This document shows, piece after piece, positions 1 through 50,358 of a stretch of DNA of 50,358 nucleotides; within the stretch, counting starts at the first letter, position 1; each line of letters begins with the position of its first letter. The position numbers and the translations under genes were made by a program. A model generated the notes under the pieces. It was not told the origin of the DNA. It saw nothing but the letters and a program-made list of their open reading frames with translations, and did not search any database. The stretch is from Chitinophaga pinensis (lineage in GTDB: Bacteria; Bacteroidota; Bacteroidia; Chitinophagales; CAMDFR01): contig CAMART010000001.1 of NCBI GenBank assembly GCA_945860705.1, positions 183,486-233,843 of the forward strand, given 5' to 3'.

Positions 1-179
1 GGTCTAAATTTAATATATGTTGGAATGATATTATCTTGTTTTACCCATATATGTTCTGCTCCAGGCACTATCATAGAGGCTTGTTCTCCAAAATATTCTC
101 TAGCTACAAAATCGTTATTTGAATATACTGATAGACTACATAGGATAATGGAAATGGCGAAAAGGAAAATTTTCTTCAT
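1..179 (-). CDS. Secreted protein, N-terminal fragment (runs off the window)
   Basis: The minus strand opens with ATG at 179 and stays open to the left edge, so only about 59 residues are visible. The first 20 or so (MKKIFLFAISIILCSLSVYS) form a clear signal peptide with a basic start and hydrophobic core. The mature start contains REYFGEQASMIVPGAEHIW and then PTYIKFR. That resembles the propeptide start of secreted thermolysin-type (M4) peptidases of Bacteroidota, but this is an impression from a short stretch and no catalytic motif is in view. The gene diverges from the beta-helix lipoprotein at 296. Export is well supported; the family is a guess. Confidence 0.6.
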   Translation of the reverse strand, partial: MKKIFLFAISIILCSLSVYSNNDFVAREYFGEQASMIVPGAEHIWVKQDNIIPTYIKFR

Positions 180-295
180 TAGTATAAATTATATTTTATT
201 AAAAAACGATATCAAAGTTAGTTATTTTATTAGAAAAAATAGGTAGTATAAAATAATATTAGGTAATTTGCGTTTGAAAATAAAGATTTTGCTCT

Positions 296-1804
296 ATGCG
301 TTTAAGAAATGGTATTGGTTTTATAGTATTTGGATTCATTTTATTATATCTAGTAAACAGTTGTAGAAAAGATGGATTTATATCCGATCCTTCCAAAAAA
401 CTGGTGTTTAGTACCTTTACTGAATACAATATCGATACGCTCACTTTTGACACGGTCTTCACTTCTTTGGGTTCTACTACAAAGTTTTTTAAAATTGTAA
501 ATACACATAACCAAGATATTCAAATTAGTGAAATAAAATTTAAGAATCCGAGTTCTTCTACTTTTAGTCTCAATATAGATGGCATCACAGGCAATAGCGC
601 TAGAGATGTGATTGTACCTGCTAAAGATAGTATTTATGTTTTTGTGACCGTGACCGTAGATCCTACTGGTAGCAATTTGCCTTTTGTATATAGCGAAGAT
701 ATTGAGTTTATATATAATACCAATATACAAACTTTCAATGTAATGGCTTGGGGACAGAATGCCTATTTTCATTATGGAGAAGCTATCACTAGTTCTACTA
801 CATGGCTTAATGATAAACCTCATGTATTGATTTCGAAAAATGGAATACCTGGAGTAATCGTATCTTCTGGAGTGACACTCACTATACAACCCAATTGCAA
901 AATATATTGTAATACTAATGCAGGCATTTATTGTTGGGGAACATTGAATATCAATTCGCCAACTTCTACAAAAGCTGATTCAGTAGTTTTTCAAGGCTTA
1001 AGACTAGAGCGTGCTTATGATGATTTACCTGGACAATGGGGTGGAATATTTTTGCTAAGAGGTAGTAGCGGTGCTAAAGCCAATATATATCAAACTACCA
1101 TCAATGAAAGTTCATCAGGAATTTTTGCAGGTAGTGATACAGGTATCAGTGCTTTAACAGATTTCACCGTTGATGGAAATAGACCTGAATTAAATATTGC
1201 AAATTGTATCATTAGCAATACTGGTTTTGGTGAATTTGGCGGAGGAGCTTTTAAGTTTGGTGGCATCAATAGCTTCAATTCTAAAATACGTGCAACAAAT
1301 AATATCATATACAACAGTACTGGAAATGCTGTATTGCTTGTTATGGGTGGCGATTACAAATTTTTAAATTGTACATTTTATAATGGAGGAAGCGCTGCAG
1401 TGCAACATAAAGAAGAAAATATTTTGGTTAGTGATTTTATACAAAGTGGTACAAGTGCTGTACAAAACGATTTTGATATCTGCGAATTTAATAATTGTAT
1501 ATGTTATGGTTCGCTGGAAGAAGAGCTTTCTTTAAATCAAGCATTGGCTGGTTCACCACTAAATATCATCATGCAAAACTGCAATATTCGTACAAAAACT
1601 AATATAGATTCTTTAGGTTTTGTAGCTAGTCAAAAAAACAATAATCCATTATTTGAAGATGCATTCAATGGCGATTTTAATTTGAAAAGCACTTCGCCAT
1701 GTATAGATGCTGGCAATAGTATTTATACTACAGGAAATGATATGAATGGCAGTAGCAGACCAATTGGGGTAGGCTACGATATAGGGGCACTAGAAAAAAA
1801 TTAG
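296..1804 (+). CDS. Right-handed beta-helix lipoprotein with choice-of-anchor Q C-terminus
   Basis: A 502-residue exported protein. The N-terminus is a lipoprotein signal: a hydrophobic stretch at residues 6-19 ending VNSC, with Cys22 as likely lipidation site. Residues about 40-150 form a beta-rich domain (FDTVFTSLGSTTKFFKI), and residues 180-450 show loosely repeated N/G/I-rich strands (NIANCIISNTGFGEF, ATNNIIYNSTGNA) typical of parallel beta-helix or pectate-lyase folds. The C-terminus has SPCIDAGN and YDIGALE, the signature of the choice-of-anchor Q domain found in Bacteroidota surface proteins. No catalytic residues can be assigned; a polysaccharide-binding or surface role is inference. 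It converges with hflX, the stop codons being only a few bases apart. Confidence 0.75.
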   Translation: MRLRNGIGFIVFGFILLYLVNSCRKDGFISDPSKKLVFSTFTEYNIDTLTFDTVFTSLGSTTKFFKIVNTHNQDIQISEIKFKNPSSSTFSLNIDGITGNSARDVIVPAKDSIYVFVTVTVDPTGSNLPFVYSEDIEFIYNTNIQTFNVMAWGQNAYFHYGEAITSSTTWLNDKPHVLISKNGIPGVIVSSGVTLTIQPNCKIYCNTNAGIYCWGTLNINSPTSTKADSVVFQGLRLERAYDDLPGQWGGIFLLRGSSGAKANIYQTTINESSSGIFAGSDTGISALTDFTVDGNRPELNIANCIISNTGFGEFGGGAFKFGGINSFNSKIRATNNIIYNSTGNAVLLVMGGDYKFLNCTFYNGGSAAVQHKEENILVSDFIQSGTSAVQNDFDICEFNNCICYGSLEEELSLNQALAGSPLNIIMQNCNIRTKTNIDSLGFVASQKNNNPLFEDAFNGDFNLKSTSPCIDAGNSIYTTGNDMNGSSRPIGVGYDIGALEKN

Positions 1805-1810
1805 GGTTTT

Positions 1811-3022
1811 TTAAAAATTAAATTTATCAAAATATCCTGCTTTGTATGGATAGCGTTCTAGATATAATTTTTTTACTCGTTGAAAAATCGTGTATTTAAA
1901 TTCATCCATATTTTGTTTTTGAAGCGCCGAAATAAATACTGCATTATCATTGGTTTTTTGCATCCACGAATTTTTTAAATCCGCTAAAATATCTGATTTT
2001 ATTTCTTCCGTAATAAATTTGTCAAAGGTTTTTGCTTCGTATAAATCCATTTTATTAAATACCAAAATTGTTGGCTTATCTAGCACTTTTAAATCCGCTA
2101 ATGTTTTATTGACTACTTTTATTTGGTCTTCAAACCCAGCATGCGATATGTCTACAACATGAATCAAGACATCTGCTTCAAGTGTTTCAGCCAATGTAGA
2201 TTTAAAACTTTCTATCAAGTGATGTGGTAGCTTGCGTATAAAACCTACTGTGTCTGACAAAAGAAATGGAACGTTTTCTATCACTACTTTGCGCACTGTA
2301 GTATCTAGTGTAGCAAATAATTTATTTTCTGCCAATACTTCACTCTTGCTCAGTGCGTTCATGATGGTGCTTTTACCTACGTTGGTATAGCCTACCAATG
2401 CCACACGTATCATATCAGCTCTATTTTTTCTACGTAGCGCATCTTGTTTGTCAAATGCTTGCAGTTTAGATTTCAACAAAGAAATATTTTGCTGTGCTAT
2501 TCGTCTATCGGTTTCTATCTCTTTCTCGCCAGTACCTCTCATACCTATACCACCTTTTATTCTATCGAGGTGCGTCCACATACCTTTAAGACGAGGCAAC
2601 ATATATTGTGTTTGAGCCAACTCTACCTGCATACGAGCCTGATCGCTTTGTGCACGAGCTGCAAATATGTCTAAGATAAGCATACTTCTATCGAGCACTT
2701 TGCATTTCAGTTCTTCTTCTATATTTCGCTGTTGTGCCGGACTGATCTCATCATCAAATATGACCATATCTACTTCATAAGCTTCTACATATTGTTTTAT
2801 CTCTTCTAGTTTTCCTTTGCCTACATAGGTTCTATTGTCAGGATGTGTAAATTTTTGATAAAAAGTTTTGAGCGTATGTGCGCCTGCAGTCATAGCCAAA
2901 AAAGCCAACTCATCAAAATACTCCATGAGCATTTCTTCTGTTTGTTCTCTTGTTACAAGCCCTACCAATACACAGGTTTCTTGTTTGGTTTCTTTAGTTT
3001 CGTAAAATTGTGGTTTTGCCAT
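1811..3022 (-). CDS. hflX: GTPase HflX
   Basis: A 403-residue ribosome-associated GTPase that, in characterised relatives, splits stalled or hibernating 70S ribosomes. The N-terminal HflX domain (about 15-130, with TYVGKGKLEEI and FDDEISPAQQRNIEE) is followed by the glycine-rich linker GGIGMRGTGEKEIE (157-170). The G domain has P-loop GYTNVGKST at 211-219, switch I LDTTVR at 239-244, DTVGF at 257-261 and NKMD at 323-326, all intact. Length fits the family. Transcription probably starts just upstream: TAACTTTG, a Bacteroidota -7 element, lies at 3035-3028 on the minus strand, so the leader would be very short. The GH36 gene is divergent on the other side. Confidence 0.95.
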   Translation of the reverse strand: MAKPQFYETKETKQETCVLVGLVTREQTEEMLMEYFDELAFLAMTAGAHTLKTFYQKFTHPDNRTYVGKGKLEEIKQYVEAYEVDMVIFDDEISPAQQRNIEEELKCKVLDRSMLILDIFAARAQSDQARMQVELAQTQYMLPRLKGMWTHLDRIKGGIGMRGTGEKEIETDRRIAQQNISLLKSKLQAFDKQDALRRKNRADMIRVALVGYTNVGKSTIMNALSKSEVLAENKLFATLDTTVRKVVIENVPFLLSDTVGFIRKLPHHLIESFKSTLAETLEADVLIHVVDISHAGFEDQIKVVNKTLADLKVLDKPTILVFNKMDLYEAKTFDKFITEEIKSDILADLKNSWMQKTNDNAVFISALQKQNMDEFKYTIFQRVKKLYLERYPYKAGYFDKFNF

Positions 3023-3057
3023 TGATACAAAGTTAATTCTAAAATGAATACTTTGTG

Positions 3058-3065
3058 TACTTTTG
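3058..3065 (+). promoter_or_regulatory. Candidate -7 element of the GH36 gene
   Basis: TACTTTTG matches TAnnTTTG and ends 4 bases before the ATG at 3070, so the transcript would be nearly leaderless. No convincing TTTG -33 element is seen at normal spacing. Confidence 0.35.
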
Positions 3066-3069
3066 ATAT

Positions 3070-4611
3070 ATGCTTTATCAAAAATCTTTTATAAGATATA
3101 ATTTAGTGGGTTCCAAAATTTCATTTTCAAATGAGTTTGTAGATACTTGTGATGATGAAAATATACATATCTCTTTACTTGATGAAAACAAAACTTGTGC
3201 ACTTGAAATTCGCACCAATACTCCAATTGAAATAACTGAATTGAAACATTTTTACACGTATCCTTTTGATAAAAAAGATCATATTATGTGCAATGGATTT
3301 CAGAGCTGGACAGAGACTCGAGAGTTTATTATTAATGAAAAAATAATAAAATATCATCCATTAGTAAGCAAATTTTCAAAGCCTTTTGGTGATGCAACTT
3401 ATTATGAATTCCCACAAAAAAATGGATACCTGCATGCGTGGTCTTATGCTTATATTAAAAAAGAAAATGGCGAAATTCAATTCATCGCGTCTTGTAGTGA
3501 TGCAGATGCATTTACACTTATAGAATTTCATACACCAAAAAACGAAATCATCATTTCAAAAGATATCAAAGGATGTATCATAGAAAAAGAAAATAGAATC
3601 TTTAAACTCTATTTAGAATCGGGCGACAAAGAAATTGTTTTCAAAAATTATTTTACTGCTACTGGATTTGAATATAAACCAAACAAACTAAATGGCTGGA
3701 CAAGCTGGTATCATTACTATACAGACATAGATGAAAAAGTAATAAACGAAAATATTTCTAATTATTTAAATAATGAAAACTATCCAATTGATATTTTTCA
3801 AATAGACGATGGATGGCAAAAAGATATTGGCAACTGGACTACTTGCAATAATAAATTTCCAAATGGATTAAAAATATTTACAGATAAACTTCATGCAAAA
3901 AACATAAAAGCAGGGCTTTGGTTAGCACCATTTATTTGTGAAAAAAAATCAGAAATCTATACAAAACACAAAGACTGGATTTTGAAAAACGATAATGGAG
4001 CACTAGTAAAAGCTGGATACAATCCGGGGTGGAGTGGTGATTTTTTTGTGCTCGATTTTTATAATGTGTCTTGTAGAAAATATTTAGAAAATGCCTTTAA
4101 TGTAATTTTAAATCAATGGGGATTTGATATGCTCAAGCTGGATTTTTTGTATGCAGTATGCTTACAATCAAGAGCAGACAAGACTCGTGGAGCCATCATG
4201 TATGAGGCTATGCAATGGATACGAAAAGTCTGTGGAGATAAATTGATTCTCGCCTGTGGTGTGCCCTTGATGCCATGCGCTGGAGTTGTAGATTTTTGTA
4301 GAATAGGTCCTGATATTTCTTTGGCTTGGAACGATTTTCTAGCAGATACTTTCAGGCTGCGTGAAGGCATCTCTACTCGCAAGTCTATAGGCAATACCAT
4401 AGCTAGAAAAGAATTAGATGGATATTGGTTTGCAAACGACCCCGATGTATTTATGCTCCGAAACAAAAAACAAAAAATGTCTTGGGATGAGCGAGTAAAA
4501 CTTTTTGAAACAAATACAAAATACGGAAGCTTGCTTTTTACATCTGATAATATAGCTCACTACAACGAAGACATGAAACGCTTATATAGCAGTATCTTTA
4601 GGAAGCAATAA
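3070..4611 (+). CDS. Alpha-galactosidase, glycoside hydrolase family 36
   Basis: A 513-residue protein without signal peptide, so probably cytoplasmic, acting on alpha-galactosides such as melibiose or raffinose fragments. The beta-sandwich N-domain (about 1-190, with CNGFQSWTETREF) precedes a TIM barrel starting at NGWTSWYHYYTDI (208-220) with QIDDGWQ (244-250). The nucleophile motif is KLDF at 356-359 (Asp358). RIGPD at 411-415 (Asp415) is the likely acid/base. GH36 assignment follows from these motifs; the exact sugar is not determinable. The length is on the short side for GH36, with little C-terminal beta domain. The last 30 bases overlap the 3' end of the convergent SWIM gene. The PfkB kinase just beyond could act on a released sugar, but nothing shows this directly. 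Confidence 0.88.
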   Translation: MLYQKSFIRYNLVGSKISFSNEFVDTCDDENIHISLLDENKTCALEIRTNTPIEITELKHFYTYPFDKKDHIMCNGFQSWTETREFIINEKIIKYHPLVSKFSKPFGDATYYEFPQKNGYLHAWSYAYIKKENGEIQFIASCSDADAFTLIEFHTPKNEIIISKDIKGCIIEKENRIFKLYLESGDKEIVFKNYFTATGFEYKPNKLNGWTSWYHYYTDIDEKVINENISNYLNNENYPIDIFQIDDGWQKDIGNWTTCNNKFPNGLKIFTDKLHAKNIKAGLWLAPFICEKKSEIYTKHKDWILKNDNGALVKAGYNPGWSGDFFVLDFYNVSCRKYLENAFNVILNQWGFDMLKLDFLYAVCLQSRADKTRGAIMYEAMQWIRKVCGDKLILACGVPLMPCAGVVDFCRIGPDISLAWNDFLADTFRLREGISTRKSIGNTIARKELDGYWFANDPDVFMLRNKKQKMSWDERVKLFETNTKYGSLLFTSDNIAHYNEDMKRLYSSIFRKQ

Positions 4612-5457
4612 TTTTTCTAATGCAAACCTCAAGGAACTTGCTCTAAACAAAAATTTGATAGAGTTGATGCTCACTTTTATTTCTTCTTTGGTATATTTTT
4701 TTAAAATCAGAGCCAGCATTTTTTCTTCATATGCTTTATCATTATATACTATCTGCTTTTTGCTATAGATAAGTGTATTAGATTTTGTGAGAATATTTTT
4801 GAGCAAAAGTTTTGCGTCTTTTTTATATAGTTGGTCAAAGTAGCTCAACACAATATCAAATGAAGTATAGTCATCTATAAAATTGATCATGCCTGATTCA
4901 TCTTTTTCATAATCGAGCAACTCAAAAATCAATTTTGACAAACCTTTATTGGATGAACGTCTTTTGCTGAGCGCATTATAGAAAGCTATGCGCCATTTTG
5001 TAGCTTCATTTTTATCAGTAAAACTATTTAATATTTTTATGTAGTCTGTGATAGAAATCGACAAAATAAAATCACTTTTCAGTAGTTCTTTTGCAAGTTG
5101 TTTTAGTTGCTCTTCGTCTTTGTCTTCTATCGAAAAATCTGGTATTTCTTTTTTTACCAGTTTATATTTCTTTTCAGGAACTTGTTTCTTTCTGATAGAA
5201 AGATATACCGCCAACTTATGTTCGCAAATCGCTTGCTTGCTCTTGCAGTCGCATTGATGTTTTATTAGATTTTTGAGTTTATCTATGCTTATTTTCACAT
5301 CATAGCTTTCATTTTTGTCATCTACAAAAGCTATGAAATTATTGGCAGACTCTTCCTCCAACTCCCTTACACAAGCATCTTTGATAAGCTTAAGCGATTT
5401 GGCATAATAGTGCTTAGAGATGTTTTCTTTTATGCTCTCATAATTAAAAACATCCAT
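4582..5457 (-). CDS. SWIM zinc-finger protein
   Basis: A 291-residue soluble protein of unknown function. Residues about 60-110 contain the SWIM signature CDCKSKQAICEHKLAVYL, i.e. CxCx(n)CxH, a zinc-binding module linked to DNA or protein binding, for example in bacterial SWI/SNF ATPases. Here the SWIM module stands alone: I see no helicase motif. The rest is Lys/Leu-rich and mostly helical. The 3' end overlaps the GH36 gene by 30 bases tail to tail. The next upstream minus-strand gene, the sugar kinase, lies 33 bases away, so the two may be cotranscribed. The zinc site is secure; a role in nucleic-acid binding is inference. Confidence 0.7.
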   Translation of the reverse strand: MDVFNYESIKENISKHYYAKSLKLIKDACVRELEEESANNFIAFVDDKNESYDVKISIDKLKNLIKHQCDCKSKQAICEHKLAVYLSIRKKQVPEKKYKLVKKEIPDFSIEDKDEEQLKQLAKELLKSDFILSISITDYIKILNSFTDKNEATKWRIAFYNALSKRRSSNKGLSKLIFELLDYEKDESGMINFIDDYTSFDIVLSYFDQLYKKDAKLLLKNILTKSNTLIYSKKQIVYNDKAYEEKMLALILKKYTKEEIKVSINSIKFLFRASSLRFALEKLLLPKDTAI

Positions 5458-5490
5458 ACTATTGATTTATATTTTAAAGGCTAAAAAAAA

Positions 5491-6405
5491 TTAAACGCTG
5501 AAGTGAGCTAGTTTTACAAACTCATTTACTCTATTATCTATAGCTTCTTGTGTCAAGCTTTTCAATGCTTCTGTACCAAATTTTTCTACACAGAAAGACG
5601 CCATAGCCGAGCCGTAAATAATAGCACGTTTCATATTATCAAAAGAAATATCGCCTGTTTTTGCTAAATGACCGATAAAACCACCTGCAAATGTATCACC
5701 CGCACCAGTAGGATCAAACACATCTTCTAATGGCAATGCTGGTGCAAAAAACACTTCACCATTGTGAAATAACAAAGCACCATGTTCTCCTTTTTTTATA
5801 ACTAAAAACTTAGGACCCATTTCATGTATCACTTTTGCAGCTTTCACTAATGAATACTGACCACTCAACTGACGAGCTTCTTCGTCATTGATAGTCAATA
5901 CATCTACCATAGATATCGCTTTTTTCAAGGTATCTAGTGCTATGTCCATCCAAAAATTCATCGTATCCATCACGATCAACTTTGGACGTGTAGTCATCTG
6001 CTCTATTACTTTTATTTGCAAAGCTGGGTCTATATTGCCTAGCATCAAATATTCGCCATTTTTATAGCTCTCTGGCAAAATAGGATTGAATGACAATAAT
6101 ACATTTAAATCTGTAACCAATGTATCACGACTATTCATATCATTATGGTATTTTCCTGACCAGAAAAATGATTTTTCGCCAGTACGAATCTCAATACCAT
6201 CTGTATTTACGCCTCTATTTTTGAGTGCTTCGAGTTCATTCATATCAAAATCATCACCTATTATAGATACAATATTGATTGGTTTGGTGAAATAAGATGC
6301 CGACCAAGCGATATAAGTGGCAGCTCCACCTACTATTTTATCTGTTTTTCCAAAAGGAGTTTCTATGGCGTCAAAGGCTACAGTGCCTACTGTTACTATA
6401 CTCAT
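5491..6405 (-). CDS. PfkB-family carbohydrate kinase
   Basis: A 304-residue ribokinase-fold kinase that transfers phosphate from ATP to a sugar or nucleoside hydroxyl in the cytoplasm. The C-terminal PfkB signature DPTGAGDTFAGGF is intact at 231-243, with Asp237 as the expected catalytic base. The N-terminal substrate motif GGAATYIAWSASYF (26-39) is also present. Length fits the family. The substrate is not evident; Bacteroidota homologues are usually just called sugar kinase. The promoter-side neighbour is tRNA-Asn on the opposite strand. Confidence 0.85.
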   Translation of the reverse strand: MSIVTVGTVAFDAIETPFGKTDKIVGGAATYIAWSASYFTKPINIVSIIGDDFDMNELEALKNRGVNTDGIEIRTGEKSFFWSGKYHNDMNSRDTLVTDLNVLLSFNPILPESYKNGEYLMLGNIDPALQIKVIEQMTTRPKLIVMDTMNFWMDIALDTLKKAISMVDVLTINDEEARQLSGQYSLVKAAKVIHEMGPKFLVIKKGEHGALLFHNGEVFFAPALPLEDVFDPTGAGDTFAGGFIGHLAKTGDISFDNMKRAIIYGSAMASFCVEKFGTEALKSLTQEAIDNRVNEFVKLAHFSV

Positions 6406-6480
6406 AATATGATTTTAATACTGGTTGATGAATTAATTCAGTGCAAAAATACATTTTATTTATAAAAATATTTGCATGTA

Positions 6481-6512
6481 CTTGCATAATAAATGAAGAT
6501 GTTTTAGCTTTG
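6481..6512 (+). promoter_or_regulatory. Promoter of tRNA-Asn
   Basis: TAGCTTTG at 6505-6512 fits the Bacteroidota -7 consensus TAnnTTTG. CTTG at 6481-6484 is a plausible -33 element with a 20-base spacer. The tRNA starts 20 bases after the -7 box. Confidence 0.55.
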
Positions 6513-6532
6513 CAGTCCCCTAAATGGGAAAT

Positions 6533-6606
6533 TCCTCGATAGCTCAGCTGGTTAGAGCGACTGACTGTTAATCAGTAGGTCCCTGGTTCGAGCCCAGGTC
6601 GGGGAG
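6533..6606 (+). tRNA. tRNA-Asn (anticodon GTT)
   Basis: A full cloverleaf is visible. The acceptor stem is TCCTCGA (6533-6539) with TCGGGGA (6599-6605), including one T-G wobble, then discriminator G. The anticodon stem ACTGA/TCAGT encloses loop CTGTTAA, giving anticodon GTT (Asn). The T arm is CCTGG-TTCGAGC-CCAGG. The 3' CCA is not encoded. Confidence 0.97.
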
Positions 6607-6616
6607 CAGCAGCGAC

Positions 6617-6649
6617 AAAGCGATTAGAGATTCTCTAGTCGCTTTTTTT
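6617..6649 (+). terminator. Rho-independent terminator of tRNA-Asn
   Basis: AAAGCGA and TCGCTTT pair across an inner stem TAGAGA/TCTCTA, followed directly by a run of seven T. It lies 10 bases after the tRNA and gives it a self-contained transcription unit. Confidence 0.75.
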
Positions 6650-6766
6650 GTTTTTGGGGTTTTAGTTATTTGTTCCAGCGGAGTCTTCCGCAGGAGACCC
6701 CGCGTATCAATTACATAAATAAATTTTATCAAAGATTTATTTATCTTTATATCATGTCTATTAAAA

Positions 6767-7060
6767 CTAAACAAGACCCTGCTCTTCGACATGTTCCGCA
6801 GGGCATGTCGAAGGCCAGATAAAAAAACATTTGTAATGTTTTAGGTATAGTAATTTAGCTTTTTGATACTTGAATTTATAAAATTCAAAACATCTGTGGT
6901 TCGACATGCGCAAGCTAACATGTAGAACAGCTTGAATGTCGTAAATAAAATGATTTTTAATAATATGTTTTGGTTGGTGAAAAATACAACACCAACCAAT
7001 GGATAAAATCTTTACCATATATGGTCCGAAATTTTTCAAGTCTTCGATTTTTCTCACCAC
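6767..7060 (-). pseudogene. Possible remnant of a TfoX-like/helix-hairpin-helix protein
   Basis: A minus-strand open frame begins GTG at 7060 with VRKIEDLKNFGPYMVKILSI. The LKNFGP pattern recalls the TfoX C-terminal or helix-hairpin-helix motif. After this the sequence loses all resemblance, exactly where the inverted repeat TTGGTTGGTG/CACCAACCAA (6970-6999) interrupts it. TATTTTTG, a -7 element, lies just upstream (7069-7062). It could equally be chance; confidence is low. Confidence 0.22.
6784..6813. repeat. Perfect 10-bp inverted repeat CTTCGACATG
   Basis: CTTCGACATG at 6784-6793 is repeated inverted at 6804-6813 around a GC-rich 10-base loop. A decayed second copy with similar arms is at 6900-6927. 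Two related palindromes so close together suggest a small dispersed intergenic (REP-like) repeat. Confidence 0.6.
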
Positions 7061-7100
7061 ACAAAAATAATAGGAATGTACACTCTTGGTAAAAAGATTT

Positions 7101-7775
7101 TTAATAATAAATCCACATCAATACATTTTTATCGGATGTGTCTAAGATTTTTTCAAGCTTGCTATAAAAACTAGCTGATACCATAGGACAGCCTAGACTC
7201 AATACTATCGGATAGTTTTGCTCTGCATCGGGCACACTTTTATGTTTGTGAAGTACTACTGCTCTATCAAATGCTTTGTCATTAGTTTTGTCTAGTCCAT
7301 AGAGTTTGTATGATTTACCAAACTGACCTGTATACGAATAACCTATTTTATATTTTCCTAAAGACGAACAATTAGAATTAGGAGTATTGCAAAAATACAA
7401 ACTATCTATTTCATCTGTCTCAGAGCCCACTCCATGAGCTACTAGTCCTTCATTAATTATTTTTTTCTGCATATTGTCATATACAAAAAAACGTTTGTAG
7501 TTAGAACGAATACGCATGTCTATCAAAAAAAACACTGTGCTATTATATTCATCTTTGCCTTTTATAAACTGATTGAGTTCTTTTACTTTTTTAGTGATGC
7601 GTGTATACTGAATGATTGAATCTATATTTTCGTTTTTGTCATAGATAGTTGATATAGGAAGTGATTCAGCATATTTGATATGCTGTTCGTTTTTTACTTG
7701 TGCTGTATGGCACGAAAAAAATGCGCTCAATAATATTAATAATATACTAGCATTCATAAACAGATAACGCTTCAT
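7101..7775 (-). CDS. Murein L,D-transpeptidase catalytic-domain family protein (YkuD_2)
   Basis: A 224-residue exported protein. The N-terminus is hydrophobic and ends FFSC at residues 19-22, so it is probably a lipoprotein of the periplasm. The catalytic region shows AHGVGSE (113-119), SSLGKYKIG (137-145), LHKHK (175-179) and LSLGCPMVS (192-200), with Cys196 the presumed nucleophile. This is the YkuD_2 arrangement, related to enzymes that make or edit 3-3 peptidoglycan crosslinks, although biochemical proof for this subfamily is thin. It is the last gene of a minus-strand operon behind the NatAB-like exporter (12-base gap). Confidence 0.82.
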   Translation of the reverse strand: MKRYLFMNASILLILLSAFFSCHTAQVKNEQHIKYAESLPISTIYDKNENIDSIIQYTRITKKVKELNQFIKGKDEYNSTVFFLIDMRIRSNYKRFFVYDNMQKKIINEGLVAHGVGSETDEIDSLYFCNTPNSNCSSLGKYKIGYSYTGQFGKSYKLYGLDKTNDKAFDRAVVLHKHKSVPDAEQNYPIVLSLGCPMVSASFYSKLEKILDTSDKNVLMWIYY

Positions 7776-7787
7776 ACTCTATTTTTA

Positions 7788-9110
7788 TTATTGCTCTTTG
7801 TAGAAAAGCCAGGTGACAATTTCTTTCCAATTAGCTTTTTTGCCATACATGAGTATGCCTACTCTATAGATACGTGATGCGAGCCATATAGTACCCAGAA
7901 AAGATATGATAAGTATACAAACCGATAGGAGTATCTCCCACATAGGTGGCTCAAATGGTATGCGTGCAGGCATCACTATTGGCGAGGATAGAGGAAAGAT
8001 ACTTGCCCAAAATGCGAGTTTGCTATTGGGGTCGTTGACTACACTCAATGCTATAAAAAACGAAATCATGATGGGTGTAGTCACTAGCATACTCAGCGAC
8101 TGAGTTTCTCCATCTTCATTGATAGTAGCACCAAGTGCTGCAAAAATAGAACCGTATAAAAAGAAACCTCCTAAAAAATAAACTATAAAACCTCCAAAGA
8201 CCAATGTCCAATTGATTTTATTGAGCTCAAGTATGCTCGCTTGTATCAACTCCATGTCTACATTTTGGCTAGCAAGCAAAGTTGCATTGGGCATTTGATT
8301 GTTTTGAATATTACCTAGACCTATCATAGGAAGTAATACTATATTTATCAAAACCATAATCACTGCCCATACCAAAAACTGTGTGATACCTACCAATCCT
8401 ATCCCTATCACTTTTGATATCAACAACTGAAAAGGGCGAACGCTCGATATGATTACTTCTACTATGTGTGATGTTTTTTCTTCGAGCACCCCACGCATAA
8501 TACTCACTCCATAAAAAATAAGAATAAAATATATAGCTATACCTGTGACGATACCCAATACGGTAGCAACACTCGTGAATGCACTGCTTTCTTTTTCATC
8601 AGCTGGATTTATATATTCTAGTTTTGCATTTACATTCCATTTTTCTATCTGTGAGGCATTGAGTTTTAGTGATTGTAGTTTTACATCTTCTAGTTTTTTT
8701 TCTATGGTTCTTTCTATTGTTTGCCTATCATTCAGTCCCAGATGTTTTTCGCCTAGATATTTTATAGTGATATGATTGCTGTCTAGTAGATTGTCTATGC
8801 TTGGTATCATGATATATACATCTGCATCATCTTTTACACTAAGTGTAGTAAGCGTTGGATTGCTGAGTGTGCTGTATTTGTAGCTTATTTTACTGTCATT
8901 CTCTTTTTCAAAAGATTGTCTTTGTAGTAGATTGCTATTGTCTATAATCGCTACTACTTTTTTTTCGCCACTACCATAAGAATTTAAAAAGCCTGATGCA
9001 AATATCAATAATGCAAAACCTATCGGTGCAACAAAAGTAGAAATCAAAAATGCTTTTTGTTTTACTCTGCTGAGATATTCTCTTTGTATGATTATGAATA
9101 TGGTTCTCAT
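7788..9110 (-). CDS. ABC-2 type transporter permease (NatB-like)
   Basis: A 440-residue inner-membrane protein. One membrane helix lies near the N-terminus (about 20-45), then an extracytoplasmic domain of about 140 residues, then a bundle of five or more helices from about residue 180 onwards. This is the NatB/YhaP arrangement; relatives export Na+ or other substrates with a NatA-type ATPase. Its ATG overlaps the stop of the ATPase gene (ATGA, 9107-9110), implying translational coupling. The substrate cannot be told from sequence. Confidence 0.85.
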   Translation of the reverse strand: MRTIFIIIQREYLSRVKQKAFLISTFVAPIGFALLIFASGFLNSYGSGEKKVVAIIDNSNLLQRQSFEKENDSKISYKYSTLSNPTLTTLSVKDDADVYIMIPSIDNLLDSNHITIKYLGEKHLGLNDRQTIERTIEKKLEDVKLQSLKLNASQIEKWNVNAKLEYINPADEKESSAFTSVATVLGIVTGIAIYFILIFYGVSIMRGVLEEKTSHIVEVIISSVRPFQLLISKVIGIGLVGITQFLVWAVIMVLINIVLLPMIGLGNIQNNQMPNATLLASQNVDMELIQASILELNKINWTLVFGGFIVYFLGGFFLYGSIFAALGATINEDGETQSLSMLVTTPIMISFFIALSVVNDPNSKLAFWASIFPLSSPIVMPARIPFEPPMWEILLSVCILIISFLGTIWLASRIYRVGILMYGKKANWKEIVTWLFYKEQ

Positions 9111-10027
9111 GCCTGTATCGGTTTTGTGTCTTGGAGTGCAGATTCTTTCACTCGTTTTACAAATATATCATGAAGCGAAGGTAGCAGTTCTTTAAATGAG
9201 CTGATAGCTATATGATTATTGACTAAATATTCTAAAACATCTCTAGCATTTTCTTCTTCTCTTAGTTGAAGTATGATATTATTTTCTTCTTGATTTATTA
9301 TTTGAAATCTAGAAAATAATTCTGACGGCATTTCATTTTCAAATATGATTTCATATTTCTGTTCTCTATATTTTTTGCGAAGCTCAGTTACATTGCCTTC
9401 CAAAATATTTTTTCCTTGATTGATTAATACGATGCTTTTGCAAAGTTCTTCTACTTGCTCCATTCTATGTGTAGAAAAAATAATAGTAGCTCCATTTTTC
9501 TTTAGCTCTTGCATTTCGTTTATAATCAAATCTGCATTGATAGGGTCAAGACCAGAAAATGGTTCGTCGAGTATAATCAATTTTGGCTCGTGTACTATAG
9601 TAGAAATAAACTGTACTTTTTGTTGCATCCCTTTAGAAAGCTCTTCTATTCGCTTATTCCACCAAGTGGCTATTTCAAATTTGTCTACCCAAATTTTTAT
9701 TTTTTTCAGCGCATCTTGTTTGCTCATGCCTTTGAGTTGAGCTAAGTATATGAGTTGCTCGCCTACTTTCATTTTTTTGTACAGACCTCTCTCTTCGGGC
9801 ATATAGCCTATTTTGAGTCTATCATCCATACTGTATTTTTTGCCATCAAAAAGTATAGAACCACTATCTGGCATAGTGATACCTGTGATGATACGAATGA
9901 GTGTGGTTTTGCCTGCACCATTGGGGCCGAGCATACCAAATATTTCATGACTAGGTATTTCTAGCGAAATATCATTATTGGCTTTGTAGGTGCCGTATTG
10001 TTTGGTGATGTTTTTGAGCGAAAGCAA
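9107..10027 (-). CDS. ABC transporter ATP-binding protein (NatA-like)
   Basis: A 306-residue cytoplasmic ATPase partner of the downstream permease. Walker A is GPNGAGKTT (about 35-43), the signature region reads LSKGMQQKVQ, and Walker B is LIILDEPFSGLDP. A C-terminal extension of about 80 residues is typical of the NatA/drug-exporter branch. The start is TTG at 10027; no in-frame ATG exists upstream and the homologous start LSLKNITKQYG follows directly. The stop is TGA, which also shows that TGA terminates translation in this genome. Confidence 0.92.
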   Translation of the reverse strand: MLSLKNITKQYGTYKANNDISLEIPSHEIFGMLGPNGAGKTTLIRIITGITMPDSGSILFDGKKYSMDDRLKIGYMPEERGLYKKMKVGEQLIYLAQLKGMSKQDALKKIKIWVDKFEIATWWNKRIEELSKGMQQKVQFISTIVHEPKLIILDEPFSGLDPINADLIINEMQELKKNGATIIFSTHRMEQVEELCKSIVLINQGKNILEGNVTELRKKYREQKYEIIFENEMPSELFSRFQIINQEENNIILQLREEENARDVLEYLVNNHIAISSFKELLPSLHDIFVKRVKESALQDTKPIQA

Positions 10028-10540
10028 AATGAATAATTTTTGTAAATGTAAATAGAAAACTTAATGTATAATATTTTTTATAGTTAAATTTGGTTACTCA
10101 TTTAGAGCACAATTTTCTTGTGATTCATCTAAACTCTTCAGCTGATGAACATTTTTGCCTTCGGCGATTTCTTTTGTCTTGAAACAAAAGAAACAAAAAA
10201 TCAAGTCTCTGAATCCTTTTATCACAAAACTACGTTTGCTTATACCCATTAAAATAAGGCGTGGCATTGAAAGATATATATCTATTTCGATTTATCTGCC
10301 ACGCCATTTTAATGATGCATTATCCACCGCATATAAGCAAACTTGTTTTGTAGATAAAATCATTCAATGACATAGCATATCTAATTTTTATAAGTTTAAG
10401 AATAAAAACAGGTAATTCAATAAATAATAATCCCCTCCACAATACTATACACTCTAGCAAAATAGATGTGTACTTGATAATAAGATATGAGTCTAAAAAA
10501 CACGGCATTGTGTACATTTGTTATATAAATAAACTGAACT
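10028..10540. other. Long intergenic region with palindromic repeat
   Basis: No supported gene in 513 bases between the divergent ABC ATPase and the C39 exporter. It contains the palindromic element at 10168-10365 and, at 10513-10520, TACATTTG, a possible -7 element for the exporter. Confidence 0.6.
10168..10365. repeat. MITE-like imperfect palindromic element
   Basis: Two nested structures. First a hairpin TTTCTTTTGT (10168-10177) / ACAAAAGAAA (10184-10193). Then a long imperfect inverted repeat: the left arm runs from CTTTTATCACAAAACTA (about 10216) through CGTTTGCTTATA to GGCGTGGCA (10258-10266). The right arm runs from TGCCACGCC (10297-10305) through TATAAGCAAAC to TTTTGTAGATAAAA (ends near 10358). 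The core GGCGTGGC/GCCACGCC is perfect. There is no coding potential, which fits a small non-autonomous mobile or dispersed palindromic repeat. Target-site duplications could not be identified. Confidence 0.55.
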
Positions 10541-12733
10541 TTGCTAAACTCTTTTCCTTTTTATAAACAACGAGATGCTATGGACTGTGGGGCTACTTGC
10601 CTCAAGATGATAGCCAAGCATTATGGCAAGAGTTACGAACTTCCTTATTTAAGAGAAAAAAGTTTTATTGATAGAGAAGGGGCCTCACTGAGTGGTTTGG
10701 CGTATGCTGCAGAAGCTATTGGTTTTAAAACTATGGCTGTAAAACTTCCTTTTGAAGATTTGATAGCAGAAGATGTAGTGCCTTTTATAGCACATTGGCG
10801 ACAGAGACATTATGTAGTGGTATACAAAATCACCAAAACACATATCTACATAGCTGACCCAGCTCACGATAAAGTGAAAATGACTCATAAAGAATTTCAG
10901 GATGGCTGGTATAGTGATGTAGAAAATGGAAAGCAAGAAGGTGTGGCTCTTTTGCTTGAAGCTAGTCCAGATTTTTATAAAATGGAAGGGGAGAAAACCG
11001 ACAAAAAATCTTTTGGTTTTTTACTCTCTTATTTTTTGCCTTATAAAAAATTATTGATTCAACTCTTTATAGGCTTACTGGCTGGGAGTTTGTTACAGTT
11101 GATTTTTCCGTTCCTTACTCAGTCTCTAGTTGATTCTGGTATTCAATATAAAGATGTAAATTATGTCAATCTCATATTGATAGCTCAACTAGTTATGTAT
11201 ATAGCACAGGTGAGTGTTGAGTTTATACGTGGATGGATATTGCTGCACTTAAGTGCACGAATTAATATTTCTTTAGTTTCTGATTTTCTGATTAAACTCA
11301 TGAAACTACCTTTAGGATTTTTTGATTCTAAAATGGTAGGCGACTTACTACAACGCATCAATGACCATGCACGAGTAAAAGATTTCCTTACTACCTCCAC
11401 ACTCTCTACTATTTTTTCTTTATTCAATTTAGTGATATTTGGTATTGTATTATTTATTTTCAATCCTACTATATTTATCATATTCACTATTGGTGCATTC
11501 TTATATCTTGCTTGGGTATTATTATTTTTAAAGAAAAGAAAAGAGTTGGATTATAAAATGTTTGATCAGTTGAGTGCCAACCAAAGCAAAGTATATCAAC
11601 TGATACAAGGCATACAAGAAATAAAACTCACGGGAAGCGAAATGCAAAAACGTTGGGAATGGGAGCGAATACAAGCTCGTATGTTTCGTATCAATATACA
11701 AAACCTCTCTCTAGAACAATGGCAAAGTGCTGGTGCTACACTCATCACACAAGTGAAAAATATTTTAATTTCTTTTATCTCTGCAAAAGCAGTAATCAAT
11801 GGTAGTATGACTTTTGGTGAAATGCTTTCTGTGCAATATATCATCGGTCAGTTGAATGCTCCATTGAATCAGCTTATCGGATTTATACAAATAGCACAAA
11901 ACGCAAAAATAAGTCTAGAACGTATTGGCGAAATACACAACAAACAAGAGGAAGAAGAAGACAAAGGAACAGGCTTAGAAATAATACCAGAAAATAAAAC
12001 GATACATATCAGCAATCTTAGTTTTCAATATGGTGGACCCGACAGCGATAAAGTACTAGATAATATTTCGCTAGTGATACCATCTGGAAAAATCACTGCT
12101 ATAGTTGGTACAAGTGGTAGTGGTAAAACTACCTTAATAAAATTGTTGTTGAAATTCTACAATCAATACAAAGGCGAGATAAAAATAGACCATACCAACC
12201 TCAATAATCTGAGCGCACGTACCTGGAGAGAGCACTGTGGTAGTGTGATGCAAGATGGATATATTTTTAGTGATACTATCGCAAACAATATTGCAGTAGG
12301 TGATGAGCACATCAATAAACAGCGATTGCTACAAGCTGTGCAAATAGCCAATATTCAAGAATTTATAGATAGTCTACCTCTCGGCTACAATACCAAAATA
12401 GGACAAGAAGGAATCGGTGTGAGTCAAGGACAAAGACAACGTTTATTGATAGCGCGTACTATTTATAAAAATCCAGATTATTTCTTTTTTGATGAAGCCA
12501 CCAATGCGCTAGATGCCAACAATGAAAAAGTAATAGTAGAAAACCTCAATAATTTCTTTAAAGGAAAAACGGCTGTGATTGTAGCACACCGACTGAGCAC
12601 AGTGAAAAACGCTGACAATATAATCGTACTCGAAAAAGGCAAACTCATAGAACAAGGCACACACCAAGACTTAGTAAATAAAAAAGGCGCTTACTACGAA
12701 CTGGTAAAAAATCAATTGGAACTGGGGAGTTAG
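10541..12733 (+). CDS. Peptidase-containing ABC exporter (C39 PCAT)
   Basis: A 730-residue bacteriocin-type exporter that cleaves double-glycine leader peptides and exports the cargo. The N-terminal C39 protease has Gln10, catalytic Cys16 (MDCGATC), His90 (QRHYVVVY) and Asp106 (YIADPA), so it looks active. Six membrane helices occupy about 160-430. The ABC domain has Walker A GTSGSGKTT (about 523-531), a signature region GVSQGQRQR (about 626-634) with VSQGQ in place of LSGGQ, and Walker B YFFFDEATNALD. The start is TTG at 10541, right after an in-frame TGA; the only nearby ATG (codon 14) would remove part of the protease motif. The usual HlyD partner is not adjacent; a candidate lies at 41304. 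No GG-leader peptide gene was found nearby. Confidence 0.92.
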   Translation: MLNSFPFYKQRDAMDCGATCLKMIAKHYGKSYELPYLREKSFIDREGASLSGLAYAAEAIGFKTMAVKLPFEDLIAEDVVPFIAHWRQRHYVVVYKITKTHIYIADPAHDKVKMTHKEFQDGWYSDVENGKQEGVALLLEASPDFYKMEGEKTDKKSFGFLLSYFLPYKKLLIQLFIGLLAGSLLQLIFPFLTQSLVDSGIQYKDVNYVNLILIAQLVMYIAQVSVEFIRGWILLHLSARINISLVSDFLIKLMKLPLGFFDSKMVGDLLQRINDHARVKDFLTTSTLSTIFSLFNLVIFGIVLFIFNPTIFIIFTIGAFLYLAWVLLFLKKRKELDYKMFDQLSANQSKVYQLIQGIQEIKLTGSEMQKRWEWERIQARMFRINIQNLSLEQWQSAGATLITQVKNILISFISAKAVINGSMTFGEMLSVQYIIGQLNAPLNQLIGFIQIAQNAKISLERIGEIHNKQEEEEDKGTGLEIIPENKTIHISNLSFQYGGPDSDKVLDNISLVIPSGKITAIVGTSGSGKTTLIKLLLKFYNQYKGEIKIDHTNLNNLSARTWREHCGSVMQDGYIFSDTIANNIAVGDEHINKQRLLQAVQIANIQEFIDSLPLGYNTKIGQEGIGVSQGQRQRLLIARTIYKNPDYFFFDEATNALDANNEKVIVENLNNFFKGKTAVIVAHRLSTVKNADNIIVLEKGKLIEQGTHQDLVNKKGAYYELVKNQLELGS

Positions 12734-12744
12734 TTTTGAGTTTT

Positions 12745-12790
12745 GTCACGCCAAGGCGTGATTGAATGCTAAATGTTGAGTGTTGAATTT
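12745..12790 (+). repeat. CACGCC palindrome joined to 7-bp repeat array
   Basis: The palindrome GTCACGCCAAGGCGTGAT (12745-12762) is followed in register by four 7-base units from 12763 to 12790 (TGAATGC, TAAATGT and two more). It starts 11 bases after the exporter stop codon. The same composite structure occurs at 36882-36926. Confidence 0.6.
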
Positions 12791-13530
12791 TAATTTGGTA
12801 TTATTAGTTTTCTAATTTTATAACTTTCTTCTTTTCCAAGTTCATCAATAATTAAATTATGTATTCTAACTATATGGTTATTTATAAATTCAATTATTTT
12901 AATAAAATTATCATATTCTGTTTTTGATGAAACAATTTCCGCTTTCATATAAAGATGTAAATTGTTTCTGTATGAAAAATATGGTTTACATATTCCTAAA
13001 ATTTCTTCCGAAATTTTAAAAATAGAATTATATCATTCACATAATAATTCTTTCATTCCAATTGTGTTTTTTAACAAGCCTTTAATTGCTTTATTATAAT
13101 TTTTATTAGAAATTTTTTTATCTTCATTCCAATTATTTATTGATAATATTCCGTTTAATAATATAGGTCGATTAAACTGCTCATAATATAATTCGGGATA
13201 AATTTCTCTATTTAGTCTATGAATAATATAACCTTGTGTTATTAATAATGACTTCATAAAATTTTCGAAACAAATAGATATTCTAATACTATCTATTAAG
13301 TGATTTAAAGCAAAATAACTTGCTAATTCTATGTGTTGATTATTATTGTTTTCAAAAGAATAGTTTAATAATTTGAACTGCTCTAATTTGCTATATTTTG
13401 TAACCAAAGTAAACTGCTCTATACCAAATGTAATTAAATTCATAGCTACACCATAAGAATTTCTAATATCATAATACATCACTTGAGGATTAATATTTAA
13501 TATTTCACTTATTCTATTTTTCTTTTGCAT
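12790..13530 (-). pseudogene. Unknown protein interrupted by an in-frame TGA
   Basis: The minus-strand frame starting ATG at 13530 codes for 165 residues and stops at TGA (13035-13033). The same frame then continues without another stop for 80 codons, with ordinary composition (for example YNSIFKISEEILGICKPYFS), to TAA at 12792-12790. The parental protein was therefore about 246 residues. Either a single nonsense mutation (or sequencing error) truncated it, or the TGA is read through. The protein looks soluble and helical, rich in Asn, Ile, Lys and Glu; I do not recognise the family. A segment RNNLH in the lost part is loosely like the RN..H motif of HEPN ribonucleases, but the spacing is wrong. 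More AT-rich than its neighbours, it lies between repeat arrays. Confidence 0.7.
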
Positions 13531-13553
13531 TATTATTTTATAATCTTGATAGT

Positions 13554-13623
13554 GTTATCTAACATCTAATATCTAGCGTCTAGTATCTAAATTCTTGATA
13601 CTTGATACTCACATCTTGATACT
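13554..13623 (-). repeat. 7-bp repeat array downstream of trhA
   Basis: Ten consecutive 7-base units in exact register, each ending CT on the plus strand (AATATCT, AGTATCT, TGATACT and so on). Read on the minus strand, half of them fit TAGATnn. The array begins 4 bases after the trhA stop and is oriented with that gene. Confidence 0.65.
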
Positions 13624-13627
13624 GCTT

Positions 13628-14257
13628 CTAAATAAAACTTTTAATCACTGCCATATAGTGGCCTAGGCTACCGAGTAGCACGAATATATGCCACATAGCA
13701 TGATGGTAGGTGTATTTTTTCCAAGCGTAGAATATAATACCAAAAGTATAGCAGGCTCCACCAAAAGCTAACCACACTAGAACTCCGTGAGGTACGTCTG
13801 AGAGTAGTCTATTAGCAAAGAGCAATATCATCCAGCCCATACCTAAATATATGGCTGTAGATACTCCATCCCATTTACCTGTAAAAAATATTTTGAATAC
13901 TGTGCCTATAAGCACTAAAGCCCAAACTCCTGCAAGTGCTAAGTGACCTTTTGTATCATTGAAATAGAAAAGCATGAATGGAGTATAGCTACCTGCTATC
14001 AAAAAATAAATAGATATATGATCAAAAGCTCTCAGCACTCTTTTGGTGAGTGGATGCGAAAAACTATGATAGAGTGTAGAGCAGAGATAAACCATCATCA
14101 AACAATAGGAATAAATAGCCGTACTCCATATAGCTTTCATACTGCCAGTTTTTACTGCAAGTGCAAGTGCTATAGGTACTCCAACTAGGCACATTAAAAA
14201 ACCAATGCCGTGGGTGACAGCATTGGCTATTTCTTTTTTTACTTCTATTGAGTTCAT
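13628..14257 (-). CDS. trhA: Hemolysin III family membrane protein (TrhA/PAQR)
   Basis: A 209-residue inner-membrane protein with seven predicted helices. Family motifs include ANAVTHGIGFLM at the start, STLYHSFSH with conserved Ser and His (about 60-68), DHISIYFLIAGSYTPF (80-95), and a late HHAMWHIFVLLGS. These His and Asp residues are the metal site of the PAQR fold. In other bacteria the family has been linked to membrane energetics; true hemolysis is doubtful. It sits 8 bases behind dnaN on the same strand, so is probably cotranscribed. Confidence 0.9.
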   Translation of the reverse strand: MNSIEVKKEIANAVTHGIGFLMCLVGVPIALALAVKTGSMKAIWSTAIYSYCLMMVYLCSTLYHSFSHPLTKRVLRAFDHISIYFLIAGSYTPFMLFYFNDTKGHLALAGVWALVLIGTVFKIFFTGKWDGVSTAIYLGMGWMILLFANRLLSDVPHGVLVWLAFGGACYTFGIIFYAWKKYTYHHAMWHIFVLLGSLGHYMAVIKSFI

Positions 14258-14265
14258 GTATTCTC

Positions 14266-15384
14266 TTATGAGTTGAGCATCACTGGCATCACAAGCATCA
14301 ATAAGTCATCATTTTCATCTGCAGTAGTTGGTACAAGTATTCCAGCTTTTGTAGGCAATGAAAGTTTCATATTGATTTCATCTGTATTCAATACTCCCAA
14401 CATTTCAATCAAGAATTTTGCATTGAATCCTATTTCCATATTATCGCCATCATATGTTGCATTGATATTTTCTTTTGCTTCATTACTAAAGTCTAAATCT
14501 TGAGCAGAAATAGCTACTTCATTTGCTTTAATATTCAATACTACTTGATGCGTTGTTTTATTTGAGAAGATAGAAATACGTCTCAATGAATTTTGAAAAT
14601 CGTATCTACCTAATGTAAGCGTACTATTATTATCAGCTGGTATTACCGCGTTATAGTCTGGATATTTTGCATCTATCAATCTGCAGATTAGGTTTACATT
14701 ATTAAAACTAAAAAATGCATTTGATGAGTTAAAATTAATCGTAGCTTGAGTATCATCACCTGGCAATGAATTTTTTAATAAGTTCAAGGCTTTTTTAGGT
14801 ACGATAAAACTTGCTTCTTTATCGCTTTTTGCATCTTTACGTGTATATCTCACCAGCTTGTGTGCATCTGTAGATACGAATGTAAGTCCATCTGGCGATA
14901 GCTTGAAAAATACTCCAGTCATAGCAGGACGAAGATCATCATTGCTCACTGCAAATAAGGTTTTGTTGATACCAAAACTCAATACATTAGAAGCTATATT
15001 GATGGTGCTGGTATCTTCTGCTACTGGTATTTTTGGAAAGTCTGCAGGATTCTCACCCGTCAATTTATATTTACCGTTTTCTGAAGTCAACTCTATAGCA
15101 AATGATTTTGTATCTACAGAAAAAGTAAGTGGTTGCTCAGGCAATGTTTTTAGAGTATCTAAAAGTATTTTAGCTGGTATAGCTATTTTGCCATTTTCTT
15201 TGCTCTCTACTTCAAGGCTTGTACTCATAGAGTTTTCAAGGTCTGTAGCAAAAATAGTAAGTACGCCTTTGTCTATATCAAACAAAAAGTCTTCTAATAT
15301 AGGCAATACCGTATTTGAGCTAATCACTCCTCCTATGGTTTGCAATTGTTTTAAAAGTTGCGAAGTAGATACAATAAATTTCAT
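14266..15384 (-). CDS. dnaN: DNA polymerase III beta subunit (sliding clamp)
   Basis: A 372-residue cytoplasmic clamp that forms a ring on DNA and holds polymerase III. Full length for the family, with three clamp domains. It begins MKFIVSTSQLLKQLQTIGGV and has the expected LPILEDFLF and VSTDAHKLVRY segments. dnaA is not adjacent, so this is not a canonical dnaA-dnaN origin locus. TATCTTTG on the minus strand (15418-15411) gives a -7 element with a leader of about 25 bases. Confidence 0.97.
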   Translation of the reverse strand: MKFIVSTSQLLKQLQTIGGVISSNTVLPILEDFLFDIDKGVLTIFATDLENSMSTSLEVESKENGKIAIPAKILLDTLKTLPEQPLTFSVDTKSFAIELTSENGKYKLTGENPADFPKIPVAEDTSTINIASNVLSFGINKTLFAVSNDDLRPAMTGVFFKLSPDGLTFVSTDAHKLVRYTRKDAKSDKEASFIVPKKALNLLKNSLPGDDTQATINFNSSNAFFSFNNVNLICRLIDAKYPDYNAVIPADNNSTLTLGRYDFQNSLRRISIFSNKTTHQVVLNIKANEVAISAQDLDFSNEAKENINATYDGDNMEIGFNAKFLIEMLGVLNTDEINMKLSLPTKAGILVPTTADENDDLLMLVMPVMLNS

Positions 15385-15410
15385 CTGTCAATATTTTTCT
15401 TTAGTATAAG

Positions 15411-15418
15411 CAAAGATA
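15411..15418 (-). promoter_or_regulatory. Candidate -7 element of dnaN
   Basis: TATCTTTG, an exact TAnnTTTG match, ends 26 bases before the dnaN ATG. No clean TTTG at -33 spacing is visible. Confidence 0.45.
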
Positions 15419-15567
15419 CTAATAAGATTGTATTTGAATTATTAACAATTAACATTGAAAAGTTGATAATAATGTGCTGTTTTTCAATATCTTATATACG
15501 CCGAAGTGTTTTGGCTTCATTTTAGCAATAAAATAGTTGTATGCAAATAGGCTGCGTTTTGCTATGA

Positions 15568-15575
15568 TATGTTTG
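15568..15575 (+). promoter_or_regulatory. Candidate -7 element of the 15599 gene
   Basis: TATGTTTG matches TAnnTTTG 24 bases upstream of the ATG at 15599. The -33 element is unclear. Confidence 0.4.
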
Positions 15576-15598
15576 CATCAAATAAAAATTAAAATACA

Positions 15599-15988
15599 AT
15601 GGGCGCTCTAAAACAAGAAAATTACACATTAAAAAATGCAAGTGTTTTTAATAGTATAGAACTACAGCATTTAGCACAAAAAGTATTTGCTGAGGCAATA
15701 GAAAAAGCGAATAAAGAAAAAATAAATGATGCGATGGATCTAGCACAAGAAGCATTGATATATGCAAACATGTGTCAAAGTCAACTAAAAGTAAATATTC
15801 ATAAGTTTTTAGGATTTATCAATTTTGATTTAGGAAAATTCAATAATGCTAGAATACACTGCTACCATGCAATTCAAAGCCTCAATATTAAAAATAAAAA
15901 CTATTTGGAAGACAAAAATTATTTTGAAAAAATGATGCGTTTAATTGAAGATCAAATGCACACAAACAAAATGAAAATAATTAACTAA
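15599..15988 (+). CDS. Small helical protein, TPR-like
   Basis: A 129-residue soluble protein without signal peptide. The pattern AEAIEKANKEKINDAMDLAQEALIYANM, then LGFINFDLGKFNNARIHCYHAI, gives two or three helical hairpins spaced like tetratricopeptide repeats. TPR units usually mediate protein contacts. I do not recognise a named family. It lies upstream of and collinear with the K+ channel gene (gap 74 bases). Confidence 0.6.
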   Translation: MGALKQENYTLKNASVFNSIELQHLAQKVFAEAIEKANKEKINDAMDLAQEALIYANMCQSQLKVNIHKFLGFINFDLGKFNNARIHCYHAIQSLNIKNKNYLEDKNYFEKMMRLIEDQMHTNKMKIIN

Positions 15989-16062
15989 AATTAAATTCTC
16001 ATATACTTGTTATAGTGCTATTTTTCTTGTTGATTTGCAAATAGCAAATTGCTACTAGATTA

Positions 16063-17061
16063 ATGAATGCATTAATAAAAAAATACATTACTTCATTTAC
16101 AGGAATTAGAAATATTCTAGCACTATTATTTATTTCTATTTCGGTAGGGATAATTGGCTTTATGCTTATAGAGCATTTATCTTTTTTAGATGCTTTATAC
16201 CTTACGATTATTACTGTCTCTACTATTGGTTTTGAAACAGTAGTACCTCTATCAAATACAGGAAAAATATTTATTATTTTTTATATCGTATTCAATTTAT
16301 CACTCTTTACTTATTCAATAACTATTCTTACCAAATTTTTTTTTGATGGAAATTTTAAAAAAGAATTAAATGAAATCATTATGAAAGAAAAAATAAATTC
16401 TCTGAAAAATCATGTGATTGTGTGTGGTGGTGGACGCAATGGCACACAAGCTATAGAAGTACTAAAAAGCAATGGGATCACTACTGTGCTTCTAGATAAA
16501 AACAAAAGTAAAGAAGAAGAACTCGTGGCAGATTTTTTTGTGCATGGAGATAGCACCCACGATGATGACCTACTTGAAGCAAATATTAAAAATGCGCAGT
16601 CTATCATAGTAGCATTACCAAGTGACTCTGAAAATTTATTTACCGTTCTATCTGCTCGACAGCTAAATCCTAGCATAAAAATAATCAGTAGAGCTATGCA
16701 AGATACCACTCGCAAAAAACTAAAACTAGCCGGTGCAGATAATGTAATATTGCCAGAACATATCGGTGGAGCTTATATGGCTTCTCTTGTTTTTGCATCA
16801 GATATCAAAGAGTTTTTAGACATCTTGTCTAATAGCAATAATGCCACATTTAAAATAAAAGAACTGAATGTAAATAAAGAAATATCTCTCAAAAAACTAA
16901 ACGCTTGGGAAACAACTGGTGCAAATATTATAGGAATAAAAAAAGAAGACAATAATTATGTGCTCAATCCTGGACCAGAATTTATCATTGGTCACTCACA
17001 TAAAATCATAGCTATAGGTAGCGAATCTCAATTAAGCACTTTAGAAAGTTTTTTAGGATAA
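16063..17061 (+). CDS. Potassium channel with TrkA-type RCK domain
   Basis: A 332-residue inner-membrane ion channel. Two membrane helices (about 15-37 and 68-92) flank a pore loop with TVSTIGFETV at 51-60. This matches the K+ channel filter region but with TIGFE where the classic motif is TVGYG. An RCK/TrkA-N nucleotide-binding domain follows, with IVCGGGRNG (119-127) and the acidic strand end LLDKN, then a TrkA-C-like domain to the end. Ligand gating by nucleotide or Ca2+ is known for such channels; here it is inference. It converges with recO with a 5-base gap. Confidence 0.82.
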   Translation: MNALIKKYITSFTGIRNILALLFISISVGIIGFMLIEHLSFLDALYLTIITVSTIGFETVVPLSNTGKIFIIFYIVFNLSLFTYSITILTKFFFDGNFKKELNEIIMKEKINSLKNHVIVCGGGRNGTQAIEVLKSNGITTVLLDKNKSKEEELVADFFVHGDSTHDDDLLEANIKNAQSIIVALPSDSENLFTVLSARQLNPSIKIISRAMQDTTRKKLKLAGADNVILPEHIGGAYMASLVFASDIKEFLDILSNSNNATFKIKELNVNKEISLKKLNAWETTGANIIGIKKEDNNYVLNPGPEFIIGHSHKIIAIGSESQLSTLESFLG

Positions 17062-17066
17062 GAATT

Positions 17067-17783
17067 TTATGACAATACCTCTCTCAATATTCTAGGGGTT
17101 TGTAGTTGCTTAAAGTTTTCAATATGCATTTGAAAAAATTTTTCTACAGATTCTAGCAACATCAATCTTTCTTTCTTTGAGGTAATTGTGTTTTGAGGTA
17201 TCTCTTGTTGGCTAAGCTCATACCAATATTTACTATACGGAAGATGAAGTGCATGTGCATGATAACTTTCCTCTACGTATAATCCTTCTTGCATATCAAA
17301 AATCGTTTTGTTTTCTTCAAACGAATTGCCCGCTTCAAAACCTAAATGACTCGCAAGCGCTATCATAAACCAACTAGGAAAAATAGCATCATCATTGCTC
17401 TGATTGTCTAGTTGTTCAAAGGCATGAATTAAAAAATCAAAAAGTGTTTCGTTTTGCTCATGTTCTTTGATACACTGATTGAGCACTTCGAGCATGTACA
17501 TACATATACTGGTCTTTACCATCATATTTGGAATATGATTATATATTTTATAGAGCTTTTGCTCCTTGATATGTTGTAGATTTTTACCTTGCTTATTATA
17601 TACTTCAAGCTCAAGTATATTTCCTGCTTGAAATAAAGAGCCTTTGTTTTTTCCTTTACTACTGCGAGCTCCATTGACCATATAGCTCACCAAACCAAAG
17701 CTCGATGTATATATTTTTACGATTAAGCTCGTTTCGCCATACTTGATACTATGCAAAACTATGCCTAATGTAGATGCTATCAT
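17067..17783 (-). CDS. recO: DNA repair protein RecO
   Basis: A 238-residue cytoplasmic mediator that helps load RecA on SSB-coated DNA with RecR. It starts with the OB-fold signature STLGIVLHSIKYGETSLIVK and continues FGLVSYMVNGARSSKGKNK. The C-terminal part is helical with no zinc-cysteine cluster, as in many Bacteroidota RecO proteins. The upstream neighbour dsbD ends... on the same strand 26 bases before it is the dsbD 3' side only in map order: recO starts at 17783 and dsbD stops at 17810, so the two may be cotranscribed, dsbD first. Confidence 0.92.
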   Translation of the reverse strand: MIASTLGIVLHSIKYGETSLIVKIYTSSFGLVSYMVNGARSSKGKNKGSLFQAGNILELEVYNKQGKNLQHIKEQKLYKIYNHIPNMMVKTSICMYMLEVLNQCIKEHEQNETLFDFLIHAFEQLDNQSNDDAIFPSWFMIALASHLGFEAGNSFEENKTIFDMQEGLYVEESYHAHALHLPYSKYWYELSQQEIPQNTITSKKERLMLLESVEKFFQMHIENFKQLQTPRILREVLS

Positions 17784-17809
17784 GTTTTCAATTCTTTATA
17801 AAAAGAAGA

Positions 17810-19837
17810 TTAGTGCTGCGATTTAAATTGCTCTAAACCACACTCCAAATAAGCTTTATAGCTTTTTATATCTGGTGTATATCCTTTAGGTGTAGTCAAT
17901 ATTCTATGATTGATTGGGTCTATCAATGGATAGAAAGGTTGAGTAGCAGATTTAAAATGTCTAAGCGAAAGATCAAACCATTTATCTCCTACGGTATTTG
18001 CAAATCCGTCATTTAAGTATGGTGTAGCAAATTGTTCGTTTTTAGGAAGCTCTACTTGACCATCAACATACAATGAAGTGATGATATATTTTTCTGCCAA
18101 TATTTTTTTGATTTCTGGATCTGTCCATACATTTTCTTCCATTTTTCTACAGTTGACACATGCATATCCTGTAAGGTCTATCATCACAGGTTTCCCTTGT
18201 TTTTTACCTTCTTCCAGAGCATCTTCAAGAAATAGGTATGTAGTCAATCCTTTTACGGTATGTATTCTTGGATTTTCTTCTGCCTTATGAAAATAACTAT
18301 AATATTTAGGTGGAGGGAATCCAAATAAATTTACATTCACTCCTACAAAGTCAAGTGAGATATATCCTGCAAACAAAATAAATACTGCTGCTAATCCTTT
18401 TAAAAATGGTGTGCTTTTAAAGGTAGGGTCTTCTTTGAATTTGATAATTCCCAATAGATATAAAGCAGTAAGGAAACAAATCAATATCCAGATACCTAAG
18501 AATAATTCTCTTTTTAGTAAACCCCACTGTTTTACTAAATCTGCATTGGATAAAAATTTCAAAGCAAAAGCTAATTCTATAAAACCAAATACTACTTTCA
18601 AAACAGTAAGCCAACCACCAGATTTTGGTAGTGCTTTAAGCAAATTTGGAAACATGGCAAACAATGCGAAAGGAATACCCAAGCCTAATCCAAATCCTGA
18701 CATAGCAGGTAGGATTAATGTTGAATTGCTAATATTGCCAAGCACCAACCCTAGTATAGGGCCCGTGCATGAAAAAGAAACTATAGCTAAAGTAAGTGCC
18801 ATAAAAAATATACCCGTGAAACTTCCTATATTACTTTTTTCGTCAACCTTATTGGCAAGTGATGAAGGCATACTAATATCATAATATCCAAACAATGAAA
18901 AAGCAAATATGACAAATACAATAAAGAAAATTAAATTAACCCATGCATTAGTAGAAAACTCATTGAGCACATTTCCTCCAATACTAAAAAACAAAAAAGG
19001 CAAGCCAATTAAAAAATAAACTAAAAAAATACTGAAACCATACATGATTCCTTTTTTCACACCTTCTTTTTTATCGCCACTACCTTTCAAAAAGAAGCTA
19101 ATAGTCATCGGTATCATTGGCAATGTACATGGGAAAAATAAAGCTGCAAAACCACCTAATATTCCATAAAACAATGCTGTCCAAATAGAAAGTTTTTCTT
19201 CGGTAGCGCCATTGCATTCACCTACTGGAGTGCCGTAGTCGCCATAAACTGTAGTGCCTCCAACTAACGCTGCAGTGTTTGTGTCTATTGCTGTATTTGC
19301 AGTTAAGCTTACGCTATCATTTTTGTTAGTAGTAGCGTTTTCTTTTACACTATCTATTGAGGCTATAGAAGAACTTGTACCATCACAATTGATATTCATA
19401 TCTACTGTTATAAATTCGCTAGCCGGTGGAAGACATCCTTCCTCATTACATGTTTGATAGTAGTACTCTACTTTTAGTTTTGCTTTGCTTTTGTATTTTA
19501 CTTTTTGTGTATATACTACTTGTTTTTCAAAAAAATAATATGGACCTATTCCTGCATCATCTTTAGTTTCAATAGTTCCTTTTTCTGTTACTTTACCTAT
19601 TAGAGTTATGTCTTTACTTGCAGGAAAAACTATTTTTGGCGATATCAAAGACCCATCACCTCCAGCATTAAATGAATATACGTGCCATCCTTTATCCATT
19701 CTAGCAGTGATGATAATTTCTGCTTCAGTAGGAGATATTATTTTTGTACACGAAGAAAGATGCACTCTCTTTGGTCCTTGCGCAAAAGTATGAACAACAG
19801 AAAATAAAAGTAAAAGAAAGAAGGAGACTTTTTTCAT
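17810..19837 (-). CDS. dsbD: Protein-disulfide reductase DsbD
   Basis: A 675-residue inner-membrane protein that carries electrons from cytoplasmic thioredoxin to periplasmic substrates. After a signal peptide (about 1-19) comes the alpha domain with CNEEGCLPPASEF, the reactive Cys pair. The membrane part holds the two beta-domain cysteines in FFPCTLPMIPM and SFSCTGPILG across about eight helices. The C-terminal thioredoxin-like gamma domain has CVNC at 560-563. All redox cysteines are present. A second, stand-alone alpha-type domain is encoded 8 bases upstream. Confidence 0.93.
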   Translation of the reverse strand: MKKVSFFLLLLFSVVHTFAQGPKRVHLSSCTKIISPTEAEIIITARMDKGWHVYSFNAGGDGSLISPKIVFPASKDITLIGKVTEKGTIETKDDAGIGPYYFFEKQVVYTQKVKYKSKAKLKVEYYYQTCNEEGCLPPASEFITVDMNINCDGTSSSIASIDSVKENATTNKNDSVSLTANTAIDTNTAALVGGTTVYGDYGTPVGECNGATEEKLSIWTALFYGILGGFAALFFPCTLPMIPMTISFFLKGSGDKKEGVKKGIMYGFSIFLVYFLIGLPFLFFSIGGNVLNEFSTNAWVNLIFFIVFVIFAFSLFGYYDISMPSSLANKVDEKSNIGSFTGIFFMALTLAIVSFSCTGPILGLVLGNISNSTLILPAMSGFGLGLGIPFALFAMFPNLLKALPKSGGWLTVLKVVFGFIELAFALKFLSNADLVKQWGLLKRELFLGIWILICFLTALYLLGIIKFKEDPTFKSTPFLKGLAAVFILFAGYISLDFVGVNVNLFGFPPPKYYSYFHKAEENPRIHTVKGLTTYLFLEDALEEGKKQGKPVMIDLTGYACVNCRKMEENVWTDPEIKKILAEKYIITSLYVDGQVELPKNEQFATPYLNDGFANTVGDKWFDLSLRHFKSATQPFYPLIDPINHRILTTPKGYTPDIKSYKAYLECGLEQFKSQH

Positions 19838-19845
19838 AACTATTT

Positions 19846-20295
19846 TTATAAAGAGATTTTAAATTTTATTTCTTCTGGTGGCAAACACTGCATATCATCA
19901 CAACACATAAACTCTACACTTCCTTCGATGATTGGTTTGTCACTGAGTACTTTTATTTTTTGAACAAACACCGCCTTATCTGCAAATTTTTTAAGAAACA
20001 TATCAAACATTGGTTCTATTCCTTCTTTGGTGTGTTCACTTGTTTCACTTATAGCACCTAGTAGCTCTATGTTTTTGTTAGCTTCTATTTTAAAAGTAGT
20101 AGGAATAGGTCCCCCTTCTTTTATAAACTGAGAATAAGTCCACCAAGTAGGAGCTATAGTAGCTGTATAAATAAGATTGTATTCGTTATTACCTAAAGAT
20201 TCGCTAGTAAAAGTCCATTTAACAGGCTGTAGATTTTGAGCATGCATCAAAATAGGTGCAACAAAAATCATTAATACGAAAACTATTTTTCTCAT
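19846..20295 (-). CDS. Stand-alone DsbD-alpha-like periplasmic protein
   Basis: A 149-residue exported protein with signal peptide (about 1-19). Its body matches the N-terminal domain of DsbD: an Ig-like beta sandwich with WTYSQFIKEGG where DsbD has WHVYSFNAGG, and CCDDMQCLPPEEIKF where DsbD has CNEEGCLPP. It therefore has a likely redox-active Cys pair plus one extra Cys. It forms an operon with dsbD (8-base gap) and probably accepts electrons from DsbD or supplies a second branch to other partners. The specific client is unknown. Confidence 0.8.
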   Translation of the reverse strand: MRKIVFVLMIFVAPILMHAQNLQPVKWTFTSESLGNNEYNLIYTATIAPTWWTYSQFIKEGGPIPTTFKIEANKNIELLGAISETSEHTKEGIEPMFDMFLKKFADKAVFVQKIKVLSDKPIIEGSVEFMCCDDMQCLPPEEIKFKISL

Positions 20296-20346
20296 TTATA
20301 GATATTATTAACTCATTAAAAAGATATGTCTTTTACAAAAATACAA

Positions 20347-21051
20347 TTACTGAGCCAACTCTTGTGCAACTAATGATACAAAGAGCTTATATCCATCTGC
20401 ATTGCCCAAAATATTTTCGCTTGCTCTCTCTGGATGGGGCATCATACCGTATACATTTCTGTTTTTATTGCAGATACCTGCTATATTATTTACTGAGCCA
20501 TTTGGATTCGATTCGTCAGATTCCACGCCGTTTTCATCCGTATATGTAAAAATTATTTGTTTATTCGCTACTAACTCATTCATAGTTTTTTCATCTGCAT
20601 AGTATCTGCCTTCACCATGTGCTATTGGTATTTTGAGCACCTCGTTTTCGGTACAATTAGATGTAAGTAGTGAATCGGTATTTTTTACTTTTATATAAAT
20701 ATTTTTGCAGGTATATTTCATATTGGTGTTTCTGAGCAAAGCACCTGGCAATAGACCACTTTCGCAAAGTATCTGAAATCCATTACAAATACCCCATACC
20801 TTTCCACCTTTATTTGCAAAATCAATAACTGCATCCATTATAGGCGAAAACCTTGCTATTGCTCCTGTACGAAGATAATCGCCATATGAAAATCCTCCAG
20901 GCAATATGATACAATCGTCAGTTGTAAAGCCTGTGAGTTCTTTGTTTTTATGCCATACTTCTTCTACTTGTTGACCCATCACATTTTTAAGTACATGTAT
21001 CATATCTTGGTCACAATTTGATCCTGGAAAAATTACTACGCCGAATTTCAT
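20347..21051 (-). CDS. purQ: Phosphoribosylformylglycinamidine synthase subunit PurQ
   Basis: A 234-residue glutamine amidotransferase that feeds ammonia to PurL in step four of purine synthesis. Class I motifs: FPGSNCDQD at the start, [15 protein letters not shown] (49-63), nucleophile Cys89 in [10 protein letters not shown], and the catalytic MPHPERA near the C-terminus. The start is taken at ATG 21051, giving [10 protein letters not shown]. An upstream ATG at 21099 would add 16 residues and run into the DUF6427 gene. A separate PurQ implies the PurS/PurL/PurQ form of the enzyme; purS and purL are not in the window. Confidence 0.94.
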
Positions 21052-21064
21052 AATATATAGTTGA

Positions 21065-22051
21065 TTAATTATTAATATTTGATAAATAAATAAGTGCAAA
21101 CAAAGCTACATGAATTAATTCTGATAACCATACTCGCTTCATATCTTTAAGAAAATTTAAGATATAATAAGATACTGGAAGTATCAAAAACATAAAGTGC
21201 TGTGTGGTCATTTGTTTATTAATTAAAAACAATGGAACAAACACTAAGCAAACAATAAGTAGCATGCTGTAATATTTTCTAATATTAACAATGCTTTTGC
21301 TAAGCTGTGTTTGTATTTGTAAAAAACCCATACCAGTCAGTATTCCTATAAAAACAATCTTTATTACTTGTAAATAATCTTTTTGTGCAAACAGCTGTAG
21401 GCTACTAAACAACTGTGGAGTGATATTAGTAAAAAACAAGGAAAGTCTATCTGTGAAAAACATATAGACGCCCAATAAAAAGTAGGGAATAATCAAACCT
21501 AAAATTAAAAAAACTAAAGATTTTATATTTACATTCTTTAAAATCAAAACCGCTAGAAGCACTATAACAAAACACAATAAAAGAGGTTTATAAAATAAGG
21601 ATGATACAGACATAAAAAAACTAGCATCAAAAACTGAAACGGTAGTTTCTTCTATGAGCAATGCTTGTAAAAGTCTAATCAATCCAATACTAAAAAAAAC
21701 AAAAGCTATAAACTCATTGCTTACATATAGGAAAGAAGAAAAACAAGCTGATATTAATAAAAAAAACAACGTAGGTAAATATCCTAGCTTGTCTATTATT
21801 TTATTATCTCTTAAATACACATTGATAAAAATACTTAACACTATCAATATGCTTGTAGTAATAATATAATGAAGTATTAGATTCTGAGAAGAAACAAAAC
21901 ACCATTTGTCAGTAAGAAATGAAAATGCTTGTGTTTTATCAAACACGATATTACTTGTATCAATAAAAAAAATACTGCTTCGAATGACAAATCCATATAC
22001 TATAACAAATAGTAAGGTGAATGGATTTTGTTTTTTTAGTATTTCTAACAA
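21065..22051 (-). CDS. DUF6427-like integral membrane protein
   Basis: A 328-residue protein made almost wholly of hydrophobic segments, about nine or ten predicted helices, for example [38 protein letters not shown] and [15 protein letters not shown]. The start [11 protein letters not shown] matches the Bacteroidota DUF6427 family, of unknown function, often located near purQ or similar genes. It lies 13 bases upstream of purQ and 9 bases downstream of the 489-residue secreted protein, suggesting one transcript. No catalytic motif is seen. Confidence 0.65.
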
Positions 22052-22060
22052 AGCGTGATT

Positions 22061-23530
22061 TTAATATTTAATTTTTATCAATTTGAAATCATCATTTCTA
22101 TAGCTAGGCAAAACTATTTCATTTATGCTAGTTTGAACAGATAGCTTTGGAATTAATTGTATTCCTTTTTTTTCTTGATTTAACAATACTTGTTTTGTAT
22201 TCGTTGTGTTTTCACCAAAAGTGTTTTCTACTAGAGAATATATAGAGCTTTCTTCAGAATTATAAAGGCATTTGATATTTTTACCAGTATTGAAAATTGA
22301 GAAAGATGAATATGCTCCATTGTCATTTTCGCTTACTTGATTTTTTTTGATTAATTCATAATCAAAAGTTCTCAAGCTATCATTGATTTTCAAACACAAA
22401 ACATTATTGTAGTGATAAACACTTACAGTTCTGGTATTATTAAATGAAGGTTGAAAATTATTCATAGGACTCAGGCTTAAAATGTCTGGAGAAATCTCTT
22501 CTTTATTTTCCTTAAAAAACGATTCTGTAAATACATATACACCATTGTCATTAGTAAGTATTACTTTTTTTATTTTAAAAGTATAAAGTCCAGTTATTTT
22601 ACCTGCGTCACCTTCATAGATGTCATCAAGTATTTGTTTATCTATTTTATAGTGATTAATTTTTGACTCATTTGCATCATCAAAATTGAGCGTAGATGTA
22701 GTAAAATAATTTGCTCCTTCTTTTGGCATATCAGATGTAAATGCGTTGATGATAAATGCTTTTGTTTTTTCGTTGTAAAGCATATAAGGATCTCCAAATA
22801 AATTTTTATCGAAATTTATGATTGTTTTATACGTCAATTCTCCTTTTTTATTTAATACATAAGTCATATACAATATGCTATCATTGATATTGCTTTTATA
22901 TTTTATTAATAGAAGCGTACTGCCATCATTATTGACTATTGCATCTTCAGGAGAAGCGCTGTAAGTGTTTTTATTGATGTCTATTATTTTGTTATATATA
23001 GAATATGCTCCTCCATTTGTTCCTATTATTTTTATTTTTTTGAAATATGCATTTTCATACATAGGTATAAAGAGCATATGATAGGACTTATTGATACTAC
23101 TTGCAAACGAAACAGAAGCTACATCGTCAAAGCTTTCGTATTTTGTAGTGTCTAGCGATATTTCTGCTCCAGTTTCTAGTCGCTCATTTATAGATGATGC
23201 ATATAAATACATCGTTCTTTTTTTGTACTCTGTATAATATATAGTAGCATTATTAGTTCCTAGAAAAAAAGATACTGTACTAAAATTTTGTCTTTTTACT
23301 AGAAGCGATTTCGATTTGTACAGATTTAGATTTTCATCATAGACGTCTATTCTTTCCTCATTTTTACCGTAGTTTCTTACCCAATATCCGATGTTGTTTT
23401 TACCCAATATTTTAAACTTACTAGTTTTAGAACTGAGAGGTATTGGTTTAGAAATAGTGATGGTTTGCGCGTTGAGTAAACTGCAAAAAACTATTGATAT
23501 AAAAAAGAAAAATAAAGTCTTATTTAGCAC
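22061..23530 (-). CDS. Secreted protein of unknown function
   Basis: A 489-residue protein with a signal peptide (about 1-21, ending LLNAQ). The rest is beta-rich with repeated strand patterns such as YMLYNEKTKAFIINAFTSD and TGLYTFKIKKVILTNDNGV, suggestive of a beta-propeller, but no defined repeat could be fixed. No T9SS sorting domain or lipobox is visible, so it is probably periplasmic or released. A -7 element TATATTTG lies on the minus strand at 23576-23569, inside the hairpin behind the upstream permease gene. The family is not recognised. Confidence 0.6.
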   Translation of the reverse strand: MLNKTLFFFFISIVFCSLLNAQTITISKPIPLSSKTSKFKILGKNNIGYWVRNYGKNEERIDVYDENLNLYKSKSLLVKRQNFSTVSFFLGTNNATIYYTEYKKRTMYLYASSINERLETGAEISLDTTKYESFDDVASVSFASSINKSYHMLFIPMYENAYFKKIKIIGTNGGAYSIYNKIIDINKNTYSASPEDAIVNNDGSTLLLIKYKSNINDSILYMTYVLNKKGELTYKTIINFDKNLFGDPYMLYNEKTKAFIINAFTSDMPKEGANYFTTSTLNFDDANESKINHYKIDKQILDDIYEGDAGKITGLYTFKIKKVILTNDNGVYVFTESFFKENKEEISPDILSLSPMNNFQPSFNNTRTVSVYHYNNVLCLKINDSLRTFDYELIKKNQVSENDNGAYSSFSIFNTGKNIKCLYNSEESSIYSLVENTFGENTTNTKQVLLNQEKKGIQLIPKLSVQTSINEIVLPSYRNDDFKLIKIKY

Positions 23531-23556
23531 CGTACGAAATTAGTGCATCTTTTGTA

Positions 23557-23583
23557 AATAATCTATATCAAATATAGATTATT
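23557..23583 (-). terminator. Perfect 12-bp hairpin at the end of the peptide permease operon
   Basis: AATAATCTATAT and ATATAGATTATT pair perfectly around a 3-base loop and include the stop codon of the OppC-like gene. There is no following T run on the minus strand, so it may act as an RNA 3' stabiliser rather than a classic terminator. It also carries TATATTTG, a -7 element for the next gene. Confidence 0.5.
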
Positions 23584-24904
23584 GTTTTAGTCTTGGATCT
23601 ATTGCGTCTGTAAGTCCTTCTCCAACAAAGTTGAAAATAGTAACTGTGATGAAAATAGCAATACCTGGGAAAATAGCCAACCACCAAGCTGGTGCATATT
23701 CACGAGCGCTGCTTAGAAGTTTGCCCCAAGTGATGACATCCGCTTGTGTACCAATTCCCAAAAACGAAAGACCAGATTCAGCTAATATAGCAGAAGCAAC
23801 TCCAAATGCAATAGAAATTAATACTGGAGTAAGCGAGTTGGGTATTGCATGTTTCAATAATATTCTGAATTCTGAATATCCAAGTGATTGTGCTGCTTCA
23901 ATAAATTCTAGATTTCTTACTTTTAATAATTCTGCTCTAATAAATTTAGCGATACCTGTCCATCCTGTAAACCCAATTATAACCATGATAAGCATGATAG
24001 ATGGTTTTGAAACGATAGCACAAACAGAAAGTATCAATAGCAATGTAGGTATAGACATAATCACCTCTATTGCTCTAGAGATAATAATATCTACAGGGAT
24101 AGTTACTTTTTTAGCTAAAAATGGAATTTTCTTTAAACCAAGTGCTATAATATTTGGTATAGCCATCAATAGTACAAAATAAAATAAACTCACTAAAAAA
24201 GATAAGCAAAACGATCCGAAAGAATCTGCTAATGCATCTTTAAGTACAAAACTTCTAGTACTAAATGCATAAAATATTGCTAATGGAATTCCTATTAAGT
24301 TTAAAATCAAACGAGCTAAAGAAATTTTCATTTTTTCATCTCCAAAATATCCTGCTAATGAGCCTAAGAAAATACCGATAACTGAAGCTATAGACATAGA
24401 CACAACTCCAACAAGCATAGCTATACGAGTACCATGTATCAATCCTGATAACAAATCTCTACCAAGCTGATCGGTACCCAACCAATGTCTCCATCTAGTT
24501 GATTTTACTACTTGATCTCCAAATGGTCCTTTAAAATCGCTATTATCATAATCTGTTTTTTCTGGAGCATAAGGTATAGGTGGAAATATTACTGCATCAT
24601 AGTTTAAATCTTTCCATACCACATTATTTAGTTCTAGTGGCCACTTACTCAATTTCATGTCTACTGCATATTGCTTAAACACTGGAAAATAGGAATTTCC
24701 TTTGTATTTGCAATAGAGTGGTTTGTCATTGGCTAAAAAATCCGACAATAAACCTACTATAATTATAAGCATAATTATTCTCAATGACCAAACAGCCATT
24801 TTGTTCTTTTTAAATTGTCTTTTTACTATAGCCCAATAACTCTGATCTACTTGAGTTAATGTTTCTCTTGGGGTAGTATTTACTGATGTATTCGTCGTTG
24901 CCAT
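23579..24904 (-). CDS. Oligopeptide ABC transporter permease (OppC/DppC-like, enlarged)
   Basis: A 441-residue inner-membrane permease of a family-5 peptide importer. After the first helix (about 38-55) comes a periplasmic stretch with the conserved HWLGTDQLGRDLLSGLIHGTR. The cytoplasmic EAA loop EAAQSLGYSEFRILLKHAIP is intact. Compared with ordinary OppC (about 300 residues) it has a longer first loop (about 60-130) and about 70 extra residues between the second and third conserved helices (LIGIPLAIFYAFSTR to KKVTIPVDIII) that add probable membrane helices. Its ATG overlaps the OppB-like stop by one base (TAATG), so translation is coupled. Confidence 0.88.
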   Translation of the reverse strand: MATTNTSVNTTPRETLTQVDQSYWAIVKRQFKKNKMAVWSLRIIMLIIIVGLLSDFLANDKPLYCKYKGNSYFPVFKQYAVDMKLSKWPLELNNVVWKDLNYDAVIFPPIPYAPEKTDYDNSDFKGPFGDQVVKSTRWRHWLGTDQLGRDLLSGLIHGTRIAMLVGVVSMSIASVIGIFLGSLAGYFGDEKMKISLARLILNLIGIPLAIFYAFSTRSFVLKDALADSFGSFCLSFLVSLFYFVLLMAIPNIIALGLKKIPFLAKKVTIPVDIIISRAIEVIMSIPTLLLILSVCAIVSKPSIMLIMVIIGFTGWTGIAKFIRAELLKVRNLEFIEAAQSLGYSEFRILLKHAIPNSLTPVLISIAFGVASAILAESGLSFLGIGTQADVITWGKLLSSAREYAPAWWLAIFPGIAIFITVTIFNFVGEGLTDAIDPRLKQ

Positions 24905-26442
24905 TATGCTTTTTTTGTAAGTGAAATTCTAGGATCTACAAATCCATATAAAACGTCCGCTAATAAATTACCTAACATGGTAAGTATAGCTGCAAACATT
25001 AAAATAGTGAATAGTACTGGGAAATTTCTTGATACTACTGACTCATAACTCACTCTACCCATTGCAGGTATAGTGAATATATATTCTATAATAACGGCAC
25101 CACTTATCATAGCTGGTAAGAAACTAGCAAACATCGTAATAATAGGTATTAGTGAGTTTCTGAATGCATGTTTCCAAAATACTTTTCTAGGCTCAAGTCC
25201 TTTTGCAAATGCTGTACGTATGAAATCTTGTCTTAGTACATTGAGCATACTTCCTCTCATCATTCTAGAAATAAACGCAAATGCACCTAGCAACATACAG
25301 AACATAGGCAATGCTAAGTGATAAGCTCTATCTACTACTCGCTCCATCACTCCGTAATCTGGTCCCGTCTTACCTATACCGTGAGTTGGAAATATATTCA
25401 TCCAAGATGCATAATAATCATTTGTAAAGAAAATAATCATCATCGTAGCAATCCAAAATCCTGGTAATGAATATAGCATAAAGTTTACAGTAGTAACTAT
25501 TTTATCATAAGAAGTTCCTTTTTTTACTGCCAATGAAACTCCTAATGGAATAGCAATTAAATAAATTAAAAGAAACTCGAAAAAGTTAATGATTAATGTA
25601 AGTTTTAATGCTTCTTTTAGAATAGAAGATACCGGTCTATTATCCAAAATTGAATATCCGAAATCTCCTCTAAAAAATCCTTTTGATACTTTTTGAGGGT
25701 TTTTATTTTCTCCAAACCATGGCACATCGCCAAATAGCCATCTATGATATTGGTTAGAAGTACCATACCAGTGAAATGCTGGAATATAATTGTTATTTAC
25801 CTTTGGTTCTGCCTTCATTTTATCATAACTAGCCAATAGACTATTTACTGCTGGCATAGCAGATGCAAAAGGTTGAACTTGTTTCGTATTGATACTATCT
25901 AGTTTTAGATTAGCAGTATAGTTAACAGAGTTTTTTATGATGTCTAGTGCTTGTTTTATTTTCACATCATCATAATTGATAAAAAGTACTGATGTGTTAT
26001 CTCTCAGCGCTTTTAGTTTTTCATATGAAGTAGCATCTAAGTTATTTGTAGATACTTGATATAAAGCTTTTTCTACGTTTTTTGCTTGCTTGTAATAATC
26101 GCTTACGTTTGGCCAATTGCCTGTATTATATATGAGTCTATCTAAGTTTTCTCTTTCGCTTTGTCTTGGTATTTTATAAAGCGTATCTGGATATGATGCG
26201 CTTGTGATACTAAAATAAAATGCTGGTAAATTTTTACCCAATTTTTCACTTAGCTCCATATAGGCTTTTTCACCTGCTATTTTCTCAGAAGACTGTCCAT
26301 TTGCAGAGCCTCCCATTCCTCCTTTGAGCTTCAATTCTACGGGATCACCTGGAGCCATTTGACCTAACATAAAAGTTATAAGTGATATAACTATGAAAGT
26401 AGGTACAAAATATAGGAGTCTTTTTAATACGTATTTAAACAT
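24904..26442 (-). CDS. Oligopeptide ABC transporter permease (OppB/DppB-like, enlarged)
   Basis: A 512-residue inner-membrane permease. The first helix and APGDPVELKL match OppB starts. About 190 residues (35-225) of soluble, probably periplasmic sequence follow, absent from classic OppB (about 310 residues). Then come the usual helices with FWIATMMIIFF, the EAA loop RTAFAKGLEPRKVFWKHAFRNS and the end LADVLYGFVDPRI. It pairs with the OppC-like gene downstream and the binding protein upstream (39-base gap). No OppD/OppF ATPase gene is in the operon or the window. Confidence 0.88.
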   Translation of the reverse strand: MFKYVLKRLLYFVPTFIVISLITFMLGQMAPGDPVELKLKGGMGGSANGQSSEKIAGEKAYMELSEKLGKNLPAFYFSITSASYPDTLYKIPRQSERENLDRLIYNTGNWPNVSDYYKQAKNVEKALYQVSTNNLDATSYEKLKALRDNTSVLFINYDDVKIKQALDIIKNSVNYTANLKLDSINTKQVQPFASAMPAVNSLLASYDKMKAEPKVNNNYIPAFHWYGTSNQYHRWLFGDVPWFGENKNPQKVSKGFFRGDFGYSILDNRPVSSILKEALKLTLIINFFEFLLIYLIAIPLGVSLAVKKGTSYDKIVTTVNFMLYSLPGFWIATMMIIFFTNDYYASWMNIFPTHGIGKTGPDYGVMERVVDRAYHLALPMFCMLLGAFAFISRMMRGSMLNVLRQDFIRTAFAKGLEPRKVFWKHAFRNSLIPIITMFASFLPAMISGAVIIEYIFTIPAMGRVSYESVVSRNFPVLFTILMFAAILTMLGNLLADVLYGFVDPRISLTKKA

Positions 26443-26481
26443 CTATCTATTTTTTTATATAAGCAATTGTTGACCAAAAAA

Positions 26482-28269
26482 CTATTTACCAAAATCTGGA
26501 TTCATTCTAAATTCTTTCTCAAAAAATCCAGGTCTTAATACATATGTTTTTGCACCTTCAAATCTTTTATGTATAAAAATTCTATTTTTTGGAGATGATA
26601 CAAATATATAAGGCACTTGATCTGAAATAATTTTTTGCATTTGTTTATAATACTCATTTCTTTTTTCTTCATTCAATTCGTATCTTATTTTTTCTATTAG
26701 TTGATCTGTTTCTACTGAACCAAATCCAACATAGTTACTTCCGCCATTGTATGACTCGGTATGCCAGATTTGTTTCATATCGTCTAATTGATGACTACCA
26801 ACCCAAGCTCCAAAATAGATTTCAAAATTATGTCTTTTTGTATCATCAATAAATACTGTCCACTCTTTAGTAGTAGTAGTAATACCAACACCAGCAGATT
26901 TGCACCATTCTTGAAGCATAGATGCTATTTTATCTGCAGAAGGGTTTCCAGATGGATATTTTAATTCGAATGTTAAATCTACTTTTTTGCCATCAATCAT
27001 TTTGTCTCTCATACCATCCCCGTCACTATCTTTCCAACCAGCTTCATCAAGTAATGCTGTCGCTTTTGCAACATCATAAGGTATTGGAGTTATATCTTTA
27101 TTATAGTATGGTTTCATAAAACTGATAGGACCAGTAACTCTTCTAGCCATTCCATATGATACTACCTTTATTATTTTATCTACATCTACCAAATATGATA
27201 ACGCTTGTCTTACTTTCACATCAGAAAGCTTGTTGTTTCTCATGTTCAATCCAAAATATGAATAAGCAAACTGATCTGGTTTATGTGCTTCGTATTTATC
27301 TGTAACTGATTTTGTTTTTTCTAAATCTAAAAAGTCTTTAGCAGGTATCCCTTGATGGATATCTATTTTTTCTCCTAGCAATGAAGATTTTGCTGAAGCC
27401 TCATCTATGATGATTTCATAAGTAATTTTTGTTGGGTTTGCCTCAAAACCATATACCTTACCTTTTAATTGGTCTCCCCACCAGCTTGCTTTTCTTTTCA
27501 AAACTATTCTCTGTCCAGTCACCCATTCACTCATCACATATGGACCACAACCTACTATGTTTTTAGGTTCTCTACCTGTTGCTTCTTTATTAAAGCTTTC
27601 AGCAAACTTTATAATATCTGGGTTTCCTTTTAATGCACCTAGTCTAGCTGGATCGTTCAATTCTTTGATAGTGAATTTTTTCATAATTCCATTTGGGTCA
27701 TATGCATACTCTGGTATTACTACTACTCCTGAATTTTCTTCAGCAGTGAAATATTTTTCTTTACAATAAAAAGTAAATTTTCTAGGATTTGATGGGTCTA
27801 CAACTACATCGCTAATAAATTCAAAATAAGGTCTGATGTTTTCACAATCTGTTTTTGGATTTTTTAATGCTTTCATTGTAAAAACAACATCGCTTGCAAG
27901 TATTGGAGTTCCGTTGTCCCATTTAGCTTCTGGTCTTAGTTCATATGCTAGAGACATTCCTCCTTTATATTCACCTTCAGTAAGCTCTGTTACTACTGGT
28001 CTTCCTATTGCTAATGAACCTACTAATTCTAAAGTATTTGGGTCTGTCTCCAACAAGCCCATAAATATATTTGACTCTACATATCTTGAGTTTGCACTTG
28101 AAGAAGTATATGGATTTATTTTATCACAATCTGCAGATTCTCTTATTATCACTTCATTTATTCCTGCTCTTTGGCATTTTACGCCACTTCCTTTTTTTCC
28201 GCCTCCACAAGATGATAATATGATAATACTTATTAATAGAATACTAATTTGTGATATTACTTTCTTCAT
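26482..28269 (-). CDS. Peptide-binding lipoprotein of ABC importer (family 5, OppA/DppA-like)
   Basis: A 595-residue solute-binding protein. The N-terminus is a lipoprotein signal ending IILSSCGGG (Cys21). The binding fold shows typical family-5 segments: NPYTSSSANSRYVESNIFMGL, AKWDNGTPILASDVVFTMKAL, GCGPYVMSEWVTGQRIVLKR and VRQALSYLVDVDKI. It begins the operon with the two enlarged permeases. A strong Bacteroidota promoter lies upstream (28310-28340). A paralogue with clear similarity throughout is encoded at 42631. Confidence 0.92.
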   Translation of the reverse strand: MKKVISQISILLISIIILSSCGGGKKGSGVKCQRAGINEVIIRESADCDKINPYTSSSANSRYVESNIFMGLLETDPNTLELVGSLAIGRPVVTELTEGEYKGGMSLAYELRPEAKWDNGTPILASDVVFTMKALKNPKTDCENIRPYFEFISDVVVDPSNPRKFTFYCKEKYFTAEENSGVVVIPEYAYDPNGIMKKFTIKELNDPARLGALKGNPDIIKFAESFNKEATGREPKNIVGCGPYVMSEWVTGQRIVLKRKASWWGDQLKGKVYGFEANPTKITYEIIIDEASAKSSLLGEKIDIHQGIPAKDFLDLEKTKSVTDKYEAHKPDQFAYSYFGLNMRNNKLSDVKVRQALSYLVDVDKIIKVVSYGMARRVTGPISFMKPYYNKDITPIPYDVAKATALLDEAGWKDSDGDGMRDKMIDGKKVDLTFELKYPSGNPSADKIASMLQEWCKSAGVGITTTTKEWTVFIDDTKRHNFEIYFGAWVGSHQLDDMKQIWHTESYNGGSNYVGFGSVETDQLIEKIRYELNEEKRNEYYKQMQKIISDQVPYIFVSSPKNRIFIHKRFEGAKTYVLRPGFFEKEFRMNPDFGK

Positions 28270-28309
28270 TGCTATTTGTAATTAGTTTTTATGTTTAAAA
28301 ATGAGTTGC

Positions 28310-28340
28310 CAAAGATAATTGATATTATCATTATAACAAA
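28310..28340 (-). promoter_or_regulatory. Promoter of the peptide importer operon
   Basis: On the minus strand TTTG (28340-28337) is followed after 19 bases by TATCTTTG (28317-28310), an exact fit to the Bacteroidota -33/-7 pattern. The leader to the ATG at 28269 is about 35 bases. Confidence 0.65.
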
Positions 28341-28389
28341 TTTGCTTATTTAGATGTTATAGATATATTTATGTCTTTAATTCTTTTCT

Positions 28390-29295
28390 ATGAAAAAAAT
28401 TCTTATAACAGGAGCTTCCGGCTTTTTAGCAAACTCTTTGATTCTACATCTATTGAGCAAGGGTTATATTGTACATACTTTGAGTAGAAAAAGAATAGAA
28501 AATGAACAAATTCGTTCATATATATGGGATATTGATAGTAAAAAAATAGAAATAGAAGCTTTTGAAGGCATTGATGCCCTTATTCATCTAGCTGGTGAAA
28601 ACATTGGAGATAAGTCTTGGACCGACTCTAGAAAAAAGGCCATTATAGATAGTAGAGTAAAAAGTACAGAATTAATTCATGATGTTTTGACTAAAAATAA
28701 AATACCCCTCAAATGCTATATAGGAGCATCTGCTAGTGGGTATTATGGTAATAGAGGCGATGCACCACTTGACGAGAATGCTTCTTCAGGAACAAATTTT
28801 CTCGCTGAAACCTGTATCAAATGGGAAAATGCTCATCATTTAATCGCTCCATTTGCTGATAGGCATATTATTATACGTATTCCTGTAGTGCTTGACTCCA
28901 AACAAGGTGCCTTACCAAAAATGCTTATGACTTTGCCTTTTGCTCTCAATTATTTTGGAAATGGAATGCAGTTTATGCCTTGGGTGCATATAAAAGATTT
29001 GTTAAGCATCTTTACATTTTTTGTAGAAAATGAAAAAACACAAGGCATATACAATGTCAACCATCCTCAAGTATTAAACAATAAGGAATTTACAACTACC
29101 ATAGCTCAACTTAAAAAACCATTAAGTCCGCTATTGCCCATTCCAAGTTTTATGCTAAAAATAATCATGGGCGAGAGTGCTTCACTTGTGCTAGATGGAC
29201 AGCTTGTCAATAGCCAAAAACTTATAAATGCTGGATACAAATTCCAATTTGAAAATTTGAAAACTGCCTTACAGGATATTTTTAATAAGAAATAG
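28390..29295 (+). CDS. TIGR01777-family NAD(P)-dependent epimerase
   Basis: A 301-residue extended SDR protein. The Rossmann motif is ITGASGFLANS at 6-16: the usual third Gly of TGxxGxxG is Ala here. HLAGENIGDKSW (66-77) and SASGYYGNRGD are hallmarks of the TIGR01777/DUF1731 (YfcH-like) family, whose substrate is unknown. The C-terminal DUF1731 region is present (PLPIPSF-like segment LSPLLPIPSFMLKII). Cytoplasmic. It is followed 24 bases later by lptC. Confidence 0.88.
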   Translation: MKKILITGASGFLANSLILHLLSKGYIVHTLSRKRIENEQIRSYIWDIDSKKIEIEAFEGIDALIHLAGENIGDKSWTDSRKKAIIDSRVKSTELIHDVLTKNKIPLKCYIGASASGYYGNRGDAPLDENASSGTNFLAETCIKWENAHHLIAPFADRHIIIRIPVVLDSKQGALPKMLMTLPFALNYFGNGMQFMPWVHIKDLLSIFTFFVENEKTQGIYNVNHPQVLNNKEFTTTIAQLKKPLSPLLPIPSFMLKIIMGESASLVLDGQLVNSQKLINAGYKFQFENLKTALQDIFNKK

Positions 29296-29319
29296 AATAG
29301 ACTTATCTTTACACCCTCA

Positions 29320-29883
29320 ATGAAATACACTTCTATAATTTATTTATCCCTATTCATCGTGCTTATTACTAGTGCTTGTGTCAACGATTTGAAAAAAATA
29401 GATGAAATAGCCTCACAAAAAGACCTCGGACAAGAAGTAGGCAAAAATGTAGAAGTGCTAGTTAGTAATGACGGTATCATGCGTATGAAAATCACTGCTA
29501 CCGAAACCGTTCATCACACTCAAGGTAAAACCTATACGGAGTTTCCCAAAGGAATAAAAGCATACTCCTATAACCCTAATGGAAATATAGAAAGCTCACT
29601 CACTGCAAAATATGCAGTGCTCGACGAAGTGAGTGGCCAAATACAGGGCATGACTGCCAAAAACGATGTAGTGGTAGTAAATGCTAAAGGAGAAAAACTA
29701 AATACTGAAGAACTTCAATGGAACCAACAACAAAAAATGATTCACACTGTAGGGTTTGTAAAAATAACCACTCCAGAACAAATCATCTATGGAAAGGGTT
29801 TAGATGCTAAGGAAGATTTTAGTGAGTATACGATACTAGAAGTGACAGGCAAAGTAAAAGTAAATAGTAGTGAGATCCCATAA
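29320..29883 (+). CDS. lptC: LPS export lipoprotein LptC
   Basis: A 187-residue lipoprotein (signal ends LITSAC, Cys20) with the LptC/OstA-like beta-jellyroll: ESSLTAKYAVLDEVSGQIQGM, then ELQWNQQQKMIHTVGFVKI and IIYGKGLDAKEDFSEY. It bridges the LptBFG ABC transporter to LptA in LPS transport. In Bacteroidota it is a lipoprotein rather than a membrane-helix protein, as seen here. It is followed by a 7-bp repeat array and then the small membrane protein and CNNM gene, a familiar order in the phylum. Confidence 0.88.
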   Translation: MKYTSIIYLSLFIVLITSACVNDLKKIDEIASQKDLGQEVGKNVEVLVSNDGIMRMKITATETVHHTQGKTYTEFPKGIKAYSYNPNGNIESSLTAKYAVLDEVSGQIQGMTAKNDVVVVNAKGEKLNTEELQWNQQQKMIHTVGFVKITTPEQIIYGKGLDAKEDFSEYTILEVTGKVKVNSSEIP

Positions 29884-29885
29884 AC

Positions 29886-29906
29886 TAGATACTAGATTTT
29901 AGATTT
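29886..29906 (+). repeat. Short 7-bp repeat array after lptC
   Basis: Three 7-base units (TAGATAC, then TAGATTT twice) in exact register, starting 2 bases after the lptC stop codon and in the same orientation as the gene. It matches the TAGATnn units found at three other loci in this window. Confidence 0.55.
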
Positions 29907-29928
29907 ATAAATCAAGAAAATATATAAA

Positions 29929-30156
29929 ATGAAAATATTACAAATCTTTGAAAGAATGTGGTTGGTGGCTTTTGGCTTATCGATTTTTGTAGCCATATTT
30001 AATGTGTTTAAATATCAGAAATTTGACAACCATGTATACATGCCTATTGTGTGTGGTATTTTATGTGTTTTTCTTTGGAGAAATTTAAAAAGTCAGCGAA
30101 AGTTTTCGGAGAAAATGCAAAGTCAAAACGAGGATGTAGATAAAAAAGAGGAATAG
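29929..30156 (+). CDS. Small two-helix membrane protein
   Basis: A 75-residue protein with two membrane helices (about 11-26 and 37-51) and a charged C-terminal tail rich in Lys, Glu and Gln. It sits between lptC and the CNNM-type gene, all in one direction with short gaps, a position where Bacteroidota genomes often carry such a small conserved hypothetical. No functional motif. It is supported as a gene by its start, its membrane topology and its context. Confidence 0.7.
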   Translation: MKILQIFERMWLVAFGLSIFVAIFNVFKYQKFDNHVYMPIVCGILCVFLWRNLKSQRKFSEKMQSQNEDVDKKEE

Positions 30157-30189
30157 GGCTTTGTATAATTATCTATATTTGTAAAATAC

Positions 30190-31464
30190 ATGGATATTTT
30201 ACTTATTATTCTTATTCTCTTTGTTATTGCTTTTTTCTCAGGCATAGAAATCGCTTTTCTATCTGCCAATAGATTGAGAATAGAACTAGACAAAAATAAA
30301 GGCACGACATCTGGTAAAATTCTTTCTAAATTTAACGAACATAGACACGAATTTATAAGCACCCTACTTGTAGGACTCAATATAAGTATCATTATATTTG
30401 GTAGTGTGATGGCCAATTATTTAGTGCCTGAAAAGTTTTCGTTTTTACCTAAAAATAGTATTGCTTTATTGATCACTCAGACGATTATTACCACTGCTTT
30501 TGTATTGTTTTTGGGTGAGTTTTTTCCAAAAGCCCTTTTTAGAATAAATCCAGACAAAACACTTTCTTTTTTTGCTATTCCTCTAAAGTTTATACACGCT
30601 ATTCTATATCCTTTTACATGGGTTTTGGTCAAAGCTTCAAAGTTTTTTATGAAAACTTTTTTTGGTAAAGAGCTTGATGACCATCCAGAAGAATTTAGTG
30701 CTATAGACCTTGAATACCTAATAAAAGAAGTAACTACCAACTCCGAAAATCCAGAAGCTAAGGAAGAAGAGAACGATATTGATGCAGAGATTTTTGAAAA
30801 AGCACTCTACCTAAAAGATGTGAAAGTGCGAGAGTGTATGGTGCATCGTATGAAAATAGAAGCAGTGAATATTGAGTCGAATATAGAAGAGTTGACACAA
30901 AAATTTATTGACACACAGCACTCGAGAATTTTAGTATATGAAAATAATATTGATAATATAGTAGGCTATATTCATCATCAAGATTTATTTAAAAAACCTA
31001 AAGAAATAAAATCGTTGATACGTGCATCATTGAGTGTGCCTGAGACCAGTACTGCTAGAGACTTGCTCTATACTTTTATCAAAGACCGTAAAAACGTTGC
31101 AGTGGTGATAGATGAGTTTGGTGGCACAGCAGGTATTGTTACGCTTGAAGATTTGATAGAAGAAATTTTTGGTGAAATAGAAGACGAACATGATGTGATA
31201 GAACATACAGATACTGACTTACAAGATGGCACCTATATTTTTTCGGGTGATATGGAGATAGATTTTATCAATGAAAAATATGAACTAGATATTCCTTCCT
31301 CTGAAAGCTATGAAACACTAAATGGATATATATTATATGAACATGAATCTATACCGAGCTTAGATGAAGAAATAGTGATAGGAGACTACAGCTACAAAAT
31401 CACCGAAGCTGCCGATAATAAAATAATGAAAGTGTTAGTAAAACCTATAAACAAAGAATCTTAA
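30190..31464 (+). CDS. CNNM/CorC-type transporter (hemolysin C family)
   Basis: A 424-residue inner-membrane protein. The N-terminal DUF21 domain has three or four helices (about 1-150, with AFFSGIEIAFLSANRLRIE). Two CBS domains follow (about 210-330, with KVRECMVHRMKIEAV and VAVVIDEFGGTAGIVTLEDL), then a CorC_HlyC domain ending in an ordinary beta segment. Relatives act in Mg2+/Co2+ transport; GldE of gliding bacteria belongs to the same family, but the context does not prove GldE identity. Confidence 0.9.
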   Translation: MDILLIILILFVIAFFSGIEIAFLSANRLRIELDKNKGTTSGKILSKFNEHRHEFISTLLVGLNISIIIFGSVMANYLVPEKFSFLPKNSIALLITQTIITTAFVLFLGEFFPKALFRINPDKTLSFFAIPLKFIHAILYPFTWVLVKASKFFMKTFFGKELDDHPEEFSAIDLEYLIKEVTTNSENPEAKEEENDIDAEIFEKALYLKDVKVRECMVHRMKIEAVNIESNIEELTQKFIDTQHSRILVYENNIDNIVGYIHHQDLFKKPKEIKSLIRASLSVPETSTARDLLYTFIKDRKNVAVVIDEFGGTAGIVTLEDLIEEIFGEIEDEHDVIEHTDTDLQDGTYIFSGDMEIDFINEKYELDIPSSESYETLNGYILYEHESIPSLDEEIVIGDYSYKITEAADNKIMKVLVKPINKES

Positions 31465-31487
31465 CAAAACTCAAAAATATATTTTTT

Positions 31488-32453
31488 ATGTCATTGGAAA
31501 AATACGCAGTACAAAATCAAAAAGATACCCGCTCTGGATTTGGCGAAGCTATGGTAGAACTTGGTAGAATCAATCCTAATGTAGTGGCTCTTTGTGCAGA
31601 TCTTACTGGTTCATTGAAATTAGAAGAATTTGAAAAAGAATTTCCAGAAAGGTTTATTCAATGCGGTATAGCAGAATCTAACATGATAGGCGTTGCGGCT
31701 GGATTAGCGATTGATGATAAAATTCCTTTTGCTACTACATTTGCAAATTTTGGTACCGGCAGAGTCTATGATCAGATACGTCAATCAGTAGCTTATTCAG
31801 GCAAAAATGTAAAAATTTGTTGTTCGCATGCCGGACTTACACTAGGCGAAGACGGGGCTACTCACCAAATATTAGAGGATATTGGTTTGATGCAAATGCT
31901 CCCGGGTTTTACGGTTATTAATCCATGTGATTTTAATCAAACCAAACTTGCTACACTTGCAATAGCAGATCATGTAGGTCCAGTATACTTAAGATTTGGC
32001 AGACCAAAATGGCCTAACTTCATACCACTCAATGAAAAATTTGAAATAGGTAAGGCTATAAAAATGCAAGAAGGAAATGATGTTACCATCATTGCTACTG
32101 GACATATGGTATGGAAAAGTATGGAAGCAACCAAAGCTTTAGAAGAAAAAGGAATCAGTGTAGAACTGATAAATATTCATACCATTAAACCATTGGATGA
32201 ATCAGCAGTCATAGAATCTGTAAGCAAAACAAAATGTGTAGTAATAGCAGAGGAACATCAACGATTGGGAGGATTGGGAGCTACAGTATCTCAACTACTA
32301 AGTCAGAAATTTCCTTGTCCAGCAGAGTTTGTAGCAGTGAATGATAGCTTTGGCGAAAGTGGTACACCAGATCAACTACTTACAAAATATGGCTTAGATG
32401 CAGTGAATATAGTAGATGCCGTACAAAAAGTAATTGCTAGAAAAAACGCTTAA
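31488..32453 (+). CDS. Transketolase, C-terminal subunit
   Basis: A 321-residue cytoplasmic protein with the pyrimidine-binding and C-terminal domains of transketolase. Key segments are QCGIAESNMIGVAAGLA (catalytic Glu63), TFANFGTGRVYDQIRQS, SHAGLTLGEDGATHQ and GPVYLRFGRPKWP. Split transketolases need a separate N-terminal (TPP diphosphate-binding) subunit, which is usually an adjacent gene; none is present here. It follows the CNNM gene with a 23-base gap. A related DXP-synthase or acetoin-type role is less likely given the motifs. Confidence 0.85.
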   Translation: MSLEKYAVQNQKDTRSGFGEAMVELGRINPNVVALCADLTGSLKLEEFEKEFPERFIQCGIAESNMIGVAAGLAIDDKIPFATTFANFGTGRVYDQIRQSVAYSGKNVKICCSHAGLTLGEDGATHQILEDIGLMQMLPGFTVINPCDFNQTKLATLAIADHVGPVYLRFGRPKWPNFIPLNEKFEIGKAIKMQEGNDVTIIATGHMVWKSMEATKALEEKGISVELINIHTIKPLDESAVIESVSKTKCVVIAEEHQRLGGLGATVSQLLSQKFPCPAEFVAVNDSFGESGTPDQLLTKYGLDAVNIVDAVQKVIARKNA

Positions 32454-32494
32454 TACATACATTTTGGGTTGCCTTTTATTTAGTGTTTACCCAT

Positions 32495-33052
32495 ATGACA
32501 GATAAAGAAATATTAGATTTATTTACTGAAAAAGCCAATAAAGAAAAGGCTTTTAATCTATTGGTGACTAAATACCAACAAAAAATTTATTATCAAATTC
32601 GTAGAATACTTATACATCATGAAGATACTAATGATGTAATGCAAAATGTATTTATAAAAGTATGGACTAGTATAGAAAATTTTAGACAAGAAGCACAACT
32701 TTCGACTTGGCTCTATCGAATTTCTTACAATGAAACTATGACTTTTATATCAAAAAGAAAAAAAGAAAATACCTTTTCTTTTGAGGAAAACGAAGAAGCT
32801 GAAAAGAAAAATAATAGCATAAAAAACACCTTGAAATCGGATGAAGATTTTGATGGAGACGAAATACAACTTAAGCTACAAACCGCTATAGGGTTGCTTC
32901 CTGACAAACAAAAAATTGTATTCACCATGCGTTATTATGATGAAATAAAATATGAAGAAATGGCGGAAATACTTCATACTTCTGTTGGTGCACTCAAGGC
33001 AAGCTACCATCATGCAGTGAAAAAAATAGAGGAATATTTAAAGAATGATTAA
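32495..33052 (+). CDS. ECF RNA polymerase sigma factor
   Basis: A 185-residue sigma-70 family factor. Region 2 (about 20-90, with DVMQNVFIKVWTSIENFR and LSTWLYRISYNETMTF) and region 4 (about 125-180, with LPDKQKIVFTMRYYDEIKYEEMAEIL) are present; a charged linker of about 40 residues separates them. I choose ATG at 32495 (MTDKEILDLF); a GTG 12 bases earlier is possible. It leads a three-gene cluster with a single-helix membrane protein and a Spy-like protein, the usual Bacteroidota ECF regulatory set. Confidence 0.9.
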   Translation: MTDKEILDLFTEKANKEKAFNLLVTKYQQKIYYQIRRILIHHEDTNDVMQNVFIKVWTSIENFRQEAQLSTWLYRISYNETMTFISKRKKENTFSFEENEEAEKKNNSIKNTLKSDEDFDGDEIQLKLQTAIGLLPDKQKIVFTMRYYDEIKYEEMAEILHTSVGALKASYHHAVKKIEEYLKND

Positions 33053-33086
33053 ACCATTGATATCAATAACTATCTAAATAAGTACT

Positions 33087-33566
33087 ATGATGAATGAAGA
33101 AATAAATGATGATGACTTTGAATTAAATAATACACTCAAAGACTTAAAAAATAAAGAAGTTTTTAAGGTGCCTGATAGATATTTTGAAAATTTTCAAAAA
33201 AATATTTTAGCTGAAGCCAAAAAGGAAAAACAGACAAACAATATATTTTCATTATATAAACCAATACTAGCAGTAGCTGCAATTTTGACAGTAGTTTTTT
33301 TTGTTTATTATATATCGAAAAACAATCCGTCTGATAGTAGCATGACTTCTGAAAAACTTGGTAAAGAATTAGCAAAAATGGATAATACTAGTAAGGAAGA
33401 TTATTTGATATCTCATGTAGATGAAATAGATAACGATTTACTTAATACAAACACGAATACAAAAAATATTAATATATATATAAATGACAATGAATCTAAT
33501 AATGCAATATTAGATAATTTATTGGATGAAACTAGCGAAACAGAAATTAACAATTTAGACATATAA
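33087..33566 (+). CDS. Single-helix membrane protein, probable anti-sigma partner
   Basis: A 159-residue protein. Residues 1-55 are cytoplasmic and include FKVPDRYFENFQKNIL, a motif common in small proteins that follow ECF sigma genes in Bacteroidota. One membrane helix spans about 57-75 (YKPILAVAAILTVVFFVYYI). The periplasmic tail is acidic and Asn-rich. Its place right after the sigma gene (34-base gap) and 4 bases before the Spy-like gene suggests it holds or modulates the sigma factor; this role is inference. No ASD zinc motif is visible. Confidence 0.65.
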   Translation: MMNEEINDDDFELNNTLKDLKNKEVFKVPDRYFENFQKNILAEAKKEKQTNNIFSLYKPILAVAAILTVVFFVYYISKNNPSDSSMTSEKLGKELAKMDNTSKEDYLISHVDEIDNDLLNTNTNTKNINIYINDNESNNAILDNLLDETSETEINNLDI

Positions 33567-33570
33567 AAAG

Positions 33571-33993
33571 ATGAAAAAGATATTAATTACGTGTGTTTTG
33601 TTTATTGTATTTGCAAACGCATTTACTCAAAACACAACTGAAACAAAGAAAGAGAAAATAGAGGCTATGCGAAATGCCTATATTACTACTCAAATGGGAC
33701 TCAATAGTGAAGAAGCACAAAAATTTTGGCCCATATACAATGAGTATAAAAAAGAATTGTCAAGACTGGAAAATCCAAAGCTAGAGCTTGGAAAAACCAT
33801 TGAACAAATGACGGAGGCAGAAGCCAAACAGCTTATCTTTAAAGAGATAGAGCTCGAAAACCAACGATATCTTATCAATAAAAAATATATAGATAGGTTT
33901 CTATCTGTAATAAGCGCAAAGAAACTTATTAAGTTGAGAAAAGCCGAAAGAGAGTTCAAAAAAATATTGATAGAGCAACTCAAAAGCAGATAG
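33571..33993 (+). CDS. Spy/CpxP-like periplasmic sensor of ECF sigma
   Basis: A 140-residue exported protein with signal peptide (about 1-19). The mature part is helical with AYITTQMGLNSEEAQKFWPIYNEYKKEL, the pattern of the Bacteroidota sensor of ECF-type sigma factor family, similar in fold to Spy/CpxP (LTxxQ-like segment). It is third in the sigma cluster and presumably senses envelope stress and signals to the membrane partner. Confidence 0.75.
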   Translation: MKKILITCVLFIVFANAFTQNTTETKKEKIEAMRNAYITTQMGLNSEEAQKFWPIYNEYKKELSRLENPKLELGKTIEQMTEAEAKQLIFKEIELENQRYLINKKYIDRFLSVISAKKLIKLRKAEREFKKILIEQLKSR

Positions 33994-34067
33994 GCTTGAT
34001 ATTAACATAAGATTTATTTATATCTAAACTCTTGCATGTATAGTTAGTATTTAATTAATTTTACATA

Positions 34068-34877
34068 ATGTCTTTAAAAATTCATCATCTCAACTGTGCT
34101 TCATTATGTCCCATTACAGGAGATATGGTTTGCCATTGCTTATTAGTAGAATATACCGATGGCTTGATACTAATAGATACTGGACTGGGAACTAAAGACA
34201 TCACTGAAAAAAGCAAAAGACTGGATTTAGGTTTTAGGTTACTGGTGAGACCAAAGCTAGATATAGAAGAAACTGCACTCTATCAAATACAAAAAGTCGG
34301 CTATAAAAGAGAAGACGTAAAACATATAGTTCTCACACATTTGCACGTAGATCATGCAGGTGGAATTACTGATTTTCCTAGTGCTATGATTCATGCTCTG
34401 CGCTTGGAATATAGAAACATTTATAACAAAAATAAAATTCTGCCTGGTTATAGCAAAGAACAATTTAACAAGGAAATTAATTGGAAGATTCATGATGTGA
34501 TGGGCGAAAAATGGAATGGATTTAATAAAGTAAATATTCTTGAAGGCATAGATGATATATTACTTATCCCTCTGAGAGGCCACACTAATGGGCATTGTGG
34601 TATAGCTATAAACTCAACTGATGGATGGGTTTTGCATTGTGGCGATGCCTATTTTCATAGTGCTACAATTAAAAAAGGATTAAAAGAAACTCCTTTTAGT
34701 ATTAATTTATTTCAAAAATTAGTGGAATATAATAGTGAAACTAGATTAAGAAATCAGCACAGACTTCGTAAACTTTTTTTAGATAAAAAATCTGAAATAA
34801 AACTCATCTGCTCTCACGATACATCAGAGTATAACGCTTGCAATTGTGGTAAGAATCCTAATTTTATTTATGGCTAA
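34068..34877 (+). CDS. MBL-fold metallo-hydrolase
   Basis: A 269-residue cytoplasmic metallo-beta-lactamase-fold hydrolase. The metal motif HxHxDH is HLHVDHAGG at about 93-101; further ligands are expected in RGHTNGHCG, HCGDAYFH and the C-terminal CSHD. The N-terminus has CASLCPITGDMVCHCLLVEY, with several extra cysteines typical of a Bacteroidota subgroup. This branch includes quorum-quenching lactonases and glyoxalase-like enzymes; the substrate is unknown. Three hairpins follow the gene before the convergent reductase gene. Confidence 0.88.
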   Translation: MSLKIHHLNCASLCPITGDMVCHCLLVEYTDGLILIDTGLGTKDITEKSKRLDLGFRLLVRPKLDIEETALYQIQKVGYKREDVKHIVLTHLHVDHAGGITDFPSAMIHALRLEYRNIYNKNKILPGYSKEQFNKEINWKIHDVMGEKWNGFNKVNILEGIDDILLIPLRGHTNGHCGIAINSTDGWVLHCGDAYFHSATIKKGLKETPFSINLFQKLVEYNSETRLRNQHRLRKLFLDKKSEIKLICSHDTSEYNACNCGKNPNFIYG

Positions 34878-34883
34878 TACCAA

Positions 34884-35009
34884 ATTCAGCATTAGAAATG
34901 CTGAATCGTCAAAGTGTTTGTATTTCAATAAATATTAATTTATTGATACAAACACTAATACGGGATAAACCCAACTAACACGCTAGAATTTTCGCCCCGA
35001 AGTTTCGGG
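34884..35009. terminator. Three successive inverted repeats between convergent genes
   Basis: ATTCAGCAT/ATGCTGAAT (34884-34906), then long arms AGTGTTTGTA.../...TACAAACACT (34913-34956) with AATAAAT/ATTTATT inside, then CCCGAA/TTCGGG (34996-35009). They lie between the MBL gene and the convergent reductase gene and could serve as a bidirectional terminator or be part of a small palindromic repeat. Confidence 0.5.
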
Positions 35010-35035
35010 ACTCAAATCCTATCACATAATTTGGG

Positions 35036-35782
35036 CTAATATAGAAATGGAAAGATTCTTTTTCTTTGTTTTGGGTAGTCAGAAAATTTTTCTAAATACC
35101 ACTGATGATGGTCTCTAGCTCTAGGTATTAGATTGGCTAATGTCCATACAACAAAAGAGATAGAAGCTATTTGAATATTCATCAAACAAAAGCCCGTCCA
35201 TTCTATTATTTCACCAAAATAATTTGGAGAAGTAATTTTTTCAAACAAAAAACCTCTTGGTATTTTATAGCCGGTATCTCCATCTTTTCTTAGGTTTAAT
35301 AAAATATGATCCGATTTATTATTGATGTAAAATCCTACTATAAATAGTAGAAATCCTAAGCAAACTAGTATTATTGGTTCGTTGCTTATCGCATGATTGC
35401 CTAGATACCATCCGTTAACAAAACCATTTACAAGATTGAAAAATATTGCTGCTAAAGCAATTAGAAGCGGCATTTTTTTATTGTTAGTACGAGTTCTTAA
35501 TGGAAAAATGATGCTTCTATTGATATAATGAATCATATATAATGCATATAAAACATAATGCATACTCGTGTGAGGTTCTTTACCTAAAAAAAAGAAAATA
35601 GAAAACACTATAGGTGATGGCAGCTCCATGATTATCCAGCCTAGTTTATTATCTATCATCATACCAAACTTATCTGAAGCATGTCTACCATATGGTTGTT
35701 TAATGAAAAACAAGGATAAAAACGTGATAATAGCAAAGGCTATCCACCCATAAACCAAATAATTAAAATAGATTTCTATCAT
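35036..35782 (-). CDS. Steroid 5-alpha-reductase-like membrane protein (SRD5A family)
   Basis: A 248-residue inner-membrane protein with six or seven helices. The C-terminal signature FEKITSPNYFGEIIEWTGF is characteristic of 3-oxo-5-alpha-steroid 4-dehydrogenases (NADPH-binding family). The bacterial substrate is unknown; a lipid or isoprenoid double bond is likely. Start chosen at ATG 35782 (MIEIYFNYLV); a TTG four codons earlier is possible. It diverges from the secreted protein at 35849. Confidence 0.85.
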   Translation of the reverse strand: MIEIYFNYLVYGWIAFAIITFLSLFFIKQPYGRHASDKFGMMIDNKLGWIIMELPSPIVFSIFFFLGKEPHTSMHYVLYALYMIHYINRSIIFPLRTRTNNKKMPLLIALAAIFFNLVNGFVNGWYLGNHAISNEPIILVCLGFLLFIVGFYINNKSDHILLNLRKDGDTGYKIPRGFLFEKITSPNYFGEIIEWTGFCLMNIQIASISFVVWTLANLIPRARDHHQWYLEKFSDYPKQRKRIFPFLY

Positions 35783-35848
35783 ATGTAAATACAAATATGT
35801 GGCATTTTCTTTGTAGAATCAATATATTATATTTATTTTTACTGACAA

Positions 35849-36418
35849 ATGAAAAAACATTACCTACTATTAACTTTATTTTTTGAGTTTTTTGGGCTAA
35901 ACGCAACTGTTTATATTGTGAATTTTGGAACACACTATGGCAATAACTATATCCCAAATTCGATGATTATAAACCTTGGTGATACCGTAAAGTTTTCAGG
36001 TACTTTTGCATTACTGCCACTTACTTCTACTATTTTGCCTAGTGGTGCTATTACTTTTAGTAATAATCTTGGAGGTGATTATATGTATATACCCAACGTT
36101 CTTGGCACACACAACTATACATGCACGGCAGATTCTACAATGATAGGTAGCTTTTATGTGCAAAGCAATGTAGGCTTACAGGATTTGAGTCAACAAACTA
36201 TTAAATGTAACTACAATCCTATATCTGAAATTATTATTGAAAATTTAGAGAATGAAGATTTTACTTATTCATTGTATACTGCTTCTGGCTCTCTGATCAT
36301 GGAAGGCAAAAACGATAAAATCCTAAATTTGGCTAATAAAAATGTTAAAAACATGATAATTTATTTGCAAATTAGAAAAAAGCAACTTATATTTACAAAC
36401 AAGATATTTATAAACTAA
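35849..36418 (+). CDS. Secreted cupredoxin-like protein with T9SS-type C-terminus
   Basis: A 189-residue exported protein: signal peptide about 1-20, a plastocyanin-like beta domain (about 21-108), and a short C-terminal part (about 120-189, YSLYTASGSLIMEG) resembling a T9SS sorting domain. In related Bacteroidota proteins the copper ligands are His (in HPLSST) plus Cys, His and Met. Here the corresponding segments read LLPLTST and YTCTADSTMIGSF: only Cys and Met remain and both His positions are lost. Copper binding is therefore doubtful. It is followed by another T9SS-type protein at 36523. Confidence 0.65.
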   Translation: MKKHYLLLTLFFEFFGLNATVYIVNFGTHYGNNYIPNSMIINLGDTVKFSGTFALLPLTSTILPSGAITFSNNLGGDYMYIPNVLGTHNYTCTADSTMIGSFYVQSNVGLQDLSQQTIKCNYNPISEIIIENLENEDFTYSLYTASGSLIMEGKNDKILNLANKNVKNMIIYLQIRKKQLIFTNKIFIN

Positions 36419-36522
36419 AAAATAGCAAAGCCTATAGAAACTATTCTACTTTCAAAAAACTAAAAATTACTTAAAGATTTTTGATACTTATTATTGAATA
36501 ACGTACAAAAAAATGATTTATT

Positions 36523-36873
36523 ATGAAAGCAAGAATACTTTTACTTATCTGTTTCTTATCATTCAGCACTTTGTTTGTAGCAAACGCTACTACATCTGAA
36601 AATACAGATCCTCAACAAAACGATATTACTAATTTTACTAAACAAATCGACTGCAAAGTATATCCTACTGCTGTAGTAAATAATTTGAATGTAGATATCA
36701 ATAGTGCTTCTTCTGCACGTGTGGAGATAACTAATCTTATTGGTAATGTGTTTTACAAAAAAACTACTGAAGAAAATTTAGATATCGATTTATCAAATCT
36801 TGCATCTGGTATGTATCTAGTAAATATATACGTAGGTGATGCTAAAATTACTAAAAGAATCTATAAACAATAA
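36523..36873 (+). CDS. Very small secreted protein consisting mainly of a T9SS C-terminal domain
   Basis: A 116-residue exported protein with signal peptide (about 1-22). After a short linker (TTSENTDPQQND) nearly all the mature chain (about 40-116) fits the type A T9SS sorting domain: VYPTAVVNNLNVDINSASSA, then EITNLIGNVFYKK, ASGMYLVNIY and KITKRIYK. There is no room for a cargo domain. It may be a free sorting domain, a surface peptide or a decoy of the T9SS; this is speculation. Confidence 0.72.
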   Translation: MKARILLLICFLSFSTLFVANATTSENTDPQQNDITNFTKQIDCKVYPTAVVNNLNVDINSASSARVEITNLIGNVFYKKTTEENLDIDLSNLASGMYLVNIYVGDAKITKRIYKQ

Positions 36874-36881
36874 CAACATTA

Positions 36882-36926
36882 GTCACGCCATGGCGTGATA
36901 GATATTAGACGTTAGATATTAGACTG
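36882..36926 (+). repeat. CACGCC palindrome joined to 7-bp repeat array
   Basis: GTCACGCCATGGCGTGAT (36882-36899) is followed by four exact 7-base units from 36899 to 36926, TAGATAT alternating with TAGACGT/TAGACTG. It starts 8 bases after the stop of the small T9SS-type gene. Same layout as 12745-12790. Confidence 0.65.
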
Positions 36927-36959
36927 ATATTCTAGATTAAAACATAGGCTTTATTAAGG

Positions 36960-36996
36960 AAACTCTTTTTCATTTATTTGGGAAGGAGTTTTTTTT
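36960..36996 (+). terminator. Candidate terminator upstream of tag
   Basis: AAACTC (36960-36965) can pair with GAGTTT (36986-36991), with partial pairing inside, followed by a T run. It would end transcripts of the small T9SS-type gene. Confidence 0.5.
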
Positions 36997-37024
36997 ATGC
37001 TGTATTTTTGATAAAACAAAAAAT

Positions 37025-37588
37025 ATGGAAAGCAAAAAACAAAATGGATGTATCTGGCCTGGGAATGATGAACTGATGCTCGCTTATCATGACCAAGAAT
37101 GGGGCACACCATTATATGATGATAACAAGCTTTTTGAATTTATGATATTAGATGCTTTTCAAGCAGGTTTGAGTTGGAAAACGATTCTGTATAAAAGAGA
37201 AAATTTCAGAATAGCTTTTGATAAATTTAATGCCAAGAAAATAGCGAAATATGATGAAGCAAAAATTCAAGCATTGATGCTAGATGCAGGTATCGTTCGC
37301 AATCAACTAAAAATTCGTGCTACAGTTACGAATGCTATTCATTTTTTACGAATCCAAAAAGAATATGGAAGCTTTAGTAAATATATTTGGCAATTTACAG
37401 ATCATAAAATAATCAATAATAAAATAACTCATCATCATAATATCCTTGCTACATCCAAAGAAAGCGACGCCATGTCTAAAGCTTTAAAAAAAGAAGGATT
37501 TAAATTTGTAGGCTCTACGATTTGTTATGCTTTTATGCAAGCTTCAGGTATGGTCAATGATCACCTCACGAGTTGTCATCGACATTAG
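37025..37588 (+). CDS. tag: DNA-3-methyladenine glycosylase I
   Basis: A 187-residue cytoplasmic base-excision repair enzyme that removes 3-methyladenine. It starts CIWPGNDELMLAYHDQEWGTP, the Tag signature, with DAFQAGLSWKTILYKRENF in the helix-hairpin-helix region. The C-terminal zinc ligands are present in VNDHLTSCHRH together with N-terminal Cys and His. Full length for the family. Confidence 0.95.
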   Translation: MESKKQNGCIWPGNDELMLAYHDQEWGTPLYDDNKLFEFMILDAFQAGLSWKTILYKRENFRIAFDKFNAKKIAKYDEAKIQALMLDAGIVRNQLKIRATVTNAIHFLRIQKEYGSFSKYIWQFTDHKIINNKITHHHNILATSKESDAMSKALKKEGFKFVGSTICYAFMQASGMVNDHLTSCHRH

Positions 37589-37933
37589 TATTAGATAAAG
37601 TGTTATTTTTCTTTGTGTAAAAAACTACACAGTGTGCTCAGAGAAGCACAGAGTTACTCAAAGATTTTTAAAGGTTTTCTTTGTGAACTTTGTGTCTGCT
37701 TTGTGTCCTTTGTGTAAAAAAAACTACACAGTGTGCTCAGAGAAGCACAGAGTTACTCAAAGATTTTTAAAAGGTTTTCTTTGTGGCCTTTGTGTCTGCT
37801 TTGTGAACTTTGTGACTACTTCGTGAACTTTGTATAAAAAAAACTACGCAGAGTTCGCAAAGAAGCACAGAGATACACAGAGAGAAAATCATTTTATTCG
37901 TTTAAGCTTTGTGAACTTTGTGTAAAGAAACAA
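37589..37933. repeat. CTTTGTG/CACAGAG tandem repeat region
   Basis: No gene. A unit beginning AACTACACAGTGTGCTC starts at 37623 and again at 37722 (period 99), nearly identical; a third, diverged unit beginning AACTACGCAGAG starts at 37842 (120 bases on, enlarged by an extra internal subrepeat). Inside each unit lie about 10-12-base subrepeats CTTTGTGAA/CTTTGTGTC and an inverted counterpart CACAGAG, so the RNA could fold extensively. Frames through it are artefacts. Similar CTTTGTG-rich intergenic repeats are widespread in Bacteroidota. Confidence 0.85.
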
Positions 37934-39148
37934 CTACTCTTTCTTTCTATTTAAAATCAAAAATAGCATTGAGAATAAAGATACTGCACCAAATACATAA
38001 GTCATATAAAATGGAACTTGAGTAGAGATTTGAGAGATATAAAATAGCACAACTGGGAACAGCAAAAGCCTTATCAATTCTACAAATAATGACCACTTTT
38101 TATTTTCTAATATTATACCTATAGAAAATAAACTATAGATTAAAAAACTAGCAATGATGCTTTTTTGATAAAGTAATAATGGCATATTTTCACTTCCCAA
38201 AATATTTAATAATACAGAACTTAATAATAAAATAATCACAAAATGAATCAGCACATAAGTATTCATCTTTTTTGAAACGAACACATCAAATTTTTTGATT
38301 TCAGCAGGATTAAAAGCTTTTATGTCTGATTGATTGGCTTTCCAGCCTGGATATTTATAAATCGTTTTTAGTTTATTGATGATGCCATCAGCGTTTATAA
38401 AATTGTGATACCAATCTATCCAATATTCTATATTGAGCCAAAGCGGATTCCAGCTATTGGCAGGCTGTGTGATGCCATATACTACAGGCTCTAGCTCTTC
38501 TTGAAAAGTACCAAATAGTCTATCAAAAATAATCAATGTGCCACCATGATTTCTATCTATATATAAAGGATTTTGCCCGTGATGTACCCGATGATGTGAT
38601 GGCGTATTAAAAACATATTCAAAAGGTGCGGGCATTTTGTGTATGAGTTTTGTATGTATCCAAAACTGATACAAGGTTTGTAGCGCATAGATGAGCACAA
38701 ATAATTCTACACTAAAACCAATAAATGCCAATGGTAAATAAAACACCCAAGAAAACATACCTTGCGACCAACTTTGTCTCAGTGCCACAGAGAAATTATA
38801 TTCTTCGCTTTGATGATGTACTACATGCGAACCCCACAGCACGCCTATCTCGTGAGCCAAACGATGAAACCAATAATAAAAGAAATCGATACCAATAAAT
38901 AGCAAAAAAACAGTGAGTGCATTCTGAGGAATATCTTGAATGATTCTATGATTTTTGTAAATATAAATATATACGCCTAGCGTCAAGCCTTTGATAAATA
39001 AGCCTGCCAACTGAGAGCCAATACCCAAGCTAATATTAGTAACTGCATCATTCAATCTATAATAGCCCGTCTTTTTCAATCGGTCTATTAATAGCTCAAC
39101 GCCTATTAAAATAAAAAAAGCTGGTATGGCATATACGATATATTGCAT
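37934..39148 (-). CDS. Sterol desaturase/fatty acid hydroxylase family membrane protein
   Basis: A 404-residue membrane-bound di-iron enzyme. Three histidine boxes are complete: HRLAH (HxxxH, about 91-95), HVVHH (about 105-109) and HHRVHH (about 187-192), plus more His nearby (DRNHGG). About eight membrane helices, with extra C-terminal ones from about residue 295. Size and topology resemble alkylglycerol monooxygenase-like members, but the substrate (lipid or carotenoid) is not determinable. Its 3' end abuts the repeat array. Confidence 0.88.
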   Translation of the reverse strand: MQYIVYAIPAFFILIGVELLIDRLKKTGYYRLNDAVTNISLGIGSQLAGLFIKGLTLGVYIYIYKNHRIIQDIPQNALTVFLLFIGIDFFYYWFHRLAHEIGVLWGSHVVHHQSEEYNFSVALRQSWSQGMFSWVFYLPLAFIGFSVELFVLIYALQTLYQFWIHTKLIHKMPAPFEYVFNTPSHHRVHHGQNPLYIDRNHGGTLIIFDRLFGTFQEELEPVVYGITQPANSWNPLWLNIEYWIDWYHNFINADGIINKLKTIYKYPGWKANQSDIKAFNPAEIKKFDVFVSKKMNTYVLIHFVIILLLSSVLLNILGSENMPLLLYQKSIIASFLIYSLFSIGIILENKKWSLFVELIRLLLFPVVLFYISQISTQVPFYMTYVFGAVSLFSMLFLILNRKKE

Positions 39149-39206
39149 GTTATAAAAATAGAATTTATTTATATATTTATAAATCTAAACATATAAAATA
39201 ATACAT

Positions 39207-39956
39207 ATGAAAAAAATAATTTTACTACTCTTTTCTTTAGTATTCACATCATATATAAATAAAACGTTTGCTCAAGATAATCTTAATACTAAACACATAC
39301 TAGACTCACTAAATGTTTTGATTAAAACAAAGGGTTTTGTAGAAGGTTATACGAATTCACCAAGTGAGGAAGAAATTAGACTTAAGAATATATATTATCT
39401 TTTATTTGGGTTGCCATATATTGAAGCAAAAAAACTAACAACTGATACAAATGAATTGGTAAGGATTTATGCTTTTAATGTAATATCAAACATATATTTT
39501 GATAGCTTAAATAGAAAAGATTTATTAATATTTAAAGACAAGACTAAAATCTTATTCTATGCTAAAGGTCAGACATATGACGTAGATTTAACTGTAGGTA
39601 CGTTTTGTAAAATGATGTATAATCAAACTATTGAAAACAAAAAAATTGATTCCTATATGGAGAAAGTTAGACAAGAAATAATAAAATTTATTGAAAAAAA
39701 CTCAAAATATAGCGAAAGTTATGTTTCTATAGACTTTTCAGAATACAGTCAAAGCGAAAGTGGAAATGGAAAGAATAAATATTATGAGATAAAACATGTA
39801 TTTAGTATGAAACAAAAAAATGGAGATTTAATTGAAACGAGTTTTTATTTTACACTAAATAAAAATTTTGATATTATAAAAATAGAAAAAGAGAAGACTT
39901 CAATTATTACAGATCCTCCAAATCTAGATATTTGGACTGATATATTTGGTGAATAA
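39207..39956 (+). CDS. Secreted protein of unknown function
   Basis: A 249-residue protein with signal peptide (about 1-22, ending TFAQ). The mature part is mixed: a helical N-half with YLLFGLPYIEAKKLTTDTNELVRIYAFNVIS, reminiscent of a HEAT-like hairpin, and a beta C-half with YYEIKHVFSMKQKNGDLIE. No lipobox, sorting domain or catalytic motif. It converges with gldH (5-base gap). The family is not recognised. Confidence 0.6.
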   Translation: MKKIILLLFSLVFTSYINKTFAQDNLNTKHILDSLNVLIKTKGFVEGYTNSPSEEEIRLKNIYYLLFGLPYIEAKKLTTDTNELVRIYAFNVISNIYFDSLNRKDLLIFKDKTKILFYAKGQTYDVDLTVGTFCKMMYNQTIENKKIDSYMEKVRQEIIKFIEKNSKYSESYVSIDFSEYSQSESGNGKNKYYEIKHVFSMKQKNGDLIETSFYFTLNKNFDIIKIEKEKTSIITDPPNLDIWTDIFGE

Positions 39957-39961
39957 TCCCC

Positions 39962-40444
39962 CTACTTCTTCCCTTCCTTATATTTCTCTACTCTGAAGCC
40001 TACATCCATCACTTTGGGTAGTGGGTTTTGACGCATGTCTTGTATGATAGTAAATTTGTACTTGCCAGCTTGTGGGAAAATAGCATTTTGTTGTATGCCT
40101 ACTCTCAGGTCACAGATATCTCCACTACACTTGCCATACCATTTGCCATCTGCCTCAGACAATGGAAGATTCACATTACTGATTTCCGTTTTTTTGTTTG
40201 GATATTCAGTGATCACTTTTACCCACACATTGCGCCAATCAAAATAAAAATTATGACGAAGATTTACATACAAATTATAATGTGTACTGGTATCTACTAT
40301 ATCTACTTCAAATTTTATAGAGTCGTTATAATCCCACTCGTTACTTTTTACTTTTTTGTATTCGTCATACACGGTATCATTATCACAAGATGCGAGTAGA
40401 GACACCAATACTACTAGTAAAGAAAATACTATAATATGCTTCAT
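39962..40444 (-). CDS. gldH: Gliding motility lipoprotein GldH
   Basis: A 160-residue lipoprotein (signal ends LLASC, Cys20). The body follows the GldH pattern: VYDEYKKVKSNEWDYNDSIKF, then YNLYVNLRHNFYFDWRNVWV and IFPQAGKYKFTIIQDMR with LPKVMDVGFRVEK near the end. In Flavobacterium johnsoniae GldH is required for gliding and associated with type IX secretion, though many non-gliding Bacteroidota also keep it. Other gld genes are not in the window. Confidence 0.9.
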   Translation of the reverse strand: MKHIIVFSLLVVLVSLLASCDNDTVYDEYKKVKSNEWDYNDSIKFEVDIVDTSTHYNLYVNLRHNFYFDWRNVWVKVITEYPNKKTEISNVNLPLSEADGKWYGKCSGDICDLRVGIQQNAIFPQAGKYKFTIIQDMRQNPLPKVMDVGFRVEKYKEGKK

Positions 40445-40505
40445 GTTTTAGTATAAACTATTGTTGATTTTATTTGTTTTAAGCTTGTAAAGTTAAATAA
40501 ATATT

Positions 40506-40513
40506 TATCTTTG
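40506..40513 (+). promoter_or_regulatory. Candidate -7 element of the thioredoxin-like gene
   Basis: TATCTTTG, an exact TAnnTTTG match, 32 bases upstream of the ATG at 40546. A weak CTTG about 18 bases further upstream could be the -33. Confidence 0.5.
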
Positions 40514-40545
40514 AAACCTTTGAATTATTAATAAACGTATATATT

Positions 40546-41193
40546 ATGAAAAAAATTATTGGTCTTAGTTTTATAGCTACACTTTTTATAGTGCTGAGCA
40601 GTTTTGTTTATTTACATAAAACCGCTACTCCTCAAAACGAAACAGAAAAATATCCAACTATAGCTATCGGTGCCAAAATCCCTTCTGGCAAAGGACTGAT
40701 GATGGGTATTGATGGAAAAGAAACCGATTTAATCGGTCAAGCAAAAGCAAATGGCTTGCTTGTTATTTTTTCTTCAAACACTTGTCCTTTTGTAGTGAAA
40801 TGGGAAGACAGATATCCAATGCTCAAAAAAATGTGTGATAGATTCAATATCGGTATGGTCATGATCAACTCCAACGAATTAAAACGTGATGGCGATGATA
40901 GCTACGAAAACATGAAGCTACACGCAAAAGAAAAAAATTATACTTGGCCATATTTGATGGACAATGCCTCAGTAGTAGCGAATGCTTTTGGTGCGAAGAC
41001 TACTCCACATGTATTTTTATTTGACAAATACTATAAGCTTGTATACAAAGGAGCCATAGACGACAACTACGGAAGTGCTATGGAAGTAAAACAACAATAC
41101 GCTATCGATGCTATAACTTCTCTAGCTTCTGGCACTAAAGTAGAACCTGCAGAAACAAAACCTGTTGGCTGTAGTGTCAAAAGAAAAATCTAA
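40546..41193 (+). CDS. Exported thioredoxin-like protein (AhpC/TSA-like)
   Basis: A 215-residue protein with an N-terminal signal or membrane anchor (about 4-22). The thioredoxin fold shows LVIFSSNTCPFVVKWEDR, where Cys80 is the only cysteine; the position three residues before it, usually Cys in the CNxCPY form, is Ser77. The cis-Pro loop TTPHVFLFD (Pro154) is normal. A single active-site Cys suggests a peroxiredoxin-like or mixed-disulfide role rather than a dithiol oxidoreductase. Other cysteines exist (Cys97 and the C-terminal GCSVKRK). Periplasmic. Confidence 0.8.
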   Translation: MKKIIGLSFIATLFIVLSSFVYLHKTATPQNETEKYPTIAIGAKIPSGKGLMMGIDGKETDLIGQAKANGLLVIFSSNTCPFVVKWEDRYPMLKKMCDRFNIGMVMINSNELKRDGDDSYENMKLHAKEKNYTWPYLMDNASVVANAFGAKTTPHVFLFDKYYKLVYKGAIDDNYGSAMEVKQQYAIDAITSLASGTKVEPAETKPVGCSVKRKI

Positions 41194-41303
41194 TAGTGTA
41201 TACTTAATAAAGCAATTAGATATTGTTTGTTAGAAAGATTAGCCTGCCACATCTTACATATTTGAAAGAATCTAGATAGCTTTGGAGTCTAATAATATTT
41301 TGA

Positions 41304-42593
41304 TTGGAAAACAAAGAGCCAAACATAAATCTACGTAGTAATGAAGTACAAGACCTCATAGGCAAGCCTCCTGGATGGATAGTGAGCTATGGTTCTGTTT
41401 TAGTATTACTCATTCTTTTTGGTATCTTATTTTTTAGTTATTATATCAAATATCCAGATGTAGTAAGCGCACCAGTGCTTATCACTACTAGCATACCTCC
41501 TGCGCCTATAGTAGCAAAGTCAAGTGGAAAACTTACAAAATTATTAGTACAAGATGCTGCTGTTGTGGATAGTCTTCAGCTACTCGGTGTGATAGAAAAT
41601 ACTGCCAACTATATACAAATATTATCGCTTGATAGTTTGCTCAATAATGACAGCATCATACAAAAAATAGAACACATATCATTTGATCAAAATTATCAGA
41701 TGGGAGAAATTCAAAACGATTATTCTCTTTTTGTAAAATCACTTGAAGATATAAAGCTATATAAAGGTGCTAATTTTAAACAGTTTCAGCTTTCGAAACT
41801 CAATGAAAATGAATCTTACCAAAACACCCTCAACAAAACCTATCAAAACCAATTAAATAATTTATATACCGAACTGAATACGGCTCAATTGAAACTTAAA
41901 AATGATGAAGCACTATTGAATAAAGGCATCATATCTAGTAGAGAATTTCAAGAGTCTCAGTCTAGAGTCAATACGCTATACAGCCAAATAGAAGGGCTAA
42001 AAGCTAGCATCAATAATGGAAAAATAAGTTTGCTAAATATAAAACAACAGGGCTTAGAAATAAGTAATACAAGCAATACAACAGAAATGGATAAGCAGAT
42101 GACTTTGGCAGAAAACATCAATAATATGAAAAGCAAAATTCAGCAATGGAAAAGCTCTTTTCTCCTCATCGCACCTTGTGCTGGTTTTGTGTCTTTAGGA
42201 AATATTAGAAACGAAAATCAATTTGTAGAAACTGGAAAAATAATTTTTTCTGTGCTTAAAGATAAAGAAAGCTATCAAGCAAAAATGCAATTGATTCCTG
42301 CAAACGCTGGTAAAGTAAAAGAAGGACAAGAAGTATTGATAAAGCTTGACAATTATCCTTATCAAGAATACGGCACACTCAGCGCTACAATAAAAAACAT
42401 ATCCAGCGTACCTATCGATGGCAAATATATAGTAGAAGCTAGTTTAAATAAAAACACTAAAACTTCTTACAAGAAGAAAATAGATATGCAAATAGATATG
42501 CAAGGACAGGCCGATATCATCACCGCCAAAAAAAGACTTATCTCCAAATTTTTTGATAGACTTGCCTATGTATGGCACAATAAATTTGACTAA
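41304..42593 (+). CDS. HlyD-family secretion adaptor
   Basis: A 429-residue periplasmic adaptor with one N-terminal membrane helix (about 30-48, VLVLLILFGILFFSYYI). The next part, YPDVVSAPVLITTSIPPAPIVAKSSG, is the lipoyl-like half, followed by two long coiled-coil helices (about 110-270) and a C-terminal beta-barrel domain. This matches adaptors that pair with C39 exporters in Bacteroidota. The start is TTG at 41304, directly after an in-frame TGA; no ATG is available upstream. The likely partner exporter is 29 kb away at 10541, and the next gene codes for a peptide-binding lipoprotein. Confidence 0.85.
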   Translation: MENKEPNINLRSNEVQDLIGKPPGWIVSYGSVLVLLILFGILFFSYYIKYPDVVSAPVLITTSIPPAPIVAKSSGKLTKLLVQDAAVVDSLQLLGVIENTANYIQILSLDSLLNNDSIIQKIEHISFDQNYQMGEIQNDYSLFVKSLEDIKLYKGANFKQFQLSKLNENESYQNTLNKTYQNQLNNLYTELNTAQLKLKNDEALLNKGIISSREFQESQSRVNTLYSQIEGLKASINNGKISLLNIKQQGLEISNTSNTTEMDKQMTLAENINNMKSKIQQWKSSFLLIAPCAGFVSLGNIRNENQFVETGKIIFSVLKDKESYQAKMQLIPANAGKVKEGQEVLIKLDNYPYQEYGTLSATIKNISSVPIDGKYIVEASLNKNTKTSYKKKIDMQIDMQGQADIITAKKRLISKFFDRLAYVWHNKFD

Positions 42594-42630
42594 AATATCT
42601 CTATCTTTATTTTATAAATTATTGACTTAT

Positions 42631-44394
42631 ATGATTAAAATTTATTTTATTCCACTGAGCGTGGTATTGACATTTATGGTAGGTGGTTGTAAGTGTGGCG
42701 AGTCTAAGAAAAAAGATTTTGGTAAAAATGAACTCATCGTTCATGAACTATCAGACCCAGACAAACTGAATCCTTCTACTTCTACTAGTGCAGATGCTAC
42801 ATATATCGAAGACATGATATATATGAAGTTACTCGATGTAGATAAAAAAACGATGAGCATCGCTCCAGAATTAGCTGTATCAAGACCCACTGTAGTAGAA
42901 ATAACTGAAGGTGAATACAAAGGTGGTCTTGCTATCACTTATGAAATAAGGCCTGATGCCGTGTGGGACGATGGTTCTCCAGTGTTAGCTAGTGATGTAG
43001 AATTTACCTATAAAACATTGCTTCATCCATTGATAGACAATGAACAAGGAAGAAGTACGATTGATTTTATCAAAGAAGTGAAAATAGATGCTTCAAATCC
43101 TAAGAAATTTACCGTATTTACTCCTATCAAATATTACTTAGCAGAATTTGTATCGGGCAGTATTTTTGTTTTACAAGAAAAACATTTTGACCCTAAAGGA
43201 ATGATGAAAGCATTTTCACTAAAAGAAATAAACAACGAAAAAAATTATGCTACTATAAAAAGTAATGAAGTACATCAAGCATTTGCAAAGGATTTTAATA
43301 GTGAAAAATATGCAAGAGATAAAGATGGGGTGCAAGGTAATGGACCTTATGAGTTTGAATCTTGGGTGACTACACAACGAATTATTCTTAAAAGAAAAAG
43401 TAACTGGTGGGGCGATAAAGCTGGTTTTATAGCGCTTCCAGAAAAAATCACTTACGAAATCATCAACGACTGGGCAGCAGTAAACTCATCGCTCAGAAAC
43501 AGAAGTATAGATATAGTGCATGGCATGAGTCCAAAAACTTATGTGAGCGATATGAATGATGCAAAAATGAAAGAAGATTATGATTTTGCTACACCTATGG
43601 AATTGTCTTATGTGTATATCGGTATCAATATGAAAGATGCTAGACTGAGCGATATAAAAGTAAGAGAAGCTATAGCACACTGTGTAGATGTGAAACAAGT
43701 AATTAGTTCATTGCTCTACAATCTTGGAGACCCTATGAATGGACCAATTCAACCTGCAAAAAAATATTATGACAAAACTTTGACAGCTTATGAATTTGAT
43801 ATAGAAAAAGCAAAAAAACTATTGAGTGATGCAGGCTGGGAAGATACTGACGGTGATGGTATCAGAGATAAAGTAATAAATGGATCTAAAATGAGTTTAA
43901 ATTTTAGTATCAAATTTAATAAAGGAAATGATACAAGAGAAAAAGTAGCTTTGCTTGTAAAAGAAAGAGCAAAACTGGCTGGAATGGATATCGATCCTAT
44001 AGTAAAAGAATGGACTATTTTTATAGACGAAACGAAAAAACATGATTTTGATTTATTCATTGGTGGCTGGGTAGGCGACCCTATCAATGATGATCCTACA
44101 CAAATATGGCATACAAAATCATATAATGGAGGGAGTAACTATGTAGGATTTGGAGATAGAACTAGTGATGCGTTAATAGATAATCTAAGAACAGAATTGG
44201 ATGAATCTAAAAGAGAAGCTATGTTTTATCAATTTCAAAAAATAGTACACGATCAGATTCCATATATATTTTTATATCAACCTAAAAACCGATTGATATT
44301 GAGTAAACGATTCGAAATAGAATCTTTTGCATCTAGACCAGGATTTGATGAAATGCTATGCAAACATAAAAGCCTATACAAAGACCTGAAATAA
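42631..44394 (+). CDS. Orphan peptide-binding lipoprotein (family 5), paralogue of 26482-28269
   Basis: A 587-residue solute-binding protein. Start chosen at ATG 42631 (MIKIYFIPLS) so that a lipoprotein signal results, ending FMVGGC (Cys17); an upstream ATG at 42553 lies inside the HlyD gene. The body mirrors the importer-operon protein: RPDAVWDDGSPVLASDVEF, GNGPYEFESWVTTQRIILKR, AGWEDTDGDGIRDK and GGSNYVGFGDRTSDALI. There are no permease genes beside it, so it may feed the permeases at 23.6-26.4 kb or act alone. It follows HlyD with a 37-base gap and a terminator ends the unit. Confidence 0.9.
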   Translation: MIKIYFIPLSVVLTFMVGGCKCGESKKKDFGKNELIVHELSDPDKLNPSTSTSADATYIEDMIYMKLLDVDKKTMSIAPELAVSRPTVVEITEGEYKGGLAITYEIRPDAVWDDGSPVLASDVEFTYKTLLHPLIDNEQGRSTIDFIKEVKIDASNPKKFTVFTPIKYYLAEFVSGSIFVLQEKHFDPKGMMKAFSLKEINNEKNYATIKSNEVHQAFAKDFNSEKYARDKDGVQGNGPYEFESWVTTQRIILKRKSNWWGDKAGFIALPEKITYEIINDWAAVNSSLRNRSIDIVHGMSPKTYVSDMNDAKMKEDYDFATPMELSYVYIGINMKDARLSDIKVREAIAHCVDVKQVISSLLYNLGDPMNGPIQPAKKYYDKTLTAYEFDIEKAKKLLSDAGWEDTDGDGIRDKVINGSKMSLNFSIKFNKGNDTREKVALLVKERAKLAGMDIDPIVKEWTIFIDETKKHDFDLFIGGWVGDPINDDPTQIWHTKSYNGGSNYVGFGDRTSDALIDNLRTELDESKREAMFYQFQKIVHDQIPYIFLYQPKNRLILSKRFEIESFASRPGFDEMLCKHKSLYKDLK

Positions 44395-44412
44395 TTTTTA
44401 TTAAAATATATA

Positions 44413-44440
44413 AAACCTCAACTAAAATTGAGGTTTTTTT
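44413..44440 (+). terminator. Rho-independent terminator after the peptide-binding gene
   Basis: AAACCTCAA and TTGAGGTTT pair around the 6-base loop CTAAAA, followed by a T run. It separates the HlyD/binding-protein unit from grpE. Confidence 0.85.
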
Positions 44441-44497
44441 ATGCCATATTGTCGCTGTGTTTTGCTTGGCTTATTATTTGTTATTTCTATTCACTAA

Positions 44498-45079
44498 ATG
44501 ATTGATAAACTAAAGAAATTTTTAAATATGAGCGAAGAGACTATAGAAAACAATGAAAATTTGACGAACGAAAACACTATTTCTTCTGACGAAAATCAAG
44601 TAGAAATCAATGAATCCAACCCATTGGAAGAAAAAGTAGCAAGCCTTGAAAAACAAATAGAAGAGCAAAAAGACAAATACTTACGATTGTTTTCAGATTT
44701 TGACAATTACAAAAAACGCAGCGCTAAAGAAAGAATAGACAATATTCAGTCGGCTGGCAAAGAAATAATGTCAGCATTATTACCAGTGGCAGATGATATG
44801 GAGCGTGCTATGAAATCTATACGTGAGGCTCAGAGTCTAGAAAGCGTGAAAGAAGGCTTAGAGCTTGTGTATACCAAATTTGTAAATACACTGGAACAAA
44901 AAGGGTTGAGACCATTTGATGCTATTGGTGAAGTCTTTGATGTAGAAAAACATGAAGCTATCACAGAAATACCAGCTCCGAGCGAGGATATGAAAGGCAA
45001 AGTAATAGACCAAGTAGAGAAAGGATATTTTCTATATGAAAAAATAATTCGCTACGCAAAAGTGGTAGTAGGAAAATAA
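44498..45079 (+). CDS. grpE: Nucleotide exchange factor GrpE
   Basis: A 193-residue cytoplasmic co-chaperone that releases ADP from DnaK. An acidic N-terminal tail and long coiled coil (about 45-80, with EEKVASLEKQIEEQKDKYLR) precede the signature LFSDFDNYKKRSAKER, LLPVADDMERAM and the beta-wing VFDVEKHEAITEIP. A start at codon 11 (MSEETIE) is also possible. dnaJ follows after 55 bases; dnaK is not in the window. Confidence 0.95.
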   Translation: MIDKLKKFLNMSEETIENNENLTNENTISSDENQVEINESNPLEEKVASLEKQIEEQKDKYLRLFSDFDNYKKRSAKERIDNIQSAGKEIMSALLPVADDMERAMKSIREAQSLESVKEGLELVYTKFVNTLEQKGLRPFDAIGEVFDVEKHEAITEIPAPSEDMKGKVIDQVEKGYFLYEKIIRYAKVVVGK

Positions 45080-45134
45080 TTATTAAAAATAAAAATTATC
45101 AAACTGAACTATAGTATCGTTTGAAAAATAAAAA

Positions 45135-46310
45135 ATGGCAAAAAAAGATTATTACGAAACGCTTGGAGTAAGCAAAGGTGCGACAGCTGAAGAAATAAAG
45201 AAGGCTTATAGAAAAACAGCATTGAAGTATCATCCGGATAGAAATCCTGATAACAAACAAGCTGAAGAAAAATTTAAAGAAGCGGCTGAAGCATATGATG
45301 TACTCGGCAATGCAGAAAAAAAAGCAAAGTATGACCAGTTTGGACATCAAGCATTTGATGGCAATGGTGGTTTTGGTGGTGGTGCAGGCATGAATATGGA
45401 TGATATATTCAGCCATTTTGGTGATATCTTTGGTGGTGGTGGTGGCAATGGCGGTGGCGACCCGTTTGAGTCGTTTTTTGGTGGAGGAAGAAGCCGTGGT
45501 GGTGCGAGAAGTCGTGGTGTGCGTGGTTCAAACCTACGTGTGAAAGTAAGCCTAAGTATGAAAGACATTGCTAATGGCGTACAAAAAACTATCAAAGTAA
45601 AAAAGAATGTAGCTTGTAGCACTTGTAATGGATTAGGCGCAAAAGATGCGAGCTCGTTTCATAAATGTAATACCTGTGGTGGCTCTGGAGCCGTTAGAAA
45701 AGTTACCAATACTTTTTTGGGTCAAATGCAAACTACTGCTACTTGCCCTACTTGTAATGGCGAAGGACAAACCATATCTGCAAAGTGTGTAGCTTGTAAT
45801 GGAAATGGCTCTGTATATGGAGAAGAAACTATCACGCTTGATATACCAGCTGGTGTATCGGAAGGGATGCAATTAAGCATGAGTGGAAAAGGAAACGCGG
45901 GGCAACGTGGTGGTTCGCCTGGCGACTTAATCATAGCCATAGAAGAAGAAAAAGATGCAGAACTTATCAGAGATGAACATAATGTTGTTTATCCGCTGTT
46001 TATCACTTTTGCAGAAGCTGCTCTAGGTGCTCAAATAGAAGTGCCTACTATAGATGGCAAAGCAAAAGTAAAAATACCTGCTGGTACACAACCCGGTAAA
46101 GTCTTGAGGCTTCAGGGCAAAGGATTTCCAGGTGTTAACTCATATCATAGAGGAGACCAACTGATTTATATCAATGTATGGGTACCTAAAGTACTTAGTG
46201 ATGATGAAAAAAAATCAATTGAAAAATTGAGTACTTCAAAAAACTTCAAACCCGCACCAGATAAAAGTGAAAAGAGTTTTTTTGAACGTATGAAAAATAT
46301 TTTTGGTTAA
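45135..46310 (+). CDS. dnaJ: Chaperone protein DnaJ
   Basis: A 391-residue cytoplasmic Hsp40 that stimulates DnaK. The J domain (about 1-70) has the HPD motif in [10 protein letters not shown] Gly/Phe-rich linker follows ([13 protein letters not shown], very G-rich DNA). Four zinc repeats are intact: [24 protein letters not shown] and CVACNGNG. The C-terminal substrate domain ends normally. Operon with grpE. Confidence 0.97.
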
Positions 46311-46365
46311 TTATTTAATATAAAACTTCTTGTTATAAACCTATTAGTTGTAACATGCATATACT

Positions 46366-46803
46366 ATGAAAGAGCTTGATACAACCGATGACTACAATGT
46401 CATTGATGCGAAAGAATCCGATTATTTATTTATTCAATCATCCCAAATTCCTGCATCTGGCAAAGGATTGTATACTGCTATAGATATATATAAAGATGAA
46501 GTTATTTCGCATTTTAAGGGTGAAGTCCTCAGCGAAAAACAAATACAATATCGAGTAAATAAAAATCAAGATCAATATTTTATTGCTATGCTAGATGGCA
46601 ATATTCTCGATTCAAAAAAAGTAAATTGTTTTGCAAAATATGCTAATGATGCGAAAGGCACAGCAAATAATATCTATAAAAATAATGCAAAAATAACGAT
46701 AGACGAACTAGACAATATCTGCCTAGTAGCTACCAAAAAAATAAAATCTAGTGAAGAAATATTTTGTGGCTATGGTAAAAAATATTGGGATAAACACGGC
46801 TAG
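46366..46803 (+). CDS. SET-domain protein
   Basis: A 145-residue soluble protein made of a SET fold alone. The AdoMet-side motif is PASGKGLYTAIDIYKDEVI (about 26-44). The Asn/His knot region is CFAKYANDAKGTANN (about 87-101) and the closing part is ICLVATKKIKSSEEIFCGYG with a C-terminal KKYW. SET proteins are lysine methyltransferases, mostly eukaryotic, with scattered bacterial members. Here the Asn-His pair of the classic motif is Asn-Asp, so activity is not assured. It lies 55 bases after dnaJ in the same direction. Confidence 0.8.
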   Translation: MKELDTTDDYNVIDAKESDYLFIQSSQIPASGKGLYTAIDIYKDEVISHFKGEVLSEKQIQYRVNKNQDQYFIAMLDGNILDSKKVNCFAKYANDAKGTANNIYKNNAKITIDELDNICLVATKKIKSSEEIFCGYGKKYWDKHG

Positions 46804-46857
46804 ATTTATCGTTTGTACATATATAACGGCTACATCAACGATATATACCACTCTAGA

Positions 46858-46875
46858 TTTTGGTCTAAACCAAAA
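46858..46875. terminator. Palindrome between convergent SET and TonB receptor genes
   Basis: TTTTGGT-CTAA-ACCAAAA, a perfect 7-bp stem with 4-base loop and T/A flanks on both sides, suited to a bidirectional terminator. Confidence 0.5.
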
Positions 46876-46886
46876 TAAGATTGGTA

Positions 46887-49085
46887 TTATTTTCCAAACT
46901 TAAATTCCATTCCTACAAAGAAGGTTCTACCGTCTGATGGCAAAATACCTGGTCCTGGATAGCCTCCAGCTCTTCTAGTAAAATATCTTGCGTTGGTCAA
47001 ATTATTGATTCCTCCTTTAAATGTTATTCCGTTTTTCAATTTATAACCTAGTGCTAAATCTACCACATTATAACTTGGTATTATACCTGCTTGACCATTT
47101 GAAGTCGGTGTCATTGTATTGCTAGCGTCTGCATAAACTGCATCGGTATATGTATAATTTAGTGTAGCAGAAAATCCTTTGTATGCATAACTCAATCCTG
47201 CTCTACAAATCCAATCGGGTGCATATTCTACTTTATTTCCAGCTAGATTTTTTTCATCTTCAGATTTACCCGTAGTATTGAAAAGTAGTTTGGTATATCG
47301 TGCATGTGTATAGCTAATTGAGGTGAAAAATGACAAGTCTCCTACTTGATCTTTTATTTTTGCAAAAGGTAGAAGTTCTATATAGCTCTCTAGTCCTGCT
47401 GTTCGAGAGTTTCCTACATTCGTTCTATAAAGTCTTGCAATCGAATTGTCGGTTATTTTAAACGAACCAACTCTATTGTTATAACATTGAATATATCCGC
47501 TGATATCAAATACTACATAAGAATTTATTTTACCTCTTATACCCAAATCTAAATTCCAGCCTTTAGCATCTTTCATGTTGGAATCGATACTATCTGTTGT
47601 AGCTTGTTGGGTGATATCAGAAAAAGTAATTGGTCTATATGCTTGTGAAAAATTTGTATAAATTTCTATGTTTTTGTGTGCATGATATTCTACCGAAAGA
47701 CCCATAATCACTACCGATCTGTTCGCTTTTTTACTCTGTGCTTGCAAAGAACTATCTTTTGAATAAATAGCAATTTCTCCTGAAGTCTTAGAATTTATAT
47801 ATTCATATCGTATACCTGGTGTGATATTAAACTTACCAATCTTAAAAATATTTTCTGCAAACAAAGCCACATTATTATTATTAAAATTATATGCACTAGA
47901 ATAATGCTTATCTACATAGTTTAAAGAATATTGTGTGCCTTTATCTCCTTTACTTTTTACTCTTTTCGTATTGCCATTAAAATATCTAAGACCAGCAGAT
48001 AAATAATTATTGCTTTTACCTATTTTATAATTTCCTATATATCTTAATTCTGTTGCAAAATTTTTATAAAAATCTTGATTAATCGTTCTGTTTGAATAAG
48101 TATTATTTGTGATAACATCAGCACTAGTTATAGGATTTATATTTCCTATACTACTTCTTTCAGATATCATTTGCATGGTTTTAAGTTGTATTTGATGCTG
48201 CTCGTTTATTTTATATTCTAGTCCTACACTAGATACAAACCAAGGTGTACTTATCCAATTTCTTTTTCTTAAACTTTGTCTTGCGTCTACTTGAAATAGG
48301 CTATCAGTAAGTCCTCCGGCTTGTTGTGATAGTTGAGTAGAATAAGTAGCTTCTACATTGAATTTTAGTTTAGGACTAATAATATAAGCCAAATTCAAAT
48401 GTGCATTATGTGAGTGGAAGCTGGAGTTTTTTCTCCAACCATCTCCTCTTCTATAGTCGTAGTATGCAACATAAGAAAATTTATTGACTGTTCCAGACAA
48501 AGCAATAAAACTATTCATCATATTTTTACTTCCTCCAATCAATTTACTCTCTAATACTATTTTTTTATCTGTTGGAGCTTGTTTGAGTTTATAGTTGACC
48601 ATACCTCCAAACTGAGTTCCATATTGAATTCCAGATGCTCCTCTCAATATTTGTATTTCGCTCACTGCATTCATAGGCGGATTGTAGTATGCTTCTGGAT
48701 ATCCAAGTGGATCGGCTGCTATATCATATCCGTTTTGTCTTATATTAAATTCCCAGCTTCTATTTGGACTCAATCCTCTAGTAGATATTCCAATTTGAAT
48801 TCCGTTTCCTTCGCTTTCCCAAATATTAATTCCAGGCACTCTAGCAAGAATTTGACGCATATTATTATTAGAAAGATTAGCGTCCATTTTATCTAAATGA
48901 ATCACATCTGATTTTTTTCCAGCAGATATTATATATCCATCTACTTCTTCTAGTTTGCCTTTTGTACTGATTTTTTTAGAAATAATTTCTACTACGTCTA
49001 AGTTTTTCTGAATAGTAGTGCTATCTTGTTGTGCTTTTAAAGAGATGCTTATGGCTATAAATAATAATAAATATATCTTTTTCAT
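46887..49085 (-). CDS. TonB-dependent outer-membrane receptor (FecA-like)
   Basis: A 732-residue outer-membrane transporter with signal peptide (about 1-18). The plug domain (about 40-180) includes NNNMRQILARVPGINIWE, RGLSPNRSWEFNIRQNGYD and EIQILRGASGIQYGTQFGG, the pattern of ferric citrate/siderophore receptors. A 22-strand barrel follows, with NFSQAYRPITF and the C-terminal strand GRTFFVGMEFKFGK. No carboxypeptidase-like or FecR signalling extension is evident. Expression is probably metal-controlled, judging from the paired operators at 49125-49166 inside the promoter. Confidence 0.9.
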   Translation of the reverse strand: MKKIYLLLFIAISISLKAQQDSTTIQKNLDVVEIISKKISTKGKLEEVDGYIISAGKKSDVIHLDKMDANLSNNNMRQILARVPGINIWESEGNGIQIGISTRGLSPNRSWEFNIRQNGYDIAADPLGYPEAYYNPPMNAVSEIQILRGASGIQYGTQFGGMVNYKLKQAPTDKKIVLESKLIGGSKNMMNSFIALSGTVNKFSYVAYYDYRRGDGWRKNSSFHSHNAHLNLAYIISPKLKFNVEATYSTQLSQQAGGLTDSLFQVDARQSLRKRNWISTPWFVSSVGLEYKINEQHQIQLKTMQMISERSSIGNINPITSADVITNNTYSNRTINQDFYKNFATELRYIGNYKIGKSNNYLSAGLRYFNGNTKRVKSKGDKGTQYSLNYVDKHYSSAYNFNNNNVALFAENIFKIGKFNITPGIRYEYINSKTSGEIAIYSKDSSLQAQSKKANRSVVIMGLSVEYHAHKNIEIYTNFSQAYRPITFSDITQQATTDSIDSNMKDAKGWNLDLGIRGKINSYVVFDISGYIQCYNNRVGSFKITDNSIARLYRTNVGNSRTAGLESYIELLPFAKIKDQVGDLSFFTSISYTHARYTKLLFNTTGKSEDEKNLAGNKVEYAPDWICRAGLSYAYKGFSATLNYTYTDAVYADASNTMTPTSNGQAGIIPSYNVVDLALGYKLKNGITFKGGINNLTNARYFTRRAGGYPGPGILPSDGRTFFVGMEFKFGK

Positions 49086-49112
49086 AAATTTCTATTTTGT
49101 AGGTTTATGGTA

Positions 49113-49166
49113 CAAAGATACGTTATTTAGATTAATTCTAAATAACAATTTAGACAAATTCTAAAT
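49113..49166 (-). promoter_or_regulatory. Promoter and double 19-bp operator of the TonB receptor gene
   Basis: Read on the minus strand, TATCTTTG (49120-49113) is a -7 element with a leader of about 20-25 bases. Upstream are two near-identical dyads. On the plus strand these are ATTTAGATTAATTCTAAAT (49125-49143) and ATTTAGACAAATTCTAAAT (49148-49166), 23 bases apart start to start. The first occupies the -33/-7 spacer. The dyads resemble DtxR/IdeR/MntR-type operators (TTTAG...CTAAA), which fits an iron- or manganese-regulated receptor; the regulator is inferred. Confidence 0.65.
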
Positions 49167-49171
49167 AATAA

Positions 49172-49882
49172 TTATGGTTTATGGCAACAAGTTTGATGGG
49201 TGCCTTCTTGTTTTGGAGAAACATAAGGTATACCAAGGTTTAAGCCTCTTAGTATAAGTAATACGGCTACACACGAGATAATATATGGTGTCATTTTAGT
49301 GAGTACGCTTCGAAAAGAAAGAGAAATATATTTGCCAAAATACATGGTGAGTGACATTATAGGAAGTGTGCCCATTCCAAATGCAAACATCAATAATGCG
49401 CTTTTTAAGATAGAACCGGTAGCTACAGAAGTGGCGATAGCTATATAAACTAACCCACATGGCAAAAATCCATTGATAATACCAATAGATAAAAAGGAAA
49501 AAGGTGTTTTTTCTGCTTTTAAATAACCACTTAATTTGTTTTTTATTTTTATGGTAAATGGTGCTAACCATGAAGATTCAGCTTTTCCAAAATAAGATAA
49601 AATCAATACCAACAAAATAAAAGAACCAGAAAAAATGGATAAGTATTGTTGAAGCTTAAAAAAAGAAAAGCTTTGACCTATGATACCAAAAACCAATCCC
49701 ATAATAGCATAAGAAAAAGCTCTTCCAAAATTGTATAATAAAATTGCACTATATTTTTTTAAATCAGAAAATTTATGAACGGGCAATGCGAGAGCTAAAG
49801 GTCCACACATGCCTACACAATGAAAACTTCCTAATATACCAATGGATAAACCCGATAAAATTATTAATACTATATCGTGCAT
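49172..49882 (-). CDS. SafE/TauE-like membrane protein linked to cbb3 oxidase assembly
   Basis: A 236-residue inner-membrane protein with six or seven helices. The N-terminal motif SFHCVGMCGPLALALP (about 21-36) is the hallmark of the sulfite exporter TauE/SafE subgroup that accompanies cytochrome cbb3 maturation genes and has been linked to metal handling. A Cys/His-rich end (THQTCCHKP) may bind metal. It is 7 bases downstream of the ccoH gene, so clearly cotranscribed. Confidence 0.82.
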   Translation of the reverse strand: MHDIVLIILSGLSIGILGSFHCVGMCGPLALALPVHKFSDLKKYSAILLYNFGRAFSYAIMGLVFGIIGQSFSFFKLQQYLSIFSGSFILLVLILSYFGKAESSWLAPFTIKIKNKLSGYLKAEKTPFSFLSIGIINGFLPCGLVYIAIATSVATGSILKSALLMFAFGMGTLPIMSLTMYFGKYISLSFRSVLTKMTPYIISCVAVLLILRGLNLGIPYVSPKQEGTHQTCCHKP

Positions 49883-49889
49883 CGATTCA

Positions 49890-50330
49890 TTATAATTTTA
49901 TGATTATTTTTTGTTCTCGATAGTACGATTTACTACCGCTTGTCCATTCTATTTTTGCAGTATATGCACCTGAAGAAAATTTAGCTTTATTGATACTAAA
50001 ACTTCCATTTACATCTGGAGCAAAAGTTATTAACTGGTCTTTTTTTTCATCATCATTTTTTACAAATTCTATTTTGCCTTTTGTAAATTCTTTTACTAAG
50101 TTTTTAGGAATTTGTACTTCTAAATTATTAGTGTTTTGGATGATGACAGAATCACTGCTTAAAGAATTTAGATTAGCTGCTGCATCTATCATAGACTGAT
50201 ATTTAATTTCTCTGTCATAGTAGTTGTTTTCTATCATTTCATTTGTTTGTTTGAAAGCTACAAACACCATACTCAACATTATTACGATAAATGAAATAAT
50301 CACTATTGTTATTTTATGTCCCCAATTCAT
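49890..50330 (-). CDS. ccoH: Cytochrome cbb3 oxidase assembly protein CcoH/FixH
   Basis: A 146-residue protein with one N-terminal membrane helix (about 7-27, IVIISFIVIMLSMVFVAFK) and the FixH motif YYDREIKYQSMIDAA (about 37-51). A periplasmic beta domain follows, with FSSGAYTAKIEWTSGSKSYY. FixH/CcoH acts in assembly of the high-affinity cbb3 oxidase. The structural genes ccoNOP are expected beyond the right edge. Confidence 0.85.
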   Translation of the reverse strand: MNWGHKITIVIISFIVIMLSMVFVAFKQTNEMIENNYYDREIKYQSMIDAAANLNSLSSDSVIIQNTNNLEVQIPKNLVKEFTKGKIEFVKNDDEKKDQLITFAPDVNGSFSINKAKFSSGAYTAKIEWTSGSKSYYREQKIIIKL

Positions 50331-50358
50331 ATATTCAATTTTTAATTAATAATTTTAT

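Follow-up and report, generated by a model that had tools for sequence, protein, structure and literature searches.

The STRR of heterocystous cyanobacteria and the heptanucleotide long simple sequence repeats (LSSR) are dispersed, intergenic tandem heptanucleotides for which slippage has been proposed as the origin, and to our knowledge a gene-end polarity rule forms no part of their definition. Integron attC sites are located immediately after a gene, always in one orientation, and need inverted arms. The closest described arrays are those of Rehm et al. (2015; PMC4692102), degenerate 7-nt tandem arrays found in the gaps between genes and built of GGGAATC heptads in Xanthomonas and GGGGA(C/T)T heptads in Nostoc. 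They are rare between divergent genes and lie ≤50 bp past stop codons (sense) or before start codons (antisense), stop overlap included, at 28 nt from the gene behind and 160 nt from the gene ahead (PMC4692102). Their length and sequence vary while the gene context is kept, the Xanthomonas repeats form inverted pairs, and most of the arrays are transcribed, with no function identified (PMC4692102). MacGregor (2015; PMC4679880) described TAACTGA heptamer repeats in Beggiatoaceae, Cyanobacteria, and a few Bacteroidetes; these are dispersed and intergenic, patchily distributed, show 7-nt indels between strains, and in some Bacteroidetes are mixed with other heptamers. TAACTGA mostly stands in forward orientation shortly before start codons, and related heptamers are rare in that system (PMC4679880). 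Beyond these two papers we found no literature on heptads behind stop codons.

Here, we describe heptad arrays in a window of 50,358 nt (the whole stretch of Chitinophaga pinensis DNA that was analyzed) and in the genome it comes from (G000; 2.94 Mb in 46 contigs). The statistics are based on whole-genome pattern searches plus sequence stretches, and genes were called as long open reading frames (ORFs), so that start positions are approximate. The window contains the following arrays, palindromes, and genes.

10541..12733, + strand: C39-peptidase ABC exporter gene (Pfam Peptidase_C39, ABC_membrane, ABC_tran), with the TGAATGY array downstream
12746..12761, strand not applicable: palindrome TCACGCCAAGGCGTGA, immediately preceding the TGAATGY array
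12763..12790, + strand: array TGAATGC TAAATGT TGAGTGT TGAATTT behind the exporter gene, a different heptad flavor (TGAATGY type)
13554..13623, − strand: heptads downstream of trhA in a single 7-nt register, first of the AAG type and then five of TAGAYRY (13589 to 13558)
13628..14257, − strand: trhA/HlyIII family gene (Pfam HlyIII, 2.4e-37), array downstream
29320..29883, + strand: lptC (Pfam LptC, 5.7e-10), array downstream
29886..29906, + strand: array TAGATAC TAGATTT TAGATTT, units at 29886, 29893, and 29900
36523..36873, + strand: short gene whose product has a type IX secretion sorting tail (Pfam Por_Secre_tail, 1.9e-10), array downstream
36883..36898, strand not applicable: palindrome TCACGCCATGGCGTGA, immediately preceding the TAGAYRY array
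36899..36923, + strand: array TAGATAT TAGACGT TAGATAT TAGA, units at 36899, 36906, 36913, and 36920

An earlier note on this DNA had reported four arrays of TAGATnn units. Three of them consist of TAGAYnn heptads, and the fourth (12763-12790) proves to be a 7-nt array of the TGAATGY type; genome-wide the unit is better written TAGAYRY, a consensus that fits 82.6% of 138 internal units. The array at 29886 starts 2 nt past the lptC stop codon, with the next ORF 25 nt further on, and the one at 36899 starts 25 nt past the stop of the Por-secretion-tail gene. Behind trhA, TAGA starts at 13589, 13582, 13575, 13568, and 13561 (− strand) in exact 7-nt register. The first of these is 38 nt past the stop, and since most of the intervening 38 nt are in-register heptads with AAG every 7 nt, the full array begins about 4 nt past the stop; ten AG dinucleotides are spaced by 7 nt along it. 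The palindrome TCACGCCAAGGCGTGA occurs at 15 places genome-wide. The window also holds a tandem intergenic repeat behind a methyladenine glycosylase gene (37611-37833), with a 99-bp unit in about two copies, built of CTTTGTG-type 9- to 11-mers.

Units this short and AT-rich could be expected by chance, as a composition artifact of AT-rich intergenic DNA, and a strict-threshold lag-7 scan of the window alone finds no window that passes. Whole-genome searches of G000 nevertheless return 97 matches to TAGAN3TAGAN3TAGA (TAGANNNTAGANNNTAGA), whereas its reversed control gives 22; with the strict YRY form TAGAYRYTAGAYRYTAGA the counts are 69 and 0. Because the genome-wide loci had been picked for arrays, we also sampled 631 kb without bias, taking contigs C1, C2, and most of C3 whatever their content. 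In this sample, period 7 (and its double, 14) is the only tandem period in excess, with 43 windows against about 5 in shuffled sequence, whereas lags 5, 6, 8, and 9 stay near the shuffled level. These reversed-pattern and shuffled controls and the period specificity, along with the orientation statistics and the array-free congener described below, refute a chance origin, to which we assign next to no probability.

Genome-wide, G000 contains 41 TAGA arrays of at least three units, with 3 to 9 units each. None of the 41 lies inside an ORF. In 35, the first unit is no more than 50 nt from the gene behind (33 in sense past a stop codon, 2 in antisense next to a start codon), whereas the last unit comes that close to the gene ahead in 2; the median distances are 13 nt and 96 nt, respectively. 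Under a slightly different ORF threshold, 37/41 arrays are in sense with the gene behind (p=1e-7). The unbiased 631 kb has 14 TAGANNNTAGA groups in gaps; every one follows a 3' end in the sense direction, 13 of them at no more than 50 nt. The earlier note's claim that orientation and position go beyond chance is thereby confirmed (69 versus 0 strict matches, 37/41, and 14/14), and a location of the arrays in 3' untranslated regions (UTRs) is well supported; the genome-wide comparison it proposed found the arrays strand-biased, outside ORFs, and clustered past stops. A replication-strand signal such as KOPS was rejected, as array orientation flips between neighboring loci along with the genes. 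Within arrays, CG-type and TA-type units tend to alternate (1 CG-CG neighbor pair observed versus 5.2 expected). Two 993-amino-acid paralogues (L040 and L053, position 3001) carry the same array past their stops with aligned units that differ by transitions only, giving a small view of array divergence.

The main rival to the reading that we prefer is a functional 3'-UTR element, in which a factor would read UAGA (or NAG) every 7 nt past the stop and thereby act on mRNA stability, 3'-end processing, or localization. The 14/14 sense placement at 3' ends agrees with such an element, as does the position of intrinsic terminators, which, where detected (4/33 cases only), follow the array and in no case separate it from the stop codon. 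The genes behind the arrays, however, have no evident common function. The heptads as such show little predicted RNA structure: for two stretches of array sequence alone, z relative to shuffles is 0.05 and 0.11, and where predicted structure is strongest it stems from the palindrome or the terminator.

Comparison of four congeneric genomes (the focal G000 with G001, G002, and G003) gives further points on both sides. TAGA-array matches number 60 in G002, 0 in G001, and 1 in G003, and no period-7 excess was found in G003 for any flavor (1 window). Among orthologous 3' ends of G000 and G002, whose orthologues have a mean amino acid identity of 75%, 6 have arrays in both genomes, 9 in one only, and 101 in neither (Fisher p=1.4e-5); since loci in both genomes were partly picked for arrays, the array frequency is raised and the strength of the association may be affected. 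At shared sites TAGA is kept while the remaining bases differ, and unit number differs as well. The recurrence of arrays at orthologous 3' ends with TAGA conserved speaks for the 3'-UTR element. With respect to the window, G002 also has an array behind trhA, the lptC array is absent from the orthologous place in the three congeners, and G002 has no TAGA array at the Por-secretion-tail gene site. At one orthologous site, G002 has TAGAYRY where G000 has AAG-type heptads plus a palindrome. Arrays have thus come and gone, but they recur downstream of the same genes.

As a candidate partner we considered the product of a single RRM_1 gene encoding a glycine-rich tail (L154; G000:C2:68728-69159), detected in both array carriers and undetected in the two non-carriers, whose genomes are incomplete. 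An RRM RNA-binding protein as partner fits the four congeners, but the family shows no link with arrays across 60 Bacteroidia genomes, so that this candidate was rejected, and the specific binding protein suggested in the earlier note finds no support. Weighing these points along with the antisense arrays of other Bacteroidia (below), we regard the 3'-UTR element as a rather unlikely explanation.

TAGAYRY is one of several heptad flavors in the focal genome, others including AAGTATC, AAGTTYA, and TTGAATG. The pooled counts for five flavors over the 631 kb are 44 with the stated strand reading from a 3' end against 14 with it reading from a 5' end (p=1e-4), 3' ends being slightly under half of gap borders. 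On contig C1, we count 36 triple 4-mers at spacing 7 in tandem gaps, 8 in convergent gaps, and 0 in divergent gaps. Across all flavors of the focal genome, 28/38 arrays read from the gene into the gap, which makes this a strong tendency and no law.

These flavors bear on the possibility that the arrays are stop cassettes, with TAG every 7 nt providing stops in all three frames past the gene to catch readthrough and frameshifts. Since 7 mod 3 = 1, three units cover every frame; TAG stops are more common among array genes (16/37 versus 105/517, p=0.003), and in six genes the first array unit is the stop codon itself. The idea fails for the AAG-type heptads (TATCAAG repeats), which occupy the same places and contain no stop in any frame. 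Moreover, 5'-antisense arrays are not translated outward, and conservation of Y-R-Y is not needed for stops. We therefore consider a stop cassette improbable.

Short palindromes of 14 to 16 bp are embedded in arrays of matching flavor, where they come after WAG or TTG: TCCCGAAGCTTCGGGA within TAG/AAG arrays, TCACGCCNNGGCGTGA mainly within TTGAATG arrays and also in TAG arrays, and CTGACNNCNGTCAG within AAGTTCA arrays. Outside the heptads, a palindromic element of about 70 nt, AACCCAAATT...TCCCGAAACTTCGGGA...TTAGTTGGGTT, is present in L137, L138, L139, L145, and L146 (around 1501) and is possibly a MITE or REP.

Beyond the genus, the strict pattern was found in 30/395 Bacteroidia genomes. The arrays of these other genomes also tend to start beside a gene, and 5'-antisense placement is common among them: among arrays whose gene behind is at most 50 nt away, the numbers of 3'-sense and 5'-antisense arrays are 12 versus 9 in the class sample, 8 versus 5 in G097 and G199, and 56 versus 20 in the named genomes. 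G133 fits less well, as this 50-nt limit holds for 3/9 of its arrays. A 400-kb stretch of G097, a complete genome, taken without bias, contains 11 heptad arrays, each closer to the gene behind than to the gene ahead (6 reading from stops, 5 from starts); inverted heptad pairs in G097 flank mid-gap REP-like palindromes. L376-L395 (G097:C1 9000-9450 and 339950-340260) show REP-like palindromes of the GTCATTGCGAGGAACGAAGCAATC type with inward-facing heptad arrays at both sides of the gap. Overall, from a quarter to almost half of gene-adjacent arrays in other Bacteroidia are antisense beside a start codon, where the mRNA holds the complement of the unit; this counts against the 3'-UTR element and leaves a strictly 3' element, as in the earlier note, unsupported as a general description. 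The 5'-antisense placement points to reading from the gene into the gap as the general rule, of which the focal genus shows mainly the 3' half.

Placement of this kind could also protect gene borders, if an incoming polymerase transcribed the complement of the array (UCUA every 7 nt, C-bearing and G-poor), leading to Rho loading and to the arrest of antisense or readthrough transcription. Such protection would account for both the 3'-sense and the 5'-antisense arrays, the incoming RNA being the C-bearing strand in either case. However, arrays of 20 to 70 nt are short for a Rho loading site, several flavors have no YC dimers, and an array at a 5' end would put the same signal into the transcript of the gene itself; we judge this reading slightly less probable still than the stop cassette.

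The TAGAYRY pattern occurs in many phyla. We do not claim TAGAYRY as a single sequence spread horizontally across them, since the reversed-pattern control also occurs in the Bacteroidia sample, at roughly half the pattern's rate outside G000, and common heptad arrays of arbitrary unit can therefore account for the cross-phylum pattern. In G021, near-perfect TAGAGTA arrays of about 18 to 20 units stand at the ends of contigs C7, C8, and C13, which suggests that such arrays probably break assemblies.

Set beside the described systems, the arrays share with STRR and LSSR a dispersed, intergenic occurrence as tandem heptads, with period 7 in excess and many intergenic copies, and differ from them in unit sequence. 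The GTTRRRY core of attC resembles RYTAGAY; on sequence inspection, however, the arrays are direct repeats with no paired inverted arms bearing GTTRRRY/RYYYAAC cores, and integron attC sites were rejected. Compared with TAACTGA, which is mainly ahead of starts, TAGAYRY-type units are degenerate and lie past stops. The likeness to the Rehm repeats is one of position, with 35/41 arrays in G000 within 50 nt of a gene as stop-sense or start-antisense. Unlike those repeats, TAGAYRY arrays in the focal genus are nearly all at 3' ends, hold short palindromes, and belong to a Bacteroidota host. In addition, the TAGAYRY unit has single Gs only, whereas the Rehm repeats carry three-G tracts able to form G-quadruplexes, so that the present arrays are not members of the quadruplex-forming class. 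The earlier note knew of no named element of such structure, although heptad arrays of the same geometry, with other units, were published in 2015 (PMC4692102). Gene-end heptad arrays as a kind are already known; the TAGAYRY unit, the embedded palindromes, and the absence of G-tracts are what differ.

We put the chances at about even that the arrays are dispersed, composite repeats of intergenic DNA whose effect in the 3' UTR is mild at most, and not parts of a dedicated regulatory system. They would form a degenerate 7-nt tandem family of several flavors, with TAGAYRY as the 3'-end flavor, sometimes punctuated by 14- to 16-bp palindromes and running from the gene boundary into the gap. Units may multiply and turn over through 7-nt duplication and deletion, by slippage or unequal recombination; of the slippage-prone end element that the earlier note had offered among its options, this 7-nt repeat evolution is the plausible part. 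Arrays would spread from gap to gap by a putative copying step, and units would later diverge, chiefly through transitions; their ancestral form was perhaps similar to TAGACGY. No copying enzyme for the arrays was found. REP elements mobilized by RAYT (Y1 transposases) have palindromes beside a guide tetranucleotide and a cognate RAYT gene; here Y1/RAYT transposases are disfavored as the driver, as Y1_Tnp genes occur in array carriers and non-carriers alike and their counts do not track arrays.

Behind genes, such arrays would be transcribed as 3' UTR, ahead of the terminator where one is found. Recurrence behind the same genes at 75% amino acid identity, together with the polarity, makes neutral spread alone insufficient and favors selection. 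Site and polarity may be kept by selection on the transcribed RNA, and a heptad-reading factor is possible, or they may follow from the symmetry of a composite element that consists of heptads, a palindrome, and heptads in inverted orientation and spans the gap from one gene to the next. Most arrays of the focal genome have no visible inverted partner of the same flavor, which counts against the composite form.

Unrelated heptad sequences in distant bacteria thus display the same gene-end geometry, and the quadruplex reading published for the Rehm repeats (PMC4692102) cannot be its general reason, since TAGAYRY forms none. Tentatively, and with more doubt than confidence, we suggest that outward-reading gene-end heptad arrays in Bacteroidota, Xanthomonas, and cyanobacteria represent one general class of bacterial element, set by period 7 and polarity and not by sequence. 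If so, the flavors (GGGAATC, TAGAYRY, AAGTTYA, and others) would be products of one unrecognized process or of a single role under selection at gene borders. A rule by which 7-nt repeats run outward from the neighboring gene is simple, and it would point toward a shared mechanism of origin or toward selection at transcript borders. For annotators, there is also a warning that 3' ends and stop codons next to such arrays change quickly.
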